Translations under genes and position numbers: made by a program | In this document: piece by piece, positions 1-64,000 of the stretch | How the letters are laid out: each line of letters begins with the position of its first letter | Numbering within the stretch: position 1 is the first letter of the stretch | NCBI RefSeq assembly: GCF_023074835.1 | Contig: NZ_JALLGW010000001.1 | Coordinates: 1,054,001-1,118,000 of the forward strand | Direction: 5' to 3' | DNA length: 64,000 nucleotides | Origin: Halomarina salina | Lineage (GTDB): Archaea > Halobacteriota > Halobacteria > Halobacteriales > Haloarculaceae | Notes under the pieces: generated by a model | What the model saw: the letters and a program-made list of their open reading frames with translations, nothing else | What the model was told of the DNA's origin: nothing | The model's database searches: none

Positions 1-1
1 C

Positions 2-664
2 GGCTGGGGCGGCAGCGACGACCGCCGCGACATCGACCGCGAGGTCGAGACGGTCCGCGCCGTCGGCGAACGCGTCGGCAGCGAGATGGACCTGATGATC
101 GACCCGGCCTGCGAATACGAGACGTACGCCGATGCGCTGAAGGTGGGCCGCGAGTGCGACGAGCAGGAGTTCCTCTGGTACGAGGACCCGTTCCGCGACG
201 GCGGCATCTCGCAGGCCGCCCACCGCCGCCTCCGCCAGAACCTCGACACGCCGGTCCTCCAGACCGAACACGTCCGAGGGCTGGAACCGCACGCCGACTT
301 CCTCGCCGAGGAGGCGACCGACTTCGTCCGCGCCGACCCCGAGTACGACGGCGGCATCACCGGCGCGATGAAGATCGCCCACGCCGCCGAGTCGATGGGC
401 GCGGACGTGGAGATCCACTCTCCCGGCCCCGCACAGCGCCACTGCATGGCGGCGATACGCAACTCGAACTACTACGAGATGGCGCTGGTCCACCCCGACT
501 GCGAGAACACCGGCCCGCCCGTCTACGAGGGCGATTACCTCGACGACCTCGACAGCGTCGACGAGGACGGCACCGTCCCCGTCCCCGACGGCCCCGGTCT
601 CGGCGTGACCTACGACTGGGACTACATCCACGAACACAGGATGGGCGGTCGGACCTACGAGTAG
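2..664 (+). CDS. Enolase-superfamily sugar-acid dehydratase, C-terminal part
   Basis: The reading frame is already open at the window edge, so only the C-terminal 220 or so residues are visible. The three acidic metal ligands of the mandelate racemase branch of the enolase superfamily appear in order: LMIDP, then YEDPF, then TEHV. The conserved stretch DPEYDGGITG follows, and HSPGPAQRHCMAAIRN near the end matches sugar-acid dehydratases of this branch. Such enzymes remove water from aldonic acids to give 2-keto-3-deoxy acids. The genes downstream (SDR, aldehyde dehydrogenase, FAH protein) are the usual companions of this step in haloarchaeal pentose or deoxysugar catabolism. Substrate (xylonate, arabinoate, rhamnonate, fuconate) cannot be told from this fragment. 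Confidence 0.85.
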   Translation, partial: GWGGSDDRRDIDREVETVRAVGERVGSEMDLMIDPACEYETYADALKVGRECDEQEFLWYEDPFRDGGISQAAHRRLRQNLDTPVLQTEHVRGLEPHADFLAEEATDFVRADPEYDGGITGAMKIAHAAESMGADVEIHSPGPAQRHCMAAIRNSNYYEMALVHPDCENTGPPVYEGDYLDDLDSVDEDGTVPVPDGPGLGVTYDWDYIHEHRMGGRTYE

Positions 665-739
665 GGCGTCCGGCCCCGCGAGGCGACCGCGCAGGCCGGC
701 ACCGCGCTTTTCGGTGACCGTCCCGCAGTCCGTGGTAGC

Positions 740-1609
740 ATGGTTCACGCGACCTGGGGCGACTGGTTCGTCCGCGACGAGATAGAGGCCAGCGACCCGG
801 ACGGCCTCTCGGTCTGGTTCCTCGGCTGCAACGGCTACGTCCTGCGCACCGCGGAGACGACGCTCTACCTCGACCCGTACTTCGGCGACGGGTCGCCGCC
901 GCGGACCGTCCGCATGATTCCGGTACCGATGGACGCCGCCGACGCCACGCTCTGTGACGCCGTCTTCATCACGCACGAACACATCGACCACGTCCACCCG
1001 CCGTCGTACGGGCCGCTCGTCGAGGACCTGGAGGCCGACATCTACGCGCCCGAGGCCTCATACGAGAACCCAGACTACGACGGCGACCTGCGTGCGCCCG
1101 AGGAACGACGGACGGTGGTAGACGTCGGCGACGAGTACGAGGTCGGCGACCTCACGGTCCACGTCCGCGGGGCGAACGACCCGGACGCCGAGGAACCGGT
1201 GACGTACGTCGTCGAGCACGAGTCGGGGACGTTCTTCGCGGCGGGCGACTCCCGGCCCGCCGACGCCTTCTCCGACGTCGCCGACGAGTTCGACATCGAC
1301 CTCGGCGTCCTGGCGTTCGGGACCGTCGGCAACGTCGTCCACACGGAGGACGACCCGACCGAGGCCCGCTCGACGGACTGGTACAACGACGGCGAGCAGA
1401 TACGCGAGGCGGCGAACGCCCTCGAACTCGACCGCCTGATGCCCGTCCACTGGGACATGTGGAAGGGCGTCGGCGCGGACCCGAAGGCGGTCCGCGAACA
1501 CCTCGCCTCCTACGAGTTCCCGAAGGTCGTCGAACCCGTCAGTATCGGCGACCGGGTCGACGTCGGCAGTCCGGGCGTCGTGCAGGCGCGGGACGTGCGA
1601 CGACACTGA
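740..1609 (+). CDS. UlaG-like metallo-beta-lactamase-fold hydrolase
   Basis: A 289-residue metallo-beta-lactamase-fold protein of the UlaG type (COG2220). The metal-binding motif THEHIDH places H79, H81, D83 and H84 in the expected HxHxDH arrangement; a later AAGDSRP supplies the bridging Asp and PVHWD a further His. UlaG itself is the L-ascorbate-6-phosphate lactonase, so a lactonase role in the adjacent sugar-acid pathway is reasonable but inferred. It follows the dehydratase gene on the same strand after about 75 bases. The ATG is preceded by a plausible leaderless promoter region rather than a Shine-Dalgarno site. Confidence 0.85.
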   Translation: MVHATWGDWFVRDEIEASDPDGLSVWFLGCNGYVLRTAETTLYLDPYFGDGSPPRTVRMIPVPMDAADATLCDAVFITHEHIDHVHPPSYGPLVEDLEADIYAPEASYENPDYDGDLRAPEERRTVVDVGDEYEVGDLTVHVRGANDPDAEEPVTYVVEHESGTFFAAGDSRPADAFSDVADEFDIDLGVLAFGTVGNVVHTEDDPTEARSTDWYNDGEQIREAANALELDRLMPVHWDMWKGVGADPKAVREHLASYEFPKVVEPVSIGDRVDVGSPGVVQARDVRRH

Positions 1610-1699
1610 CCACGTCCGGTGACGGGCGTCCACACGGCACCGAGCGGTCCGTCACGCGCCGGCCAACGAGTTAACAGGGCAGCGTCTGAACGCCCGAGC

Positions 1700-2497
1700 A
1701 TGGGTACAGCGACCTTCGACTTCGACGACGAGACGGTCATCGTGACTGGCGGGAGCGCCGGCATCGGGCGCGCCATCGCCCTGACGTTCGGCGAGGCGGG
1801 CGCGACCGTCATCAACGCCGACGTAGAGGAGGAGCCGAAACGCGAGGGGGAGGAGACGCCGACCCACGAGCGCATCACCGAGGACGGCGGCACCGCCCAG
1901 TACGTCGAGACGGACGTGAGCGACGTCGACCAGCTCGCCTCGGTCGTCGAGGCCGCCCGCGAGTACGGCGGCGTGGACGTGATGGTGAACAACGCCGCCG
2001 TCCAGCACTCCGAGCCGTTCCTGGAGGTCGACCAGGACGCGCTCGACAAGCTCCTCAGCACGAACGTCCGGGGGTACTTCTTCGGGACGCAGCTCGCCGC
2101 CCAGGACATGATCGACCGCGACGAGCCGGGGAGCATCGTCAACACCGCCTCCATCTCCTCGCGGGTCGCCCAGCACGGCCAGGTCCAGTACGACGCGACG
2201 AAGGGCGCTATCAAGATGGTGACCCGCGGGACGGCGCTCGAACTCGCCGAACACGGCATCCGGGTGAACGCCATCGCGCCCGGCCAGATAGCGACGGAGT
2301 TCACCGAGGGCTGGAGCGACGAGGCGCAGGCGGCGGCCGGGGACGACGGCGACGAGGGGTTCATCAAGCCCATCCCGCTCGGCCGGGCCGGGACGCCCGA
2401 GGACTGTGCGGGCGCGGCGGCGTTCCTCGCCACCGAGGACGCGTCTTACATCACGGGCGAACTGGTGTACGTCGACGGCGGCTGGACCGCAATCTGA
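1700..2497 (+). CDS. SDR-family NAD(P)-dependent sugar or sugar-acid dehydrogenase
   Basis: A 265-residue classical short-chain dehydrogenase. The nucleotide-binding motif TGGSAGIG lies at residues 16-23, NNAAV follows in the expected place, and the catalytic pair is Y164 and K168 (YDATK). The C-terminal YVDGGWT is typical of the family. The start chosen is the ATG just before the Rossmann motif; an earlier in-frame ATG 27 codons upstream would add an Arg- and Pro-rich extension unlike the family. It lies in a row with the dehydratase and UlaG-like genes. Possible jobs are oxidising an aldose or a 2-keto-3-deoxy-aldonate (as in the diketo-hydrolase route for deoxysugars); the sequence does not decide. 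Confidence 0.85.
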   Translation: MGTATFDFDDETVIVTGGSAGIGRAIALTFGEAGATVINADVEEEPKREGEETPTHERITEDGGTAQYVETDVSDVDQLASVVEAAREYGGVDVMVNNAAVQHSEPFLEVDQDALDKLLSTNVRGYFFGTQLAAQDMIDRDEPGSIVNTASISSRVAQHGQVQYDATKGAIKMVTRGTALELAEHGIRVNAIAPGQIATEFTEGWSDEAQAAAGDDGDEGFIKPIPLGRAGTPEDCAGAAAFLATEDASYITGELVYVDGGWTAI

Positions 2498-2532
2498 GAA
2501 CGAAGGAGCGCGTTCGAGCCGCAGAACCGCGC

Positions 2533-3996
2533 TCAGTAGCTGTCGTACACCGTCTTGATGATGGTGAAGTAGTCCATCCCCTCCTCGCCCTGCTCGCGGT
2601 ACGTCTCGCTGCTGGAGGCGTTCATCCCGCCGAACGGGACGTGCAGTTCGAGGCCCGTCGTCGCCTCGTTGACCTTCACGACGCCGAAGTCCACCCCGTC
2701 GACGAACCGGTTGGCCTCGGTGTGGTCGTCGGTGACGAAACCGGCCGCGAGGCCGAACTCGACGTCGTTCGCGAGCTCGATGGCCTCGTCGACGTCGCTG
2801 GCTTTCAGCACGCCGACGAACGGGCCGAACACCTCCTCCTGCATGACCTCCATGTCGGACTCGACGTCCGTGAGGACGGTCGGTTCGACGTAGTAGCCGT
2901 CCTCGTAGTCGTCACCGTCTGGCTGTCCGCCGCCGTACTCGACGGTCGCGCCCTCGTCGCGGGCGGTCTCGACGGCGTCCAGCGTGCTCTCCAGTTCGCT
3001 CTCGCTGACGTGCGGCCCCATGTCCGGGTCCTCCCGGCCGGGGCCGATGTCGACCGACTCGGCGTAGGAGACGAGCTCCTCGACGAACTCGTCGTACACC
3101 GACTCGTGGACGATGGCCCGCTCGGTGGCGGTGCAGGCCTGGCCGGTGACGCCGAACGCGCCGCTCCCGACGACCTGTGCGGCCTCCTCCACGTCGGCGT
3201 TCTCGGTGACGACCGTCGGGTTCTTCGACCCGAGTTCCGTCTGGACGCGCTTGTGGGCGTCCGTCGCCTGCTCGTAGATCATGTCGCCGACGGCGCGACT
3301 GCCGGTGAACGAGACGGCGTCCACCTCGTCGTGCGTGACGACGGGCTGGCCGACCTCCTCGCCCCCGCCGGTGAGGACGTTGACGACGCCGTCGGGCGCG
3401 CCGACCTCCTCGGCCGCCTCGTCGATGCACTCGACGACCTTCAGGAACACCGTCGGGGCGGCCTGCGAGAGCTTGCAGACCACGGTGTTGCCCGTCGCGA
3501 GCGCCGGGGCCATCTTCCACGACGGGATGGCGATGGGGTAGTTCCAGGGGACGACGAGGCCGGCGACCCCCATCGGCTCCCGGACGGTGTAGAGGTTCTG
3601 ACTGCCGGAACTCGGCCGCCGTCGCTCCCCGGCGTAGTCCATCGCGCGCTCGGCGTAGTAGTAGAAGATGTCGACCGCGCGCTGGGTCTCGCCGGTGGCC
3701 TCGGCGAGCGTCTTCCCCTCCTCGCGGCTCAGCGTCTCCGCGAGTTCGTCGCTCCGCTCGTCCATCCGTTTCGCCGTCTCGCGGAGGAGTTCGCCGCGCG
3801 CCGGCCCCGGCGTGTCCGCCCACTCCTCGCGGGCCGCCGCGGCCGCCTCGATCGCGCCGTTGGCGTCCGCGGAACTGGAGTCCTGACACTCGGCGACGAC
3901 GTCGTCGGTGTCGGCCGGATTCCGGACCGCGAACGTCTCGCCGGTCTCGGTGTCCCGCCACTCCCCCGCGACGTAGTTCTGGTAGGTGTCTGCCAT
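2533..3996 (-). CDS. NAD(P)-dependent aldehyde dehydrogenase (XacF- or lactaldehyde dehydrogenase-like)
   Basis: A full-length 487-residue aldehyde dehydrogenase. The catalytic residues are visible: N152 in VVPWNYP, K175 in CKLS, general base E254 in TELGSKN and nucleophile C288 in GQACTATER. The start chosen is the ATG giving the usual N-terminus (YQNYVAGEWRD); the frame stays open far upstream but that part is antisense to the next gene. In Haloferax pentose catabolism the corresponding enzyme is alpha-ketoglutarate semialdehyde dehydrogenase (XacF); in deoxysugar catabolism it would be a lactaldehyde dehydrogenase. It is transcribed divergently from the FAH-family gene, so the two probably share one regulatory region. 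Confidence 0.9.
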   Translation of the reverse strand: MADTYQNYVAGEWRDTETGETFAVRNPADTDDVVAECQDSSSADANGAIEAAAAAREEWADTPGPARGELLRETAKRMDERSDELAETLSREEGKTLAEATGETQRAVDIFYYYAERAMDYAGERRRPSSGSQNLYTVREPMGVAGLVVPWNYPIAIPSWKMAPALATGNTVVCKLSQAAPTVFLKVVECIDEAAEEVGAPDGVVNVLTGGGEEVGQPVVTHDEVDAVSFTGSRAVGDMIYEQATDAHKRVQTELGSKNPTVVTENADVEEAAQVVGSGAFGVTGQACTATERAIVHESVYDEFVEELVSYAESVDIGPGREDPDMGPHVSESELESTLDAVETARDEGATVEYGGGQPDGDDYEDGYYVEPTVLTDVESDMEVMQEEVFGPFVGVLKASDVDEAIELANDVEFGLAAGFVTDDHTEANRFVDGVDFGVVKVNEATTGLELHVPFGGMNASSSETYREQGEEGMDYFTIIKTVYDSY

Positions 3997-4110
3997 CGTG
4001 TGACTCCACGAGGTCACGGTCCGTGGGCGTTGGGCCTGTGCGTGCAGCCCCGGCGCGGCCCGGCAGTCGCGGCCCCTGATTCTTTCGGCAGTGCCGACGA
4101 ACGCCCTGTC

Positions 4111-4977
4111 GTGCGATACTATCGAACGAGGCGCGACGGGGCGGACCGACTCGTCGCGAGCGACGGCCGGACGGCGTACGACCTCACCGCGGCCCGCGAC
4201 GGCCTCGGCTCCTTCCGCGACCTGGCCCGCGTCGCCGCGGTCAACGGCGAGAGCGTCGACGACGTGACCGCACGGGTGACCGACGACGCGCCGGTGCTCG
4301 ACGCCGACGCGGTGGTCGAGCGCGCCGCGATGCCCGCCGTCCCGGACGAGGTGTGGGCGGCCGGCGTCACCTACGAGGTCAGCAGCGACGCCCGCGAGGA
4401 GGAGAGCGGCCGCAGCGAGCTGTACCAGACCGTCTTCGAGAACGAGCGCCCCGAACTGTTCTTCAAGGCCACCGCCTCGCGGACCGTCGGCCCCGGCGAG
4501 GCCGTCGGCGTCCGCGCCGACTCCGACTGGGACGTCCCCGAACCCGAACTGGCAGTCGTCCTCTCGCGGGGGGACATCGTCGGCTACACCGTCGGCAACG
4601 ACGTGTCGAGCCGCGACATCGAGGGCGACAGCCCGCTCTACCTCCCGCAGGCGAAGGTGTACGACCGCTGCTGTGCCATCGGTCCCGCCATCGCCTCGCC
4701 CGACACGGTCGGGGACCCGCTGGACCTCGACCTGTCGATGACCATCGAGCGCGACGGCGAGACCGAGTTCGACGGCGAGACGTCCACCTCGAAGATGGTC
4801 CGCACGCCGGAGGAACTCGTCTCCTACCTGAACCGCCACAACACCGTCCCGGAACTCGCGGTCCTGCTGACGGGCACCTCGCTCGTCCCGGACGAGTTCA
4901 CGCTCCGGGAGGGCGACCACGTCGCTATCGACCTCGAGAACGTCGGGACGCTCGAGAACCCGGTCGTCTCGGTCTGA
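4111..4977 (+). CDS. Fumarylacetoacetate hydrolase-family protein (XacE-like dehydratase or diketo-acid hydrolase)
   Basis: A 288-residue FAH-fold protein. The acidic metal ligands fall in WDVPEPELAVVLSRG, and the family signature GNDVSSRDIE follows. The start is GTG, giving VRYYRT; upstream codons in frame are antisense to the aldehyde dehydrogenase. Haloarchaeal homologues act as 2-keto-3-deoxy-pentonate dehydratase (XacE in Haloferax) or as the 2,4-diketo-3-deoxy-rhamnonate hydrolase of the diketo-hydrolase pathway. Both fit the neighbours, and the presence of an SDR nearby makes the second worth testing. Confidence is high for the fold and moderate for the pathway. Confidence 0.85.
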   Translation: MRYYRTRRDGADRLVASDGRTAYDLTAARDGLGSFRDLARVAAVNGESVDDVTARVTDDAPVLDADAVVERAAMPAVPDEVWAAGVTYEVSSDAREEESGRSELYQTVFENERPELFFKATASRTVGPGEAVGVRADSDWDVPEPELAVVLSRGDIVGYTVGNDVSSRDIEGDSPLYLPQAKVYDRCCAIGPAIASPDTVGDPLDLDLSMTIERDGETEFDGETSTSKMVRTPEELVSYLNRHNTVPELAVLLTGTSLVPDEFTLREGDHVAIDLENVGTLENPVVSV

Positions 4978-4981
4978 CCCG

Positions 4982-5605
4982 TCACTCGCTCGACTCCCCG
5001 CCGTACGTCGCGACGTACGACGTCTGCCCGGCGACCGCCGCCTCGTCGAGTGCCGCACGGACCCTCGCGGGCTCCGCGCCCGGCTCCACGTCGAGTGGCT
5101 CCGTGAGTCCGTACATCGTGAACTGGTAGCGGTGGGACTCGCCGTTCGGTGAACACGGACCGGTGTAGCCGACCGTCCCCTCCGAGTTCGTCCCCTGCGA
5201 GACGGTCGGTGGCTCGCCGTCCGTCTCGACGTCGAGCGTCACGCGAGCCTCGTTGGCGAGGTTCTCGGGGACCTCTTCGAGCGTCGACGGGACGTCCCAC
5301 AGCGTCCAGTGGACGAACGGGTCCGGTCCCGCGTCGGGGTCGGTCACCACGAGCGCGAGCGACGTGATGGGCGCGGCCGCCGCGACGACGACGAGGTTCG
5401 GCGAGACGTTCTCGCCGTCGCAGGTGATTCGGCTCCGGAGCCGGCCCGCGTCGATGGCGGGCACCTCGAAGGTGAGCGTCGCGGACTGCGTCCGAATCGA
5501 CTCGTCGCCCTTCGAGTCGTTGCCCGCGCCCGACCCGCCACTCGTACACCCCGACAGCGCCACGACCGCCCCACCAGCGGTCGCCAGGAAGGCCCGTCGC
5601 TTCAT
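4982..5605 (-). CDS. YbhB/YbcL-type PEBP-fold lipoprotein
   Basis: A 207-residue protein of the phosphatidylethanolamine-binding protein (YbhB/YbcL, Raf kinase inhibitor-like) family. It begins with MKRRAFLATAGGAV and a lipobox ending in C19, so it is probably exported (a Tat-like RR is present) and anchored as a lipoprotein. Family motifs are DPDAG, HWTLWDVP and GYTGPCSPNGESHRY, which line the anion-binding pocket. The function of prokaryotic members is not established. It converges on the FAH gene with a gap of only four bases and is divergent from the next lipoprotein. Confidence 0.85.
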   Translation of the reverse strand: MKRRAFLATAGGAVVALSGCTSGGSGAGNDSKGDESIRTQSATLTFEVPAIDAGRLRSRITCDGENVSPNLVVVAAAAPITSLALVVTDPDAGPDPFVHWTLWDVPSTLEEVPENLANEARVTLDVETDGEPPTVSQGTNSEGTVGYTGPCSPNGESHRYQFTMYGLTEPLDVEPGAEPARVRAALDEAAVAGQTSYVATYGGESSE

Positions 5606-5693
5606 GGCCGGGTCTTCGACCGGGCTACCCTTGAAGGGCGACGGTCGACGCCCGACCGTCGGACGTTTCCCGCTCGACCCCCACGGAGAGACG

Positions 5694-6404
5694 ATGAACG
5701 ACCCACGTCGGACCGACGCGGGGGAGCGGTCGACGGGTAGCCACCGGTTCGCTCGCTCCCGGCGCGCGGTGCTCGCTGGCGCGGCGACCGTCGGCACGTC
5801 GGCGCTCGCCGGCTGTCTCGGCGTCCTCACGGGCGACGACGCCGCGCGGTTCGAGGCGGACGCCGCGACGGTGCCCGAGTCGGCGCTGTCGGAGACGGGC
5901 TACAGCCACCGCCGCACCCGCGACGACACGGTCACCCGGACGGTCGAGGCGGGTGGACAGTCGCGCGAGGTGGAGGCCGTCAACGTCCTCGCGGAGTACG
6001 AGCGCGCCGCCGACGTCCCCGTCGTCGGTCGGGTCAGGGCGGCGGTGTTCACCGCGTTCTCGACGCCGCAGGTGTCGGTGCTCGGCGAGACGTTCAACCC
6101 CGTCGGCGAGATGTCCACCGACGAACTCGTGGCGATGGTCCAGAAGCGCTACGACGGCGTCCGCGACCTCAGCCGCGAGAGCGAGCGTCGCGTGACGGTG
6201 CTCGGCGAGTCGACGCCAGCGACGCGGTACGCCGGGTCGGCGCGCCTCGTGGCGGGCGACGTCCGCGTCGACATCTACCTCACCGTCACCGAAGCGGTCG
6301 CCGCTGGCGAGGACTTCGTCCTCGGCGTCGCGGCCTACCCGCAGGTCCTCGACGACCGCGACGCGGTGACGCGACTGCTGGAGTCGCTGCAACACGAGGG
6401 GTGA
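5694..6404 (+). CDS. Tat-exported lipoprotein, DUF6517-like
   Basis: A 236-residue predicted lipoprotein. The N-terminus has a basic stretch with SRRAVLAGAA, a hydrophobic core and a lipobox at LAGC, the usual haloarchaeal Tat-lipoprotein layout. The mature part resembles haloarchaeal proteins annotated as DUF6517: it repeats the pattern ...SQVSVLGETFNPVGEMS-like segment, then a R-x-V-x-V-L-G segment, and ends in an acidic amphipathic helix. Function is unknown. The ATG chosen directly precedes the signal peptide; the upstream in-frame sequence is antisense to the neighbouring PEBP gene. Confidence 0.75.
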   Translation: MNDPRRTDAGERSTGSHRFARSRRAVLAGAATVGTSALAGCLGVLTGDDAARFEADAATVPESALSETGYSHRRTRDDTVTRTVEAGGQSREVEAVNVLAEYERAADVPVVGRVRAAVFTAFSTPQVSVLGETFNPVGEMSTDELVAMVQKRYDGVRDLSRESERRVTVLGESTPATRYAGSARLVAGDVRVDIYLTVTEAVAAGEDFVLGVAAYPQVLDDRDAVTRLLESLQHEG

Positions 6405-6548
6405 CGGAGCGTCGACGGTCCCGTGGCGGGTCTCGGGTCGTGCCGGTGACCACCGCGGTGCGACGGTCCCGCCTTCACGACTGAACACGACCCTGCCTGC
6501 GCCACCAACCCCGAAACTCATTACGGCCCAACCGCGTAGCATCTCCCA

Positions 6549-7634
6549 ATGCTGTTGGTCCTCTGTGTCGACCTCGACGACGACCTCGGGCGGAAGACCG
6601 GGTTCAAGACCCCGGTCGTCGGCCGGGACGCCGTCGAGGAGGCCGCGGTCGCGCTCGCCACCGCCGACCCCGAGGACTCCGACGTCAACGTGCTGTTCGA
6701 GGGCGTCCACCTCTACGACCAGTTCGACGAGGAGGAGCGCGAGGTGGCCGTCGTCACGGGGACGAACGGGAGCGACGTCGCCGCCAACCGGAAGGTGGGC
6801 GAGGAGGTCGACACCGTGCTCGCCCGCCTCACGACCGGCGAGGACGTGCAGGCCATCGTCGTCACCGACGGCGCACAGGACGAGTCGGTCATCCCCGTCA
6901 TCCGCTCGCGGGTGCCCATCGACGGCGTGCGCCGGGTCGTCGTCCGGCAGGCCCAGGACCTCGAATCGATGTACTACACCATCAAGCAGGTACTCGACGA
7001 CCCGGAGACCCGGGGGACCATCCTCATCCCGATGGGTATCCTCCTGCTCGTCTACCCGCTGTTCGTCGTCGCCGAGTTCCTCGAACTGCCGGGCGTGACG
7101 TTCGGCGTCGTCTCGGGGCTGCTGGGCCTGTACCTGCTGTTCCGGGGCCTGGGCGTCGAGCGCGCAATCGACAGCCTCGTCGACCGCGCGCGCTCGGGAC
7201 TGTACGCCGGTCGCGTGACGCTGGTGACGTACGTCGTCGCAACCGCACTGCTCGTCATCGGCGGCGCGGGCGGCGTCGAGGAACTGGAGGCGATGCGGTC
7301 GGCGAGCGGCGACGTCGGCATCCTCCGGTCGTCCGTCGCCCTGGTCAACGGGGCGGTGGTCTGGTTCGCCGCGGCGGGCGTCGTGGCCAGCCTCGGGCGC
7401 ATCACCGACGAGTACCTCCGCGAGCGGTTCCGGTGGCGCTACTGCAACGCCCCGTTCTACGTGCTCGCCATCGCGGCCGTCCTGGAGGGCGTCAGCGCCT
7501 ACTTCCTCGAGTTCGCGGGCGCGTCGTACCTCGCGGGCGCGCTCACCGTCGGGACGCTGCTGGGCGTCGTCAGCACGCTCGTCTTCGCCATCGCGGAGTC
7601 CCGGTTCTCCCGCGTGCGGGAGACGACGGTCTGA
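6549..7634 (+). CDS. DUF373 family membrane protein
   Basis: A 361-residue archaeal DUF373 protein. The first 150 or so residues are soluble: MLLVLCVDLDDDLGRKTG at the start and VTGTNGSDVAANRKVGEEVD further on, patterns typical of the family. The second half contains about six hydrophobic segments, so the protein is anchored in the cytoplasmic membrane with a cytosolic N-terminal domain. No biochemical role is established for the family. It stands alone, with a leaderless-type start a few bases after an AT-richer patch. Confidence 0.85.
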   Translation: MLLVLCVDLDDDLGRKTGFKTPVVGRDAVEEAAVALATADPEDSDVNVLFEGVHLYDQFDEEEREVAVVTGTNGSDVAANRKVGEEVDTVLARLTTGEDVQAIVVTDGAQDESVIPVIRSRVPIDGVRRVVVRQAQDLESMYYTIKQVLDDPETRGTILIPMGILLLVYPLFVVAEFLELPGVTFGVVSGLLGLYLLFRGLGVERAIDSLVDRARSGLYAGRVTLVTYVVATALLVIGGAGGVEELEAMRSASGDVGILRSSVALVNGAVVWFAAAGVVASLGRITDEYLRERFRWRYCNAPFYVLAIAAVLEGVSAYFLEFAGASYLAGALTVGTLLGVVSTLVFAIAESRFSRVRETTV

Positions 7635-7804
7635 GACGAGACCGGTAGAGCAGCGACTCCCCGACCCACCGACGACCGGTGGGCGGTGGCCTCCACCGAA
7701 CCTGACCACAGTCGTGCGCCGTTCACAGGCCACCGCGCGACGGAACAGCGTCGCGCGGCACTCTCCCACCAACGCCTTTGCCGTCGCTGGTCGAACGCGG
7801 TGGT

Positions 7805-8149
7805 ATGCCACTCGACACGAGCGACGAGGCCTGGCTGAACGCCGCCGAGGCGTCCACGCACCGCGAGGCGGTCCACCAGTACCTCCGGGACCACGCGGGG
7901 GTCGCGTACCACGACCGGGAACTCGCCGACGCCGTGATGGGAACCGCGTGGGCGGCGCGCGGCGACGGCCGCGTGACCGACTCCGACGCGATTCACGACC
8001 TCGTCTACACCCAGTTCCTCCACGACCAGCTCGACGAACTCGTGCGCCAGGGGGACGTCGAGGCGCGTAACGTGCCGACCGCGCACGTCACGGGGGAACC
8101 CGTTCCCGACGACTGGGACCACGTCACCTACTACAGCGTCAGCCGGTAG
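7805..8149 (+). CDS. Small haloarchaeal protein, possible winged-helix fold
   Basis: A 114-residue soluble acidic protein. I do not recognise a named family. Residues 18-45 (HREAVHQYLRDH... ELADAVMG) read like a helix-turn-helix or winged-helix core, and the C-terminus ends in a short beta-like segment (WDHVTYYSVSR). The start is the ATG at the tenth codon of a slightly longer frame, because the preceding codons look like untranslated leader. It lies between the DUF373 gene and ilvE and converges on ilvE. Confidence 0.6.
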   Translation: MPLDTSDEAWLNAAEASTHREAVHQYLRDHAGVAYHDRELADAVMGTAWAARGDGRVTDSDAIHDLVYTQFLHDQLDELVRQGDVEARNVPTAHVTGEPVPDDWDHVTYYSVSR

Positions 8150-8197
8150 GGTCCGTGGGTCGCGTCGCGACCGTCGAAAAGAGCCGCTACAGTCGTC

Positions 8198-9136
8198 TTA
8201 CTGCTCGTTAACGTACGTGAACCACTCGTCGTGGTCGTCGGTCCGGCGCTCGACGAGGTCGAAGAACGCCTTCTGGAGCTCTTCGGTGACGGGGCCGCGA
8301 GAGCCGTTGCCGATCTCGTTGTCGTCGACGCTGCGGATGGGCGTCACCTCGGCCGCGGTGCCGGTGAAGAACAGTTCGTCGGCGGTGTACAGTTCGCCCC
8401 GCGAGATGGTGGCCTCGTCGTGGACCTCGTACCCGCGCTCCTCGGCGAGCGTGATGGCCGTCTTCCGGGTGATGCCGTCGAGGATGGACTCGGCGAGACC
8501 GGGCGTGTATATCTCGCCGTCCTTGACGAGGAAGATGTTCTCGCCGGGACCCTCCGCGACGTTGCCCTCCTTGTTCAGGACGATAGCTTCGACGTAGCCG
8601 TTGCCGCGGGCCTCCTCGCCCGCGAGCATCGAGTTGAGGTACGGGCCGGTCGCCTTCGCGTTCGTCGGAATCTGGCTGGAGGCGTGTTTCCGCCACGAGG
8701 AGACCATCACGTCGACGCCGTTCTCGATGGCGTCCTCGCCGAGGTACGCGCCCCACGGCCAGCAGGCGATCATCGTCCGCGTCGGGCAGTCGCCCGGCGA
8801 GACGCCCAGAGAGTTGTAGCCGTAGAACGCAAGCGGGCGGATGTAACAGGATTCGAGGTCCTGCCGGCGGATGAGTTCGAGCGTCGCCTCGGTCAGTTCC
8901 TCGTGGTCGTGGTCGATCTCCATGTCGTACGGCTTCGCGGAGTCGAACAGCCGGTCGAGGTGCTCCTCCCAGCGGAAGATGGCCGGGCCGCGTTCGGTGT
9001 CGTAACAGCGCACGCCCTCGAAGACGCCGGTCCCGTAGTGGAGTCCGTGGGTGAGGACGTGCACCTGCGCGTCCTCCCAGTCGACGAACTCGCCATCCAT
9101 CCAGATGGTGTCGACGTCCATGTCGGCAAATGCCAT
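8198..9136 (-). CDS. ilvE: Branched-chain amino acid aminotransferase
   Basis: A 312-residue class IV PLP-dependent aminotransferase. Hallmarks are LTHGLHYGTGVFEG near residue 30-40, the PLP-binding lysine K161 in TNAKATGPYLNS, EGPGENIF, and FFTGTAAEVTPI. These match IlvE, which transfers the amino group between glutamate and the 2-oxo acids of leucine, isoleucine and valine in the cytosol. Length is normal. The gene is monocistronic in this window; the nikR gene behind it on the same strand starts well upstream and has its own regulatory region. Confidence 0.93.
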   Translation of the reverse strand: MAFADMDVDTIWMDGEFVDWEDAQVHVLTHGLHYGTGVFEGVRCYDTERGPAIFRWEEHLDRLFDSAKPYDMEIDHDHEELTEATLELIRRQDLESCYIRPLAFYGYNSLGVSPGDCPTRTMIACWPWGAYLGEDAIENGVDVMVSSWRKHASSQIPTNAKATGPYLNSMLAGEEARGNGYVEAIVLNKEGNVAEGPGENIFLVKDGEIYTPGLAESILDGITRKTAITLAEERGYEVHDEATISRGELYTADELFFTGTAAEVTPIRSVDDNEIGNGSRGPVTEELQKAFFDLVERRTDDHDEWFTYVNEQ

Positions 9137-9223
9137 ATCAGAACCTCCGCACCGGCCCTCTTGAGTGTTGGCGATTCTTGCCTGCGCTCCGTCGGTCGAT
9201 TCGGGTCAGCTCCGCACGTCTAC

Positions 9224-9625
9224 TTACTCTCGCCCACCACCGTCAGCGAGCGAGAGGGTCTTCACTCGCCCCACCGCGTCGAAGTCGCGTAACTCGTAGA
9301 CGAGTTCCCGGACGCGTTCGGCGTCGCCGCGGCAGAACACCGTCTCCAGACACCACTCGCCCTGGTGGGCGTGGCTGGTCGACTGGATGACGTCCTGGTA
9401 GTCGTGCTGGACATCGTGCAACGCGCCGATAATCTCGTGGTGGGCGTAGTCGAACGCCAGCACCGCCGTCACCTCGCCCGTGAGCGATTCGAGCCGAGCG
9501 TGGGCTTCGGTGTACTCCTTGACCGCTTCGCGGACGGCCCGCGAGCGCGAGTCGATACCCTCGGCTTCCCACACCTCGTCGAACGCCGCGAGGTCCTCCT
9601 CCGGGAGGTTGACCGTCGTTCGCAT
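9224..9625 (-). CDS. nikR: NikR-type nickel-responsive ribbon-helix-helix regulator
   Basis: A 133-residue protein with an N-terminal ribbon-helix-helix (RTTVNLPEEDLAAFDEV) and a C-terminal ACT-like metal-binding domain. The four nickel ligands known from NikR are all present: H74 (VQHDY), H85 and H87 (SHAHQGEWC) and C92. NikR tetramers bind nickel with square-planar geometry and then bind a long inverted repeat. The start was set at the ATG that begins the RHH strand; 27 upstream in-frame codons carry no family features and overlap the operator region. It is divergent from a nickel/cobalt transporter gene, and a candidate operator lies between the two starts. Confidence 0.88.
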   Translation of the reverse strand: MRTTVNLPEEDLAAFDEVWEAEGIDSRSRAVREAVKEYTEAHARLESLTGEVTAVLAFDYAHHEIIGALHDVQHDYQDVIQSTSHAHQGEWCLETVFCRGDAERVRELVYELRDFDAVGRVKTLSLADGGGRE

Positions 9626-9697
9626 GCTCGGGGGTGGACGCCACCGGGGAAAGTCGTGCGGGTTCGTCGAGGCGTTCGTCACCCCGCAATCGGCCCC

Positions 9698-9728
9698 GTT
9701 ATGCACGCACCCCTGAAGTGGTCATAAC
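9698..9728. promoter_or_regulatory. Candidate NikR operator, GTTATG-N19-CATAAC
   Basis: A perfect inverted repeat, GTTATG and CATAAC separated by 19 bases, in the short divergent region between nikR and the nickel/cobalt transporter. The best known NikR site (E. coli) is GTATGA-N16-TCATAC, so half-site sequence and wide spacing are similar though not identical. The right half overlaps where a TATA box for the transporter would be expected, which would suit repression by nickel-loaded NikR. Confidence 0.6.
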
Positions 9729-9761
9729 AACCGACAGGACCCCGCACCGCCCAGTTCCGGT

Positions 9762-10715
9762 ATGGTCGATCTCCCGCTCTCGTATCTCGGCGTCGTTCTC
9801 ATCGGGCTCGTCCACGGGGCCGAACCGGGCCACGGCTGGCCCGTCGCCGCCTCCTACGCGCTGAACCGCTCGCGAACGTGGACCGCTGGCCTCGTCGCGG
9901 GAGTCGTCATCGGCGTCGGCCACCTCGTCTCCTCTATCGTCGTCGTCGCGGTGTTCGTCCTCGCCGCCGACGCGTTCGACCTGACCAGTCTCGGCTGGAT
10001 TCGCTACGCGGCGGGTACGCTGCTGATTCTGCTCGGCGTGCGCGAACTCCGCGGCGGCGGCCACCACCACGGCGCAGGTCACGACGCAGACCACGACCAC
10101 GACCACGACGGCGATGGACACCACGACCACGACGTCGACGACGGCCACGAGCATCACGGAGACGCTCACGGCCACGGAGACGCTCACGGCCACGGAGACG
10201 CTCACGCCCACCACGGAGACGCCGACGACGAGACGACGTACCTCACGAGCGTCACGGCCGCCCCTCCCGAGAGAGACCACGCGCACTCGCACGGCGACGG
10301 TCGCCGAGACGACGACACTGGCCCCGGGGTGTTGGGGCGCATCCGGCAGTCCCTCCCGTTCGTCGGCGACCACAGCCACGACTCGGGAGGTGGCCACTCC
10401 CACGACCACGACCTCTCGGCCGACGACCCGCAGGGGCTGTGGGGAATCGCGGGCGCGGCGTTCCTGCTCGGGTTCGCTCACGAGGAGGAGATCCAGATCC
10501 TCGGGTTCTGCACCGGTGCGAGCGGGCAGTGCGTCCAGTTGATGCTCGTCTACGCGACGGCCGTCGTCGTGGCGCTCGTCGCGCTGACGCTGCTGCTCGT
10601 GGCCGGGTTCGAACGCTACGAGGAGCGGATGGCGGGGTACGCCGAGTACTTCCACCTGGTCTCGGGCGGCGTCCTCGTCCTCATGGGACTCGGGTTCGTC
10701 GCGGGCGTGCTGTAG
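9762..10715 (+). CDS. NicO/RcnA-like nickel-cobalt transporter with His-rich loop
   Basis: A 317-residue integral membrane protein. The first helices carry LVHGAEPGHGWPVAAS, the HxxxPGH-type metal motif of the NicO/RcnA family. After about three helices comes a hydrophilic loop of roughly 110 residues crowded with His and Asp (GHEHHGDAHGHGDAHGHG and similar), then three more helices including a second metal motif, GFAHEEEIQILGFC. The His-rich loop is a likely Ni2+ or Co2+ buffer on one side of the membrane. Direction (import or export) is not given by sequence: RcnA exports, other NicO members import. Control by the divergent NikR is inferred. Confidence 0.85.
   Translation: MVDLPLSYLGVVLIGLVHGAEPGHGWPVAASYALNRSRTWTAGLVAGVVIGVGHLVSSIVVVAVFVLAADAFDLTSLGWIRYAAGTLLILLGVRELRGGGHHHGAGHDADHDHDHDGDGHHDHDVDDGHEHHGDAHGHGDAHGHGDAHAHHGDADDETTYLTSVTAAPPERDHAHSHGDGRRDDDTGPGVLGRIRQSLPFVGDHSHDSGGGHSHDHDLSADDPQGLWGIAGAAFLLGFAHEEEIQILGFCTGASGQCVQLMLVYATAVVVALVALTLLLVAGFERYEERMAGYAEYFHLVSGGVLVLMGLGFVAGVL
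10158..10211 (+). repeat. Three 18-bp tandem repeats in the His-rich loop
   Basis: Three head-to-tail 18-bp copies inside the transporter gene, the third with a single mismatch, encode the hexapeptide GDAHGH (last copy GDAHAH). A partial fourth copy follows. Because the unit is a multiple of three, copy-number changes would lengthen or shorten the metal-binding loop without breaking the frame. Confidence 0.9.
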
Positions 10716-10739
10716 TCGGGAGGCATCGATGGAGCGTAC

Positions 10740-11393
10740 TCAGCCCAACTGCCGGACGACGTCGCTGCCCTCGACGTACGCCAGACCGTGGCGCTCGGCG
10801 TAGGCGCGGGCGTCGTCGGGCGAGAGCGCCCGGCCGGTCCGGTCGTCGAGCATCTCGCAGACGACGACCGCCGGCGGGAGGCGCGCCGCCTCGGCGAGGA
10901 CGAGGCCGAGTTCGGTGTGGCCCTCGCGGTCCGCGACGAGGTCCGGGGCGGCCCGGAGGAGGTGGACGTGGCCGGGGGCACGGAACTCGCTCGCGAACGC
11001 GACGCCGTCGGGGTCTGTGGCGGCCCGCGCGAGTTCCGTGATGGTGAGCGCGCGGTCCTCGTCGGTGATGCCGGTGAACGTCTCGCGGTGGTTCACGGTG
11101 AGCGAGAACGACGAGCGCTCGTCGTAGCCCAGGTCGTGGTCCGCGCCGACGGGGTGGTCGATGACCTCCTGGGCGAACGGGAGGTCGAACGCCGCACAGA
11201 CGTCGTCGGAGAGGGCGACGCAGACCAGGCCGCCCGCGTCGTTGCGCATCCGGGCGACGGCGTCGGCGGTGACGGCCCCCGCGGGGTAGATGAGGTCCGT
11301 CTCGCCCTCGCGGTCGGCGGCGTCGTGGACGAGGACGGGGTCGCCGCGCTCGAACGCCGCGACGGCCCGTTCGAGGCTGTCCGTGCGCTGCAT
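10740..11393 (-). CDS. ribB: 3,4-dihydroxy-2-butanone-4-phosphate synthase
   Basis: A 217-residue RibB protein. DREGETDLIYPAG supplies the acidic metal-binding residues, TVNHRETFTGITDEDRA is the second conserved block, and FRAPGHVHLLRA and GHTELG complete the active site. The enzyme converts ribulose 5-phosphate to 3,4-dihydroxy-2-butanone 4-phosphate and formate in riboflavin synthesis. Its ATG lies one base after the stop codon of ribK, so the two form an operon and are almost certainly cotranscribed. Confidence 0.93.
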   Translation of the reverse strand: MQRTDSLERAVAAFERGDPVLVHDAADREGETDLIYPAGAVTADAVARMRNDAGGLVCVALSDDVCAAFDLPFAQEVIDHPVGADHDLGYDERSSFSLTVNHRETFTGITDEDRALTITELARAATDPDGVAFASEFRAPGHVHLLRAAPDLVADREGHTELGLVLAEAARLPPAVVVCEMLDDRTGRALSPDDARAYAERHGLAYVEGSDVVRQLG

Positions 11394-12107
11394 CTACTCG
11401 CCCTCCACGTGGACGGTGACCCCCTCTCCGTCGTCGAGGCCGAGTTCGTCGCGCAGGCGGTCTGGGGCGATGAGTTCGACCTTGTCCTGCCCGTGGTGCG
11501 TGCGTTCGGGGGCGACGACGTGGGCCTCGTCGTAGCCCCCGTCGGTCGACTCGTCGCCGTCGAGCGCGATGGTCGCGGGCCAGCAGAACGCCGGGCCGTA
11601 GGTGCGCTCGTCGTCCTCCCAGCCGTCGATGCGGACCGGTTCGAGACCGTCGAGCGCGGCGCGAGCGCGGGTGCTCTCGGCGTCGAGGTCGACGTTCAAC
11701 GTGCCGGGGAACGGTTCGTAGCCCAGTCGCTCGACGAACTGCTCCTTGTAGCCCGGCAGCGAGATGTAGTGGCGTCCCTCGCCCATCCCGCCCGTGACGG
11801 TGCCGTGGAGGTCGACGCCGCGGTCGGACTCGAACAGGCGGCGGTAGTCGGCGTACTCGCGTTCGAGGACGCGTCGGCCCGCCTCGGTGGTCGTGACGTG
11901 CTGGCCGTCCGAGACCATCTCGCGGTCGACCAGTCCCGCCTCGTCCAGGTCGCGGAGGCGACGGGAGACGGTCTGGGTCGAGACGTCGAGGCGGTCGGCG
12001 AGGCCGGCGCACGACACCGTCGCGCGACCGTCGAGCGCCCCGGCGAGGGCGAGTACCTTCAGCGTCTCGCGGGCGTCGGCCCCGACCGCGAGCGTCGATT
12101 CTGCCAT
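11394..12107 (-). CDS. ribK: CTP-dependent riboflavin kinase with HTH domain (RbkR type)
   Basis: A 237-residue two-domain protein. Residues 1 to about 90 form a winged helix-turn-helix ([28 protein letters not shown]). The remainder is an archaeal CTP-dependent riboflavin kinase, with [15 protein letters not shown] for the nucleotide and [10 protein letters not shown] as the family hallmark. Such fusions were described as RbkR, a kinase that also regulates riboflavin genes. It heads the ribK-ribB operon. A TATA-like CTTATGC element sits 24-30 bases before the ATG, embedded in repeats that could be its own operator. Confidence 0.92.
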
Positions 12108-12120
12108 AGGTGGTGTGAGT

Positions 12121-12181
12121 GCGTACCGAGCATAAGCGTAACGAACGCGGTACGCATCACGGATATGTTAACGAATGCGGT
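12121..12181. promoter_or_regulatory. Candidate RbkR operator and ribK promoter
   Basis: Two nearly identical 13-bp direct repeats, TAACGAACGCGGT and TAACGAATGCGGT, start exactly 30 bp apart (positions 12139 and 12169). The first overlaps an inverted repeat GCGTACC (12121-12127) and GGTACGC (12149-12155). The ribK TATA-like box lies inside this inverted repeat. The arrangement fits autoregulation by the HTH-kinase protein encoded next to it; binding itself is inferred. Confidence 0.55.
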
Positions 12182-12283
12182 GTGGTGACGTCGACCACTC
12201 TTCCGGGGAGTCGTCGTCATCGTCGCGGGCGTGTCTCACCGGGTAACGAAACCCGTTTACCGGGTGGCGGGCAAGCGAGCGGT

Positions 12284-14044
12284 ATGTTCCTACCGTTTCG
12301 CGACGAGGTGACGACGGCGCTGACCGCCGCCCTCGACGGCCTCGGCTACGGTACCGAGGACCTCGGAATCGAACAGCCACCGGAGGGGATGGCGTCGGTG
12401 CTGGCCTCCAGCGTCGCGTTCCGACTCGCCAGCGAGGCGGGTGCGCCGCCGCCGCAGGTCGCCGCGGAACTCGCCGACGAACTCGACCTCTCGGACGCCG
12501 ACTACGTCGGGCGGTGCGAGACGCAGGGGCCGTATCTCAACTTCTACCCGAGCGAGGACTACTTCTCCGGGACCCTCGGCTCGGCTCAGACCGACACGTT
12601 CGGTCGGCTCGAATCGACGGGCGACCGCGTCGTCGTCGAGCACACCTCCGCGAACCCGACCGGGCCGGTCCACGTCGGTCGGGCACGCAACCCCATCGTC
12701 GGCGACGCGGTGGCGAACCTGCTGGAGTACGCCGGCAACAGCGTCGAGCGCCACTACTACGTCAACGACGCGGGCCGACAGATGGCGGTGTTCACGTGGG
12801 CCTACGAGACGTTCGACGAGTCCGAGCTACCGGAACCGGAGCGCGACCGCATCGAGTACGACCTCGTCCGATACTACCGCAAGGGCAACCAGTACCTGGA
12901 GGAGGCCGACGCCGCGGACGTGGCCGAGGCGGAGACCGAGATCGAGGCCATCCTGCAGGGGCTGGAGGAGGGCGACGAGGAGACGTTCGAGCGGGTCACC
13001 GAGGTCGTCGACCAGGTGCTGTCGGGGATGCGCGAGTGTCTGCTCCGCCTGCCCGCCGAGTTCGACGAGTTCGTCCGCGAGACGCGGTTCATGCGCGACG
13101 GCTCGACCGACGAGGTGGTCGCCCGCCTGAAGGAGTTCGACGAGGCGGTCTACGAGGAGGACGCCTGGCAACTCGACCTCTCCGAGCACGGCATCGAGAA
13201 GAACCTCGTCTTCCTGCGCTCGGACGGCACCTCGCTGTACACGACGCGCGACCTCGCTCACCACGAGTGGAAGTTCGAGAACTACGACCGCGCCGTGACG
13301 GTGCTCGGCGAGGACCACAAGCTCCAGGCCGACCAGTTGCGCACGACGCTCGACCTGCTCGGCAACGACACCTCGGACCTGGAGTCGGTCATCTACTCGT
13401 ACGTCAACCTCCCCGAGGGGAAGATGTCGACCCGCGCGGGCACCGGCGTCGACCTCGACGACCTGCTCGACGAGGCGGTCGACCGCGCCCGCGACGAGGT
13501 GACCGACCGTCTCGACACCCGCATCCGCGACGACGACCTCGACGAGGACGACGTCGAGCGCATCGCCCACCAGGTCGGCATCGGTGCCGTCCGCTACGAC
13601 ATCGTCTCGAAACAGCCGACGAAGGCCATCACCTTCGAGTGGGACCGCGCGCTCGACTTCGAGGCGCAGTCCGCCCCGTACGTCCAGTACGTTCACGCCC
13701 GGACCTGCGGTATCCTGAACGAGGCCGCGGCGGCCGGTATCGACCCGAACCCCGACGTCGACGTCGCACTGCTCGACGCGCCCGAAGAGCGCGACCTGCT
13801 CCGCGAAATCGCACGCTTCCCGTCGGTCGTCGAGGAGGCCGCCGACTCGCTCGAACCCCACCAGGTCGCCACGTACACCCGAGAGTTCGCCGAGGCGTTC
13901 AACGCCTTCTACCGCGAGTGCTCGGTGCTCAACGCCGAGGACGACGCGGTGGCGGCCGGTCGACTCGCGCTCGTCGCCGCCTCGCGCCACGCCATCGCGA
14001 ACGCGCTCGACATCCTCGGCGTGGAAGCGCCCGAGTCGATGTGA
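12284..14044 (+). CDS. argS: Arginyl-tRNA synthetase
   Basis: A 586-residue class I aminoacyl-tRNA synthetase. The HIGH-type motif is HVGR at residues 130-133 within [15 protein letters not shown], and the KMSKS loop is KMSTR at 380-384. The C-terminal all-helical anticodon domain ends in [19 protein letters not shown], characteristic of ArgS. It charges tRNA-Arg in the cytosol. The start was chosen at the ATG giving MFLPFRDEV; a GTTTAC box centred 26 bases upstream supports a leaderless transcript, and the upstream in-frame codons cross the divergent ribK promoter. Confidence 0.95.
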
Positions 14045-14340
14045 GCGACGGGGCCGAACGACGAGTACGTCGGTGCGACCCTGGGGTATATCGTCACGCG
14101 ACGCTCGACGGACGGGGGTCTGAGGCCGTGAGGTGAGAACGGACGCGCTCGCGTGAGGTGGCGTCTCGGGGTGGCCACAGAACTAGGGGGGGACGAACGT
14201 TCTGACAGCCTCTGGCCAACCGCCGTCGCCACCAACCACTCGTAAGGACTGCATTCGACTTCTACATTTCACCTAATCTATTTGGTATCACAACTGCTAG
14301 CGGGCGAGAATCTTGTGGAATCGGTATCGAGCGGGTCGAA
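14045..14340. other. Convergent intergenic region between argS and the MinD-like gene
   Basis: About 300 bases between two converging genes. The right half is AT-richer than the surroundings (around 14250-14340), as expected for the transcription ends of two converging genes. I see no gene, tRNA or clear repeat in it. Confidence 0.5.
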
Positions 14341-15459
14341 TCAGTCGAGCAACCGTCGAAGTCGGCCCAGCGCGCTCCTGCGTTCCTCGTCGTCGCCGTC
14401 GGTCTCGGTGTCGGCGTCGTCACCGTCGGGAGCGTCGGCGTCCGAGACGTCGACGCCCGCCTCCGTCGCCGCGTTCTCGATGACGCTCGCTGGCGACTCC
14501 TCCACCACGTCGACCCGAGCGCCTCGCTCGGCGTCCGCCTCACCAGCGGCCACGGCTCCAGTGCTCGCGGCATCTGCGCCCGCGTCGCCAGCGCCCGTCT
14601 CGTCCGCACCGTCCGTCCCGACCACGGCGTCCGCCGCCGACTCGGACTCGTCGTCCGCGCTCGTCGTCGCCATCGCCGTCCCGTCCGCCCCGATGCGGAC
14701 CGTCGCGGGCGTCAGCCCCGCCGGAATCGTCGGCGGGTCGGGGGCGACGTGGGCGTAGGTGTCCTCCGGTTCGGGCAGGTGGTCGGTGCCGAGCAGCGCC
14801 GCGGCGAGTTCGTTGTACGCCTGGGCGACTGGACTGCCGGGGGTGGCGACGGTGGCGTCGGTGACGAGTCGCTCGTCGGCGGGGACGACGGTGAGCAGTT
14901 CGTTCGCGAGTTCCGAGACGACCTGTCTCGTGTACCCGTCGTTGCGGGCGTTGGTGACGAGGACGCCCGCCACGTCGCCGTCGACGCGTTTGGCGAGCTG
15001 GCCGGTCTTGGCGGCGTCCTTGATGGCGACGACGTCGGGGGTGGTGACGAGCACCGTCTTGTCCGCGAGGCCGAGCGGGACCGTCACCTCGTGGGAGAGT
15101 CCGGCGGCCGTGTCGAGCAACACGACGTCGTAGCGCTGTTTCAGCGGGCCGACGACCGCCCGGAAGTTGGCGGGGTCGGCCGACGCGAACGCGTCGAGCG
15201 ACTGCGTGCCCCGGACGACGTCGAAGCCGTACTCCGTCGACGCGACGGCGTCGACGACGCTGGCCTCGTCGGCGAGCACCGAGTGGACGGTCCCGCCGTG
15301 CTCGACGCCCAGCGCCTCGCCCACGTTCGCCATCCCCAGGTCGGCGTCGACGGCGACCGTGTCGTAGCCCGCGGCGGCGAACGCTCTCGCCAGGTTCACC
15401 GTCGTCGTCGTCTTGCCGACGCCACCTTTGCCGCCGGCGATAGCGAACACCTTCCCCAT
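14341..15459 (-). CDS. MinD/ParA-family ATPase with acidic tail
   Basis: A 372-residue deviant Walker ATPase. GGKGGVGKTTTT at residues 9-20 is the signature P-loop with the extra lysine, DADLGMANVGEALG follows, and LLDTAAGLS is the Walker B equivalent. The first 240 or so residues match archaeal MinD proteins, which place other proteins in the cell by ATP-dependent membrane association. The last 130 residues are a low-complexity Asp/Ala/Glu-rich stretch ending in the basic amphipathic helix RRSALGRLRRLLD, which resembles a MinD membrane-targeting sequence. Most archaeal MinD proteins are shorter. It is divergent from prf1. Confidence 0.85.
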   Translation of the reverse strand: MGKVFAIAGGKGGVGKTTTTVNLARAFAAAGYDTVAVDADLGMANVGEALGVEHGGTVHSVLADEASVVDAVASTEYGFDVVRGTQSLDAFASADPANFRAVVGPLKQRYDVVLLDTAAGLSHEVTVPLGLADKTVLVTTPDVVAIKDAAKTGQLAKRVDGDVAGVLVTNARNDGYTRQVVSELANELLTVVPADERLVTDATVATPGSPVAQAYNELAAALLGTDHLPEPEDTYAHVAPDPPTIPAGLTPATVRIGADGTAMATTSADDESESAADAVVGTDGADETGAGDAGADAASTGAVAAGEADAERGARVDVVEESPASVIENAATEAGVDVSDADAPDGDDADTETDGDDEERRSALGRLRRLLD

Positions 15460-15549
15460 TACGGAGGGCTGAGGACGACGAGTACAAAACGGTTGCTGCC
15501 TCTCCCGAGGGTCAAAGGGTACTTACCTGCCATTCCAGTAATGTGGGTA

Positions 15550-16809
15550 ATGAGTAGCCCAGCGGACGACTCGTCCGAGCAGTCCGACCGCCAGAAGTAC
15601 GAGTTCCAGAAGGTCATCGAGGAGCTCAAGGAGTACTCGGGATCAGGAACGCAGCTCGTCACCATCTACGTCCCGCCGGACCGCATGATTTCGGACGTCG
15701 TCGCCCACGTCACCCAGGAGCACAGCGAGGCGGCGAACATCAAGTCGAAGGACACCCGCACCGCGGTCCAGGACGCGCTCACGTCGCTCAAGGACCGGCT
15801 TCGCTACTACAAGTCGCCGCCCGACAACGGGATGGTGCTGTTCTCGGGCGCTATCGACAGCGGCGGCGGTCAGACCGACATGGTCACGCGCGTGCTGGAG
15901 AACCCACCCGAACCCGTCCAGTCGTTCCGCTACCACTGCGACTCGGCGTTCCTCACCGAACCGCTGGAGGAGATGTTCGGCGACAAGGGCCTCTACGGCC
16001 TCGTCGTCCTCGACCGCCGCGAGGCGACCGTCGGCTGGCTGAAGGGCAAGCGCATCGAGGCCGTCAAGTCCGCCTCCTCGCTCGTCCCCGGCAAGCAGCG
16101 GAAAGGTGGCCAGTCCGCACAGCGGTTCGCCCGCCTGCGCCTGGAGGCCATCGACAACTTCTACCAGAAGGTCGCCGGGATGGCCAACGACCTGTTCGTC
16201 GCTCAGCGCCACGAGATGGACGGCGTCCTCGTCGGCGGCCCCTCGCCGACGAAAGACGAGTTCCTCGACGGCGACTACCTCCACCACGAACTGCAGGACA
16301 TCGTCATCGGGAAGGTCGACGTCTCGTACACCGACGAGTCGGGGCTGAAGGAGCTCGTCGACTCCGCCGAGGACCTCCTCGCCGAGACGGAGGTGATGAA
16401 GGACAAACAGGAGCTCGACGAGTTCTTCAAGCAGCTCCACGACGGCGACAAGGCGACCTACGGGTTCGAGGCCACCCGCAAGAACCTCGTCATGGGGTCG
16501 GTCGACCGCCTGCTCATCTCCGAGGACCTCCGGCAGGACGTCGTCAGCTACACCTGCGAGAACGGCCACGAGGAGCGCGAGCGCATCGACAACCGCAAGA
16601 ACACCCCGGACCACGACTGTTCGGAGTGCGGCGAGACGGTCCCCGCCGAGGAGGGCGAACGCGAGGACGTCATCGAGCACCTGATGGAGATCGCCGACCA
16701 GCGCGGCACGGAGACGAAGTTCATCTCGACGGACTTCGAGGAGGGCGAACAGCTGATGAACGCGTTCGGTGGCATCGCGGGCATCCTGCGCTACGAGACC
16801 GGCATCTAA
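15550..16809 (+). CDS. prf1: Peptide chain release factor aRF1
   Basis: A 419-residue archaeal class-1 release factor. The stop-codon recognition motif NIKS is at residues 63-66 and the peptidyl-hydrolysis motif GGQ at 186-188 (KGGQSAQRF). A zinc-ribbon-like segment with CENGHEERE...DHDCSECGETV occurs near residue 335-360, and the C-terminus GGIAGILRYETGI is typical. It reads all three stop codons. The second of two nearby ATGs, four codons apart, was chosen because it gives the usual MSSP-like N-terminus; the other is possible. Confidence 0.95.
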   Translation: MSSPADDSSEQSDRQKYEFQKVIEELKEYSGSGTQLVTIYVPPDRMISDVVAHVTQEHSEAANIKSKDTRTAVQDALTSLKDRLRYYKSPPDNGMVLFSGAIDSGGGQTDMVTRVLENPPEPVQSFRYHCDSAFLTEPLEEMFGDKGLYGLVVLDRREATVGWLKGKRIEAVKSASSLVPGKQRKGGQSAQRFARLRLEAIDNFYQKVAGMANDLFVAQRHEMDGVLVGGPSPTKDEFLDGDYLHHELQDIVIGKVDVSYTDESGLKELVDSAEDLLAETEVMKDKQELDEFFKQLHDGDKATYGFEATRKNLVMGSVDRLLISEDLRQDVVSYTCENGHEERERIDNRKNTPDHDCSECGETVPAEEGEREDVIEHLMEIADQRGTETKFISTDFEEGEQLMNAFGGIAGILRYETGI

Positions 16810-16894
16810 GGTGCGTCACGGGCCGACTGACGGGCTACCGTGAACTCGACGACCGCTCGACGACTGGCCCCCCGCCTCGTCTGCGTGAGGCATC

Positions 16895-16914
16895 TACTCT
16901 ACTCTACTCTACTC
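16895..16914. repeat. TACTC pentanucleotide microsatellite, four copies
   Basis: Four perfect tandem copies of TACTC lie about 85 bases after the prf1 stop codon, followed by a pyrimidine-rich tail. Simple repeats of this kind are uncommon in so GC-rich a genome. It may mark the 3' end of the prf1 transcript. Confidence 0.8.
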
Positions 16915-17044
16915 TTCTCGAACGACATTGCACCCTGACGACGCCGGTCTGACGCGGCGAGACGGCCTCTCTTGCAGATAGCAGTGGTCGATACTGCTAA
17001 TACTCGTGGGAAATAGGGACTTTGTATGTCAACCCTGGTCTACC

Positions 17045-17051
17045 AAGGAGG
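17045..17051 (+). promoter_or_regulatory. Shine-Dalgarno AAGGAGG that decides the start of the HTH-10 gene
   Basis: A near-perfect Shine-Dalgarno sequence placed 6 bases before a GTG codon. It favours that GTG over an ATG twelve codons upstream. Strong ribosome sites are the exception in this window, where most genes look leaderless. Confidence 0.7.
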
Positions 17052-17057
17052 CCCCCG

Positions 17058-17774
17058 GTGATCGTCGAGTTCACGCTCCAGCAACCCACGCTCCTCCAGT
17101 CGCTGGGAGCGGTGCCGTCGACTCGGGTCGTCTGGGAGCGGACGGACTCGACGGCCAACGACGAGCGGTTGGTCCTGTTCTGGGCGGAGTCCGACGACTT
17201 CGAGGCGTTCGAAGCCGCGATGTACGACGACCCGACCGTCACCGCGCCGCGAACGCTCACGACGGTCGGCGAGCGGCGACTGTACCAGGTCGAACAGACC
17301 GGCGAGGGCGTCGCGCAGTCGGTCTATCCCGCCATCGTCGAGGCTGGCGGCGTCGTCCAGCGGTGTACGGCGACCCACGAGGGCTGGTGGTACCGGGTCG
17401 TGTTCCCCGACAACGACGCACTGAACCACCTCCACGAGACCTGTACGGACTACGACCTGCACTTCCACCTCGAACGGAAGTACGAGGTGACCGACGAGGA
17501 CGGTCACTCGAACAGCGTCGGCCTCACCGAGAAACAGCGTACGATGCTCTCACACGCCGTCGAGCAGGGCTACTACGAGGTGCCACGTGAGACCAACCTG
17601 GACCGCATCGCCGACGAACAGGGCATCTCTCACCAGGCCGCGTCCGAGCGCCTCCGGCGGGCGGTCGACATCCTGACCCGGCACACCATCATGACCACCG
17701 ACGAGCAGTCGAACCGGTCGGTGCAGACCGGGACGGACGATGGGAGTGGACAGCGGAGCAGCGGGACGGACTGA
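17058..17774 (+). CDS. Bacterio-opsin activator-type (HTH-10) transcription regulator
   Basis: A protein of about 238 residues starting at GTG (VIVEFTLQQPTLLQS). The first 150 residues resemble the sensory domain of haloarchaeal bacterio-opsin activator proteins (RVVWERTDST..., then W-rich segment GWWYRVVFPDNDAL). The C-terminus has the HTH-10 signature: LTEKQRTMLSHAVEQGYYEVPRETN and ISHQAASERLRRAVDIL, a DNA-binding helix-turn-helix. The target genes are unknown. It stands alone, with a strong ribosome-binding site. Confidence 0.85.
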   Translation: MIVEFTLQQPTLLQSLGAVPSTRVVWERTDSTANDERLVLFWAESDDFEAFEAAMYDDPTVTAPRTLTTVGERRLYQVEQTGEGVAQSVYPAIVEAGGVVQRCTATHEGWWYRVVFPDNDALNHLHETCTDYDLHFHLERKYEVTDEDGHSNSVGLTEKQRTMLSHAVEQGYYEVPRETNLDRIADEQGISHQAASERLRRAVDILTRHTIMTTDEQSNRSVQTGTDDGSGQRSSGTD

Positions 17775-17836
17775 CGCTCACGTCGCCGACTCCTCCACCG
17801 AGGCCAGTCGTCCGAGGCAGCGCCGTTCGGTCTGCT

Positions 17837-18040
17837 TCAGACATCGCTCTCGCTCCGTTCCTCGTTCTCGACGCGAAGGAACGTCGCGGCCGCGAGCGAG
17901 AGGAGGACCATACCGACGAGGAAGAACGCGAGCGCCAGGAGTCCGGACGGGACGCGCGCGGCCACGAGGGCGGCTACACCCGCACCGAGTAGCCACCAGC
18001 CTTGTCGGTCGGTGAATCCGGGTAACAGGCCGCGTCGCAT
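17837..18040 (-). CDS. Small membrane protein with two helices
   Basis: A 67-residue protein with two hydrophobic segments (WWLLGAGVAALVAARV and LLALAFFLVGMVLLSLAAATFL) joined by a short Pro-Ser-Gly turn, and an acidic C-terminal tail (RVENEERSESDV). No family is recognised. A TATA-like GTATAAC element on the same strand, 23-30 bases before the ATG, supports real expression from a leaderless transcript. Confidence 0.6.
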   Translation of the reverse strand: MRRGLLPGFTDRQGWWLLGAGVAALVAARVPSGLLALAFFLVGMVLLSLAAATFLRVENEERSESDV

Positions 18041-18263
18041 ACGAGAACGTTGTCTCCGGTTCGTTGTTATACGTTCCCCTACACGAGCTGACGGACCGTC
18101 ACACTCGCGGCACAGGTCGATTGATACAGCGATTGACGCTGTGAACTGTCCTCACGCCCACCTGGAAGAGCGTCCACCCCGTGGTGTGGAGGAGTCGACC
18201 GACTCGTGGAGAGACGGTGGGTGATTGCGAAGGTATAACAGTCATCAAGACCGAACTGAGTCC

Positions 18264-18560
18264 ATGTGTCGGGAGTTGCGGCGTGAGCCAGCCTGGGTGG
18301 CGGCGATTCGGCTGGCGTTCCTGCGGGGGGAGGTCACCGTCGAGGGGGTCGTCGAGGAGGCGAACCTGCGACCGGGTCACGAGCGGACCGTCCGGGACGT
18401 CCTCTCGACGATGGCCGACCGCGACCTCATCAAGCCGCTCTCCGGTAACGACGACACCTACGTGGCAGGGCCGGTCCTCGTGGACTCCGACCGCCAGCAC
18501 CTCGACTTCTCGAAGGCGTCGGACGGCGGTGCCCACCGCTGGCAGTCGAGCGACGACTGA
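18264..18560 (+). CDS. Small winged-helix-like protein
   Basis: A 98-residue soluble protein. Residues 8-60 (WVAAIRLAFLRGEVTVEGVVEEANL...RTVRDVLSTMADRDLIKPL) have the length and spacing of a winged helix-turn-helix: helix, turn, recognition helix, beta wing. It resembles small haloarchaeal transcription regulators but I cannot name a family. A GGTATAACA box lies 24-32 bases upstream of the ATG, so the transcript is probably leaderless. Confidence 0.65.
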   Translation: MCRELRREPAWVAAIRLAFLRGEVTVEGVVEEANLRPGHERTVRDVLSTMADRDLIKPLSGNDDTYVAGPVLVDSDRQHLDFSKASDGGAHRWQSSDD

Positions 18561-18623
18561 GTCGGTCGCGCGGGCGTCTCCCGTCGCTTATCGGTCGCTA
18601 GTCGGTCGCTGGTCACTCTTTCC

Positions 18624-18639
18624 CATAGCACAATCTATG
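18624..18639. promoter_or_regulatory. Inverted repeat CATAG-N6-CTATG before an AbrB-family gene
   Basis: CATAG and CTATG with six bases between them lie 28-43 bases before the AbrB-family start codon. The right arm coincides with the likely TATA box, so a protein bound here would block transcription. Autoregulation by the AbrB-like product is a guess. Confidence 0.35.
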
Positions 18640-18666
18640 TGATACCTAGGCGTGTACTCGCCGTCG

Positions 18667-18837
18667 ATGGGCTACCTCACGGATACGAAGGTCTCGGAGA
18701 AGAACCTCACCACGGTGCCGAAACCGGTTCGCAACTTCCTCGGCGTCGGCGCGGGCGACCGCGTCGAGTGGCACGTCGAGGAGGGGAGCATCGTCGTCAG
18801 GAAGCAGGACCCGGACGCGTCCGACGACTCGGACTGA
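18667..18837 (+). CDS. AbrB/SpoVT-type swapped-hairpin DNA-binding protein
   Basis: A 56-residue protein that is essentially one AbrB/MazE/SpoVT domain: VSEKNLTTVPKPVRNFLGVGAGDRVEWHVEEGSIVVRK matches the swapped-hairpin fold, with the conserved TVPKPVR-to-GDRVEW pattern. Such proteins act as dimeric transcription regulators or antitoxins. No toxin gene adjoins it: the next gene is mocA on the other strand. The start is the ATG beginning MGYLTD; an ATG five codons earlier is possible. Confidence 0.8.
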   Translation: MGYLTDTKVSEKNLTTVPKPVRNFLGVGAGDRVEWHVEEGSIVVRKQDPDASDDSD

Positions 18838-18846
18838 CGGCGTTCG

Positions 18847-19551
18847 CTAGGATACGTCGCCGGGGATGTCGACGTCCCGACGCACGCCGGAGTCGTCGAC
18901 GGCGACGAGTGCACTGTCCTCGCCGTCGAGCAGAATCGCGCGCCCGCCGGTGTCGCCCTCGGTGTCGGCCAGGGTGTCGTAGTACCGCGCGTCGAACAGC
19001 ACCGGGTTCCCTCGCTCGCCCTCGAACGCGGCGGCGAGGGCGGTCCCGACACCCGCCCCGTACGCGCGAACGAGCGCGTCGACCGTCTCGCTCCGGACGA
19101 ACGGCATGTCGCCGAGGGCGACGACGACGGCGTCCGCGTCGGGCGTCCGCTCGCGAACCGCCAGCACGCCCGCCCGGACCGACGACGCCTGCCCCGTCTC
19201 GTACTGCTCGTTGACCACGGTCTCGACCGGGAGGCCGTCGAGCGCCGCTTCGACCCGGTCGGCCTCGTGGCCGAGGACGACCAGCACCGGGTCGACGCCG
19301 CTGTCGAGGAGCGTCCGGGCAGCGTGGCGGACGATTGGGTCGCCGTCGACGGTCGCGAGGAGTTTGTTCCGCTCGCCGAAGCGACTGCTCGTCCCGGCGG
19401 CGAGGAGGAGTCCGGCGACCGTCGGCCTGTCGGGGGTCGTGTCCGCGTCCACGTCCCCCTCCGCGTCCTCCACCTCGCTCGACTCGACGACCGGCAGGTC
19501 GCCAGCGTCCGCGGGTGGGTGGTCGCGCTCCTCCGGAGAACCGTCGGTCAT
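18847..19551 (-). CDS. mocA: MocA-type molybdenum cofactor cytidylyltransferase
   Basis: A 234-residue NTP transferase. After an acidic, probably disordered leader of about 43 residues comes VAGLLLAAGTSSRFGERNKLLA, the nucleotide-binding motif of the MobA/MocA fold, followed by VNEQYETGQASSVRAG, ALGDMPFV and GNPVLF. The QASSVRAG and GDMPFV forms favour MocA, which joins CMP to molybdopterin for xanthine and CO dehydrogenases, over MobA. Its ATG overlaps the moeA stop codon by four bases. The location beside the cox genes fits, because CO dehydrogenase uses molybdopterin cytosine dinucleotide. Confidence 0.85.
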   Translation of the reverse strand: MTDGSPEERDHPPADAGDLPVVESSEVEDAEGDVDADTTPDRPTVAGLLLAAGTSSRFGERNKLLATVDGDPIVRHAARTLLDSGVDPVLVVLGHEADRVEAALDGLPVETVVNEQYETGQASSVRAGVLAVRERTPDADAVVVALGDMPFVRSETVDALVRAYGAGVGTALAAAFEGERGNPVLFDARYYDTLADTEGDTGGRAILLDGEDSALVAVDDSGVRRDVDIPGDVS

Positions 19552-20774
19552 CGCTCCAGTACGGGGTACGGAACGACGTCGACGCTCTCGTCGGCGGCGA
19601 CGGGGGACTCGGTGAGGACGACGCCGTCGGCCGTCACCGCGCGGGTGCTGGAGGAGAGGACGCTCGGGTCGAAGGTGTCCTCGTACACCGAGAGCGGCGA
19701 GTCGACGTGGCCGAGGGGCATCGCCACGCCATCGTCGAGCGTGACGGGGATGCCGTACGTGAACCCCTCGACGGCGAGGCCGACGTCGCGGGCCATTCGT
19801 GCGGGGACGGTCGGGAGCGACGCGTCGCCGGTGAAGAGGGGACGGGCGACGAGCGTCGTCACGAGGTGTGCGCCGACCGGTTTGCCGGGGATGGCGAGCG
19901 CGATGGCGTCGTGGTCGGGCAGTCGCGCGACGGCGATGGGTTTGCCCGGCCGGAGTCGGACGCGGTGGAACAGCACCTCGCCGAGGTCGTCGAGCGCACG
20001 AATCACGTAGTCCTTGTCGCCGACGCTCGTCCCGCCCGTGGTGACGACGACGTCGTACTCCTCGGCCAGTTCGGCGATGCGCGACTCGACGCGGTCGACC
20101 TCGTCGGGAACCGACCCCTCGTAGGTCGCCTCGTGACCCCACGACCGGACGAGTCCGGCCAGCATCGGCGAGTCGAGGTCGCGATGGCGGCCCTCGTGTA
20201 TCTCCGTCCCGGTCGCCAGCAGTCCGACCGAGCAGCGTTCGTGGACCGTCACCTCGTCGAGCGCGAGGTCACCGAGCAACAGCGCGTCCTTCGCGCCGAG
20301 CCGGTCGCCCGCCGCGAACAGGTCGGTCCCCGCCGAGACGTTGCTGCCTCGCTGGTAGACGTAGGTGCCCGGTTCGATTTCGGTCCCCGACAGTCGGCCG
20401 TCCTCGACGGTCGCCTCCTCGCGCTTGAGGACGGTGTTCGCGCCGGACGGGAGCGGCGCACCGGTCGCGATTCTGACCGCCGTGCCCGCGTCGAGCGGCG
20501 GAGGCTCGTCCTCCGGGAACACGCCCTCGGCGAGGTCGAGCGGGTACTCCTCGGTCGCGTCGAAGGCGAACCCGTCCATCGTCGCGTGGCTCTCTGCCGG
20601 GACGTCGACCGGCGCGCGAATCGGGTCGGCGACCGTCCGCCCGGCGACCCGGTCAAGCGGGACGCGCTCGCTCGGTCGGCGCGGCAGCCACTCCTCGCGG
20701 AGTGCCAGGACGCGCTCGACGGCGTCGTCCAGGTGGAGCATCTCGTCGTCGGCGGGGGTCTCGTGAGCAGTCAT
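19548..20774 (-). CDS. moeA: Molybdopterin molybdenumtransferase
   Basis: A 408-residue MoeA. Recognisable blocks are VPAESHATMDGFAF (the MDG substrate loop), IATGAPLPSGANTVLKRE, LLATGTEI, TTGGTSVGDKDY and AIPGKPVGAHL. The enzyme inserts molybdate into molybdopterin-AMP. No extra C-terminal domain (such as a periplasmic-binding-like domain seen in some archaeal MoeA) is present. It is the first gene of a moeA-mocA operon, divergent from the cox genes, with an AATAAATG box on its strand around 20818-20826. Confidence 0.93.
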   Translation of the reverse strand: MTAHETPADDEMLHLDDAVERVLALREEWLPRRPSERVPLDRVAGRTVADPIRAPVDVPAESHATMDGFAFDATEEYPLDLAEGVFPEDEPPPLDAGTAVRIATGAPLPSGANTVLKREEATVEDGRLSGTEIEPGTYVYQRGSNVSAGTDLFAAGDRLGAKDALLLGDLALDEVTVHERCSVGLLATGTEIHEGRHRDLDSPMLAGLVRSWGHEATYEGSVPDEVDRVESRIAELAEEYDVVVTTGGTSVGDKDYVIRALDDLGEVLFHRVRLRPGKPIAVARLPDHDAIALAIPGKPVGAHLVTTLVARPLFTGDASLPTVPARMARDVGLAVEGFTYGIPVTLDDGVAMPLGHVDSPLSVYEDTFDPSVLSSSTRAVTADGVVLTESPVAADESVDVVPYPVLER

Positions 20775-20877
20775 GAGTCAGTTACCATCGTCGGTGTAGA
20801 CGACCTCTCTCCCTAACATTTATTGATGAGGTACGCCAACGCTTGCCACGAGGTAATAGTATGCACATAGTGCGGGG

Positions 20878-20885
20878 TTATAAAA
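20878..20885 (+). promoter_or_regulatory. TATA box of the cox operon
   Basis: TTATAAAA is the clearest TATA box in the window, set in GC-rich DNA about 70 bases before the coxG start. Transcription would begin near 20905-20910, leaving a 5' leader of roughly 45 bases, longer than for most genes here. Confidence 0.7.
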
Positions 20886-20954
20886 GATGAGGGCGAACCG
20901 TCGCAGATCGACCCGGCTCCGACCCACGACTCGACGCCGGCCCGGGTGGTGGCG

Positions 20955-21551
20955 ATGAGGTTCGACGGCGAGTTCGAACTGGAGGACGTCCCGCCGGAGA
21001 AGGCGTGGATCGTCCTCTCGGACCCCATCGCGGTCAGGAACGCGCTGAAGGGCTGCAAGTACATCACGCCGAAAGACGAGGACTTCAGCTTCGACGACTA
21101 CGAGGAAGCCGAGGACATCGAGACGCTCCCGGAGGCGGACCCCGACGTCGTCGCCGCCCGTGCGTTCGAGGAGGGCCAGGAGTACGCCGCGCTGATGCAG
21201 GTCGGTGTGGGGAGCGTCAAACCCCGGTTCGAGACGACCGTGACCATCCAGGAGCGGGACTCCGAGGCGTTCCGCATGACCGCGACGGGGAGCGGGAGCG
21301 CGAGCGGGAGTAGCTTCAGCATGGACTCCGGGATGCACATCCACCCGCACGACAACGGCGAGGGGTCGCGCATCGAGTGGTGGACCGAGGCGGACATCTC
21401 GGGCCGCATCGCGCAACTCGGCTCGCGGGTCATCGACCCGGTCGCCAACAAGATCGTGGGCAACTTCTTCGGCAACATCGAGGAGCAGATGAGCGAGGTC
21501 GACGAGGAGACGGATTCGAGCGTCACCGACCGGCTCCGGGGGCTGCTATGA
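20955..21551 (+). CDS. coxG: CoxG-type SRPBCC protein
   Basis: A 198-residue protein of the CoxG branch of the SRPBCC (START-like) superfamily. MRFDGEFELEDVPPEKAWIVLSDPIAVRNALKGCKYI is the typical opening, and the C-terminal region (WWTEADISGRIAQLGSRVIDPVANKIVGNFFGNIEEQM) matches the family closely. In Oligotropha CoxG helps recruit CO dehydrogenase to the cytoplasmic membrane. Two GTG codons lie just before the chosen ATG and cannot be excluded. It overlaps coxM by four bases (ATGA). Confidence 0.85.
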   Translation: MRFDGEFELEDVPPEKAWIVLSDPIAVRNALKGCKYITPKDEDFSFDDYEEAEDIETLPEADPDVVAARAFEEGQEYAALMQVGVGSVKPRFETTVTIQERDSEAFRMTATGSGSASGSSFSMDSGMHIHPHDNGEGSRIEWWTEADISGRIAQLGSRVIDPVANKIVGNFFGNIEEQMSEVDEETDSSVTDRLRGLL

Positions 21552-22435
21552 AGGCCGCCCCGTTCGAACAGCACGAACCGACGACCGTCGAGGAGGCGGT
21601 GAGCCTCCTCGAGAGCCTCGACGACCGCGCCATCCTGGCCGGCGGGCAGAGCATGGTGCCGATGCTCCGGTTCCGCCTCGCGGTCCCGGAGACCATCATC
21701 GACATCAACCGCGTCGAGGGACTCGACCGTTTCGAGGAGGACGAGGAGTGGCTGAAGATCGGCGCGCTCGTCCGACACGCCGACGTCGAGCGCTCCGCGC
21801 TCGTCGCCGAGAACTACGGGAGCTTCGCGGACACGGCGCCGCTGGTCGCGGACCCGCAGATACGGAACCGCGGGACGATCGCCGGGTCGGTCGCGCAGGC
21901 GGACCCGAAGGGTGACTGGGGGAGCGTCATGCTCGCCCACGAGGGGGTGATGGTCGCGCAGGGGCCGGACGGCGAGCGGACCATCCCGGCAGACGAGTTC
22001 TTCCTGCTCCCCTACGACACGACGCTCGACGAGAACGAACTGCTCACCGAACTCCGCGTCCCGGTGCCGGGACCGCGAGAGGGGAGCGCCTACCGCAAGC
22101 TGAAGCGGAAGGTCGGCGACTACGCGATGGTCGGGTCGGCCGCCCGCCTCGCACTCGACGACGACGGGCGCATCGAGACGGCCGGCGTCGGCCTGACGGC
22201 GGTCGACATCACGAACGTCCGGGCGACCGACGCCGAGGACCACCTCGTCGGCGAACGCCCGAGTAGTGCCCTGTTCAAGGAGGCCGGTGAACTCGCCGCC
22301 GAGCAGTCGAACCCCGAGTCCGACGAGCACGGTGACGCCTCCTACAAGGAGCGCATGGTGAACGTCCTCACCCAGCGGGCGCTCGGCGACGCTGCCGAAC
22401 GCACCGGCGTGGTGAATCGGAGGGTATCACAGTGA
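21548..22435 (+). CDS. coxM: CO dehydrogenase FAD-binding medium subunit
   Basis: A 295-residue FAD-binding subunit of the molybdenum hydroxylase family. [18 protein letters not shown] and [15 protein letters not shown] are the two FAD-contacting motifs; RNRGTIAGS is diagnostic. The subunit takes electrons from the 2Fe-2S clusters and passes them to the membrane quinone pool. It overlaps both neighbours by four bases (ATGA with coxG, GTGA with coxS), so the genes are translationally coupled. Confidence 0.93.
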
Positions 22436-23148
22436 ATCCCACACGAGAGATAACGCTGACGGTCAACGGAACGGAACACACGATAGACGTCGAACCCCGC
22501 GAGCTACTGGTCCACGCCATCCGCGAGGACCTGGACCTGACCGGGACGCACATCGGCTGTGACACCGGCAACTGCGGCGCGTGCACCGTCGTCGTGGACG
22601 GCGAACCGATCAAGTCCTGTCTGATGTTCGCGACGCAGGCCGACGGGAGCGACCTGCTCACCGTCGAGGGGATGGAGGACCTGCCGGAGGCGGACGGCGA
22701 CCTCCACCCGCTGCAGGAGGGGTTCCGCGAGGAACACGGCCTGCAGTGTGGCTACTGCACGCCGGGGATGCTGATGTCGGGCAAGGCGCTGCTCGACTCG
22801 AACCCGGACCCGAGCGAGCAGGAGATACGCGAGGCCATCAGCGGCAACCTCTGTCGCTGCACCGGCTACCAGAACATCGTGAGGTCGGTCGAGTACGCCG
22901 CCGACAGACTGGCGGGCGACGCGGAGGGCGAGACCGAGGAGGTCGCCGCCGCGGACGGTGGCGTGACCGTCGAACCCCCCGCCGACGCGGACGCTCCGGT
23001 CGACACCGACGGTGGCGTCGCGGTCGACGACGACGGCGTTCCGGTCGAGACGGGCGTCGCCGCCGAGCGACCGTTCAGTTGCGGCGTCGAGAACTGCTGT
23101 GGCGGTCCGACGACCGACCGCGACCACGAGGGAGGTGACGCCGAATGA
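22432..23148 (+). CDS. coxS: CO dehydrogenase 2Fe-2S small subunit with Cys-containing tail
   Basis: A 238-residue small subunit. Residues 1-160 are canonical: the plant-type 2Fe-2S cluster uses C43, C48, C51 and C63, and the second cluster uses C106, C109, C141 and C143 (CGYCTPGM and CRCTGY). Family members usually end near residue 160-170. Here a tail of about 75 acidic residues follows and carries [10 protein letters not shown], adding C217, C222 and C223. That cysteine group could bind a metal ion, possibly copper, but this is speculation. The GTG start overlaps the coxM stop. Confidence 0.92.
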
Positions 23149-25655
23149 GCAACGACGGAGAGACGGGCGGCGAGGACGCCTCCCGGCAGTACGTGGAATC
23201 GGACGACGGCGGACCGGACCCCGAGACCTACTGCGGGCACGGCCGCGGCGGGATGGGCGAGGAGGTGAAACGGAAGGAGGACCAGCGGTTCATCACCGGT
23301 CGCGGCAACTACGTCGACGACATCAAGAAGCCGGGGATGCTCCACTGCGAACTCGTCCGGAGCCCCCACGCTCACGCCCGCATCGAGAACATCGACAAGT
23401 CGCGAGCGCTGGACGTCGACGGCGTCGTGGCCGTCCTCACCGCCGAGGACCTGCTGGAGTACGACCTGGCGACGATGCCGACGCTGATGGCCGACACGCA
23501 GGACGTGCTGGTCAACGACAAGGTGAAGTTCCAGTCCCAGGAGGTCGCGGCGGTCATCGCGACCGACCGGTACACCGCGAAGGACGGCGCGCAGAAGGTC
23601 GTCGTCGACTACGACGTGCTGGACCCGGTCGTCGACCCGTACGACGCGCTCGAAGACGACGCGCCGCTCATCCGGGACGACATCGAGGGCCAGGAGGACA
23701 ACCACTGTCTCGACTGGGAGACGGGCGACAGGGAGGCCACCGACCGGGTGTTCGACGAGTGCGAGGTCACCGTGAAGGAGGACATGCTGTACCAGCGCCT
23801 CCACCCCGCGCCCATCGAGACCTGTGGTGCAGTGGGGGACTACGACCCCGGCAAGGACAAGCTGACCGTCCACATGACGTCGCAGGCCCCGCACATCCAC
23901 CGGACGCTGTTCGCGCAGGTGTCGGGCATCCCCGAGCACAAGATACGCATCGTCAGCCCCGACGTGGGCGGCGGGTTCGGCAACAAGGTGCCCATCTATC
24001 CCGGCTACGTCGTCGCCGCCGCGGCGTCGTACGTGCTGGAACGGCCCGTGAAGTGGATGGAGGAGCGCTCGGAGAACATCCAGTCGACGGGGTTCGCCCG
24101 CGACTACCACATGACGGGCGAACTCGCGGCGACGAAGGAGGGGAAGATTCGCGCGGTGCGGACCGACGTGCTGGCGAACCACGGCGCGTACAACGCCGTC
24201 GCCCAGCCGTCGAACTTCCCGGCGGGGTTCTTCAACATCTTCACCGGGTCGTACGACGTCGAGACGGCCTACGGGTCGCTGACGGCGGCGTACACGAACA
24301 CCGCGCCGGGCGGCGTCGCCTACCGGTGTTCGTTCCGGGTGACTGAGGCGGTGTACCTCATCGAGCGGATGGTGAAGGTGCTCGCCGACGAACTCGACAT
24401 GGACCCGGCGGAGATACGCCGGAAGAACTTCATCCAGCCCGAGCAGTTCCCGTACGAGAGTCCGACGGGGTGGAACTACGACTCCGGGGACTACGAGGGC
24501 GCACTGGACCTCGCGCTGGAGATGGCCGACTACGACCACTACCGCGAGGAGCAACAGCGCCGCATCGACGAGGACGCGGACAAACTCCTCGGAATCGGTA
24601 TCTCCTCGTTCACCGAAATCGTCGGCGCTGGCCCCGGGAAGACCTGCGACATCGCGGGCGTCGAGATGTTCGACTCCGCGGACATCCGGGTCCACCCGAC
24701 CGGGAAGGCGACCGTGCGAGTCGGCGTCCAGACGCAGGGCCAGGGCCACGAGACGACGTTCGCACAGATCGTCGCCGAGGAACTGGGCATGAACGTCGAC
24801 GACATCGTGGTCGAACACGGCGACACCGACACCGACCCGTACGGGCTCGGGACCTACGGCTCCCGGAGCACGCCCGTCGCGGGCGCGGCCGCCGCCGTCG
24901 CGGCCCGGAAGGTCCGCGAGAAGGCGAAGTCCATCGCCGCGAACGAACTCGAAGCGGCCGAGGAGGACGTGACCTGGGACCGCCAGAGCGGCGAGTTCCA
25001 CGTCGCCGGCGCGCCGGAGCGCTCCATCGGCATCACCGAGATCGCGGCGGGTGCGTACATGAACCACCCGTCGAGCGAGGAGCCGGGGCTGGAGGCGGTC
25101 GACTACTACGACCCGCCCGAGATGACGTACCCGTTCGGTTCGTACATCGTGGTCGTCGAGGTCGACCGCGAGACCGGCGAGGTCGCCTTCGAGAAGTTCG
25201 TCGCCGTCGACGACTGCGGCAACCGCATCAACCCGATGGTCATCGAGGGGCAGATCCACGGCGGTCTCGCCCAGGGTATCGGGACGGCGATGCTGGAGCA
25301 GGTGACGTTCGACGACAACGGCAACGTCACCGGCGGGGACTTCATGAACTACCTGCTGCCCACCTCGATGGAGATTCCGGAGTTCGAGACGGGCTACACC
25401 GTCACGCCGTCGCCCCACCACCCCATCGGTGCGAAGGGGGTCGGCGAGTCGCCGACCGTCGGGTCGCCGCCCGCCATCGTCAACGCCGTCGTCGACGCGA
25501 TGAAACACGGCGGCATCACGCACGTCGAGATGCCGATGACGCCGGACGTCGTCTGGGAGAAACTCGACGAGGCGGGCCTCGCCATCGACCCGGCCGACCA
25601 GTTCGAGGTCGAGTTCGACGAGGGTGGAGAACAGCGTGGCGAGGCGGACGACTGA
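23145..25655 (+). CDS. coxL: CO dehydrogenase molybdenum large subunit, form I
   Basis: An 836-residue molybdopterin-binding subunit. The active-site loop reads AYRCSFR, with C395 in the place of the copper-binding cysteine (C388 in Oligotropha); this AYxCSFR loop defines form I, the bona fide CO dehydrogenase, as opposed to form II (AYRGAGR). The catalytic glutamate is E768 in [22 protein letters not shown] and [11 protein letters not shown] contact the cofactor. The enzyme oxidises CO with water to CO2 at a Mo-S-Cu centre. It overlaps coxS by four bases (ATGA). Confidence 0.95.
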
Positions 25656-25781
25656 CCCACGCGGTGCGGAGACGGCCGTCCGGCGCAGTGCGGGACGGTC
25701 CGCTCCAACCCCAACGACCGCCTCTACGACCCTGCACTCGTCCGTCTTCGACCCGGAGACGAACCGAGACGTGAGGACCGA

Positions 25782-26906
25782 ATGACCGACGACCACCCAC
25801 CCGCCGACCGCCACGGCACCGACCAGTACGATGTCGACGACTCCGCGAGCGGCGCACCGGCAGACGCCGACCTCGGAGACCTGGAGCGGACGCTGACCGA
25901 CCGCGGCGAGCCGTTCGCGCGGGCGACCGTCGTCCGCCGGGAGGCACCGGTCTCGGCGAACGTGGGCGACCGGGCGCTCGTCACGAGCGACGGCAGCCTC
26001 CACGGCTGGATCGGCGGCGTCGCCTGCGCGCAGTCGACCGTCGTGAGCGAGGCGCAGGCGGCCATCGCGGACGGCGAACCGCGACTCGTCGGGCTCGCAC
26101 CCGACCCCGCCGACGTCGAGCGCCCCGGTCTCGAGGCGTACCGGATGACCTGCCACAGCGAGGGGACGCTCGAACTGTTCGTCGAACCGGTCGTCCCCGC
26201 GACGCGACTGCTCGTCGTCGGCGACTCGCCCATCGCGCGGTCGCTCGTCCGACTGGCGAGCGAACTCGCCGTGCAGGTGACGCTCGTCGACCCCGACGGC
26301 GGGGACGCGGATGTTCCAGGGTCCACGACGCGACTGACGACGCTCGACCCCGAGCGCATCGCGGCGTCGGTCGGGCCGGGACCGCTCGTGGTCGTCGCCT
26401 CGATGGGGCAGTACGACGCTCGCGGCGTCGCGGCCGGGCTCCTCGCGGACGCGCCGTACGTCGGTCTCGTCGCGAGCGAGGTCCGGGCGGCGGACGTCGC
26501 CGAGCGTGCGGCCGGACTCCTCGGCCGCGACCCGGAGACGGTTCGTGAGGCGGTGTCTAGCCCCGCTGGCGTCGACATCGCCGCCCACACCGCGGCCGAG
26601 ATAGCGGTGAGCATCCTCGCCGAACTGGTCGACGTCCGGTCGGCGAGCGGGACCGTCGCCGTCGCCGACCCCGAACGAGACCACGAGTCGAGCGACGAGA
26701 CGGCGACCGAGGGCGCGGACGGTAATGCAGACGAGGAGCCCCACCGCGACCCGGTCTGTGGCATGACCGTCGACCCCGATGGCGCGCCGAGCGTCGCGCA
26801 CGACGGCGAGACGTACTACTTCTGCTGTGCGGGCTGTGCCGACTCCTTCCGGGCCGACCCGGCCGCGTACCTCGACGGCCAGGGACAGGCCGCGGAGTCG
26901 GGATGA
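25782..26906 (+). CDS. XdhC/CoxI-like maturation protein fused to a YHS domain
   Basis: A 374-residue two-part protein. Residues about 30-290 resemble XdhC/CoxI: an N-terminal domain with FARATVVRREAPVSANVGDRALVTSDG and WIGGVACAQSTVVSEA, then a Rossmann-like half with LLVVGDSPIARSLVRLA and VVVASMGQYD. XdhC proteins hold the sulphurated Mo cofactor before insertion. Residues about 323-367 are a YHS domain (DPVCGMTVDPDGAPSVAHDG and YYFCCAGCADSF), a small cysteine-rich metal-associated module. The fusion suits delivery of sulphur or copper to the Mo-Cu site. It begins about 125 bases after coxL. Confidence 0.85.
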   Translation: MTDDHPPADRHGTDQYDVDDSASGAPADADLGDLERTLTDRGEPFARATVVRREAPVSANVGDRALVTSDGSLHGWIGGVACAQSTVVSEAQAAIADGEPRLVGLAPDPADVERPGLEAYRMTCHSEGTLELFVEPVVPATRLLVVGDSPIARSLVRLASELAVQVTLVDPDGGDADVPGSTTRLTTLDPERIAASVGPGPLVVVASMGQYDARGVAAGLLADAPYVGLVASEVRAADVAERAAGLLGRDPETVREAVSSPAGVDIAAHTAAEIAVSILAELVDVRSASGTVAVADPERDHESSDETATEGADGNADEEPHRDPVCGMTVDPDGAPSVAHDGETYYFCCAGCADSFRADPAAYLDGQGQAAESG

Positions 26907-26921
26907 CCGCGAGGTGACGCC

Positions 26922-27794
26922 GTGACCGACCCCATCCTCCAGACCGTCGTCGACCGCCTCCGAGGACTCGGAGCGGGCGCGGCGACCGTCGAGCGCGTGA
27001 CGGTCGGCGACCGGGTCGTGCTGGTCGAACTGTCGGGCGTTCCCGCATCGGCGACCGACGAGACTCGCTCTGACGCGGACGACGCGGCCGTCCACCGGAC
27101 GGCCGGTCTCGCCCACCGCCCGCCGGGTGAGGTGCCACCGACCACCGACCTCGACGTGGGGACGCTCCTCGGGTGGGCCGCCTCGGCGGGCGACGGCGAC
27201 ACCACCACCCCGGTCGAACGAGCGCTCGGCGTCGCGACGCTGAACGCCCTGTCGGTTCCCCACGTCGACTGGACCGAGGGGGACCCGATGGCGCTGCTCG
27301 ACCCCGAGGTCGACACCATCGCGACGGTCGGCCTGTTCCGTCCCGCGTTCCGCAAGTTCGACGACGTCGAGTTGCGAATCGTCGAGCGACGGGCCGTGGA
27401 CGAGTTCGCGGTGCCCGACGGCGTCCGGGTCGAGACGTTCCGACCGGACGAGGCGGCGACTGCACTCGCGGGGAGCGACGTCGTGTTCGTCACCGGGTCG
27501 GCGTTCCTTTACGGCGGCGCCGAACGCTACCTCGACGTGGCTCCCGCGTCGGCGACGGTGGTCCTCGTCGGAGCGACGGTCTCGTTCCTCCCGGCACCGC
27601 TGTTCGCGGCCGGCGTGGACGTGGTCGCCGGGGCGGCCGTGACGGACGTCGACCGCGCCCGCGCGGCGGTGCGGGAGGGAGCGTGCGGCACCGACCTCCA
27701 CGACGTCGGCGTCCGGAAGGTGTACGTCGTCGACGAGCGCTCGTCCGCGCCCGGACTACGTCTGCGCACGTCACGAGCGAACGACGGGGAGTGA
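26922..27794 (+). CDS. DUF364 (putative heavy-metal chelation) protein
   Basis: A 290-residue protein starting at GTG. The C-terminal two thirds match the DUF4213/DUF364 family: AALLDPEVDTIATVGLF-type strand, VELRIVERRAV, GSDVVFVTGSAFLYGG and VVLVGATVSFLPAPLFAAGVDVVAG. A member of known structure was described as a putative heavy-metal chelation protein, with no reaction assigned. It follows the XdhC-YHS gene after 15 bases in the same operon, so a role in handling molybdate or copper for CO dehydrogenase is plausible. Confidence 0.75.
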   Translation: MTDPILQTVVDRLRGLGAGAATVERVTVGDRVVLVELSGVPASATDETRSDADDAAVHRTAGLAHRPPGEVPPTTDLDVGTLLGWAASAGDGDTTTPVERALGVATLNALSVPHVDWTEGDPMALLDPEVDTIATVGLFRPAFRKFDDVELRIVERRAVDEFAVPDGVRVETFRPDEAATALAGSDVVFVTGSAFLYGGAERYLDVAPASATVVLVGATVSFLPAPLFAAGVDVVAGAAVTDVDRARAAVREGACGTDLHDVGVRKVYVVDERSSAPGLRLRTSRANDGE

Positions 27795-27947
27795 GTCGTG
27801 ACGCTCCAGCGGTGTGCCGGACGGCTCGGACGCCAGTCGCGCCTCGCGACGCGGGAGACAGGAACGGTGGTCTCGGGCGTGCGGGACGTCGGTCGGACGG
27901 TCGTCGACACGAACGCTTAACGAGGCCCGCGAACCAGGTCTCTCGAA

Positions 27948-28055
27948 ATGAGCGAGCCGACTGGCGCGCTGCCTGGACGCGGCCCACCGGCCCAGCGGTC
28001 CGCCGCATCGAACGGCGACGTCGCCCCCCGACCGAGTCGTTCGTCGCCGTGGTGA
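27948..28055 (+). CDS. 35-codon leader ORF overlapping the YeiH-type exporter start
   Basis: A short frame (MSEPTGALPGRGPPAQ...) begins 5 or so bases after the expected transcription start set by a CTTAA element at 27916. Its TGA overlaps the GTG of the exporter gene. It could be a leader peptide that couples translation, or the true N-terminus of the exporter separated by a frameshift. Codon use is as GC-rich as real genes here, which favours translation. Confidence 0.4.
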   Translation: MSEPTGALPGRGPPAQRSAASNGDVAPRPSRSSPW

Positions 28056-29071
28056 GTCCGACGTCGGTGGTCGCGCGGACGCTCCCCGGTATCGGGTTGC
28101 TCGTCGGCGGCGCGATACTCGCGAGGGCCATCGCCGGGCAGATTCCGCTCGGAAGCGAACTCATCGTCGCCGTCGTCCTCGGACTGGTCGTCGGGAACAC
28201 GGTCGGCGTTCCGGCGTGGGGCGAACCGGGCGTCGCGACGAACCCCCGACTGCTCGAGGTCGGCATCGTCCTGATGGGAGCGACGGTGACGGCCGGCAGC
28301 ATCGTCGAGGCCGGGCCGACCGTCGCCGGCGTCGTCCTCGTGGCGGTCGTCGCCACCATCGCGATGGTCGAGGTCCTCGCACGGACCGTCGTCGGGATAC
28401 CGGAGAAGGAGGGGTCGCTCCTCGCTGCGGGGTCGGGAATCTGTGGGGTCTCGGCCGTCGCCGCAGTCGCGGGGAGCATCCGGCCCGACGAACGGCAGGT
28501 CGCGTACGCGGTGGCGACGATACTGCTGTTCGACGCCGTGACGCTGTTCGTCTACCCGCTCGTGGGGGACGCGCTCGGTCTCTCGGATATCGTGTTCGGC
28601 GTGTGGGCCGGGACGACGATGTTCAGCACCGGCCCGGTGACGGCGGCGGGGTTCGCGTTCTCCGAGACGGCCGGGCAGTGGGCCGTCCTCGTCAAACTCG
28701 CCCGGAACACCCTCATCGGCGTCGTCGCCGTCGGCTACGCGGTGCTCTACAACCGACGCGGTGCCACGGCGGACGACGCCCGCCGCGGGGTCCGGGCGAA
28801 CCTCGGCCACCTCTGGGCGAGTTTCCCGACGTTCGTCGTCGGCTTCCTGTTCGTGATGGCGCTGGCGAGCGCTGGCTTCCTCTCGACCGCACAGGTAGCG
28901 CTGCTGGACGACGCCTCGAACTGGCTGTTCCTCCTCGCGTTCGTCGGTCTCGGGACGACCATCGACGTCTCGGAGCTCCGTGAGACGGGGCTCCGACCGG
29001 TGCTCGTCGTTCTGGTGACGCTCCTCACCGTCAGTAGCGTGATGCTGGCCGTCTCGTCCGTGGTGTTCTGA
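28052..29071 (+). CDS. YeiH/UPF0324-family putative sulfate exporter
   Basis: A 339-residue integral membrane protein with about ten hydrophobic helices. Family signatures are LLVGGAILARAIAG, LLEVGIVLMGATVTAGSI, AAGSGICGVSAVAAVAGSI and WAGTTMFSTGPVTAAGFAFS. Members are annotated as putative sulfate exporters (YeiH); substrate evidence is thin. The start is the GTG that gives an N-terminus of normal length. An ATG in another frame 104 bases upstream is nearer to the likely promoter (see the leader ORF). It follows the cox block but is probably transcribed separately. Confidence 0.85.
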   Translation: MSPTSVVARTLPGIGLLVGGAILARAIAGQIPLGSELIVAVVLGLVVGNTVGVPAWGEPGVATNPRLLEVGIVLMGATVTAGSIVEAGPTVAGVVLVAVVATIAMVEVLARTVVGIPEKEGSLLAAGSGICGVSAVAAVAGSIRPDERQVAYAVATILLFDAVTLFVYPLVGDALGLSDIVFGVWAGTTMFSTGPVTAAGFAFSETAGQWAVLVKLARNTLIGVVAVGYAVLYNRRGATADDARRGVRANLGHLWASFPTFVVGFLFVMALASAGFLSTAQVALLDDASNWLFLLAFVGLGTTIDVSELRETGLRPVLVVLVTLLTVSSVMLAVSSVVF

Positions 29072-29219
29072 GACGGACCTGCCCGCCGGTGTCGATAGCT
29101 CGACGCGCTCCTCGTCGAGCCTCACCACCCGACGACGTGACGATATCCGACCCGACCCCCGGTCACCGTCTCCGTATGTAGACACCGGGGTTAACACACG
29201 TCATCGGACAGGTCTACGC

Positions 29220-30014
29220 ATGCACACGAAACGACGGCAGGGTCTCGCCCTGGTCCTCGCGCTAGTGCTCGTCACCACCGCCGGTTGTTCCGCCCTCGGC
29301 GGTGGCGGGAACGGCTCACCGGAGACGCTCACTCAGGAGGAGTTCCACGCGCACGACGCGGCTCTCCGGGATGCTGGCTCCGCGACGGTCACGCTGAACG
29401 TCACCGCTCCATCGGGGGGGCAGTCCGTGCGACTGAACGGCGTCGTGAGGGCGGACTTCGAGGCGAACCGGACCAGCGCGAACACGACCATCCCCATGTT
29501 CGGCGGTATCAGCGTCGACCAGTACTCCGACGGGTCCACGACGTACGAGCGGACCGTCTCCGGGTTCACCGGAACGCAGTACGACGCCGTCGAGGGGAGC
29601 CAGACCTACCTCTCGACCGCGATGATGGACGACGGCGACGACGGGTCCTCGTCGAACGGCTCCGTGGACATCTCCTCCGAGAGTGCGAACCTCTCGTTCG
29701 AGAAGACGGGTGAAGACGGCTTCGAGGGCGCGACCGTCTACCGCGCCGACCGGTCCGCGCTCGTCGACACCTACTCCGGGAAGCTGAACGGGAGTGTCGT
29801 GAACGCCTCCCTGGAGATGCACCGCACCGACGACGGCTTCTTCAACTTCGTCCACCTCCGACTCGTGACCGAGGTCGACGGCCAGCGCCAGTTGACCGAA
29901 CTCCGGTTCCGCATCACGAATCTCGGCGAGACCGCGGTGACGAAACCGGCGTGGGTGAGCACGGCCCGAACGATGACCGAGAACGCGTCGGCGTCCGAGA
30001 ACGCGTCGGCATAA
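29220..30014 (+). CDS. Haloarchaeal lipoprotein, DUF7537-like
   Basis: A 264-residue predicted lipoprotein. The signal peptide (LALVLALVLVTTAGCSALGG) ends at a lipobox Cys; it lacks an RR pair and so probably uses Sec. The mature part is Ser-, Thr- and Asn-rich, consistent with N-glycosylation sites on the outer cell surface. It resembles abundant haloarchaeal lipoproteins of unknown function (DUF7537). The last residues repeat ENASASENASA, a duplicated 15-base segment. An AT-richer stretch with GGGTTAACAC about 25-35 bases upstream may be its promoter. Confidence 0.7.
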   Translation: MHTKRRQGLALVLALVLVTTAGCSALGGGGNGSPETLTQEEFHAHDAALRDAGSATVTLNVTAPSGGQSVRLNGVVRADFEANRTSANTTIPMFGGISVDQYSDGSTTYERTVSGFTGTQYDAVEGSQTYLSTAMMDDGDDGSSSNGSVDISSESANLSFEKTGEDGFEGATVYRADRSALVDTYSGKLNGSVVNASLEMHRTDDGFFNFVHLRLVTEVDGQRQLTELRFRITNLGETAVTKPAWVSTARTMTENASASENASA

Positions 30015-30160
30015 CTACGCGAGCCGCTCTTTCTGTACCGGTCGCTCCTCGCGGATAGCTGTGCCGAGCGGGTGGCTCACGACCGACGAATTCGGGTGAA
30101 TCGAGAGTGCGAGCGAAGGAAAGCGGCGACGAAGCGGCTACTCGTGAGCGACCGCGACCC

Positions 30161-30550
30161 TCAGATGACGCGGTTCTGGAGGTAGTCGAGGTGTTTCGCG
30201 TTGTAGACGATCTGGACGCTGTCGGCAGCAGGGCTGCCGATGCAGGTCAGACGGACGTTCTTGTCGTCGACCTCCTCGTCCGAGAGGATCTGCTGCATGT
30301 CCATCTCGATCTCGCCCTCCTTGACGATGGCAGCGCAGTTCGCACACGCGCCAGCGCGACAGGAGAACGGCCAGTCGTAGCCCTGCGCCTCGGCGGCTTC
30401 GAGGATGTACTCGCCTTCGTTGACCTCGAGTTCGCCGTAGTCCTCCTCGTCGAGACCCGCGTCGGCGGCTTCGTCGAAGAGGTCGTCGTCGTCCATCGAC
30501 CAGCCCTGGTCGTCCAGAACTTCGTAGTTGAGGTATTCGACTGTTGGCAT
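30161..30550 (-). CDS. Halobacterial-type 2Fe-2S ferredoxin
   Basis: A 129-residue plant-type ferredoxin of the halophilic form. The cluster ligands are C64, C69, C72 and C103 (CRAGACANC and LTCIGS). An extra acidic segment near the N-terminus ([18 protein letters not shown]) is the halophilic insertion known from the Halobacterium protein. It serves as the electron acceptor of 2-oxoacid:ferredoxin oxidoreductases. The start was set to give [10 protein letters not shown], the family N-terminus; the eight codons before it are unlikely to be translated. Confidence 0.93.
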
Positions 30551-30647
30551 CACCGATGCTTTCTCCCGCCGCACTGTTAGACTTTGCTGTTGCGAGTTTA
30601 GGCGGGCCTAAGACGCTACGAAGGGGGTTTCCGGGGGTTCGCCGAAC

Positions 30648-31844
30648 TCAGAACCAGGGGGCGAACCGGAAGACGAGGTACGCCGCGACGGCGGAGATGC
30701 TCGGTGTGAGAACCCAGAGGACGACGACGCGAGCGGTCGCGGCGGGGTCGAACAGGTCGCTCGCCTTGAGGCTCCCCGGGTTCTCTTCGCCGATGCTCGG
30801 GACGTCCGTGATGCTCTTGACGCGGCCACCACCCTGACCGTCGGCCGCGACCGAGTCGACGTCGACCGGGGGAGGGTCGCCGCTCCGGGCCGCCTTCGCG
30901 GCGTCCGAGAGCGTCGTCGTCCGGGTCGCTCGGCCCCAGCCCAGCCCGACGATGCACATCGTCGCGCTGACCGCGAGGCTGGCGGGGATGCCGATGAACG
31001 AGAGGAACGTGATGAGACTCGCGGAGATGGTCTCGACGATGAGCGCCGCGGTCAGCGGGAGGTCCGTCAGGTCGTTGCCGACCGTGTCGAGCGTCCGGCG
31101 GGCGATGGTGAACGCGCCGAGTCCGATGGCCCCGCCGGCGACGACGACGCCGACGCTGGTGTCGATGGCCCCCGCCCCGACGAGCGGGGCGACGGCGTTG
31201 GCGACGTTCGACGCGCCCGCGGAGAACGCCATGTAACAGCCGATGGCGATGACGAGCACCGTCCCGATCACCTCGCGTCGACGGGCGTTCGGGTGCTGGC
31301 GGGGGACTGGAATCCGGCTCGACCGGTCGAAGTACAGCGCGGGGTCGTCCGAGGAGTCGAGGTCCATCCACGCGTCGAGGTAGGGGTAGAGGTAGCGACC
31401 GATGACGCCACAGACCCAGAACGCGAGGATGGGGGCGACGAGCCACCACGTCACGATGCGGCCCATCGTCTCCCACGAGATGGTGTTCGTGGCGACGCCG
31501 AGACCGGCGATGGCCCCCACGGCGGTCATCGAGGTGGAGGCGGGGACGCCGAACAGGTTCGAGACGAGCAGCGCCATCCCGACGAAGAAGAGGACGGCGA
31601 CGCTCGCCGCGAGCGTGAACTGGTCGCTCGGGACGATCTCGCCGCCCATCGTGTCGATGACCTTGACGCCGACCGTCGCGCCGCCGAGCAGCGCGAACAC
31701 GGTCATCAGCAGTCCGGCAGCGAGTTTGCCGAGCGTGCCGCTCCCCACGGCAGGCCCGAAGGCGACTCCGGTCGAGGAGCCACCGATGTTGAACCCGACG
31801 AACACCGCGACTGCTAATCCGACGATCAGGAGAACCTCGGCCAC
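30648..31844 (-). CDS. PiT-family inorganic phosphate transporter
   Basis: A 398-residue membrane protein of the PiT family, with two inverted repeats. The N-terminal signature is FNIGGSSTGVAFGPAVGSG and the second is GASNVANAVAPLVGAGA, against the usual GxNDxANAxGP; SMTAVGAIAG and SLITFLSFIGIPAS also match. PiT proteins take up phosphate with H+ or Na+. A hydrophilic acidic loop of about 70 residues precedes the last helix. A second, more divergent homologue is encoded near 51 kb. No PhoU-like (DUF47) gene adjoins either copy. Confidence 0.88.
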   Translation of the reverse strand: MAEVLLIVGLAVAVFVGFNIGGSSTGVAFGPAVGSGTLGKLAAGLLMTVFALLGGATVGVKVIDTMGGEIVPSDQFTLAASVAVLFFVGMALLVSNLFGVPASTSMTAVGAIAGLGVATNTISWETMGRIVTWWLVAPILAFWVCGVIGRYLYPYLDAWMDLDSSDDPALYFDRSSRIPVPRQHPNARRREVIGTVLVIAIGCYMAFSAGASNVANAVAPLVGAGAIDTSVGVVVAGGAIGLGAFTIARRTLDTVGNDLTDLPLTAALIVETISASLITFLSFIGIPASLAVSATMCIVGLGWGRATRTTTLSDAAKAARSGDPPPVDVDSVAADGQGGGRVKSITDVPSIGEENPGSLKASDLFDPAATARVVVLWVLTPSISAVAAYLVFRFAPWF

Positions 31845-31935
31845 TACCGGCCGTAGTTCGTGGTCGGAGATAAAATCACGGTGTTCCCCCTCTCACGGGA
31901 CCGGTTTGGCTCTGCGATGACACGTTCTGGGGGGT

Positions 31936-33777
31936 TCAGAGCCCCCAGAACACGACGATTCCGCCGACGGTGACCACCGAGAGAAGGAGTTGCAGCGGCG
32001 CGCCGACGCGGAGGTAGTCGCCGAACGTGTAGCCGCCGGGGCCGTAGACGAACAGGTTGGTCTGGTAGCCGATGGGGGTCATGAACGACGAGGAGGCCGC
32101 GAACATCACCGCGAGGACGAACGCGAACGGGCTCACGCCGAGTTCGACGGCGGCGGTGACGGCAACCGGCAGCATCAGGACGACGCTGGCGTTGTTGCTG
32201 ACGAGTTCGGTGACGACGCCGGTGACGACGTAGAACACCCAGAGCACGCCGACCGGCGGGAGGTAGGTCGCCGTCTCGGCGACGTAGTGGCCGAGCAGCG
32301 CCGCGCCGCCGGTCCGCTGGAGCGCGATTCCCAGTGGGATGACGCCCGCCAGCAGGAAGATGACGTTCCAGTCGACCGTGTCGTACAGTTCGTTCGGCCG
32401 GATGACCCCGAGTAGCACCATCGCGACGACGCCCGCCAGCGCGCTGACGAGGATGTCGACGATACCGAGGGCGGCGACGGCGACGACGCCGACGACGACG
32501 GCCACCGCGTACGGTATCTTCTCGGTCCGGTAGGCCGGTTCGTCGGGTTCGCGGGCGACGATGAAGTCCCGGCCGCGGGCGAGGCGGTCCAGCGCCTCGG
32601 GGGTCGCGCTCACGAGCAGCGTGTCGCCCGAGCGTATCTCGACCTTCTCCAGTCGCGACCGGACGACCTCACCACGCGAGCGGAACGCGAGGACGCTCGC
32701 GTCGTAGCGCTGGCGGAACGTCGAACTCCCGAGAGACTCGCCGACGAGGAACGACCCGCGCGGGACGACCACCTCGGCGACGACCACGTCGTCGTTCGCC
32801 AGCGCCTCCTCGGTGGTCGGTCCGCTCGCCGGGGTGAGCCCGTCGAGGACGACGAGCTGTCGGACGGCGGCGCTGTCACCGCGGAGGCGGAGCGTGTCGC
32901 CCGCCCGAATCGTCTCGCGGGTGAACGGACCGTACAGCCAGTCGCCGTCGCGCCGGACCTGCAACACGTCGGCGTCGAACCACGAGAGCGCGCGCTCGAT
33001 GGGGACGCCCACGAGCGGCGACGTCTGCGGCACCGTCACGTCGGTCAGGTACGTCGCGATGCCGTACTCCTCGACGTAGTCGTCCTCGATGGGGACGCGC
33101 TCGGGGAGCAACCGGTCGGCGAACAGCAGGAGGTAGACGACGCCGGTCACGAGGACGACGACGCCCAGTCGCGTGAACTCGAACATCGACAGGCTGTGGA
33201 GGTCGGTTCCGGGGTACTGCACGGCGAGTCGACGCGCGACGTCGCTGGCGAGGATGTTCGTGGAGGTGCCGATGAGCGTGAGGGTCCCGCCGAGGACGGA
33301 GGCGTACGACAGGGGGATGAGGAGCTTCGAGGGCGACGTCTGCCCCTTGTGCGCGAGGTCGGAGATGACGGGGACGAGGATGGCGACGACGGGCGTGTTG
33401 TTGAGGAAGCCCGACGGGAGGCTCGCGACGCCGATGGTCGCCGCGAGCTGTCTCCGGCGGTCGGTGCCCGCGAACCGCGCCAGCCGACGGCCGAGAATCT
33501 GGACGACTCCGGTCTTCGACACGCCAGCCGAGAGGATGAGCATCGCCAGCACCGTCACCGTCGCCGGGTTCGAGAACCCCGACACGCCCAGCTCCGGCGT
33601 GACTCGCGTGTACGGTTCGAGGACGATGAGCAGGACCATCAGCAGGATGGCGGTGACGTCCACCGGGAGCGCCTCCGTGACGAACAGCACCAGCGCCAGT
33701 ACGACCACCCCGAACACGACCAGTATCCCCACCGAGAGTTCGGGGGCGGCCGCGCTCTGGAGCACTGCGCCGAGCAT
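31936..33777 (-). CDS. SLC13-family permease with two TrkA-C domains
   Basis: A 613-residue transporter. Two blocks of five or six helices flank a soluble middle part (residues about 220-400) made of two TrkA-C (RCK_C) modules, TSPLVGVPIERALSWF and GSFLVGESLGSSTFRQRY. The paired substrate and sodium motifs FLNNTPVVAILVPV and VSNNASVVLMLPVA identify the SLC13 (DASS) family, which moves sulfate or dicarboxylates with sodium. The TrkA-C modules suggest ligand control. It sits behind the PiT gene on the same strand; the pair may respond to anion supply. Confidence 0.88.
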   Translation of the reverse strand: MLGAVLQSAAAPELSVGILVVFGVVVLALVLFVTEALPVDVTAILLMVLLIVLEPYTRVTPELGVSGFSNPATVTVLAMLILSAGVSKTGVVQILGRRLARFAGTDRRRQLAATIGVASLPSGFLNNTPVVAILVPVISDLAHKGQTSPSKLLIPLSYASVLGGTLTLIGTSTNILASDVARRLAVQYPGTDLHSLSMFEFTRLGVVVLVTGVVYLLLFADRLLPERVPIEDDYVEEYGIATYLTDVTVPQTSPLVGVPIERALSWFDADVLQVRRDGDWLYGPFTRETIRAGDTLRLRGDSAAVRQLVVLDGLTPASGPTTEEALANDDVVVAEVVVPRGSFLVGESLGSSTFRQRYDASVLAFRSRGEVVRSRLEKVEIRSGDTLLVSATPEALDRLARGRDFIVAREPDEPAYRTEKIPYAVAVVVGVVAVAALGIVDILVSALAGVVAMVLLGVIRPNELYDTVDWNVIFLLAGVIPLGIALQRTGGAALLGHYVAETATYLPPVGVLWVFYVVTGVVTELVSNNASVVLMLPVAVTAAVELGVSPFAFVLAVMFAASSSFMTPIGYQTNLFVYGPGGYTFGDYLRVGAPLQLLLSVVTVGGIVVFWGL

Positions 33778-33962
33778 CGTATAACTCGAACGACACGTGC
33801 GGACGTAAGCACACCGCGACACCTCCGCGCTCGTGGCGGTCGGCCAGCGACGAGCACCGGTCCGTCGCCGAGCGTCGGTACGGTCGTCGGTCGTCGTCCA
33901 CACGACTCCGTAGCCGGTCGCGTCTCGGTGGCTTTACGCCACGTTCCCGCGTTCGTCGGCCC

Positions 33963-34679
33963 ATGTTCTCCGAGTTCGAGGTCGTCCCCGCGGTGGACGT
34001 CCAGGACGGGCAGGTCGTCCAGCTAGTCGGCGGCGAACGCGGCACCGGGACGGAGTACGGCGACCCGGTCGAGGCGGCCGAGCGGTGGGTGGAGGCCGGC
34101 GCGCGGACGCTCCACCTCGTCGACCTCGACGGGGCGTTCGAGGGCGAACGCGTCAACGCCGACGCCATCGCGGCCGTCGTCGATGCCGTCGACGTTCCCG
34201 TCCAGATGGGCGGCGGCATCCGGACGGCCGAGGATGCACGCACCCTCCTCGACGCTGGCGTCGACCGGGTCATCCTCGGGACCGCCGCCGTCGAGAACCC
34301 CGACATCGTGGCCGAGGTGAGCGACGACTACCCCGACGGCGTCCTCGTCAGCCTCGACGCGAAGGGCGGCGAGGTGGTCGTCTCCGGGTGGACCGAGGGC
34401 ACCGGCCTCGACCCGGCCGAGGCCGCCGAGCGGTACGCGGACCTCGGCGCGGCGGGCATCCTCTTCACCGACGTCGACGTCGAGGGCCAACTGGAGGGCG
34501 TCCGCACCGACCCGGTCCGACGACTCGTCGAGGCCACCTCGATTCCCGTCGTCGCCAGCGGCGGCGTCGCCACGCTCGACGACGTGCGTGCCCTCCGGGG
34601 GACGGGCGCGGCGGCGGTCGTCGTCGGCACGGCGCTGTACGAGGGACGGTTCACGCTCCGCGAAGCGATGGACGCCTGA
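33963..34679 (+). CDS. hisA: Phosphoribosylformimino-5-aminoimidazole carboxamide ribotide isomerase
   Basis: A 238-residue TIM barrel. The catalytic aspartates lie in VVPAVDVQDGQVVQL and ILFTDVDVEG, the phosphate loops are GGGIRTAED and VVASGGVATLDDV. These distinguish HisA (histidine synthesis step 4, an Amadori rearrangement) from HisF. Length is normal. A TTTACG element about 26-31 bases before the ATG suggests a leaderless transcript. Histidine genes are scattered in haloarchaea; hisB lies 2 kb downstream, with tryptophanase between. Confidence 0.93.
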   Translation: MFSEFEVVPAVDVQDGQVVQLVGGERGTGTEYGDPVEAAERWVEAGARTLHLVDLDGAFEGERVNADAIAAVVDAVDVPVQMGGGIRTAEDARTLLDAGVDRVILGTAAVENPDIVAEVSDDYPDGVLVSLDAKGGEVVVSGWTEGTGLDPAEAAERYADLGAAGILFTDVDVEGQLEGVRTDPVRRLVEATSIPVVASGGVATLDDVRALRGTGAAAVVVGTALYEGRFTLREAMDA

Positions 34680-34839
34680 GTCCGCCGATGCCCACTCCCG
34701 GTCACCGTCGCCGTCCACCGGTCGTTCGTGGCCTGCGCTGACGGTGGGTGGACGACGCCGTGCGATTCCGGACGACGCCGTCAGCACTCGTACGACGCTG
34801 TCTGGCGGGAGTTATCACGCGAGCGCCGAACGCACGACC

Positions 34840-36186
34840 ATGCGCTCCTACAAGGCGAAGGCCGTCGAGCCGATCCGCCTCCCGGACCGCGACGCGCGCA
34901 CGGAAGCGCTCGACGCGGCCGGACACAACGTCTTCAACCTCGATTCGGAGGACGTCTACGTCGACCTGCTCACCGACTCCGGGACCGGGACGATGAGCGA
35001 CGAGCAGTGGGCCGCGCTGATGCGCGGCGACGAGGCGTACGCCGGGTCGAGCAGTTTCTCGCGCCTCCGGTCGGCCGTCGAGGACGTGATGGGCTTCGAG
35101 CACGTCGTCCCGACCCACCAGGGCCGCGGCGCGGAGAACGTCCTCTACGGGACGCTCGTCGAGGAGGGCGACGTCGTTCTGAACAACACTCACTTCGACA
35201 CGACCCGCGCGCACGTCGCCAACCAGGGCGCGGAGGCCGTCGACTGCCCCGTCGACGGCGCGTGGGACCGCTCCGTCGAGGGCGACTTCCTCGGGAACTT
35301 CGACGTCGAGAAGGGCCGCGCCGTGGCCGAGGAGGTCGGTGCCGAGAACGTCCCCGTCGTCGTCACGACCATCACGAACAACTCCGCGGCGGGTCAGCCG
35401 GTGAGTCTGGAGAACATCCGCGCCACCGCGAACCTCGCCGACGAACTCGACGCCTGGTTCGTGATCGACGCCTGTCGGTTCGCCGAGAACGCTCACTTCG
35501 TGCAGGCACGCGAGTCGGGACAGCGCGACCGTTCGCTGGCCGCGATCGCCCGCGAGCAACTCTCCTACGCCGACGCGGTGACGATGAGCGGGAAGAAGGA
35601 CGGGCTGGTCAACATCGGCGGGTTCGCCGCGATGCGCGACGACGACCTGTTCGAGCACGCGAAACAGCGCGCCATCCTCTACGAGGGGTTCCCGACCTAC
35701 GGCGGCCTCGCTGGCCGCGATATCGAGGCGATGGCCGTCGGCCTGCGCGAGGCCGTCGAACCGCCGTACGTCGACGAACGCGTCGAGCAGGTCGCCACGC
35801 TCGGCGAACTGCTCTCGGAGGCGGAGATACCCATCGTGACGCCGACGGGCGGCCACGCCGTCTACGTCGACGCGGGCGAACTCCTCCCCCACATCCCGAC
35901 CGAGGAGTTCCCCGGCCAGCGCCTCGTCTGCGAACTGTACCGCGAGGGCGCGGTCAGGAGCGTCGAACTCGGGTCGTTCGCGTTCCCCGGCGCCGACCGG
36001 CCGGACTACGTCCGCCTGGCCGTCCCGCGCCGGACGTACTGGCGCGAGCACCTCGAACACGTCGCGGAGACGGCGGCCGCGGTCCGCGAGAAGCGCGAGG
36101 AGTACGTCGGCCTCGAAATCGTCGAGGAACCACCGATGAAGGAGCTTCGGCACTTCTCGGCGCGTCTAGAATCGGTCGAGGAGTGA
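34840..36186 (+). CDS. tnaA: Tryptophanase / beta-eliminating lyase
   Basis: A 448-residue PLP enzyme of the tryptophanase / tyrosine phenol-lyase family. SGKKDGLVNIGG carries the PLP lysine (K252 or K253), VVPTHQGRGAENVLYG and VTTITNNSAAGQPVS are family blocks, and FPTYGGLAGRDIEAMAVGL is diagnostic. The enzyme splits tryptophan into indole, pyruvate and ammonia; distinguishing it from tyrosine phenol-lyase by eye is not secure. GTTATCA 23-29 bases upstream supports the chosen ATG. Its place between hisA and hisB has no obvious metabolic reason. Confidence 0.87.
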   Translation: MRSYKAKAVEPIRLPDRDARTEALDAAGHNVFNLDSEDVYVDLLTDSGTGTMSDEQWAALMRGDEAYAGSSSFSRLRSAVEDVMGFEHVVPTHQGRGAENVLYGTLVEEGDVVLNNTHFDTTRAHVANQGAEAVDCPVDGAWDRSVEGDFLGNFDVEKGRAVAEEVGAENVPVVVTTITNNSAAGQPVSLENIRATANLADELDAWFVIDACRFAENAHFVQARESGQRDRSLAAIAREQLSYADAVTMSGKKDGLVNIGGFAAMRDDDLFEHAKQRAILYEGFPTYGGLAGRDIEAMAVGLREAVEPPYVDERVEQVATLGELLSEAEIPIVTPTGGHAVYVDAGELLPHIPTEEFPGQRLVCELYREGAVRSVELGSFAFPGADRPDYVRLAVPRRTYWREHLEHVAETAAAVREKREEYVGLEIVEEPPMKELRHFSARLESVEE

Positions 36187-36318
36187 CACCCGCTGGGAAC
36201 GGTCCGGAGACCGAGCGCGTGAGACGGTGTCGGCTGCGCGAATCGACTTCGAGCGTCGGTTGGCGTGCGATGCGCGTCTTCCCGGCGTGGCAGCCGTCGT
36301 GGACGGTTCCCCTGGCCC

Positions 36319-36447
36319 TCACTGCTTGGCGCGGTAGCCGAGGTAGGCGACGCCGGCCCCTGCCGCCGACAGCGTCGGACTCGTGCTCGCGAGTTCGGGA
36401 GCCTTCCGGGAGGCCGTCCGAAGCAGTCGCTCGCTGAGTCGTGTCAC
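36319..36447 (-). CDS. Possible 42-residue small protein
   Basis: A short GTG-initiated frame, antisense to neighbouring transcription, coding for a basic N-terminal half ([19 protein letters not shown]) and a hydrophobic Gly/Ala-rich half ending [11 protein letters not shown]. The pattern (amphipathic basic helix followed by a short membrane-seeking helix) recurs in small haloarchaeal proteins, and the frame uses the GC-rich third positions of real genes. It fills most of the gap between tnaA and hisB. There is no direct support from a motif. Confidence 0.4.
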
Positions 36448-36527
36448 GGACGATATCCAGAACTCGTGACGGAAAAACGTCACGCTACGAGGGAAACCGA
36501 TTAGCCCCCACCCACTCAGGTTCGGGT

Positions 36528-37115
36528 ATGACTACGCGGAGCGCGAGCGTGACGCGCACCACGAGCGAGACGGACATCGACCTCGACCTCACCGTCGACG
36601 GGTCGGGCGAGGCCGACGTCGAGACGGGTATCGGCTTCTTCGACCACATGCTGACGTCGTTCGCCAAGCACGGCCTGTTCGACCTGCGCGTCGAGTGCGA
36701 CGGCGACCTGCACGTCGACGACCACCACACCGTCGAGGACGTGGCGCTCGCGCTCGGCGAGGCGTTCGACGAGGCGCTGGGCGACCGCTCGGGTATCGTC
36801 CGGTTCGCCGACCGACGGGTCCCCCTCGACGAGGCCGTCGCCAGCGTCGTCGTCGACGTCTCGGGCCGCCCCCTGTTTCGCTTCGAGGGCGAGTTCTCGC
36901 AGGATTCGGTCGGGGAGTTCACGAGCCACATGGCGGGCCACTTCGCCCGCTCGCTGACGACGACGGCCGGACTGACGCTCCACGCGAGCGTCGAGGGCGA
37001 GAACGCCCACCACGAGGTGGAGGCGCTGTTCAAGTGCCTCGCGCGGACGCTCGACGACGCGACCCGCATCGACGAGCGCCGACAGGGGACGCCGAGTACG
37101 AAGGGCGAACTGTAG
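36528..37115 (+). CDS. hisB: Imidazoleglycerol-phosphate dehydratase
   Basis: A 195-residue HisB. The duplicated metal-binding motifs are [16 protein letters not shown] and [17 protein letters not shown], with [17 protein letters not shown] between the N-terminal strands. It removes water from imidazole-glycerol phosphate, step 6 of histidine synthesis. It lacks the phosphatase domain seen in enteric bacteria, as usual for archaea. The ATG chosen gives [23 protein letters not shown] about 27 bases before it may be the TATA element. Confidence 0.94.
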
Positions 37116-37353
37116 TCGCTGGTCGCTCCACCTGGTTCTCCACCGCTCGTCCCCGCCCCGCCGCCAGCCTCGGGCGGTTCCGGAGCGCCCTGTTGGCTCG
37201 AGTGACGGTACTCGGCCGGTGAGACTCAACCGAACCCGAGAGAAAGCCCTTCGTCCCCCCACCGGTAGCGGGGCGTGGGTTGTACCAGCACATGACACGG
37301 TATTGCGTGGTTCGTCGTTTCACGACGCGACCGACGGCCGGCCGACGGGGTGC

Positions 37354-38325
37354 GTGAGCGTGGTCTCCTCACGGACGCTGCGGCTGGTCGCCGAACTCGC
37401 CGAGGAGTCCGAGGAGGCGTACCGGCCGACCGTCGTGGACGGCGTCGTCGTCTACCGGTCCGCAGAGCGCATCCTGAGCGACGACGAGCGACCACACGAG
37501 GCGCTGGAGGCGCTCGCGGAGCGAGGGATTCTCGACCGGACGTTCGACGGGAAGGTGTACCTCTGCCCGGAGTGCGAGTCGGAGGAGATGACGTTCACGA
37601 CGGCATGCCCGGACTGCGGGTCGACGCACGTCGTCGAGCGGGAGTTCATCGAGTGCGAGGGCTGCGACCGGGCCGCTCCCGCGGCGGCGTTCGAGCGAGA
37701 CGACAGCGAGATCGTCTGCCACGAGTGTAACTCGACGATGACGGCGGACAGCGTCGAGCGAAGCCGTCAGTACGTCTGTGAGGCGTGCGGCGAGGACACC
37801 GAACTGCCGCTCAACGCGCTCCAGTGCACCGCCGACGAGTTCCTCTCCGCACCGACCGAGGCCATCGAGCGGGTGCTCTACAGCTACGAACTGGGTGCGA
37901 ACGGTCAGGAGTGGCTCGAAGAGCAGTTGCGCGCCCGGCGGGTCGTCGCCGAGGAACTCGCTTCGCGGGGCTACAACGTCGAGGAGGAGGCCACGGTCAC
38001 CGGGCGGTCCGGGACCGACCACCACCTCCACGTCCACGCCGCGGACGACCTCCTGGGGGAGCGACTCGTCGCCACCGTCCACGAACTCCCGCTCACCGAG
38101 GACGTCGTCGGCCTCATCGACGCCGCGGCGGACCTCGACGCCCGGCCGATCCTCGTCTCGACGCTCGGGACGGTGAGCGTCGAGGTGGCCGACCGGGCGG
38201 AGCGCGAGGAGGTGACCATCCTCACCGTCGACGACGACGGCACCGTCTCGCGGAGCTACGAGGTGACCGAGGACCTGACCGACGCGCCGTCGTTCATCGA
38301 ACGCATCACCACCGCGCTGCGCTGA
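37354..38325 (+). CDS. Zinc-ribbon protein with TackOD1-like output domain
   Basis: About 323 residues from a GTG. The middle contains eight cysteines in zinc-ribbon pairs (YLCPECESEEM, TACPDCGS, ECEGCDR, IVCHECNS) and a further YVCEACGEDTELPL, followed by LQCTADEFLSAPTEAIERVLYSYE. This pattern matches the TackOD1 domain described from thaumarchaeal signalling proteins. The last 120 residues look like an alpha/beta restriction-endonuclease- or receiver-like domain. A signalling or DNA-related role is likely but not known. The start is uncertain: another GTG follows two codons later. Confidence 0.7.
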   Translation: MSVVSSRTLRLVAELAEESEEAYRPTVVDGVVVYRSAERILSDDERPHEALEALAERGILDRTFDGKVYLCPECESEEMTFTTACPDCGSTHVVEREFIECEGCDRAAPAAAFERDDSEIVCHECNSTMTADSVERSRQYVCEACGEDTELPLNALQCTADEFLSAPTEAIERVLYSYELGANGQEWLEEQLRARRVVAEELASRGYNVEEEATVTGRSGTDHHLHVHAADDLLGERLVATVHELPLTEDVVGLIDAAADLDARPILVSTLGTVSVEVADRAEREEVTILTVDDDGTVSRSYEVTEDLTDAPSFIERITTALR

Positions 38326-38373
38326 TGACTGCCGTTCACAGGACCGACTGCCGGCCCCACGAACGGTCGCCGG

Positions 38374-38934
38374 TCACACCGTCACGACGCCGAAACTGAG
38401 ACCGTCGGCTCCGACGCCGACTGATAGCTGGTCGCTGCGCCCGACGCCGCCGCTGGTCAGGTGCGTCCCCGTCGGCCCGTCCTCGACGGTCACCGCGACG
38501 GTCGCTCGCTCGTCGAGTGCGGCCACCGCCTCGAACGAGACGGACGACCCGGACGGCGGCGTTCCGTCGTCGGTCTCCCCGGCCGCGAGGTCGACGGTCT
38601 CCTCGAACGGCGGCGTACCGGTGGGTAGTGTCACCGCGGTTTCGGTCCGGGCGTCCTCGACCGTCCCGGTCCGTCGCTTCGAGGTGGTCGAACGTCTCCC
38701 GGCCGTCGGACGGCCCGGCGTCGGCCAGATGCGGACGATTACGGTCACCGGTGCGGCGGTGCTGTTGTAGACCAGGAGGTCGGCGGTGGGGCCGAACAGG
38801 CCACTCCCGTCGGTACTGGTCCCCTGGCCGGTGCTCGTTCCTCCGTCGGTGGCGGCATCGTCGCCCGAGAGACAGCCAGCGAGGGCGAGCGAACACGGGA
38901 GTGCGGCGAGGACGCGTCGGCGCGTAGAGGGCAT
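38374..38934 (-). CDS. Tat-type lipoprotein with a frame-disturbed segment
   Basis: A 186-residue predicted lipoprotein: MPSTRRRVLAALPCSLALAGC is a Tat-like signal with lipobox, followed by a Thr/Ser/Gly-rich linker. The body is unknown. One stretch of about 80 bases (roughly 38665-38730) is odd: in the open frame it reads as a basic run with Arg codons AGA, CGT and CGA, whereas the next frame reads ADAGPSDGRETFDHLEATDR, acidic and GC3-rich like real haloarchaeal protein. Two compensating frameshifts are likely. The remainder, TAVTLPTGTPPFEETVDL onward, looks normal. Confidence 0.65.
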   Translation of the reverse strand: MPSTRRRVLAALPCSLALAGCLSGDDAATDGGTSTGQGTSTDGSGLFGPTADLLVYNSTAAPVTVIVRIWPTPGRPTAGRRSTTSKRRTGTVEDARTETAVTLPTGTPPFEETVDLAAGETDDGTPPSGSSVSFEAVAALDERATVAVTVEDGPTGTHLTSGGVGRSDQLSVGVGADGLSFGVVTV

Positions 38935-39041
38935 CGGCGACGGTTTCGACCGGTGGGTAATACGCGTTCCGTGCGGACTGCCGGGCCCGAGCACGACGGA
39001 AACCACTAAACCCGCCTCTGCCGACTGCCACCCAACGACCG

Positions 39042-39545
39042 ATGTTCGACGAAATCATGGAGAAGTTCGAGAACAGCCCCAGCCAGCAGGCGGTCATCCG
39101 CCTGCTGCTCGAACGGGGGTTCTCGGTCAACGACGAGGGGCGGGTGGTCTCCGGCGGCATCGAGATTCCCAACACCGGCATCGCCCGCGAGATCGGCGTC
39201 GACCGGCGGGTCGTCGACGCGACGACCGACGCCATCCTCGCCGACCCCGAACTGCGCCGCATCTTCCAGAACATCTCCGCGATTCCGAGCCTCCGGGACC
39301 TCGCGCCGGTGCTCGACCTCACGGTCCTCACCGTCTACGTCGACGACGCCGAGGCGTCGGGCATCGTCGCGACGGTGACCGGCACGCTCGCCGACGCGGG
39401 CATCTCCATCCGCCAGACCGTCAGCGAGGACCCCGAGTTCACCGACGAACCGCGGCTCTCCATCATCACCGACGCCGACCTCCCCGGCGACCTCATCAAC
39501 GAGATTCGCTCGCTGCCGTTCGTCCGGAAGATAGAACTGGAGTAG
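39042..39545 (+). CDS. ACT-domain regulator with N-terminal HTH
   Basis: A 167-residue protein. Residues 10-75 are helical and fit a helix-turn-helix (QQAVIRLLLERGFSVND...IAREIGVDRRVVDATTDAIL). Residues 92-167 form an ACT domain (LTVLTVYVDDAEASGIVATVTGTLADAGISI and SLPFVRKIEL), which in other proteins binds amino acids. The combination suggests an amino-acid-responsive transcription regulator, widespread in haloarchaea but without an assigned target. It starts with MFDEIMEKFENSPSQQ; ACTAAACC about 30 bases upstream could be the promoter. Confidence 0.8.
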   Translation: MFDEIMEKFENSPSQQAVIRLLLERGFSVNDEGRVVSGGIEIPNTGIAREIGVDRRVVDATTDAILADPELRRIFQNISAIPSLRDLAPVLDLTVLTVYVDDAEASGIVATVTGTLADAGISIRQTVSEDPEFTDEPRLSIITDADLPGDLINEIRSLPFVRKIELE

Positions 39546-39597
39546 TCGGCTGGCGTCGTCGAACCGGACGCGGTGGCGTCGTCTCGCGTTCCTCCTT

Positions 39598-39804
39598 TCA
39601 GGTCGACGGTCGGACCTCGACTCGGTCCCCGACGCGCCAGTACGTCACCCCGCCGGCCACCAGCGCCGCGAGGACGCCCGCCGGGATGCCGACGAACAGC
39701 GACGGCCAGACGTACGGGTCGAGCGCCGCGGTGACGCCGATTCCGACGACCAGCAGTGCGAGGACCGCGACGAGGAGACTGACGAGGACGCGACGGACGT
39801 TCAT
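39598..39804 (-). CDS. Small membrane protein with two helices
   Basis: A 68-residue protein with two hydrophobic segments (VLVSLLVAVLALLVVGIGVTAAL and LFVGIPAGVLAALVAGGVTYW) and a short basic start (MNVRRV). The C-terminus RVGDRVEVRPST is hydrophilic. No family is recognised. It lies between the ACT-domain gene and the IMPACT gene and is read from the opposite strand. Confidence 0.6.
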   Translation of the reverse strand: MNVRRVLVSLLVAVLALLVVGIGVTAALDPYVWPSLFVGIPAGVLAALVAGGVTYWRVGDRVEVRPST

Positions 39805-39924
39805 GGTTCCCCGTACGTCGTTTCAGGGAATACCCGCTTCGCTGGTTCTCGCCGGGCGAGAGCGACGACCCGGCCGCCGGGCGAGACGCGAAACCCGTTT
39901 GTCACCCCGCGACGAACCCCGTCC

Positions 39925-40542
39925 GTGACCGAGTCGTACCGCACGCTCGCCGGACCTGGCGAGGCCGCCTTCGAGATTCGCGGGTCGGAGTTCGTCGGCC
40001 GCGCCCGACCCGTCCCCGACATCGACACCGCGGAGGCGTTCGTCGACGACGTCCGGGCGGAGTACGACGACGCGACGCACAACGTCCCCGCGTACCGCGT
40101 CAGGGAAGGCGACTCGACGCTCGGCGACGGGATGCTCCGCGAGTACTCCAGCGACGACGGCGAACCGTCCGGAAGCGCCGGGAAGCCGATGCTGAACGTC
40201 CTCCAGGGCCAGGATCTGGAGAACGTCGTCGTGGTCGTCACGCGCTACTACGGCGGGACGAACCTCGGCGTCGGCGGCCTCGTCCGGGCGTACTCGCGGG
40301 CGGTCAAGGAGAGCGTCGCGGCCGCGGGCGTCGTCGAGGAGGTGCCCCACGAGCCGCTCCGTATCGTCGTCGACTACGACGACTCGGGGACGGCCCGCGG
40401 GATTCTCGAGAGTACGGGCGTCGAGTTCGAGGCGGCGTACGAGGAGCAGGTGGCGTTCGACGTGCGCGTCCCGACCGCCGACGCCGACGCTCTCCGGGAG
40501 CGACTACGGAGCGCGACCAGCGGTCGCGTCGACCTCGGGTGA
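39925..40542 (+). CDS. IMPACT / YigZ family protein
   Basis: A 205-residue protein starting at GTG (VTESYRTLAGPGEA). Signatures are ATHNVPAYRV, SSDDGEPSGSAGKPMLNVL and VVVVTRYYGGTNLGVGGLVRAYSRAV, all diagnostic of the UPF0029/IMPACT N-terminal domain. A ferredoxin-like C-terminal domain follows (LRIVVDYDDSGTARGILEST). Eukaryotic IMPACT modulates Gcn2; the role of archaeal and bacterial members (YigZ) is not settled. The length equals that of bacterial YigZ. Confidence 0.88.
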   Translation: MTESYRTLAGPGEAAFEIRGSEFVGRARPVPDIDTAEAFVDDVRAEYDDATHNVPAYRVREGDSTLGDGMLREYSSDDGEPSGSAGKPMLNVLQGQDLENVVVVVTRYYGGTNLGVGGLVRAYSRAVKESVAAAGVVEEVPHEPLRIVVDYDDSGTARGILESTGVEFEAAYEEQVAFDVRVPTADADALRERLRSATSGRVDLG

Positions 40543-40834
40543 GCCAAAAGCGACGATGGTCCGTGGTTCCCACCAACTCGGACCAGTCGGGTGACGTGTC
40601 GAGTGCCATCGTTCCGCCAGCGCGACGGAACAGGTAGGCGTAACGCGTCGCGGGTGATGAACGTTGTGCCCGACGACTACTGTCCGCTCCCGACAGGGAC
40701 GGAACGACGGGGACCGGTCCCCTGTGGGCAGTCGCTCGACGACGGTCGGTTTCGCCAGCGGCTCGCCCGTCGCGAACCGGGTGACTGGAGCGGTGTCTAC
40801 AGTCGAAGCGAGGGGGTTCGTCGCGTTTCTCGAC
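40543..40834. other. Intergenic region between the IMPACT gene and upp
   Basis: Nearly 300 bases between converging genes. It holds a perfect 14-bp palindrome, GGGGACCGGTCCCC, at 40709-40722, which could form a hairpin for transcription end. A plus-strand frame starting near 40657 runs through it into antisense upp, but its later part is Arg-rich shadow sequence and I do not call it. Confidence 0.4.
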
Positions 40835-41527
40835 TCAGTCCTCGCCGCGGCCGCCGGTGCCGAACGCCCGGTCGCCCGCGTCGCCCAGGCCGGGGACGAT
40901 GTAGCCGTTCTCGTCGAGGTGGTCGTCGATGGCGACGGTCAGCAGGTCGGCCTCGGGGAACTGCTCGCCGACGCGGATGAGGCCGTCGGGGGCGGAGACG
41001 GCGGAGACGACGAACAGGTCGGCCGGTTCGGGCTGGTCCTCCAGCACGTGGTCGAGGACGACGCACATCGTCGACCCGGTGGCGAGCATCGGGTCGGCGA
41101 CGATGACCGTGTCCTCCTCCCGAATCGTGGGCAGTTTCACGTAGTCGATGGTGATGGGGAACTCGCCGCCCTCGTTCATCCCCGCGTCCTCGTCGCGCCC
41201 CGCCGAGATGACGCCCTGCCGAGCGCGGGGGAACGCCTTGAGGAGTCCCTCGACGAACGGCGTCGCGGCGCGAAGGACGTTGATGATGACCACGTCCTCC
41301 ATCCCGGTGACGCGCTCGCCGGTCATCTCGGTCAGTGGCGTCTCGACGGGGACGTACTCGATGTCCATCGCGCCGTCGATGATCTCGTAGCCGGCGATGC
41401 GACCGAGTTTGACGAGCCCCTTCCGGAACGACACCTGCGACGTGGAGACGTCGCGGATGCGCGAGAGCGTGTCTCGTGCCAGCGCGTGGGTGAGTAGCGA
41501 GGCGTTACCGCGTTCCTCGATGGTCAT
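40835..41527 (-). CDS. upp: Uracil phosphoribosyltransferase
   Basis: A 230-residue UPRTase. [14 protein letters not shown] is the PRPP-binding loop, [32 protein letters not shown] holds other substrate contacts, and [17 protein letters not shown] is the C-terminal uracil-binding segment. The enzyme salvages uracil to UMP. The C-terminus GTGGRGED is short and acidic. A GTTATGCG element 28-35 bases before the ATG on its strand marks a leaderless promoter. Confidence 0.95.
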
Positions 41528-41592
41528 TTTGCGAACGCTGGATGCGGGGGCGCATAACGCTGTGGAAACGTCCTCGATTCGCTACTGAAGCG

Positions 41593-41772
41593 TCACTGCC
41601 GGAGGACGACGAGGTACGTGAGCGCGGCGATGACGACCGTCGCGATGGCGAGGTTCTGGAGCGTGAACGCGACGAAGTCGCCCATCTCACCGAGGTACAG
41701 CGCGACCGCTGCGAACGCCGCCGAGAGCACGAGGTCGAGGACGAGCAGCACGCGGATGTCACCGTCGGCCAT
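41593..41772 (-). CDS. 59-residue two-helix membrane protein
   Basis: A short protein, MADGDIRVLLVLDLVLSAAF at the start, with two hydrophobic helices (residues 7-26 and 34-57) joined by GEMGDFVA. The sequence ends TYLVVLRQ. It lies just upstream of upp on the same strand, 65 bases away, and has a clear ATG. The pattern is typical of conserved small haloarchaeal membrane proteins. Function unknown. Confidence 0.6.
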   Translation of the reverse strand: MADGDIRVLLVLDLVLSAAFAAVALYLGEMGDFVAFTLQNLAIATVVIAALTYLVVLRQ

Positions 41773-42009
41773 GGCAGTGTCTCCGTCTCCCGTCTCATAG
41801 TGCTACTGATGCCTGGGTGACGGCCCCACAGGCGCTCCAACGCCGGTAGCTACGACCCTCCGTCGTGGTATCCGCAGAACGAAAGCGGGGCGGGACGGTC
41901 ACGCCCCTCGACTCTCGAAAGTTCTAATCCTTCTCCACCTGTCGTGGGTGGCGTACGTTCGAGCACTCATAAACTTCAAAAGTGATGATACTAGGTGTGT
42001 AGGCAGCAA

Positions 42010-42018
42010 CTATACAAC
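42010..42018 (+). promoter_or_regulatory. TATA box that sets a GTG start
   Basis: CTATACAAC in an AT-rich island (41960-42030) lies 23-31 bases before a GTG codon. The spacing predicts a leaderless transcript starting at that GTG and argues against a longer reading frame that runs upstream through the promoter. Confidence 0.6.
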
Positions 42019-42040
42019 GAACTACGGCTTCCGGTACGAC

Positions 42041-42361
42041 GTGCAGGTCCAGAACCGCTGGGGTCGCTCGGTCGACCCCGTCCCGTTCCTCGTCACGGCC
42101 GGCGTCGCCGGTCTGGTCAGTTACTCGTTCGTTCCGCCGTACTGCCTCTCGTTCGGACTCGACCTCGAACTCGGTCTCGCGCTCGCGACGCTGCTGTTCG
42201 TCGGGGGCAGCGCGCTCACCTACCATCGCCTCGTCTGGGCCGCTCGCCCGGACCTCCGTCGCGAGATTCCCCCCGACCAGCGCCTGCGCTCGCTGGTCTA
42301 CGGCGTCCTCGTCGTCGTCGGCCTGTTCGCGCTCGTCTCCCTCCCGTTTTACGTCGGCTGA
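42041..42361 (+). CDS. Membrane protein with two or three helices
   Basis: A 106-residue protein beginning VQVQNRWGRSVDPVPFLV at GTG. Two hydrophobic segments (PFLVTAGVAGLVSYSFV and LGLALATLLFVGGSALTY) precede a basic cytosolic stretch (RLVWAARPDLRREIPPDQRLR), then a third helix (LVYGVLVVVGLFALVSLPFYVG) ends the protein. No family is recognised. The following SRPBCC gene starts 15 bases later, so they form an operon. Confidence 0.65.
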   Translation: MQVQNRWGRSVDPVPFLVTAGVAGLVSYSFVPPYCLSFGLDLELGLALATLLFVGGSALTYHRLVWAARPDLRREIPPDQRLRSLVYGVLVVVGLFALVSLPFYVG

Positions 42362-42376
42362 CCGCGACCATCCCCC

Positions 42377-42775
42377 ATGCGCGAGGTCGAAGTGTCACAG
42401 TTCGTCGCCGCTCCGCCCACCGTCGTCGCCCGCGTCCTGACGCCGCGAGCGGTCGTCGCCGCGGAGGGGAGCTTCGACGTCCGCGAGATAGCCACGGACG
42501 GCCCCGACGACGAGACGCTGGTCCGTGCGGGCCGTCGCGGCCTCTCCATCGTCTTCGCCTTCGAGGAGCAGGTCGACGGCGTCCGGTACGTCCAGCGCGA
42601 GGGACCGCTGGACGAACTGACGACGACCATCACCTACCGGTCGGAGAACGAGGGTACCCGGCTCACTGCGCGCTCCGAACTCTCGGTCGGTCCGAGCCTC
42701 GTCGAACGCGCCGCGGCGTGGAAGCGACGCGGCGAACTGAAGCGGGCGCTGCGGACGCTCGCCGAGGAGTGTTGA
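42377..42775 (+). CDS. SRPBCC-type protein
   Basis: A 132-residue protein with the START/SRPBCC pattern: a beta strand MREVEVSQFVAAPPTVVARVL typical of the N-terminal ligand-binding fold, beta strands around FDVREIATDGPDD and LSIVFAFEEQ, and a long C-terminal helix (ERAAAWKRRGELKRALRTLAEEC). Members bind hydrophobic ligands. It follows the small membrane protein gene directly. The substrate is unknown. Confidence 0.7.
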   Translation: MREVEVSQFVAAPPTVVARVLTPRAVVAAEGSFDVREIATDGPDDETLVRAGRRGLSIVFAFEEQVDGVRYVQREGPLDELTTTITYRSENEGTRLTARSELSVGPSLVERAAAWKRRGELKRALRTLAEEC

Positions 42776-42803
42776 GTCCGGTGTAGAGGCGGTGGCTCCG
42801 CCG

Positions 42804-44003
42804 TTACGCCACGAACGTCTCGTCGGCTTCGGTGGGGAACGGGTGCGCGGTGACGACGGCGTCCGGGTCGACCAGCATCGACTCGACCCGCTCGCGAATC
42901 TCCGCCTCGTCCATCCCCTTCCCGATGAAGACGAGTTCGACCCGCCGGTCGCCGTGCTCCTCGTCCCAGTCGAGGTCCGGGTGCATCCGGCGCTGCATCT
43001 CCTGTCGAGACTCCTCCAGTCCCGCTATCCAGCGGCCGTGGACCTCGACGCGGCGGGACGGCCCGGCCTGCTCGACGTGGTAGGAGTGCTCGTCCTCGCC
43101 CGCTAGCCAGACGATACCCTTCGAGCGAATCACGCCCTCCGGGAAGTCGCGGAGGAAGTCGGCGAACGCGCCGGGGTCGAGCGGTCGTCGCGCACGCACG
43201 ACGAACGACTCGACGCCGTACTCCGTGGCCGGGTCGTGGTGGTCGTGGCCTCCCTCGCCGTCGAACTCGCCCTCGGCGTGGGCGACGGCGTGCTTCCAGG
43301 CGTCCGTCTCGCTGACGGTGTCGAGGTCGAACCGTCCCGAGTCGAGCAGTTCCGCGGGTTCGACCCGCCCGTGCTCGCTCCGGACGAGGTTCGCACGCGG
43401 GTTGAGCGACCGAATCAGGTCCTCGACCGCGTCCACCTCGTCGTCCCCGACGAGGTCGCACTTGTTCAGGAGGACGACGTCTGCCGTCTCGACCTGCGCG
43501 ACGAGCAACTCGCCGAGCGGTCGCGTCTCGCCCTCGCGCTCGACGCGGCCCGGTCGGTCGCGGGCGACGGCGTCCGTCTCGACCGTCTCGCCCCCTTCGA
43601 CCGTCCCGCGGAACGTCGACACGTCGACGACGGTGACCAGCGTGTCGAGGTCGTACGGGGCGCTCGCCGCGCCCGTGGTGAACAGCGAGGCGACGGGCGC
43701 GGGTTCGGAGATGCCCGAGGACTCGACGACGAGGTGGTCGAACTCGCGCTCGCGGGCGAGTCGGCTCACCTCCACCTCCAGGTCGTCGCGCAGGTCACAG
43801 CAGATGCAGCCGTTCGACAGTTCCGTGACGTTGCCCGTCCGGTTCGCCACGAGTTCGGCGTCGATGTTCACCTCGCCCATGTCGTTGACGAGCACCGCCA
43901 GTCTCCGGTCGGCGTTCGTCAGCAGGTGGTCGAGCGTCGTCGTCTTCCCCGCGCCGAGCGCCCCGCTCAGTACCGTGACGGGCGTTCCCCCGCTCGCGTT
44001 CAT
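42804..44003 (-). CDS. CobW/COG0523-family GTPase metallochaperone
   Basis: A 399-residue G3E GTPase. The P-loop is SGALGAGKTT, the metal motif is GCICCDLRDD (CxCC), the guanine motif NKCDLV. A short His-rich loop, EGGHDHHDP, sits between the GTPase and the C-terminal CobW_C domain (VRARRPLDPGAFADFLRDFPEGVIRSKG). Family members deliver zinc, cobalt or other metals. The gene is not near cobalamin genes, so zinc is the more general guess. It is divergent from the following beta-propeller-like lipoprotein. Confidence 0.88.
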   Translation of the reverse strand: MNASGGTPVTVLSGALGAGKTTTLDHLLTNADRRLAVLVNDMGEVNIDAELVANRTGNVTELSNGCICCDLRDDLEVEVSRLAREREFDHLVVESSGISEPAPVASLFTTGAASAPYDLDTLVTVVDVSTFRGTVEGGETVETDAVARDRPGRVEREGETRPLGELLVAQVETADVVLLNKCDLVGDDEVDAVEDLIRSLNPRANLVRSEHGRVEPAELLDSGRFDLDTVSETDAWKHAVAHAEGEFDGEGGHDHHDPATEYGVESFVVRARRPLDPGAFADFLRDFPEGVIRSKGIVWLAGEDEHSYHVEQAGPSRRVEVHGRWIAGLEESRQEMQRRMHPDLDWDEEHGDRRVELVFIGKGMDEAEIRERVESMLVDPDAVVTAHPFPTEADETFVA

Positions 44004-44141
44004 GCGACCACCTTGGGCCAGCCGTCACTTAGCGTCCCCGTCGACGGTCGAACGCTCGGGCCACGTGAGCCCGTGAGCGCACCTCGTCCACGTCGTCACA
44101 GGGCTGGTTTATCTCCTCGCGTGACGTACTGTCGTTCTCTG

Positions 44142-45317
44142 ATGACTACTCGTCGTGACGTACTACGGACTGGAACGGCGCTGCTGGCCGTAGTTGTCGC
44201 GGGCTGTATCGGGACGGCCCGCGAACCGAATGCTGCCGACGGGAGCGTCCAGTGGGACCACCGATTCACCGACCGGCGTGTCAGCCAGTTCCGACGGGTA
44301 CTACGGGCGACGGACGGCGGGTTCTTCGCCCTCGGGTCCACCGCCGCGAGCGACCAGAGGGCGGGGGAGGGGTTCGTCGTACGGACCGACGACGACGGTA
44401 CGGAGCAGTGGCGGCTGAGCGTCCCTCAGGTCGCCCTGTTGCTCGACGCCGTCGAGACACCCGATGGGGGTCTCGTCGCCGTCGGGAACGCCACTACTCG
44501 CGGCCCGTACCTCGACGGCTGGGCCGTCGGCATCACCCCCGACGGGACCGAGCGGTGGCACCGCGAACTGAGTACCGACGGGCTGAGCGACCTGACGGTC
44601 GTCGACTCGCTCCCCGACGGTGGATTCCTCCTCGGGGGAGGGCACGGCTCCCCCGACGGTGCCCGGTCGGCGTGGCTGGTGACCGTCGAGGGCGACGGGT
44701 CGGTTCGGAGAGACGTCGCGGACGCCGTGCCGGGCGTCGGCGGCCCCATCCGTGCCGTCGTCTCGACCGACGACGGCCTGGTCCTCGCGGGGGCGACCGG
44801 CGACGGGACGGCGAACGGACTGCTGGCCGACGTGGCCGCCGACGGGAGCGTCCGCTGGACGCGCGTCCTCGACACCGGAGTCACCGGCGTCCTCGCGGCC
44901 GGGGACGGCTACGTCCTGTCGAGCGCGCACTACATGGACGTCACGATGCCGCGGCTGACGAAGGTCGACAGCGAGGGGGCGGTCATCTGGAGCTACGGCT
45001 ACACGCCTGTGGACGCCGAACTGTGGTTCTCGGGAGAGGCTCTCGAGGCCGACACTGACGGCGGCTACCTCCTCGCCGGGTTCACCCAGCGGTGGGACGA
45101 CCCGTCGAGCGCCACACGCCCCACCGTCGCGAAGGTGAGCGCCGACGGTGCGACGGTCGAGTGGGCGCGGTCGTACGGGGACGGCGGGAGCGTCCACTCG
45201 GTGGTGGCGCTCGACGACGACTACGCCCTCGGCGGGATGATCGAGAACGACGCTCGACTCCTCCGGTTCGAGGCACCGACGTCCTCGGACGTGTCGTTAC
45301 GCGTCCTGTCGGTCTAA
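44142..45317 (+). CDS. Tat-exported lipoprotein with repeated beta-propeller-like blades
   Basis: A 391-residue protein. MTTRRDVLRTGTALLAVVVAGC is a Tat lipoprotein signal. The mature part has five or six copies of a unit of about 50 residues with the pattern DGG(F/L)xxxG...W...DGSxxW (for example DGGFFALGSTA, DGGLVAVGNAT, DGGFLLGGGHG, DGGYLLAGFTQ), typical of beta-propeller proteins of the PQQ or delta-60 kind. It acts outside the cell membrane. The ligand is unknown. Confidence 0.8.
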   Translation: MTTRRDVLRTGTALLAVVVAGCIGTAREPNAADGSVQWDHRFTDRRVSQFRRVLRATDGGFFALGSTAASDQRAGEGFVVRTDDDGTEQWRLSVPQVALLLDAVETPDGGLVAVGNATTRGPYLDGWAVGITPDGTERWHRELSTDGLSDLTVVDSLPDGGFLLGGGHGSPDGARSAWLVTVEGDGSVRRDVADAVPGVGGPIRAVVSTDDGLVLAGATGDGTANGLLADVAADGSVRWTRVLDTGVTGVLAAGDGYVLSSAHYMDVTMPRLTKVDSEGAVIWSYGYTPVDAELWFSGEALEADTDGGYLLAGFTQRWDDPSSATRPTVAKVSADGATVEWARSYGDGGSVHSVVALDDDYALGGMIENDARLLRFEAPTSSDVSLRVLSV

Positions 45318-45407
45318 CCGGCCGTCGGCCGTCGTACGGCCCCCGAAGGACCCGGTCGCCGGACTCGTCCCCGACACGCTTTTCAGCGCCCATTGTCACC
45401 ACCTTCC

Positions 45408-45704
45408 ATGGAACTCTGGGAGCGTATCGCAGCGTTCCGCGAGCGCGTCGCCGAGGTCGCTCGCGGGCTCTACCACGGGATGATTTCGCACCCCGCGTAC
45501 GAACTCGTCGAGAAGGAGGCCGAGGACCAGGAGGACGCCTTCCTGCTCGCGTGCTTCCCCGACGCGTTCGGCATCCCGTCGCCCGTCTCCTACTACACCG
45601 CCGAACTGCTGCCGTACCTCGGCGACGAGTTCGACCAGTGGGAGCGCCGGATGTGGGACCGCGAGTCGATGCTCGAACGCAAGGGCCAGCAGTACCACTT
45701 CTGA
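45408..45704 (+). CDS. Small soluble protein upstream of the Get3-like ATPase
   Basis: A 98-residue protein (MELWERIAAFRERVAEVARG...). It is rich in aromatic and charged residues, with one central hydrophobic stretch (DAFLLACFPDAFGIPSPVSYYTAELLPYLGDE) that looks like a helical hairpin rather than a membrane segment. No family is recognised. Its TGA overlaps the ATG of the ATPase gene, so the two are translationally coupled and may act together. Confidence 0.75.
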   Translation: MELWERIAAFRERVAEVARGLYHGMISHPAYELVEKEAEDQEDAFLLACFPDAFGIPSPVSYYTAELLPYLGDEFDQWERRMWDRESMLERKGQQYHF

Positions 45705-46663
45705 TGGCCGCGATGCAGAAGTTCGTCTTCTTCGGCGGGAAGGGCGGCGTCGGCAAGACCACCGTCTCCTCGGCGTACGCCCACAAGTGCGCGACGTCGG
45801 GGCTGGACACCCTGCTCGTCTCGACGGACCCGGCACACTCGACGGCGGACGTCTTCGACCAGCAGTTCACCGACGACCCACAGCGGGTGGAGGGGTACGA
45901 CTCGCTGTGGGCGATGGAGATCGACCCCGAACAGGAGGTGTCGGAGCACCTGATGGAGATAAAGCGCGCCCTCGGCGACCAGGTGAGTCCGAGCATCGTC
46001 AACGAGATCGACCGGCAGGTCGAACTCGCCCACCAGACGCCCGGCGCGCACGAGGCGGCGCTGTTCGATCGGTTCATCGAGGTGATGCGCGACTCGGAGG
46101 AGTACGACCGCGTCGTCTTCGACACCTCGCCCACCGGCGGCACCCTCAGGCTGCTCTCGCTGCCCGACTACCTGGAGGGGTGGATCGACCGCCTGCTCAG
46201 CAAGCGCGAGCAGAGCGTCGACCTCTACGAGAAGGCGGCCATCGGGAACCTCGAACCGCGACGCTCGTCGGTCGGCGACCCCATCATCGCCCGACTGCGA
46301 GAGCGCAAGCAGAACTTCGAGTTCGCGGGCGAGACGCTCCGCCAACGCTCGCAGTTCTTCCTCGTCCTCAACCCGGACGAACTCTCCCTGCGCGAGACCG
46401 AACGGGCCATGGAGAGCTACGAGGAGCGCGACCTGCCGGTCGGCGGCCTCGTGATGAACCGCCTCACGCCCAGCCCCGACCTGGAGGAGGACGGTCGCGG
46501 CGCGCGGTTCCTCCGCCAGCGCGTCGAGACGGAGCGTGCACACGTCGAGCGGTGCGAGACGGAGTTCGGACCGCCGCTGGTGGCAGTCATCGAGACACGT
46601 ATCGCCGAGGTTCGTGGCGATTTGCTAGGCGAGGTGGCCGAGGAACTCGACGTATCCGTTTAA
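45704..46663 (+). CDS. ArsA/Get3-family ATPase
   Basis: A 319-residue single-domain ATPase. GGKGGVGKTTVSSAYA is the P-loop (residues about 11-26), LLVSTDPAHSTADVF is switch I, and FDTSPTGGTLRLLSLPDYL is switch II. Members are the arsenite pump ATPase or Get3, which targets tail-anchored proteins. There is no ArsB nearby, no duplicated domain, and no CxxC zinc pair of eukaryotic Get3, so an archaeal Get3-like role is more likely than arsenite export. It is coupled to the small gene before it. Confidence 0.88.
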   Translation: MAAMQKFVFFGGKGGVGKTTVSSAYAHKCATSGLDTLLVSTDPAHSTADVFDQQFTDDPQRVEGYDSLWAMEIDPEQEVSEHLMEIKRALGDQVSPSIVNEIDRQVELAHQTPGAHEAALFDRFIEVMRDSEEYDRVVFDTSPTGGTLRLLSLPDYLEGWIDRLLSKREQSVDLYEKAAIGNLEPRRSSVGDPIIARLRERKQNFEFAGETLRQRSQFFLVLNPDELSLRETERAMESYEERDLPVGGLVMNRLTPSPDLEEDGRGARFLRQRVETERAHVERCETEFGPPLVAVIETRIAEVRGDLLGEVAEELDVSV

Positions 46664-46790
46664 ATAAACATTCGCCGTTCGGAATTAGGAAAAACGGCTG
46701 CTCAGCGCATCCTCTCTTCAGTTGAACAGCGTTTCAGTTCTATCGCATGGTAACGCTTATTGGTCGGTTTGTTCATGGTTGCTAGCAGTC

Positions 46791-48617
46791 ATGGTACAAG
46801 TTGCCGTGTTAGTCGCGCTCTCACTCGTAACGTTCACCGTCGGGTATCTCGCGTACTCGCGGTACCTGTCGCAGTTCGTCGAACTCGACGACGCCAGGGA
46901 GACGCCAGCACACAGGATGGAGGACGGGCAGGAGTACGTCCCGTCCCAGAAGTCGGTCTTGCTAGGGCATCACTATTCGAGTATCGCGGGGGGCGCTCCT
47001 ATCGTCGGTCCCATCACGGCCAGCGCGGCGTTCGGGTGGCTACCGGCCATCCTCTGGATCGCCATCGGGAACCCGCTGTTCGGCGCGGTCCACGACTTCA
47101 TGTCGCTGTCGGCCAGCGTCCGACACGAGGGGAAGTCCATCGGCTACATCATCGGCGAGTACGTCGGCCAGCGGGGGAAGGACATGCTGCTGTGGTTCGC
47201 CTTCCTCACCATCATCCTCGTCATCGCCGTGTTCGCGCTGGTCGTCGCCGTCGTGTTCGACGTCTACCCGTCCTCGGCGACCGCGAGCCTGCTCTACATC
47301 ATGCTGGCGCTCGTGTTCGGGGTGTACCTCTACCAGCTGAACCTCCCGTTCACCGTCGGGGCCGTCGCGTTCGTCGCGATGGTGTTCGGGGGCGTCTGGG
47401 TCGGGTTGCAGTACCCCATCGCCATGGTGGACACGGGGAACCTCCCCGAGGGAACCATCGTCCTGCTCGGAGCGGCCGAACAGTGGAGTTGGCTCCCGCT
47501 GACGGAGGCGCAGAACGCCAACCGCGCGGCGTGGGTGCCCGTGGTCGTCATCTACGGGTTCATCGCGAGCGTCCTGCCGGTCTGGGTGCTGCTCCAGCCC
47601 CGTGACTTCCTCACGTCGAGCCTGCTGTACACGGGCGTCGGCGCGATGCTGCTCGGTACCATCGTCGCCGCCGTCGTCGGGTTCGAGGCCATCACCGTCG
47701 CCGGGAACGAGGTGACGAGTCTGGAGACGAACTACGAGGCGTTCCTCGGGTTCAACAGCGAACTCGGTCCCATCTTCCCCTTCCTGTTCGTCACCATCGC
47801 CTGTGGGACCATCAGCGGCTTCCACGCGCTGGTGTCGTCGGGGACGACGGCCAAGCAACTGAACAAGGAGACCGACGCCCGGAGCATCGGCTACGGCGCG
47901 ATGCTCGGCGAGGGCCTGCTCGCGACCACCGCGGTCGGTGCGTTCGCCATCATCGGGTCGGGGGACTTCCCGTCGGGGCTGGCCGGTGCGCTCGGCAACT
48001 TCCCGGCGGGCGGCGCGGCGATGATATCCGTGTTCGGCGTTCCGCCCCAGGCCGGAGCGGCGTTCATCGGCCTGGTGTTCGTCAGCTTCCTGCTCACCAG
48101 CACCGACACCGCGGTCCGACTCGGTCGCTACATGATGGACGAGATCGTCGGCGTCCCCGAGACGTCGACCCAGCGCTTCGCCACGAACCGGTACGCCTCG
48201 GCGGGCCTCCTGCTCTGTCTGCCCGCGTACCTGCTGGTCGGCAGCGGGTCGTGGTCGACGCTCTGGCCGCTGTTCGGCGGTGCGAACCAGACGCTCGCGG
48301 CACTCGCGCTGCTCGCCGCCACGCTGTGGCTCGCCAACTGGGACGACTCGAAACAGCTCGTCTCGACCGGCCTGCCGATGGCGCTGATGCTGGTCGTCAC
48401 GCTGACGGCGCTGCTGTGGATCGGCATCCTCCGCGCGCCGGACGCCGCCCTCACGGCCCTGAACGACGGCCAGACCGTCACGTTCGTCTCGTCGGTGCTC
48501 CAGAGCCTCATCTCGCTGACGCTGGCCGGGCTGGCGGTCGCCATCGGCTGGATGGGCTACAAGAACATCAACCGGGTCAGGGACAGCTACACCGGCACGA
48601 CACCGAGCGACGACTAA
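46791..48617 (+). CDS. cstA: CstA-family carbon-starvation/peptide transporter
   Basis: A 608-residue membrane protein with about fourteen helices. Family blocks are VPSQKSVLLGHHYSSIAGGAPIVGP, WIAIGNPLFGAVHDFMSLSASVRHEGKSIG, and FHALVSSGTTAKQLNKETDAR. CstA proteins take up peptides or pyruvate when carbon is short. The start is the ATG giving MVQVAVLVALSL; GCTTATTGG about 30-36 bases upstream and a TTTAAATAAA element at 46660 mark an AT-rich promoter. Three hairpins follow the stop codon. Confidence 0.9.
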   Translation: MVQVAVLVALSLVTFTVGYLAYSRYLSQFVELDDARETPAHRMEDGQEYVPSQKSVLLGHHYSSIAGGAPIVGPITASAAFGWLPAILWIAIGNPLFGAVHDFMSLSASVRHEGKSIGYIIGEYVGQRGKDMLLWFAFLTIILVIAVFALVVAVVFDVYPSSATASLLYIMLALVFGVYLYQLNLPFTVGAVAFVAMVFGGVWVGLQYPIAMVDTGNLPEGTIVLLGAAEQWSWLPLTEAQNANRAAWVPVVVIYGFIASVLPVWVLLQPRDFLTSSLLYTGVGAMLLGTIVAAVVGFEAITVAGNEVTSLETNYEAFLGFNSELGPIFPFLFVTIACGTISGFHALVSSGTTAKQLNKETDARSIGYGAMLGEGLLATTAVGAFAIIGSGDFPSGLAGALGNFPAGGAAMISVFGVPPQAGAAFIGLVFVSFLLTSTDTAVRLGRYMMDEIVGVPETSTQRFATNRYASAGLLLCLPAYLLVGSGSWSTLWPLFGGANQTLAALALLAATLWLANWDDSKQLVSTGLPMALMLVVTLTALLWIGILRAPDAALTALNDGQTVTFVSSVLQSLISLTLAGLAVAIGWMGYKNINRVRDSYTGTTPSDD

Positions 48618-48624
48618 CAACCAC

Positions 48625-48744
48625 CTTTTGTACCCGACCGGGGGTTCGCTCGCTGCGCTCGCTCACCCCCGGAGGGCAAAAGCTGGAGCATTACCAGAAC
48701 GGCTTCGCCGTTCTGGTTAGTAGCCAGAAATCGCTGATTTCTGG
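48625..48744. repeat. Three consecutive hairpins after cstA
   Basis: Hairpin 1 (48638-48672) has an 8-bp stem CCGGGGGT/ACCCCCGG and an outer CTTTTG/CAAAAG pair at 48625-48682. Hairpin 2 (48694-48716) is a perfect 10-bp stem around TTC. Hairpin 3 (48724-48744) is a perfect 9-bp stem, CCAGAAATC/GATTTCTGG, around GCT. Centres of hairpins 2 and 3 are 29 bp apart, the same pitch as in the repeats after hemB, and hairpin 3 shares its outer arms with one of them. They may end cstA transcription from either strand. Confidence 0.85.
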
Positions 48745-48881
48745 CGACAAAAGGATTCCTCGTTCACTTCGCGCACTCCGAGCGCTCTGTTCACTCGTCA
48801 CCCCACTCACTCGCTTCGCTCGTTCGCGGTACAATCGATTAGAGCTACCACCACCGCACAGCACCGCTACCGTACCACTCC

Positions 48882-49517
48882 TCAGAACAGTCCGCGGAGT
48901 TGGTCGAGGACGCCGGTGGTCTCCTGCTCGTCGTCCCAGTGGTGGAACGCCTCGGCGACGGCGACGTCCGAGTCGACGACTCGCTGCTCGTCGGGGACGA
49001 CGGCGACGAGGTTCACCTCGTAGTGGCCGTTGTAACCGTACTTCAGCATCGTCCGGTCGTCGTGGTTCGCGACGAACGACGCCACCTCGTCGGGCAGGTC
49101 CTCGACGACGACGGCGAACGTGAAGTCGGTGGCGTAGTGCTCCTCGTCGACCTCGATGTCCTCGGCGAGGTCGTGAGCGAGCGAGACGAACGCCTCCAGG
49201 TCCTCGACGCCGACGCGGGGGCGCCGGTCCACGTAGAGGTGCTCGTAGCTGTACTGGTGGCCGTAGGAGATGGCGGGGTGGAGGAACTGCTTGTGGCTGT
49301 CCATCTCCAGTCGTCCGTACAGCGGGAACCGCACGCCCCGGACCCGCTCGTCTCGCGCGAGGTCGTAGTTGAACTGGAGGCGAGCGGCGACGCCGTCGAG
49401 GTACGGGTCCTCCCACGTCGGTCGCTCGCGCGGCGAGTCGTCGCCCGCTGGGCCGTCGCTCACTGGGTCGTCGCTCGGATGGTCGGTCGGGTCGTCCGTC
49501 GTCCCCTCCGCGGTCAT
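48882..49517 (-). CDS. Conserved-looking haloarchaeal protein of unknown function
   Basis: A 211-residue soluble protein. The N-terminal 40 residues are Asp/Pro-rich and disordered; the rest is well structured in appearance, with RLQFNYDLARDERVRGVRFPLYGRLEMDSHKQFLHP, then VDRRPRVGVEDLEAFVSLAHDLAEDI and TMLKYGYNGHYEVNLVAVVPDE. I do not recognise the family. The ATG chosen follows 40 basic, unlikely codons. It converges on cstA across the hairpin region. Confidence 0.7.
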   Translation of the reverse strand: MTAEGTTDDPTDHPSDDPVSDGPAGDDSPRERPTWEDPYLDGVAARLQFNYDLARDERVRGVRFPLYGRLEMDSHKQFLHPAISYGHQYSYEHLYVDRRPRVGVEDLEAFVSLAHDLAEDIEVDEEHYATDFTFAVVVEDLPDEVASFVANHDDRTMLKYGYNGHYEVNLVAVVPDEQRVVDSDVAVAEAFHHWDDEQETTGVLDQLRGLF

Positions 49518-49699
49518 GGGGTCCACTGAGGACGAGCGGGCGCAAAGAGGTTCCGTCACGACGGCAGCGACACGGCTGGCGTGCAGCGCAACCCTTCCGT
49601 GGCTAGTGGACCGTCTCGTGGTCCATCTACCCTCCACGGCCGGAGAGCGCTCCGTGACCCGTGCGAACGCTTAACCAGCGCGCGTCCCAACGCGGGGGC

Positions 49700-49927
49700 A
49701 TGAGCGAGGACGACACCGCCACCGGTGGAACGGGCAGCGCCGAGAAGTGCGGTCGGTGTGCCATGACGTCGGTGACGGGGACGTTCGAGCACGCGGAAGA
49801 CCCGTTCGCCGGCGACCGCATCGAGGTGGACGACCGGTCCCTCCGGGCGGCGTCACCGTCGGCGTGGCTCTCGGGCGTTCGCGACCGTCTCGACGCGATG
49901 GCGACCCGGTTCGTCCACGGACGCTGA
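49700..49927 (+). CDS. Small protein with a CxxC motif
   Basis: A 75-residue acidic protein with one CxxC (SAEKCGRCAMTSVTG) near the N-terminus, which could bind zinc as half a site or in a dimer, and a helical C-terminus (AWLSGVRDRLDAMATRFVHGR). The ATG chosen follows a GAACGCTTAACC element 24-35 bases upstream, a good leaderless promoter. Function unknown. Confidence 0.6.
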   Translation: MSEDDTATGGTGSAEKCGRCAMTSVTGTFEHAEDPFAGDRIEVDDRSLRAASPSAWLSGVRDRLDAMATRFVHGR

Positions 49928-50001
49928 CCGGTCGAGCGAACTGTCAGGCGATTACCGTAGCCGTCGAGGTTTTTACCATTCGGTCACCTACGTCTCGGTA
50001 G

Positions 50002-50706
50002 ATGGAAGAGACCGTCTCCGGGTTCAGCGTCAGCGGCTCTTGGGGGGACATCGTCGAACACGGCGAACGAATCACTCGCGCCCTCCACGACATCCGCACC
50101 GACGACACCGACACGAGCATCGACGCGGAGCAGTTCGAGGAGTGGGACGAGTGGCGACCCAAGAGCCACGAGCGGATGGACACACTCAACGAGAAGACCG
50201 CCGAACAGGCAGCCGTCAACGAGGGGCGAGGTGAACGCGCGGGCAAGAGCCCCGACGAGGACCTGAAGACCGCGGGCGAGAAGCTCTCGGAGTCCTACGA
50301 GAAACTGGAGGAGGACACCGACGAGGCCGTCGACAAGTGGAGCGAGTCCATCGACTACGTCGCCCGCGCGGCCGACTCGGCGGGCCGACGCGCCCTCCGC
50401 AAGGTCGAGGGCGCGGTGTACCGCAACGTGATGACGCAGGTGTCGCCGTACTACTTCGACAACGACCTCGTCAGCGCGAACCTCCAGCGCGCCGACCGCA
50501 ACGGCCCCGAGTACCGACTCGAGGTGAACGTCAACGACGACGACCTGAAGATTCACGTCTCGAACCGCCTCGCGGACTACGAGCAGTCCGTCGACCGCTG
50601 GCACATCGACACCGAGAAAGACACCGAAGTCCTCGAAGCCGTCGAGGGCGGCGACGGCGTCGACGTCCCGAAGGACAACGACGACGCCCGGCCGACGGCG
50701 AACTGA
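50002..50706 (+). CDS. DUF5828-like haloarchaeal protein
   Basis: A 234-residue soluble acidic protein. Residues 45-125 are rich in Glu, Lys and Ala with heptad spacing (coiled-coil-like: DEDLKTAGEKLSESYEKLEEDTDEAVDKW), and the C-terminal half has beta-type segments (YRLEVNVNDDDLKIHVSNRL). I associate it with the haloarchaeal family DUF5828, unassigned in function. It stands about 145 bases before a divergent PiT-family transporter gene on the same strand; a link between them is possible. Confidence 0.6.
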   Translation: MEETVSGFSVSGSWGDIVEHGERITRALHDIRTDDTDTSIDAEQFEEWDEWRPKSHERMDTLNEKTAEQAAVNEGRGERAGKSPDEDLKTAGEKLSESYEKLEEDTDEAVDKWSESIDYVARAADSAGRRALRKVEGAVYRNVMTQVSPYYFDNDLVSANLQRADRNGPEYRLEVNVNDDDLKIHVSNRLADYEQSVDRWHIDTEKDTEVLEAVEGGDGVDVPKDNDDARPTAN

Positions 50707-50850
50707 GTCCGTCCTCCCCCGAGTTCGACGCGCGCTCGACGACGGCGTGACTGCTGCCGACAATCGACCTGCGCGAGTGGCTCACACGCTCGATTCGGGC
50801 ACCGGAAGGCTACACCTTCTTGTGGCGGTCCGTCCAACCTCCGACGACTA

Positions 50851-52050
50851 ATGGCTGCCCCCGCGCTGATACTCACGCTCGTCGTCGCCGCACTCGCCAG
50901 TCTGTTCATGGCGTGGGCCATCGGCGCGGGGTCGTCCGGTTCGACACCGTTCGCCCCCGCCGTCGGTGCGAACGCCATCTCCGTGATGCGAGCGGGGTTC
51001 TACGTCGGTCTCCTCGGCCTCCTCGGGGCCGTCCTGCAGGGACAGAACGTCACCGAGGCGGTCGGCCGCGAACTCATCGGCGGGGTGACGCTGTCGCCGC
51101 TGGCCGCCGTCGTCGCCCTGTTGCTCGCGGCGGCGCTCGTCGCCGTCGGCGTGTTCGCGGGCTACCCAATCGCGACGGCGTTCACCGTCACCGGGGCCGT
51201 CGTCGGCGTCGGCCTCGCGATGGGCGGCGACCCCGCGTGGCCGAAGTACCAGCAGATAGCGACGCTCTGGGTGCTGGTCCCGTTCGTCGGCGGCGGGGCG
51301 GCGTTCGCCACCGCCCGCCTGCTCCGGAGCGAGTCCGTCTCCGAGCGTGTCGTCATCCTCGCCCTCGCCGCCCTCGTCGGCGTCATCCTCGCGAACGTCG
51401 ACTTCGCGCTGCTCGGTCCGGCCGACGCCGGGGCGAGCATCGCGGACGCGGTGTTCCTCGAGACCGACCTCTCGGTTCGCTGGCCCGTCACCGTCGGCGT
51501 CTCGCTCGCGTTCGGTGTGGTCGCGGCCGGACTGCTCGCGTGGGACCTGCGTCGGGGCACCGTTGCGGCCCAGCGTCACTTCCTGCTCGTGCTGGGCGGC
51601 CTCGTCGCGTTCTCGGCAGGGGGCAGCCAGGTGGGTCTCGCCATCGGCCCCCTGCTCCCGCTGCTCGACGACCTCGCGACCACGATTCCGGTGTTCGCGG
51701 TGCTGTTCGGCGGCGGCGTCGGCCTGCTCGCCGGGTCGTGGACCGGCGCGCCGCGGATGATAAAGACGCTCGCGCAGGACTACTCCTCGCTCGGGCCGCG
51801 CCGTTCTATCGCCGCGCTCATCCCCTCCTTCGCCATCGCCCAGGCCGCCGTCTTCCTCGGCGTGCCCGTCTCGTTCAACGAGATCATCGTCTCGGCCATC
51901 ATCGGCAGCGGCTACGCGGCCGGCGGTTCCGGGGTCAGCGCCGAGAAGATGCTGAAGACCGTCGGCGCGTGGGTCGTCTCGCTGGCGCTGGCGCTCGGTC
52001 TCGGATACGGCCTCTACACCGCGACGGCGTTCGTCTTCGAGATGGTCTGA
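50851..52050 (+). CDS. PiT-family transporter, divergent signature
   Basis: A 399-residue membrane protein with ten or eleven helices in two inverted repeats. The repeats align with PiT transporters: WAIGAGSSGSTPFAPAVGANAISVMRAGF and FSAGGSQVGLAIGPLLPLL. However, the ND of the usual GxNDxANAxGP signature is GS in the first repeat and SQ in the second. It is therefore a member of the family whose substrate or coupling may differ from phosphate. The first copy in this window (near 31 kb) keeps more of the signature. Confidence 0.82.
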   Translation: MAAPALILTLVVAALASLFMAWAIGAGSSGSTPFAPAVGANAISVMRAGFYVGLLGLLGAVLQGQNVTEAVGRELIGGVTLSPLAAVVALLLAAALVAVGVFAGYPIATAFTVTGAVVGVGLAMGGDPAWPKYQQIATLWVLVPFVGGGAAFATARLLRSESVSERVVILALAALVGVILANVDFALLGPADAGASIADAVFLETDLSVRWPVTVGVSLAFGVVAAGLLAWDLRRGTVAAQRHFLLVLGGLVAFSAGGSQVGLAIGPLLPLLDDLATTIPVFAVLFGGGVGLLAGSWTGAPRMIKTLAQDYSSLGPRRSIAALIPSFAIAQAAVFLGVPVSFNEIIVSAIIGSGYAAGGSGVSAEKMLKTVGAWVVSLALALGLGYGLYTATAFVFEMV

Positions 52051-52101
52051 GGCCAGGTGCCGCGTTCGCGCTTCCCCTGCGGCCGACCGGACCAGTCGTG
52101 C

Positions 52102-53541
52102 TCAGTCGTTGCTGGCCTCGGCCTCGGGTTCCTCGTCCTCGACGACGCCTTCCGTCGAGAGGCGGGCTTTCATGATTCGGGTGTTGTCGACCTGCTCGAC
52201 GCGGATGACGACGCCGTCGTAGGATATCTCCTCGCCCTCCTCGACGAGGCGGCCCGCGCGGTTGAAGATGAACCCGGCGATGGTCTCGAACTCCTCGCCC
52301 TCGGGGAGGTCGATGTCGAGCGCCTCGTTCACCTCGTCGATGTTGACCTCGCCGCGGACGATGACGGTGTCCTCGTCGACGAAGTCGATGGGTTCGTCCT
52401 CCTCCCCTTCGAGTATCTCGCCGACGATCTCCTCGGTGAGGTCCTCCATCGTCACGAGGCCCTCGGTCGTGCCGAACTCGTCGATGACGATGACGAGGTG
52501 GACGCGGTTGTCGCGCATCTCGCGGAGCAGTTCGTCGACGTTCTTCGACTCGGGGACGTGGAGCGTGGGTTCGACGAGGTCGTCGAGTTCGAGGTCGCCG
52601 TGTTCGCCGTAGTTGAGGTCCCGGACCAGGTCGCGGATGTGGACCGTCCCGATAACGTTGTCGAGACTCCCCTCGTACACCGGCAGGCGAGCGTGACCGG
52701 ACTGGATGCACTGACTGATGGCGTCGTCGATGTCGTCGTCCTTGTCGATGGCGGTCATGTCCAGACGCGGCGTCATCACCTCCTTGGCGATGGTGTCGTT
52801 GAACCGCAGGGTGCGCTGGAGCATCTCGCGTTCCTCCTCGTCGAGGACGCCCTCGCGCTCGCCCGTCTCGATGATGTCCTGTATCTCCTGGCGGGTGACG
52901 TAGGTCGTCTCGATGGCGCTCTGTCCGCCCGTGACCCGGTTGACGGTGCGGGTGAGGAAGTCGAACGTGACGACCAGCGGCATGAGGACGTACTCCGCGA
53001 GTTTCAGCGGCCGGGAGATGCGGAGCGCCCACGACTCCGTGTTCTCGATGGCGTAGGACTTCGGCGCGCTCTCGCCGAACAGGAGGACGAGTGCGGTGAT
53101 ACCGAACGTCGAGATGGCGATGCCGATCGCGCCGTCGAAGCCGTAGTACGCGAGTAATCCGGTCGTGATGGAGGACATCGCGATGTTGACGAGGTTGTTC
53201 CCGACGAGGATGGTGACCAGCAGACGGTGTGGGTCGTCCTTGAGGTGCTTGAGCGTCGTTCCCGCTGGCGTCCCCGACTCGGCGAGTTTCTGGACGCGGT
53301 GGGAGGCCAGCGAGAACATCGCGATCTCCGAGGAGGAGAAGAACGCCGACAGCATGATGAGGACGACGATAACGCCAGCACCGAGTGCCGCGAACACCGT
53401 CCCCCCGATCTCTATACCGAGGATGTCGACTGGACCGCCCGCGGCATCGGCCGACTGAAGTGCGAGCGTGGCGAGCTCGGGCGGTGTGGCTATCGAACCG
53501 GGCGAGGGGAGGGTGAGCACTGACGAGAGGCTATGGCCCAT
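52102..53541 (-). CDS. CorC/HlyC-type membrane protein with CBS pair
   Basis: A 479-residue protein with an N-terminal DUF21 (CNNM) membrane domain of three or four helices (SAFFSSSEIAMFSLASHRVQKL; NLVNIAMSSITTGL), a CBS pair at about residues 220-350 (VMTPRLDMTAIDKDD and MRDNRVHLVIVIDEFG-like segment), and a C-terminal CorC_HlyC domain (IAGFIFNRAGRLVEEGEEI). Members help efflux magnesium or cobalt. The TATA box noted separately places transcription start just before the second of two in-frame ATGs, so that start was chosen. Confidence 0.88.
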   Translation of the reverse strand: MGHSLSSVLTLPSPGSIATPPELATLALQSADAAGGPVDILGIEIGGTVFAALGAGVIVVLIMLSAFFSSSEIAMFSLASHRVQKLAESGTPAGTTLKHLKDDPHRLLVTILVGNNLVNIAMSSITTGLLAYYGFDGAIGIAISTFGITALVLLFGESAPKSYAIENTESWALRISRPLKLAEYVLMPLVVTFDFLTRTVNRVTGGQSAIETTYVTRQEIQDIIETGEREGVLDEEEREMLQRTLRFNDTIAKEVMTPRLDMTAIDKDDDIDDAISQCIQSGHARLPVYEGSLDNVIGTVHIRDLVRDLNYGEHGDLELDDLVEPTLHVPESKNVDELLREMRDNRVHLVIVIDEFGTTEGLVTMEDLTEEIVGEILEGEEDEPIDFVDEDTVIVRGEVNIDEVNEALDIDLPEGEEFETIAGFIFNRAGRLVEEGEEISYDGVVIRVEQVDNTRIMKARLSTEGVVEDEEPEAEASND

Positions 53542-53568
53542 TAACGGGGAAATTTTCGCGGCAGGGAG

Positions 53569-53577
53569 ATTAAACGT
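53569..53577 (-). promoter_or_regulatory. TATA box that sets the start of the CorC gene
   Basis: On the minus strand CGTTTAATC lies 28-36 bases before the downstream ATG (53541) and inside the coding sequence implied by the upstream ATG (53583). The spacing is right for a leaderless transcript from the downstream start. Confidence 0.55.
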
Positions 53578-53666
53578 TGTCATGGTCGGTTCCACGGCGA
53601 CCGGTCCCACGGTCGTCACGCACGACGGCGACACGCTTAGGGTCGGAACGACCGTCGATTCGAGAT

Positions 53667-53930
53667 ATGAGTGACCCGGCCATCACGCTCTACCGGTTGC
53701 AGGCGTGTCCGTACTGCGAACGCGTCGTCCGCGTCCTCCAGGACAACGACGTCCCGTACCGCTCCCGGTTCGTCGAACCGATGCACGCCGACCGGAACGT
53801 CGTCAAGCGCATCTCGGGCAAGCGCACCGTCCCGGCCATCGTCGACGAAAACACGGGCGTCACGATGTCCGAGAGCGCCAACATCGTCGACTACCTCGAA
53901 GCCACCTACGGCGACGAGGTGAGCGCGTAG
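53667..53930 (+). CDS. Glutaredoxin-family protein
   Basis: An 87-residue thioredoxin-fold protein. CPYCERVVRVLQDNDVPY is the glutaredoxin active site (CPYC), and RTVPAIVDENTG contains the cis-proline. It resembles a GST N-terminal domain as well: the ending ANIVDYLEATYGD is GST-like. It reduces disulphides or glutathione/gamma-glutamylcysteine mixed disulphides. The next gene, a redoxin, follows with no gap, which suggests the two form one redox system. Confidence 0.85.
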   Translation: MSDPAITLYRLQACPYCERVVRVLQDNDVPYRSRFVEPMHADRNVVKRISGKRTVPAIVDENTGVTMSESANIVDYLEATYGDEVSA

Positions 53931-54440
53931 ATGCCCGACTTCGATGTCGTCGAGTTGCCCGACGCCGACCATCCCGAGGTCGGTGAGGCGGCCCCCGACT
54001 TCACGCGACCGCTCGTCAACGCGGAGTACTGGGAGAACGTCGCGCTCTCGGACCTGTACGAGGAGGGGCCGGTCCTGCTCGTCTTCCACCCGATGGACGG
54101 CGCGTTCCCCGCGACGTACATCTGGAACGAGATGCGAGACCGGGAGTGGCAACAGCGCCTCGAAGTCGTCGGCTGTTCCATCTCCTCGCCGTACGAGCAC
54201 AAGACGCTCGTTCAGGAGCGGGGCATCGACTCGCGACTCTTCTCGGACCCGAGCGCCGCCGTCGCCGAACGGTACGGCATCGACCACGAACTCGACGGGA
54301 TGGAGGGCATCACCGAGCCGCGCCCCGCCGTCTTCCTCCTCGACGACGAGGGCATCGTCCAGTACGCGTGGGTCGCGAGCGAGTGGCCCGCGTTCCCCGA
54401 CTACGACGAGGTCGAGGCCGCCATCGCCGACCACGTCTGA
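53931..54440 (+). CDS. AhpC/TSA-type redoxin without the usual peroxidatic cysteine
   Basis: A 169-residue redoxin-fold protein: APDFTRPLVN opens the fold, LLVFHPMDGAFPATYIWNEM is in the place of the peroxidatic loop, and VVGCSIS, YGIDHELDGMEGITEPRPAVFLLDDEG follow. The loop that normally reads PxxxTxxC has no cysteine; its only cysteine, in VVGCSIS, lies later. It may therefore not be a classical peroxidase but a redoxin with another reductant or a non-catalytic binding role. It directly follows the glutaredoxin gene. Confidence 0.8.
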   Translation: MPDFDVVELPDADHPEVGEAAPDFTRPLVNAEYWENVALSDLYEEGPVLLVFHPMDGAFPATYIWNEMRDREWQQRLEVVGCSISSPYEHKTLVQERGIDSRLFSDPSAAVAERYGIDHELDGMEGITEPRPAVFLLDDEGIVQYAWVASEWPAFPDYDEVEAAIADHV

Positions 54441-54449
54441 CCGTCTCCC

Positions 54450-55064
54450 ATGACCGACACCCCGCCAGACCACGGCGTCACCGACGCCGCCCTCGACCGC
54501 GCCGCCGACGCCTGTCGACGCGGCGAGTGCGTCGTCTACCCGACGGAGACCGTCTACGGACTCGGTGCGGACGCGCTCGACCCGGAGGCCGTCGAGCGGG
54601 TGTTCGAGTTGAAGGGGCGCGATCGCGACAAACCGGTCTCGCTGGCGGTGTCCGAGGCCGGCGACCTCGACGACCATGTCCGGCTCTCGGAGCGCGAACG
54701 CGCCTTCGCCGAGGCGTTCCTCCCCGGTCCCGTCACGCTCGTCGCCGAACGACGCGACGCCGTTCCCGACGTCCTGACCGGCGGTCGGGACCGCGTCGGC
54801 GTCCGCGTCCCCGACCACGAGGTGGCGCTCGCTCTCCTCCGTCGTGCCGGGACGCCGCTGACCGCGACGAGCGCCAACCGGTCGGGCGCGGGGAGCGCCC
54901 GCCGGGTCGCCGAGGTCGACTCGTCCATCCGGGACGCCTGTGTCGTCCTCGACGCCGGCGAGACGCCCGGTGGTGGCTCGACGGTCGTCGACGTGGCGAC
55001 GGGGACCATCCATCGCCGGGGACCGACCGCGGACGTCGTCAGGCAGTGGCTGGCCGAGCACTGA
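54450..55064 (+). CDS. L-threonylcarbamoyladenylate synthase (Sua5/YciO family)
   Basis: A 204-residue YrdC-domain protein. VYPTETVYGLGADALDPEAVERVFELKGRDRDKPVS is the core substrate-binding block, FLPGPVTLVAERRD and GVRVPDHEVALALL follow, and TATSANRSGAGS closes the pocket. It makes threonylcarbamoyl-AMP for the t6A37 modification of tRNA. It has the short form without the extra Sua5 C-terminal domain. It follows the redoxin gene after 9 bases on the same strand. Confidence 0.92.
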   Translation: MTDTPPDHGVTDAALDRAADACRRGECVVYPTETVYGLGADALDPEAVERVFELKGRDRDKPVSLAVSEAGDLDDHVRLSERERAFAEAFLPGPVTLVAERRDAVPDVLTGGRDRVGVRVPDHEVALALLRRAGTPLTATSANRSGAGSARRVAEVDSSIRDACVVLDAGETPGGGSTVVDVATGTIHRRGPTADVVRQWLAEH

Positions 55065-55105
55065 GGACGTAGCGCCCGGCTTCGCCACCTCGGAGACGCT
55101 CCTGC

Positions 55106-55762
55106 TCACCCGCGACGCAGTAACGACCGGAGCGACCGCGTCCTGACGCCGCACTCCCCGCTGTACTCGCAGGAGTCGCACTTCGAGCGCTGTCGGGTCC
55201 GCGCCGGCGGTCCGTCCATCGACGCGACGGTCCGGAGCGCGCGCCTGAACGCGCCCGTCCGCCGCGCGGTCAGTTCCAGTTCCCGAATCACGCCGTGTGC
55301 GGCGTACTCGACGTACGTTCGCTCGACCGACGCCTGTCGGTCCCACTCCAGCGCTCGCGCGAGCGCCACCGCCCGGACGGTGTGTGGCTCCCAGACGCCC
55401 TCGTCCGGTGGTTCCCCGGCGACGACCAGCGACGGGGCGAGCGGGTCGTCGAGCACCTTGTGTGCGATGCCGCGAACGCGCCGCCCTTCGACCAGCAGGT
55501 CTCTGTCGACCGGGTCACACAACGCCTCGAACGCCGTCGGACCGACGCGCGCCCGCGACTGCCCGAGGTTCGAGCGGTACTCGACCGGCGACACCGCGAT
55601 CGGTTCTTCAGTGAGGTCCGTCGCCTGGTCGAGCAGTTCTCGATAGCGAAACGGGAGTTCGTGGCGCTCGTCGCGCTCGGGGTACGGCGAGTCGTCGCGC
55701 TTCCGGTAGTAGAGCTTCCGCGGACAGTACGCGGCCAGCGCGAGGTCCGAGACGGCGTGCAT
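55106..55762 (-). CDS. Solitary Cas4/Dna2-type protein
   Basis: A 218-residue protein with the Cas4-like layout: YCPRKLYYRKRDD at the N-terminus supplies the first Fe-S cysteine, and KCDSCEYSGECGVRTRSLRSL at the C-terminus supplies the remaining ones. The middle contains VEGRRVRGIAHKVL, the RecB-type nuclease motif region (an acidic residue and Q/K pair are harder to place). Cas4 acts in CRISPR spacer uptake; here there is no cas gene or CRISPR array in the window, so it belongs to the solo Cas4-like proteins of archaea and their viruses. The upstream region is repeat-rich. Confidence 0.75.
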   Translation of the reverse strand: MHAVSDLALAAYCPRKLYYRKRDDSPYPERDERHELPFRYRELLDQATDLTEEPIAVSPVEYRSNLGQSRARVGPTAFEALCDPVDRDLLVEGRRVRGIAHKVLDDPLAPSLVVAGEPPDEGVWEPHTVRAVALARALEWDRQASVERTYVEYAAHGVIRELELTARRTGAFRRALRTVASMDGPPARTRQRSKCDSCEYSGECGVRTRSLRSLLRRG

Positions 55763-55910
55763 GGCCCGCGCTGGTCGCGTGCTGGTACTTGAACTCGGGG
55801 CTGGAGGGGTGGGTTGCGGTGGCGGATTGCGGTAGCTGTAGCGGTTGCTGTGGGACGTTGAGTTGTACCGCGAGCGAGTGAGCGAAGCGAAGGAGCGAGC
55901 GGGCCAAGGA

Positions 55911-56018
55911 GCCCCCGAAGGGGGCGACGCCGGTTTTTCGTCCAGGTTTTGCCAGCGAGCCAGCGACGACCGCCGAGCGACAGCGAGGCGTGTCGTCGCC
56001 CAGCGAGCGCAGCAAAAC
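55911..56018. repeat. Palindrome-rich intergenic element
   Basis: Between the Cas4-like gene and cmi4 the sequence contains GCCCCC-GAA-GGGGGC (55911-55925) and a large imperfect palindrome with outer arms GTTTTGC/GCAAAAC (55946-55952 and 56012-56018) and inner arms GCGACGA/TCGTCGC (55963-55969 and 55993-55999). The remainder is made of AGCGA-type short words. No gene fits. The style resembles the hairpin patches after cstA and hemB. Confidence 0.7.
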
Positions 56019-56027
56019 GTGGTGGTT

Positions 56028-56630
56028 CTAGAAGGAGACGTCCGTCTCCATCCCGTCGGTCGCCTCGTCGAGGCCGTCGTCTTTCACGTCCTCGGTGTGG
56101 TCCTGGAGGTCGGCGTCGGTGAGCAGTTCGGCGAACTCGTCGGCGAACCGGTCGTTGACGCTCCGCTTGCGGTTCTGGGTGTCGACGACCGCGCCGTACG
56201 TCCGGAGGGTCGACTCGGAGACGTCGAGTTCGTCGGCCGTCTCGGCGGCCGTGCGTTCGTGGTCGTCGTTGCGGAGTTCGCGGAGGCGGGCGAACTCGAA
56301 GGGGGCGTCGGTCTCGCGGTCCCGCAGGAGGTGCAGGTCGTGGCGGGCCGTGACGACCGCGCTCTGCTCGATGTCGAGAGCGTCGGCGATGGTCTCGTCG
56401 TCCGCGCCGTCGTAGTAGCCCTGGACGACGCACCGGAGTTCGTCGGTCGAGAGGTCGCTCTCGAACTCGAACTGCTCGCGCATCCGTGCGACGATGTCGT
56501 CGAGTCGCTCGACGGTCCGTTCCTCGTCCTCGGTGAGCGAGCCGCGCCCATCCTCCTGGCGCTCGGTGACCGTGTCCCCGTCGGTCACGTCGATGAAGAT
56601 GTCGCGCAGCTCTTCGGTCTTCTCGTCCAT
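56028..56630 (-). CDS. Conditioned medium-induced protein 4
   Basis: A 200-residue acidic protein matching the haloarchaeal family named conditioned medium-induced protein 4 (cmi4), first noticed as induced by growth-phase medium. It has two HTH-like segments (DDETIADALDIEQSAVVTARHDLHLL and TAAETADELDVSESTLRTYG), so it is probably a transcription regulator. The C-terminus is acidic and disordered. It is preceded on its strand by the AT-rich region 56640-56680. Confidence 0.82.
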   Translation of the reverse strand: MDEKTEELRDIFIDVTDGDTVTERQEDGRGSLTEDEERTVERLDDIVARMREQFEFESDLSTDELRCVVQGYYDGADDETIADALDIEQSAVVTARHDLHLLRDRETDAPFEFARLRELRNDDHERTAAETADELDVSESTLRTYGAVVDTQNRKRSVNDRFADEFAELLTDADLQDHTEDVKDDGLDEATDGMETDVSF

Positions 56631-56760
56631 CAGTGGCTAAAACGGAACGAGATACTCGTATTTGAATCTACCCCCAAAACAGTTGGAACTGTCGCCAGAG
56701 TCTCTTCAGGACCACTCTCACGGCCCTGTATGTGACGATTTCCCGTGCCAGCGACGCGCC

Positions 56761-56794
56761 GTCGTCAACCGAAGCCTACTCCACGGTTGACGAC
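56761..56794. promoter_or_regulatory. Candidate BirA-type operator before bioY
   Basis: A perfect 11-bp inverted repeat, GTCGTCAACCG and CGGTTGACGAC, with 12 bases between, ends 11 bases before the bioY ATG. Its core, TCGTCAACC-N14-GGTTGACGA, agrees with the known bacterial and archaeal BirA signal (TTGTAAACC-N14-16-GGTTTACAA) at seven of nine positions in each arm. The bioY promoter would lie inside the spacer, so binding would shut it off when biotin is plentiful. Confidence 0.7.
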
Positions 56795-56805
56795 GAGGCC
56801 CGACC

Positions 56806-57387
56806 ATGAGTACACAGGAGCAGAACGTCGAACTGGTCGGCGAGGCGGTGGCGTCGAACCTCGTGCGGATGGCGATGTTCGCCGCGCTGACCGGGGCGTT
56901 CGCGTACGTCTCGTTCCAGAACCCCATCTCGCCCGTACCGGTCACGCTGCAGGTGCTGGGCGTGTTCCTCGCGGGCGTGTTCCTCGGTCCGCTCTGGGGC
57001 GGGGCGTCGATGCTCGTCTACGTCGCCACCGGGGCGATGGGGGCACCGATATTCGCAGGTGGGAGCGCGGGCCTCGGAGTGCTTCTCGGCCCGTACGGCG
57101 GCTACCTCTGGTCGTACCCGTTCGCCGCCGCGGCGCTGGGCCTGGTGGTCCACGGCGTCGACGGCCTGAACACGCCGAAGGAGGTGGGCCTCGCACGCCT
57201 CGTCGCCGGGATGGTCGCCGCGACTGCCATCATCTACGCGTTCGGGACGGTGGGCTACGCGTTCGTCAACGGCGTCGGTCTCTACGAGGCGTTCCTCGTC
57301 GCCGCGGCGGCGTTCGTCCCGGTCGAGGCGCTGAAGATGGCCGCCGCGGTCGGTATCGTCCGGAGCGACGCCATCGCCGCCGAATGA
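56806..57387 (+). CDS. bioY: BioY biotin substrate-binding component
   Basis: A 193-residue S component of an energy-coupling-factor transporter. Six hydrophobic helices are visible; the signature FQNPISPVPVTLQVLGVFLAG and GPLWGGASMLVYVATGAMGAPIFAGGSAG match BioY. It binds biotin in the membrane. The ATG gives MSTQEQNVEL. The gene overlaps the ATPase gene by four bases (ATGA), and a candidate BirA operator lies upstream, so the three genes form the biotin uptake operon bioYMN. Confidence 0.93.
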   Translation: MSTQEQNVELVGEAVASNLVRMAMFAALTGAFAYVSFQNPISPVPVTLQVLGVFLAGVFLGPLWGGASMLVYVATGAMGAPIFAGGSAGLGVLLGPYGGYLWSYPFAAAALGLVVHGVDGLNTPKEVGLARLVAGMVAATAIIYAFGTVGYAFVNGVGLYEAFLVAAAAFVPVEALKMAAAVGIVRSDAIAAE

Positions 57388-58115
57388 TCCGGACGCGGGA
57401 CCTCGTCTTCTCCTACGGCGAGGTCCGCGCGCTCGACGGCGTCTCCCTCAGCGTCGACGACGGCGAGTTCCTCGTCCTCGCGGGGGCGAACGGGTCCGGG
57501 AAGACGACGCTCGTCCGGCAGTTCAACGGCCTCGCGACGCCCGACTCGGGGTCGGTGACCGTCGACGGCGTCTCGGTGGCGGACGACCCGGTCCGCGCGC
57601 GGACTCGCGTGGGGATGGTGTTCCAGCACCCGCGGGACTGCTTCGTCGCGGCGACGGTCGCCGCGGACGTGGCGTTCGGCCCCGAGAACCTCGGTCTGGA
57701 CCACGAGACGGTCGACCGGCGCGTCGAGGAGTCGCTGGCGGCCGTCCGCATGGCTGGCCGTGGCGACGAGCGCCTCGACGCGCTCTCGGGCGGTGAGCAG
57801 GCCCGCGTCGCCATCGCGGGGGCGCTGGCGATGGACCCGGACCACCTCGTCCTCGACGAACCGTTCGCGGGGCTCGACTGGCCCGCCCGCGAGGCCGTCC
57901 TCGACCGACTGGCGGCGCTCGCCGACGACGGGATGAGCGTCGTCGTCGTCACGCACGACCTGCGGGACGTGGCGACGCTCGCCGACCGGCTGGTCGTGAT
58001 GGCCGACGGCCGGGTCGCACTCGACGGGCCGCCAGCGGCCGTCGTCGACCGGGCGGCCGAGTTCGACGTCCGACCGGTTCCCGTGAGCGGGAACGCGGAG
58101 CATCGCACGCCGTGA
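57384..58115 (+). CDS. bioM: BioM ECF-transporter ATPase
   Basis: A 243-residue ABC ATPase. Walker A is AGANGSGKTT (residues about 35-44), the Q loop is VFQHPRDCFVA, the signature is LSGGEQARVAIAGALA and Walker B is HLVLDEPFAGLD. The FQHPRDC form and overall similarity to CbiO-type ATPases identify an energy-coupling-factor ATPase. It powers biotin uptake with BioY and BioN. It overlaps both neighbours by four bases (ATGA and GTGA). Confidence 0.92.
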   Translation: MIRTRDLVFSYGEVRALDGVSLSVDDGEFLVLAGANGSGKTTLVRQFNGLATPDSGSVTVDGVSVADDPVRARTRVGMVFQHPRDCFVAATVAADVAFGPENLGLDHETVDRRVEESLAAVRMAGRGDERLDALSGGEQARVAIAGALAMDPDHLVLDEPFAGLDWPAREAVLDRLAALADDGMSVVVVTHDLRDVATLADRLVVMADGRVALDGPPAAVVDRAAEFDVRPVPVSGNAEHRTP

Positions 58116-58828
58116 CCCTCGCGTACACTCCCGGAGCGACGCTCGCCCACCGCCTCGACCCGCGGACGAAACTCGCGTTCCAGGCGGCGTTCGCGCTCGC
58201 CGCGTTCGCCCACACGACGCCGCTCGGCCTCGTCCTCCTGACGGGCTTGACGGTGGCCGTCGGCGTGACGGCTGCCCTCTCGCCGCGCGAGACTGCGCGG
58301 GAGTTCCGGGTGGTGCTCCCGTTCCTGTTGCTCGGCCCGGTCGTCGAGGGGGCGACGCTCGGTGCCCCGTGGTTCGTCCCGGCGGACGCGGTGGGGCCGG
58401 CGCTCGCCAGCTACCGGGTCGTCCTCGTCCTCGTCGTGAGCGCGGCGTACGTTCGGACGACGCCGGTCCGGGAGTCGCGGGCGGCCGTCGAGTGGGTCGT
58501 CCCCGGGAAGCCCGGCCGCGCGCTCGGACTGGGCGTGGGGCTCACGTTCCGGTACGTCGCGGTGTTCCGGAACGACCTCCGGCGGGCACGGGAGGCGATG
58601 CGGGCGCGACTCGGCGACCGCCTCCCGGTCCGAGAGCGGATACGACTCGTCGCCGTGGCGGGACTCGGGCGGGCGTTCGACCGGTCGGACCGCCTCGCGG
58701 TGGCGATGCGGGCGCGGTGTCTCTCGTGGAACCCGACGCTCCCCCGGTTGCGGTTCGGGCGGCGCGACGGGCCGGTGTTCGCGCTCTCGGGAGTACTCCT
58801 CGCGTGGGCCGTCGTGCCCCTCGCGTGA
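58112..58828 (+). CDS. bioN: BioN ECF-transporter transmembrane component
   Basis: A 238-residue T component. LAHRLDPRTKLAFQAAFALAAF is the conserved N-terminal pattern, RYVAVFRNDLRRAREAMRARLG is the first Ala-Arg-Gly coupling motif and VAMRARCLSWNP the second. It connects the ATPase to BioY. It starts at GTG inside the last codons of bioM. The C-terminus runs to the end of a helix (LSGVLLAWAVVPL). The operon appears to end here. Confidence 0.9.
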   Translation: MTLAYTPGATLAHRLDPRTKLAFQAAFALAAFAHTTPLGLVLLTGLTVAVGVTAALSPRETAREFRVVLPFLLLGPVVEGATLGAPWFVPADAVGPALASYRVVLVLVVSAAYVRTTPVRESRAAVEWVVPGKPGRALGLGVGLTFRYVAVFRNDLRRAREAMRARLGDRLPVRERIRLVAVAGLGRAFDRSDRLAVAMRARCLSWNPTLPRLRFGRRDGPVFALSGVLLAWAVVPLA

Positions 58829-58905
58829 CCAGTCGCGAGAAAAAACGCGAAACGGCGGACGTTCCGTTGATAAGACTTAACCATGCGTCGCGTGGCTGGT
58901 AAACC

Positions 58906-61101
58906 ATGACAAACTTCGGGCAGACGGGACCGGAGGTGCTCCAGACGCGGCCGACGTTCTGGCGCATCGGTCCGGTCGGCGAGGTGCTGTTCTACGCAGC
59001 CGCCGTCCTCACCGTCGTCTGGTTCCTCTGGGGTGTCTACAGTCGGTTCGCGCGCTACGGGGCTGGCGAACCGGACCACGCGGCACGGCTCGACGACCTG
59101 CCGGGGCGCATCGCCCGCGCCGCCAAGCAGGTGTTCACCAACGAGAAGCAGTTCAACCGCGACTTCGTCGGCGGGGTGATGCACGCGTTCATCATGTGGG
59201 GGTTCCTGACGCTGCTCATCGGGACGACCATCCTCGCCATCGACATGGACATCTGGACGAAGGCGCTCGGGCAGGAGTCGTTCTTCCAGGGCGCGTTCTA
59301 CCTCTCGTACTCGCTCGTGATGGACGCGATGGGCCTGCTGTTCGTCGTCGGGGTGGGTATCGCACTCTACCGCCGGTACGGCCTGCGGATGGACCGCCTC
59401 TGGGACCGTCACAACGACCACTGGGACGCCTTCCTCGTCTGGTCGCTGTTCCTGCTCGGCGTCGGCGGCTACGTCGTCGAGGGCCTGCGTATCCTCGGGA
59501 CGGGCTTCCCCGAGCACGAGACGGTGTCGTTCGTCGGCTGGTTCCTCGCCCGCGTCTTCCAGATGGGAGGGATGAGCGAGAGCATGGCGACGTTCCTCTA
59601 CCCGTTCAGCTGGTGGTCCCACGCGCTGCTCGCGTTCGGGTTCATCGTCGCCGTGCCGATGGGCAAGCCGTTCCACATGATATCGAGCTTCGCCAACGTC
59701 GTCACGAACGACGACAAGGCGGGCAAGCGCCTGCCGAGCATCCCGACGGACCTCGACCACACCAACGCCGAGGACATCGACGACTTCTCCTGGAAGGACA
59801 TCCTCGACCAGGACGCCTGCACGAAGTGCGGTCGCTGTTCCTCGGTCTGTCCCGCGAAGGCCTCGGACCGGCCGCTCGACCCGCGGAACGTCATCCTCGA
59901 CCTGAAGAGCTACCGCGAGAAGCTCGACGCCGGGGAGACCGAGCAGAAACCCATCGTCGCCGACGGCGGGGACTCGGTCATCGACGCCGAGACGATGGAG
60001 TCCTGCATGGCCTGCATGGCCTGCATGGACGCCTGCCCGGTCGACATCGAGCATCTCACCTCGTTCACGCGGATGAACCGCCAGCTGACCGACGAGGGCG
60101 AACTCCAGCCCAGCATGCAGGACGTGTTCCAGAACGTGATGCAGAAGGACAACACGTTCGGCGACCCGAACCGCAAGCGCGCCGACTGGACCGAGGACCT
60201 CGACTTCGAGGTCACGGACGCCCGCGAGGAACCCGTCGACTACCTCTGGTACGTCGGCGACTACCCGAGCTTCGACGACCGGAACAAGAAGGTCGCCCGC
60301 TCGCTGGCGACCATCTTCGAGGCGAGCGACGTCTCCGTGGGCATCCTCTACGACGACGAGGTGTACGACGGCAACGACGTCCGCCGTGTCGGCGAGGAGT
60401 TCCTCTTCCTCGAACAGGCCGGCACGCTCGTCGACTCGTTCGAGGCCTGCGAGTTCGACACGCTCGTCTGCACCGACCCGCACTCGTACAACACGTTCAA
60501 GAACGAGTACCCGGAGATCGACTTCGACGAGTTCGCCGACGACCCGATGATGGAGTTCGACGTCGAGGGGTTCTGGAACCGTCGCGGCGAGGTCGAGGTG
60601 CTCCACTACACCCAGGCCGTCCAGCGCCTCGTCGACGCCGGGAGCATCCCGCTGTCGGGCACGGAACTCGACTACACCGTCACCTACCACGACCCGTGTC
60701 ACCTCGGGCGGTACAACGACGAGTACGAGGCCCCGCGTGACCTCGTGCGGGCGACCGGCTGTGACCTCCACGAGATGCCGCGCAACCGCGCCAACTCCTT
60801 CTGCTGTGGCGGCGGTGGCGGCGGCCTCTGGATGGAGTACGACGAGGATCCGAAACCGAGCGAGGAGCGCCTCCGCGAGGCGCTGGAGGACACCGACGCG
60901 GGCGCGAGCGTCGAGAAGTTCGTCGTCGCCTGCCCGATGTGCATGACGATGTACGAGGACGGCCGCAAGACCGGCGACTACGAGGACGACATCGAGATCG
61001 TCGGTCTCTCGGAACTGCTCGCCGAGGCCATCGAGGCCCGCGGCGTCACCGTCGGCGACTCCTCGACTGAGGCTGGCGAGTCTGCGCCCGCAGACGACTG
61101 A
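58906..61101 (+). CDS. EMO/FadF-like membrane iron-sulphur oxidoreductase
   Basis: A 731-residue multidomain protein. The N-terminal 250 residues are a NarI-like membrane part with five or six helices and haem-ligand histidines (GVMHAFIMWGFLTL). Two 4Fe-4S motifs follow: CTKCGRCSSVCP from residue 305 and CMACMACMDACP from residue 367. The C-terminal half has two CCG domains, the second with HDPCHLGRYND, FCCGGGGGG and ACPMC. Such proteins (ETF:menaquinone oxidoreductase, FadF-like) pass electrons from beta-oxidation flavoproteins to quinone. No etfAB lies nearby. Confidence 0.85.
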   Translation: MTNFGQTGPEVLQTRPTFWRIGPVGEVLFYAAAVLTVVWFLWGVYSRFARYGAGEPDHAARLDDLPGRIARAAKQVFTNEKQFNRDFVGGVMHAFIMWGFLTLLIGTTILAIDMDIWTKALGQESFFQGAFYLSYSLVMDAMGLLFVVGVGIALYRRYGLRMDRLWDRHNDHWDAFLVWSLFLLGVGGYVVEGLRILGTGFPEHETVSFVGWFLARVFQMGGMSESMATFLYPFSWWSHALLAFGFIVAVPMGKPFHMISSFANVVTNDDKAGKRLPSIPTDLDHTNAEDIDDFSWKDILDQDACTKCGRCSSVCPAKASDRPLDPRNVILDLKSYREKLDAGETEQKPIVADGGDSVIDAETMESCMACMACMDACPVDIEHLTSFTRMNRQLTDEGELQPSMQDVFQNVMQKDNTFGDPNRKRADWTEDLDFEVTDAREEPVDYLWYVGDYPSFDDRNKKVARSLATIFEASDVSVGILYDDEVYDGNDVRRVGEEFLFLEQAGTLVDSFEACEFDTLVCTDPHSYNTFKNEYPEIDFDEFADDPMMEFDVEGFWNRRGEVEVLHYTQAVQRLVDAGSIPLSGTELDYTVTYHDPCHLGRYNDEYEAPRDLVRATGCDLHEMPRNRANSFCCGGGGGGLWMEYDEDPKPSEERLREALEDTDAGASVEKFVVACPMCMTMYEDGRKTGDYEDDIEIVGLSELLAEAIEARGVTVGDSSTEAGESAPADD

Positions 61102-61149
61102 CGGGCCTCGTCCTCCTCGTCAGGTGTTCTCGCTCACTGCTCTCACTGC

Positions 61150-61578
61150 TCAGGCCCGCTGCTGCTCTGCCTTCCGCATCGCTCGTTTCGCCGCGCGGCG
61201 CTTCCCGCGACGACCCAGGAAGAGGCCGACGAGCAGACCGAGCGCCAGCCACTTCGCGTGGTCTCGCCCCTCGTCGTAGCGAATCCAGCGCGTCTCGCTG
61301 TCGGTCACCTCGAGGACGCCGACGGGGGACGCGCGGACGGCACCGCCGCCGCCCCAGCCCTCGCCGCCCTGGAACTCCTCGTCCGCGTCGCCCATCCCCT
61401 CGTTCGACCCGGCGCCGCCGCCGAACCCGAACGCGACGCGGGCGACCGGAATCACCGTCTTCTCGCCGACGGTGACCGGGTCGCCGTACACCGACTCGAC
61501 GGCCGCCGCGTCGCTCAGTCGCTCGACGAAGTTCCGCCCGCCGCCGAAGAACCCCTCGCTCCCCTCGCTCTCACTCAT
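61150..61578 (-). CDS. GerW/YtfJ-family protein with membrane helix
   Basis: A 142-residue protein of the family named after sporulation protein GerW. FVERLSDAAAVESVYGDPVTVGEKTVIPVARVAFGFGGG is the conserved N-terminal domain, followed by a Gly-rich region, ASPVGVLEVTD, and a single helix (HAKWLALGLLVGLFLG) ending in a strongly basic tail (RRGKRRAAKRAMRKAEQQRA). Archaea do not sporulate; the role of these proteins outside Firmicutes is unknown. It converges on the EMO gene and is divergent from hemB. Confidence 0.82.
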   Translation of the reverse strand: MSESEGSEGFFGGGRNFVERLSDAAAVESVYGDPVTVGEKTVIPVARVAFGFGGGAGSNEGMGDADEEFQGGEGWGGGGAVRASPVGVLEVTDSETRWIRYDEGRDHAKWLALGLLVGLFLGRRGKRRAAKRAMRKAEQQRA

Positions 61579-61731
61579 ACTCTGAAACACCGCCAGTTGT
61601 AGTCTCGCTGTCGAGATAACCCTGTCGCGCGTCGGGTTCGGCGACTCTCGGAAGGCGGTGACGGCCGGGCGAACGCGGTCGGTGTGGGCGACACCGACAA
61701 CGGCTTTCACCGCCCGCCCCGACGGCGAGAT

Positions 61732-62730
61732 ATGGACTTCACGCAGCGACCCCGTCGGCTCCGGACCGACGGACTCCGACCGCTGGTCAGCGAGACGTCG
61801 CTCGCGCCGTCGGACTTCATCGCGCCCGTGTTCGTCGACGCGACGACGGACGACCGCGTCCCCATCGAGTCGATGCCGGGCCACGACCGCGTCCCCGTCG
61901 ACGAGGCCGTCGGCCGCGTCGAGGAGGTGCTGGAGACGGGCGTCGAGGCGGTGATGCTGTTCGGCATCCCCGAGTCGAAGGACGAGGTCGGGTCACGCGC
62001 GTACGCGGAGGACGGCGTCGTCCAGCGGGCGATGCGCGACGTGACGAGCGAGACGGACGCGTACGTCGTCGGCGACGTCTGCCTCTGCGAGTACACGAGC
62101 CACGGCCACTGTGGCGTCGTCGAGGACCACGCGGCCGAGGACCCGACGCTCACCGTGAAGAACGACGAGACGCTCGACCTGCTCGCGCGCACGGCCGTCT
62201 CGCAGGCCGACGCGGGAGCCGACATGGTCGCGCCCTCCAGCATGACCGACGGGATGGTCGGCGCGATTCGGGAGGCACTCGACGCCGCGGGCCACGACGA
62301 CGTGGCTATCATGAGCTACGCAGCGAAGTACGAGTCGGCGTTCTACGGCCCGTTCCGCGACGCGGCCGACGGCGCGCCCGCGTTCGGCGACCGGCGACAC
62401 TACCAGATGGACCCCGCGAACGCCCGCGAGGCGATGCGCGAGGTCCGCCTCGACGTCGAACAGGGCGCGGACGTGCTGATGGTGAAACCGGCGCTGCCCT
62501 ACCTCGACGTCGTCAGCGACGTCCGCCGGGAGTTCGACCACCCCGTCGCGGCGTACAACGTCTCCGGGGAGTACGCGATGCTCCACGCGGCGGCCGAGAA
62601 GGGCTGGCTGGACCTCGACGCGGCCGCCCGCGAGTCGCTGCTCTCCATCAAGCGCGCCGGTGCCGACCTCATCCTGACGTACTTCGCAGAAAGCGTTGCC
62701 GCAACGCTTTCTGCGGACAGTCGGACGTAG
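61732..62730 (+). CDS. hemB: Delta-aminolevulinic acid dehydratase
   Basis: A 332-residue HemB. Schiff-base lysines are K199 ([14 protein letters not shown]) and K252 ([11 protein letters not shown]); C117, C119 and C127 ([11 protein letters not shown]) are the zinc-type ligands. It condenses two aminolevulinates to porphobilinogen for haem and other tetrapyrroles. The ATG chosen gives [11 protein letters not shown], the usual opening. The last 15 residues ([15 protein letters not shown]) and the TAG stop are encoded by the first unit of a 57-bp tandem repeat, so its C-terminus is probably not ancestral. Confidence 0.93.
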
Positions 62731-62853
62731 TCCGACGCTTTTGCCGAGAGCGTAACGGCATCGCTCTCGGCAACCAGCCAGACGTAGTCTGGCGACTTCG
62801 CGGAGAGCGTCGCGTCGTCGCTCTCGACGGACAGCCGGACGTAGTTCGGCGAC
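62683..62853 (+). repeat. Three 57-bp tandem repeats, each a double hairpin, at the hemB 3' end
   Basis: Units at 62683-62739, 62740-62796 and 62797-62853 align without any gap. Each has a long hairpin A and a short hairpin B. A1 has a 14-bp perfect stem, A2 12 bp, A3 7 bp plus 2. B1, B2 and B3 are GTCGGAC, GCCAGAC and GCCGGAC, each followed by GTA and its complement (one G-T pair in B3). Changes in one arm are matched in the other. The first unit encodes the hemB C-terminus; each unit has the TAG in the B hairpin at the same place. Centres alternate at 28 and 29 bp. Confidence 0.9.
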
Positions 62854-63206
62854 GAGACGGGAGCGCCGGCGTTCCCGACGTGCGGAGTCGCACTCGGGGG
62901 TGCCGGCACCGAGACGGTTCGGCGAACGTCCACTCCTCACTCCCCCGTCGACCGGGTGGCCGCCTCCCGATTCCACCGACGCTAGCTTCGATTCGCCACT
63001 GGCTGTCGGCAAAAAAATAGACGTTCCCCCCGCGCACACCCCCGGAAGCCGACCGATTGGCAACATTTACACTGGACGGCTGTCGGGAAACCCTCCCGAC
63101 GAACGTCTCGTTCTCCGACGAAGTACAACCTTATATTCGTAATGTTGTTGGCTATATTGGACGCTCGGCGCTCGTATCGACGATAAACTGGCGAATATCA
63201 AGCAAG
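62854..63206. other. AT-richer intergenic region before the ammonium transporter
   Basis: About 350 bases. The first part is GC-rich without a gene. After about 62995 the composition turns AT-rich, with a run of seven A, a GTCGGGA-AACCC-TCCCGAC hairpin at 63082-63100, and a CTTATATTCG element near 63130. I see no convincing coding sequence. The composition fits a regulated promoter region for the nitrogen-uptake gene that follows. Confidence 0.5.
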
Positions 63207-63235
63207 GTTTTATCTAATGCCATTCCATGCCATTC
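63207..63235 (+). promoter_or_regulatory. TATA box and 10-bp direct repeats before the ammonium transporter
   Basis: GTTTTATCT (63207-63215) is a good TATA box, followed directly by two copies of ATGCCATTC (63217-63225 and 63227-63235) exactly one DNA turn apart. Transcription would start near 63238. Sites just downstream of a TATA box usually bind repressors; a nitrogen-responsive regulator is a fair guess. Confidence 0.5.
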
Positions 63236-63248
63236 GGCCGTGACTCAG

Positions 63249-63317
63249 ATGACAAACGCAAGCGAATTCGCGTGGAACGTGGACGATAGTGTACTGGAAC
63301 GCGGGGGTGCGCTGTGA
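63249..63317 (+). CDS. 22-codon leader ORF overlapping amt
   Basis: The first ATG of the predicted transcript opens a 22-codon frame (MTNASEFAWNVDDSVLERGG...) whose TGA overlaps the GTG of the ammonium transporter by GTGA. It lies about 10 bases after the expected transcription start. It could be a coupling leader or part of a longer amt N-terminus with a frame change. No other evidence supports a function. Confidence 0.45.
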   Translation: MTNASEFAWNVDDSVLERGGAL

Positions 63318-64000
63318 CGCTCCTGCTCCCCCTCCAGGGCGACGTGACGCAGGTGGCCGACGCGGTCAGCGCGGTGTGGGTGCTGACGGTGTCGTTCCTC
63401 ATCTTCTTCATGCAGCCGGGGTTCGCGCTGCTGGAGGCCGGACAGGTGCGGGCGAAGAACGCCGGCAACGTCGTGATGAAGAACATGACCGACTGGTCGA
63501 TGGGCGTCATCGTGTTCTTCCTCGCCGGCGCGGGGATATCGACCATCGCCGCGGCGCTGACCGCCTCCGGCACGTCGCTGGACATCGCCGGGGCGTTCGC
63601 GTACATCGACGAGCCGAGCGGGTGGGTCAGCTGGCTGTTCGGTGCGGTGTTCGCCATGACCGCGGCCACCATCGTCTCGGGGGCCGTCGCGGAGCGGATG
63701 AAGTTCTCCGCCTACGTCGTCTACGCCGTCGCCATGACGGCGGTCATCTACCCCGTCATCGCGGGCTTCGCGTGGGGCGGCGGTCTGCTGTCGGCCGACG
63801 GCTTCCTCGGGGCGGCCATCGGGGTCGGCTACAAGGACTTCGCGGGGGCGACGGTCGTCCACGCTCTGGGTGGCATCGCCGGGCTGACCGCGGCGTACGT
63901 CGTCGGCCCACGTCGCGGCCGGTACGACAGTAAGGGGAAGGCCCAGCCGATTCCGGGCCACAGCGTGCTGTTCGCCGTCATCGGGACGCTCATCCTCGCG
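63314..64000 (+). CDS. amtB: Amt/AmtB ammonium transporter, N-terminal part
   Basis: The first 229 residues of an ammonium transporter, cut by the window end. VWVLTVSFLIFFMQPGFALLEAGQVRAKNAGNVVMKNMTDW is the family N-terminus, and AMTAATIVSGAVAERMKFSAYV and DFAGATVVHALGGIAGL contain conserved phenylalanine and histidine regions of the channel. It moves ammonium into the cell and normally pairs with GlnK, which may lie just beyond the window. The start is GTG, coupled to a short leader frame. Confidence 0.9.
   Translation, partial: MTLLLPLQGDVTQVADAVSAVWVLTVSFLIFFMQPGFALLEAGQVRAKNAGNVVMKNMTDWSMGVIVFFLAGAGISTIAAALTASGTSLDIAGAFAYIDEPSGWVSWLFGAVFAMTAATIVSGAVAERMKFSAYVVYAVAMTAVIYPVIAGFAWGGGLLSADGFLGAAIGVGYKDFAGATVVHALGGIAGLTAAYVVGPRRGRYDSKGKAQPIPGHSVLFAVIGTLILA

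Follow-up and report, generated by a model that had tools for sequence, protein, structure and literature searches.

In a haloarchaeal genome of 4.46 Mb, a gene for a NikR-like regulator lies back to back with a gene for a histidine-rich membrane transporter (termed TRA here), and an inverted repeat separates the two. This arrangement raises the question of whether the repeat is an operator for NikR, which genes such an operator would serve, and whether the transporters under its control would carry metal into the cell or out of it. The locus was analyzed as part of a stretch of 64,000 nucleotides (G000:C1:1054001-1118000; the window), and its features are collected in Table 1. The closest named relative found was Halomarina rubra, whose NikR is 95% identical. 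Next to nikR are an aminotransferase-like gene (8198-9136) and a gene for a 361-aa membrane protein (6549-7634), and the same two neighbors accompany nikR in Halocatena marina (L003:5555-6490 and 7181-8266). As these neighbors are common to both organisms, the nikR-TRA pair of the window is considered to lie in a chromosomal context and not on an island.

Table 1. Features of the nikR-TRA locus (coordinates of the window)
Feature	Coordinates	Strand	Description
nikR-like gene	9224..9625	-	133 aa; ribbon-helix-helix and NikR C-terminal metal domain
nikR upstream stretch	9626..9697	-	72 nt from operator to ATG
Candidate operator, 31 bp	9698..9728	-	exact inverted repeat; kept in relatives
Stretch from operator to transporter start	9729..9761	+	bases 6-9 are ACAG; TATA-like YTAW in relatives
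TRA, His-rich RcnA/NicO-like membrane transporter	9762..10715	+	317 aa; HGAEPGHGW, GVGHLVSS, LGFAHEEEI
18-bp tandem repeat, 3.2 copies	10155..10211	+	codes for GDAHGH units in the His-rich loop

The regulator is a NikR of a divergent branch

The regulator contains both domains of NikR, with Pfam scores of 68 bits for NikR_C (cut-off 22) and 30 bits for RHH_1 (cut-off 20.5). The four nickel ligands seen in the initial annotation (H74, H85, H87 and C92) are invariant in all 33 aligned homologs. The corresponding residues of E. coli NikR are numbered H76, H87, H89 and C95. An AlphaFold model (pLDDT 85) was compared by Foldseek, which ranked NikR structures first with Pyrococcus horikoshii NikR (2bj3) as the best hit, and the same protein was the best match in an alignment with solved structures. 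The translation start used by the homologs is the ATG, and a GTG located 27 codons upstream is possible. None of the NCBIfam NikR models was matched above its cut-off, the best being PRK01002 with 93.5 bits against 111. As the protein falls below every one of these cut-offs, it is assigned by its sequence to a divergent haloarchaeal branch of NikR. Its ligand loop is one residue shorter than usual, as all 33 aligned proteins have H87-x4-C92 whereas the solved NikRs in the alignment have H-x5-C; the H-x-H-x5-C spacing, which does not occur here, was not treated as defining for NikR.

The transporter is closest to RcnA

The initial annotation had described the transporter as a NicO protein with an HxxxPGH motif and a His-rich loop carrying an expandable 18-bp repeat. 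The motif (H18-xxx-P-G-H24) and the loop are present; the latter spans residues 97-222 with 28 histidines, and the copies of its 18-bp unit match at 97%. Among relatives of TRA, the motifs HGxxPxHGW, GxGHLxSS and LGFxHxE are invariant. The assignment to NicO did not hold for the window protein, which gave no match to the Pfam NicO family (PF03824) at E<=1, and ten of 15 relatives matched NicO/NiCoT weakly (best E 5.5e-6). RcnA (PRK10019) was matched by 14 of the 15 relatives at E<=0.1 (best 2.9e-15), although these matches lie far below the family cut-off as far as they are shown, and the window protein scored 29.7 bits against a cut-off of 195. Alignment of E. coli RcnA with the TRA family profile by hhalign resulted in a probability of 97% and an E value of 2.6e-11 over approximately 91 N-terminal columns. 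By these profile comparisons, TRA is distant from NicO/NiCoT and has RcnA as its nearest family. The AlphaFold model of TRA (pLDDT 60) yielded no Foldseek match in the PDB, and the sole match in a PDB sequence search with the window protein was that of its His loop to a zinc transporter.

The inverted repeat is conserved across haloarchaea

The repeat GTTATG-N19-CATAAC is perfect and stands between nikR and the divergent transporter gene, as originally noticed. It is a single site in the genome when spacers of 15-25 are allowed, and a control with the reversed pattern gave none. In shuffled versions of the window, 0.12 matches with up to two mismatches are expected, and 11 of 100 shuffles contained at least one, so that the repeat alone is only modestly beyond chance. 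It is accepted as real because relatives have it in the corresponding position. Among 37 nikR loci from named genomes, 22 contained TRA and 15 did not. In a matrix search, 19 of the 22 TRA loci showed a site of 31 bp that lies 61-67 bp upstream of nikR, and the 15 loci without TRA showed none (L016, L019-L021, L023-L025, L029, L031 and L033-L037 are examples of nikR homologs with neither TRA nor an upstream site). Together with the window site (at -103) this amounts to 20 operator sites, 16 of them distinct. The three loci that lack the site are L011, in which nikR and TRA are approximately 1.7 kb apart, L032 (Salinarchaeum laminariae), in which the operator is eroded and the transporter truncated, and L038, with a distant partial match only. 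The L032 transporter gene (4588-4919) is cut to 96 aa and retains only the start and the C-terminal part. At L047, which may be compared with L011, the operator has stayed by TRA and not by nikR, even though 1.6-1.7 kb separate the genes. A second NikR-like gene with 25-27% identity was observed at L023, L024 and L031, all loci without TRA.

A sequence-only model was built from the 16 distinct sites and used to search 242 genomes of the class (E<=0.1). Matches were obtained in at least 115 of these genomes, a lower bound owing to the strict filters of the search, and the window site was found in its own genome with an E value of 2.1e-4. Examination of 110 distinct loci, with matches down to an E value of about 0.01 and with L149 removed as a duplicate of L040, placed 104 sites no more than 250 bp away from TRA, nikR or both (86 near both genes, 17 near TRA only, one near nikR only). 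The six sites near neither are taken up below. The 82 distinct nikR-TRA sites define a half-site, KTATKAC, with a spacer of 15 between the 7-mers, and its bases T3, A4, A7 and C8 are conserved in 163, 163, 157 and 152 of the 164 half-sites, respectively. Inverted GTATGAC-like half-sites about two turns apart are the arrangement that is characteristic of NikR operators, and the repeat is therefore, as far as sequence comparison can tell, a conserved NikR operator. A literature search, whose reach mostly excluded subscription papers, found no haloarchaeal NikR operator.

The E. coli K-12 nikA operator, read from its record as GTATGACGAATACTTAAAATCGTCATAC, has the arms GTATGACG-N12-CGTCATAC and is one base tighter than the haloarchaeal box. 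Comparison with this operator and with the conserved half-site indicates that what looked like a wide repeat is a NikR box of the ordinary kind, seen in a shifted register. The initial proposal of a NikR-type inverted repeat thus stands, while the conserved core is KTATKAC-N15-GTMATAM and not GTTATG-N19-CATAAC.

The window copy of the operator

The window site is a weak representative of this box, with a score of 22.3 compared to a median of 31.5 and a minimum of 10.6 for the set. Read on the nikR strand, the transporter-proximal half-site TTATGAC (9727-9721) agrees with the consensus. The nikR-proximal half (9699-9705) has TG instead of the GT that is conserved at core positions 24-25 in 92% and 97% of the 82 sites. 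On the transporter strand, bases 6-9 past the operator read TTAT, CTAT or CTAA in 64 of 82 relatives, a TATA-like element approximately 25-30 nt before the TRA start codon, as in a leaderless archaeal promoter; this element is not seen at the usual place in the window. The distance between operator and nikR start is also longer in the window than the 33-37 nt present in 65 of 82 relatives. The weak box, the missing TATA-like element and the long nikR leader together suggest that the window copy may be drifting or decaying. Among congeners, G159 (reference genome, locus L129) has a standard operator, G238 has one that scores 21.4, and G156, which lacks TRA, has no operator (best score 3.3).

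An MFS transporter gene as predicted second target

The six operator sites near neither TRA nor nikR led to a second target, as four precede a gene for a transporter of the major facilitator superfamily (MFS) and the remaining two belong to a cluster of nikR and MFS. The second-best match of the operator model in the genome of the window (E 0.39, C1:1479352) is situated upstream of an MFS gene at a distance of approximately 70 nt. Three sites in other genomes precede relatives of this gene with 65-70% identity. An independent search detected the MFS family in 68 of the 242 genomes, and 30 loci were scored with a matrix trained on nikR-TRA sites only. In 29 of the 30 the best site was located 55-70 nt upstream of the MFS gene; locus L176 had none. 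Measured against resampled upstream DNA, 22 of the 30 sites exceeded the 99% null level and 17 the 99.9% level. In controls from the same loci, 24 of 30 sites scored above every control stretch, and in five loci a higher score came from a control stretch located downstream of the gene start, probably the neighboring nikR's own site. At least 13 genomes have nikR and MFS as neighbors, with gaps of 67-172 bp.

The MFS protein was identified by Pfam MFS_1 (PF07690; 79.3 bits, cut-off 33.4). Its closest NCBIfam models, Tet(40), TetA(P) and HP1165, are of the efflux type and were all matched far below their cut-offs, and a PDB sequence search with the MFS alignment gave no match. Because the same site precedes the MFS gene in this genome too, the NikR regulon of the genome is predicted to comprise two transporters, TRA and MFS, which is new here. 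Beside the MFS gene with the NikR-type site (G000:C1:1479352-1480662, locus L149), the opposite strand encodes an ArsO/MSMEG_0569-like flavoprotein and a heavy-metal P-type ATPase, the latter represented by its C-terminal part. In two loci of one genus (L066:1499-1537 and L090:2499-2537), an operator was observed between genes for an M28 peptidase and a cupin, followed by nikR and MFS, and the peptidase and cupin genes are possible further targets.

Resistance genes, islands and plasmids near TRA

A heavy-metal P-type ATPase gene was present within the fetched 10 kb at 14 of the 22 TRA loci and at none of the 15 nikR loci without TRA; MerA was found at nine and a CDF transporter at two of the 22. 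A single mobile island, in different versions, accounts for nine of the 14 ATPase loci, which leaves about five independent contexts. This metal island consists of a P-type ATPase, an ArsR-like regulator, the nikR-TRA pair and a mercuric reductase (ATPase, regulator and MerA were identified by NCBIfam) and occurs in Haloarchaeobius, two Halorussus and Halorhabdus. Its copies at L006, L007, L013 (10.4 kb each) and L009 (7.9 kb) are 99.5-99.6% identical over 7.9-10.4 kb, an identity that points to a very recent exchange among genera. Among the operator loci for which only short flanks were taken (104 with TRA), an ATPase was contained in eight, MerA in five and CDF in four.

TRA was also recorded on plasmids (11 records, from RefSeq plasmid tables that are incomplete). 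On six of the 11, genes for a P-type ATPase, CDF or ars functions lie within 8 kb of TRA. Putative uptake genes are close to TRA on two others, namely a metal ABC set on one and a ZIP transporter on one. Three of the 11 have no ATPase, CDF, ars, ABC or ZIP gene near TRA, and two have no recognized metal gene at all. TRA is annotated as a hypothetical protein on all 11 plasmids, and a CopG-family or ribbon-helix-helix protein is annotated nearby on ten.

Co-occurrence with nickel enzymes

The distribution of the genes was compared over the 242 haloarchaeal genomes by tests that ignore phylogeny. A strong nikR was detected in 153 genomes, TRA in 137 and both in 128, which corresponds to TRA in 128 of 153 genomes with nikR (0.84) versus nine of 89 without (0.10). 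Strong nikR is missing from nine of the 137 TRA genomes and from eight of 46 genomes with a strong MFS hit. Urease is encoded in 68 genomes, and neither nikR (41 of 68 urease genomes versus 112 of 174 others, P 0.56) nor the operator (32 of 68 versus 83 of 174) follows it. The MFS family is rarer in urease genomes (two of 68 versus 44 of 174), which may be due to phylogeny. LarC (PF01969) was found in 197 of the 242 genomes, including that of the window, and its presence was not associated with that of nikR (P 0.30). Both LarC and urease are missing from 19 of the 153 genomes with nikR.

In the genome of the window, genes for urease and [NiFe]-hydrogenase are absent, which rules out both enzymes as the purpose of the switch there. 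The single cbiM lacks an operator, as the best score in its locus was -0.8. The suggestion that the same repeat might precede urease or cbiMQO was thus not borne out. What is retained of the nickel regulon first proposed is a small metal regulon with a conserved NikR-type operator, whose second target is an MFS transporter.

Direction of control and alternative readings

The observations can be assembled into a model of the switch. Between the divergent nikR and TRA promoters, a NikR tetramer would bind a NikR box of the E. coli type whose half-sites are spaced wider by one base, and the same NikR would act on a second box before the MFS gene elsewhere in the genome. Such binding is predicted from the conserved sequence of the box. 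Nickel (or cobalt) would be the signal, and TRA and MFS would carry the metal out of the cell in a resistance function. Metal-loaded NikR would raise the transcription of TRA and MFS and limit its own, by analogy with Pyrococcus furiosus CopR and copA. As the box of relatives lies directly against the TATA-like element that precedes TRA, NikR would have to affect the recruitment of basal factors. Taken as a whole, a haloarchaeal NikR switch with two exporters is regarded as the best explanation and as a reasonably probable one.

Export is favored over import because TRA is related to RcnA, the nearest MFS models are of the efflux type, resistance genes accompany TRA on islands and plasmids, and no link to nickel enzymes was found. 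The textbook role of NikR, the low RcnA score of the TRA protein of the window and the putative uptake genes on two plasmids speak for import. Control of an exporter by NikR would be sensible only with activation by the metal-loaded form, or with release of the DNA in the presence of metal. The geometry of the box cannot decide the direction, as Thermococcus CopR is reported to act in the opposite way to its P. furiosus counterpart. The most specific form of the model is put forward tentatively. In it, a NikR with a ligand loop one residue shorter than that of all solved NikRs would activate, in a metal-dependent manner, two exporters, one RcnA-like and one of the MFS, in place of shutting off nickel import, and this nickel-resistance switch would have spread on plasmids and islands.

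The strongest alternative is that nickel-loaded NikR represses TRA as a nickel importer and MFS as a second one, supplying nickel to an enzyme other than urease such as the nickel-pincer enzyme made by LarBCE. This reading follows the known logic of E. coli, in which uptake is repressed at high nickel according to PMC7055735. It agrees with the weak NicO matches in TRA relatives, with the wide occurrence of LarC and with a box that overlaps the promoter region, since contact with the TRA promoter suits a repressor as well. RcnA as the nearest family, the resistance genes around TRA and the independence of nikR from both urease and larC argue against it, and it is viewed as a serious possibility that nevertheless falls short of being probable. 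Sensing of cobalt, or of more than one metal, instead of nickel appears rather unlikely; the shortened ligand loop and the annotation of E. coli RcnA as a Ni/Co exporter would fit this idea, whereas the invariance of all four nickel ligands does not. Finally, AT-rich arms inside a divergent promoter of a GC-rich genome could be two back-to-back TATA boxes and no operator, a notion that is highly improbable in view of the fixed spacing and conserved inner bases of 82 distinct sites, the separate TATA-like element outside the repeat on the TRA side, the 104 of 110 matches at nikR or TRA and the site before the non-divergent MFS gene; spacing, inner bases and MFS sites likewise rule out chance.

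With a defined operator and two candidate targets, haloarchaea gain a predicted nickel regulon, and if export proves true, NikR, known as a repressor of uptake, would run a resistance system.

Comparison with known systems

The E. coli system of NikR and nikABCDE has the same domains, ligands, fold and half-site, GTATGAC(G). Since this half-site is shared by E. coli and haloarchaea, DNA recognition by NikR appears to be old. The haloarchaeal system differs in the distance between the 7-mers (N15 versus N14), in the shorter ligand loop and in its targets, which are secondary transporters and not an ABC importer. Delta-proteobacterial NikR boxes, GTGTTAC-N13/14-GTAACAC, control nikMNQO importers according to PMC545781; they are inverted repeats of similar length, with a half-site about one base off KTATKAC and a shorter spacing.

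The nickel/cobalt exporter RcnA of E. coli (b2106) shares with TRA the HGxEPGH motif, the His-rich loop and the profile match of the N-terminal half, and an expanded RcnA His loop is described for cable bacteria in PMC11247825. TRA differs from RcnA in scoring under the NCBIfam cut-off, in having LGFAHEEEI as third motif and in being paired with NikR instead of RcnR.

For the proposed direction of control, the closest parallel is CopR-copA, in which a metal regulator and an exporter are divergent and one palindrome lies between the promoters beside the BRE. According to PMC7830388, P. furiosus CopR activates copA, as shown in vitro, and represses its own gene, and this source gives the opposite report for Thermococcus CopR. 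The regulator family and the metal differ from those considered here, where activation is only suggested by analogy. The MFS target may be likened to NreB, which is named in PMC11247825 as an MFS nickel exporter; the two belong to the same superfamily and have a probable role in metal transport.

Follow-up and report, generated by a model that had tools for sequence, protein, structure and literature searches.

Behind the gene for carbon starvation protein CstA, a haloarchaeal genome (69% G+C; 4.46 Mb in 10 contigs) carries a patch of hairpins. The locus raises the question of what these hairpins are, and whether they are related to the repeats at the hemB gene in the same window, i.e., the whole stretch of 64,000 nucleotides analysed. 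An earlier note on this DNA treated the patch at 48638-48744 as one feature and placed it with the hemB patch in one palindromic family, both lying at gene 3' ends.

Hairpins behind cstA and hemB

The cstA gene was recognized at 46722-48617 on the + strand (Pfam PF02554, E 9.5e-131), directly 5' of the hairpin patch. The twin-hairpin element, i.e., TTACC..GGCGACA of 59 nt, was located at 48691-48749 (+) between convergent genes; alternatively, it can be read as 57 nt flanked by CA at 48689-48690 and CA at 48748-48749. Hairpin A (hairpin 2 of the patch) has an 11-bp stem at 48693-48717 (+; 48692-48718 with one flanking base per side) and the loop TTC, reading ACCAGAACGGC TTC GCCGTTCTGGT. Hairpin B (hairpin 3), at 48723-48745 (+), has a 10-bp stem with the loop GCT, reads GCCAGAAATC GCT GATTTCTGGC, and is followed by GAC. 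The hairpin region folded with z = -7.6 against its own shuffles, and the covariance model R1 matched the element at 48689-48749 with 71.2 bits. No Rfam family was matched at the twin-hairpin site. Elsewhere in the window, one marginal Rfam match, i.e., the Guanidine-II riboswitch at 33977-34026 on the - strand, scored 32.1 bits where 32 is the cut-off, and was probably due to chance. A C/D-box or K-turn RNA was considered as a candidate; UGAUG is present on the reverse strand of the element but no D box was seen.

Hairpin 1 (48638-48672, +) lies between ACCTTTTG and GCAAAAG, outside the insertion. It is a separate and older feature, because the congeners G007 and G002, both without hairpins 2 and 3, have a hairpin 1 with other arms. 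The patch is therefore not one feature throughout; hairpins 2 and 3 form the unit. Window positions 48624-48690, together with L029, L055, L103, L113, and L243, were also seen to share a larger dispersed repeat, ACCTTTTn..hairpin..GGGCAAAAGCTGGAnCAAAAGGATTCC, with the cstA copy inside it. In the genus, this repeat follows several genes that are unrelated to each other, whether or not the twin hairpin is present, and it may be mobile or terminator-like in its own right.

The hemB gene, encoding delta-aminolevulinic acid dehydratase, was assigned to 61684-62730 (+) by Pfam (PF00490, E 3.1e-141) and by translation, and its last codons form hairpin A1. Unit 1 of the hemB patch (62685-62736, +) comprises A1, a 14-bp stem with loop CCG in the hemB frame, and B1, in which the stop codon lies. 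Unit 2 (62741-62796, +) consists of A2, a linker, B2 GCCAGACGTAGTCTGGC, and GAC, and unit 3 (62800-62853, +) is a decayed copy of the hemB unit. Against shuffles, the patch folded with z = -6.1. HemB of the source genome and of G007 has the same 11 protein letters, and four synonymous differences make up two compensated pairs in A1. Because the 5' arm of A1 overlaps hemB codons that are similar in hemB copies without the element, tandem duplication of host sequence may have built part of the patch. In HemB of L238, L239, and L240 (genomes G002, G001, and G038), two match blocks were observed, separated near residue 150 by additional residues. These form a charged insert in G002 and G038, e.g., of the DHGHCGVL-ESEAKERWERLRRDD type, with no evident hairpin.

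The two patches agree in pitch as the earlier note had read it. The centres of hairpins 2 and 3 are at 48705 and 48734, i.e., 29 apart, and the hemB centres at 62700, 62728, 62757, and 62785 are spaced by 28, 29, and 28. The shared outer words AGCCAGA...TCTGGCGAC were recovered at 48722-48748 behind cstA and at 62776-62796 at hemB. These arms were commoner than composition predicts and lay on hairpins. GCCAGA-N-TCTGGC occurred twice in the window against 0.03 expected, solely at the cstA and hemB hairpins, and the proposed genome-wide search, run as AGCCAGA-N(1-20)-TCTGGCGAC, gave six matches, all perfect stems with differing centres, and none for the reversed pattern. Over 59 genomes (source included), 33 matches were counted against one for the reversed control, and most of the matches belong to the two-hairpin unit. 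The proposed single palindromic family is thus supported. The patches represent different subfamilies of it (CATCA/TTAGCA at cstA, GGCA/ACCA at hemB), which have the pitch, hairpin B, and a GAC at the 3' side in common. The copy number in the source genome is modest, because hairpin pairs of whatever kind numbered only three in a 400-kb chromosome sample, the cstA copy among them; the genome as a whole gave seven strong matches of the CATCA type plus about 20 distinct weaker matches.

Anatomy and spread of the element

The element has the form CATYACC-[A]-GGTTAGYAGCC-[B]-GGCGACA, with two stems, 3-nt loops, and centres 28-29 nt apart. The cstA type is ordered [CATCA]-hairpin A-[TTAGCA]-hairpin B-[GACA]; in sister subfamilies, the start is GACGTT or TGCCGAG, the link from A to B is GCCA, GGCA, ACCA, or CGCACA, and the end is GAC. 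Loops are almost always of 3 bases, stems are 7-11 bp and mostly 10 bp, hairpin B opens with G-C, and the termini TCACC and GGCGA are an imperfect 5-bp inverted pair. Tandem A-B-A-B units were found at L006 and L137, and three units in hemB. Another repeated frame of about 200 nt with long outer inverted arms, GAAAGGGGC ... GTAAGCACGCGA..GCGCGCAGCGAGTCGCAGG ... GGGGCTTTCGAGGTGT, was noticed at L063, L059, L065, and L218, and some of its copies hold a hairpin pair of the GTTC/GCCA type.

The stems were evaluated on 33 distinct gap-free genomic 59-mers. In these, 98.6% of the cells pair, and pairing fell to 43% or less when partners were slid by 1-3 columns as a control. Cells with both sides changed numbered 78 against 20.6 in shuffles, which give no strict probability for 33 59-mers of shared ancestry. 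Both-side changes were found in 10 of 20 stem pairs, and the covariation is chiefly at loop-near pairs. Template switching that re-perfects palindromes would also yield compensated stem changes, without selection.

Model R1 was trained on the CATCA subfamily alone, because stem A fell out of register when all subfamilies were aligned together, and other subfamilies are under-counted by the model. Strong copies are scored on their reverse strand as well, so that raw match counts include doubles. Of the 11 training rows of R1, the last (GCATCACAGCGAGC...) is a generic example and not a genomic copy, which adds slight noise to the model and leaves the covariation test unaffected. R1 copies were detected in 150 of 292 Halobacteria genomes, in 53 of 77 genera, and in six of the eight genomes of the genus. 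When one genome per GTDB species was scanned for the exact pattern, 64 stretches were recovered; by title all are haloarchaeal, with Halorubrum, Halobellus, Halolamina, Halocatena, and Halomarina among the taxa. Copies are numerous in Halorubrum and Halobellus. No exact element match was found in viral contigs.

Insertion sites and movement

At the cstA 3' flank, filled and empty alleles could be compared. The filled flank of the source genome reads GGAGCA, the 59-nt insert TTACC..GGCGACA, and AAAGGATTCC. The site is empty in two congeners (L243 and L244), i.e., CTCGAACA/AAAGGATTCC in G007, with the join GAACA/AAAGGATTCC, and CTGGAGCA/AAAGGATTC in G002, with the join GAGCA/AAAGGATTC. Judged from these alleles, a precise 59-nt insertion at CA separates the source genome from the two congeners and is recent there. 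In some cases, empty sites could be precise losses rather than sites that were never filled.

Empty sites were searched by comparing the joined flanks of 82 CATCA-type copies with the collected loci. Further gap-free empty sites were chiefly at the 3' end of tnpB in three IS605 lineages, i.e., GACAAGCCC/CA, GGAAGCCC/CA, and CATCAAAGCCC/CA, and the best filled/empty pair, L196 and L189, showed 98.9% identity over 92 nt with one CA left. The CA target is followed by CC in 50 of 83 CATCA-type copies, and 33 of the 83 directly precede an IS605-like right end. Many copies share a single position close to the tnpB 3' end, and all 15 copies near a detected tnpB share the tnpB strand. In three divergent tnpB genes (L026, L208, and L185) that are otherwise intact, inserts of 53, 53, and 56 nt break the frame at the same codon; omitting exactly 53 or 56 nt restores open frames of 406, 454, and 438 aa. 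A second site within tnpB is also used by the element. An archaeal bulge-helix-bulge intron at the tnpB site was rejected by hand, since the insert start is not complementary to the 3' flank.

Copies of a sister subfamily, with the hemB patch on its side, were found within nine protein families, i.e., HemB and eight assigned by Pfam. The latter are amino-acid kinase (PF00696), TrpA, prolyl oligopeptidase, DEAD_2 (XPD-like) helicase, DUF5787, class II tRNA synthetase, which is probably of the glycyl type by its domains, DUF460, and FNR-like oxidoreductase. Every protein-borne copy lies in sense and in the same frame, encoding the short polar peptide AE..SAGSQN...RSGD or a variant, whereas the other frames of the element would give arginine-, cysteine-, or aromatic-rich peptides. 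Insert-free orthologues exist for the amino-acid kinase and TrpA, the host gene staying open as in RPE-like in-frame insertion; if the copies are translated, the insert peptide predicted for TrpA or the amino-acid kinase of the G007 relative is AEGTSAGSQNAARSGDG. In TrpA of three species, the stems were kept by compensatory change, i.e., GCCGAAG/CTTCGGC against GCCGAGG/CCTCGGC, and likewise GCCAGAC/GTCTGGC against GCCGGAC/GTCCGGC in the second stem. The trpA of G007 (L260) holds a further in-frame insert, GSEARSASEDASGGTASEGA, which contains a GAGGCGCGAAGCGCCTC palindrome and is absent from other species of the genus.

From these comparisons of sequence, the cstA twin hairpin very probably represents a single copy of a mobile, non-autonomous DNA element, which is about 57-59 nt long and widespread in Halobacteria. 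The precise boundaries, the single dinucleotide target, the preference for mobile elements, and the absence of coding capacity suggest that it is moved in trans. The element sits precisely at CA, mostly CA/CC, with CA on each side. Since the stems are maintained, the hairpins may be the structure that a trans-acting enzyme recognises, probably in single-stranded form. Copies would persist where harm is small, i.e., in intergenic 3' flanks, other mobile elements, and protein loops and tails.

A functional 3'-UTR RNA element, in which the hairpin pair stabilises or terminates cstA and other transcripts and is selected at gene ends, is unlikely. Both window patches do lie after or over stop codons, the cstA copy is between convergent genes, and compensatory changes maintain the stems. 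However, the orthologous cstA 3' flank of other species of the genus lacks the twin hairpin, many copies are within coding genes or tnpB, and the T run expected of an intrinsic terminator was not found 3' of hairpin B at cstA on the + strand, where GACAAAAGG follows. The position at gene 3' ends holds for both window patches and not as a general rule, as copies also occur inside ORFs and IS605 tnpB.

It is slightly less likely still that the twin hairpin is native to the omega-RNA or right end of haloarchaeal IS605, with solo copies as remnants of dead insertion sequences. The copies at IS605-like right ends and their uniform orientation along tnpB would fit this reading, but the same IS lineages occur without the element and with a single CA left, the second tnpB site is also occupied, and solo copies end at the same two boundaries, while no IS sequence was seen by eye in the flanks outside them. 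Chance palindromes of a GC-rich genome can be practically dismissed; although perfect hairpins of 9 bp are no rarity (the window has 25 entries, simulations about 4-19), the control counts of the full pattern, the few hairpin pairs per 400 kb, and the filled/empty pairs at cstA and IS605 loci argue against them.

For the mobile element, the IS200/IS605 Y1 transposase was considered as the mover and is unsupported. Y1_Tnp was matched in 106 of 150 genomes with copies and in 96 of 142 without (Fisher p = 0.61), i.e., no association, in a test limited by draft genomes and by past presence of the gene. The source genome has four Y1_Tnp matches, and 44 of the 150 copy-bearing genomes, including G002, G007, G011, and G030, have none. 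Tentatively, the twin hairpin might be moved, and perhaps precisely removed, by a non-Y1 enzyme that acts on the folded strand and is specific for CA; the copies that break the tnpB frame would then be recent, or their excision would take place in DNA or RNA.

Relation to known palindromic repeats

The family is best called an archaeal variant of small palindromic mobile repeats and is apparently undescribed. In the open-access literature, no earlier description of the twin hairpin was found, though one may exist elsewhere; PATEs, SMRs, and REPs were found instead. The family has meaning as a REP/RPE-like palindromic mobile element that extends over an archaeal class, shows clear empty sites, and inserts at one fixed dinucleotide. 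It enters core enzymes in frame, i.e., HemB, TrpA, amino-acid kinase, and tRNA synthetase, and it adds a structured insert to the 3' part of halophile tnpB, where TnpB omega-RNAs are expected. Because cultured relatives carry the twin hairpin, the way in which such transposase-free palindromes move, a question of long standing, becomes open to experiment.

PATEs are short, non-coding elements with palindromes near the ends that resemble IS605 end palindromes, a 4-5 bp target, and 52-bp terminal-only versions (PMC3119063). The twin hairpin is likewise short, non-coding, palindromic near its ends, and haloarchaeal. No IS605 end sequence was seen by eye in the unit, and its presence does not track the Y1 transposase. 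GTAG REPs with RAYT transposases are also hairpin repeats at intergenic and some genic sites, but the twin hairpin has no conserved GTAG tag and no link to Y1_Tnp genes.

CGTC-tagged REPs, including Rickettsia RPE-4 and RPE-6, are short palindromes, often paired, some in ORFs, with no dedicated transposase (PMC3733652). They have 8-9 bp stems opening with A-T pairs, loops of 4-5, and a CCA tail, head-to-head dimers predominate, and the survey reported them in bacterial phyla only (PMC3733652). The twin hairpin shares the tag, as GACG or GACA follows hairpin B in nearly all listed copies, i.e., CGTC or TGTC on the other strand. It differs in its mostly 10-bp stems, the G-C opening of B, the loop of 3, and the tandem of unlike hairpins A and B in fixed order.

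The small mobile repeats SMR-A and SMR-B of Haloquadratum walsbyi are short, transposase-free mobile repeats of haloarchaea whose mobilisation is unexplained (PMC3119063). SMR-A favours IS605-type elements and PATEs as targets, without target duplication; it is homogeneous in sequence, measures about 110 bp, and has inverted terminal repeats that are prominent, the shortest SMR being 80 bp (PMC3119063). The twin hairpin is set apart from that description by its 57-59 nt, two hairpins, variable stems, and weak 5-bp end similarity, whereas it is similarly short, haloarchaeal, transposase-free, and prone to IS605 targets. In behaviour, the family is closest to the Haloquadratum small mobile repeats and the Rickettsia RPEs.
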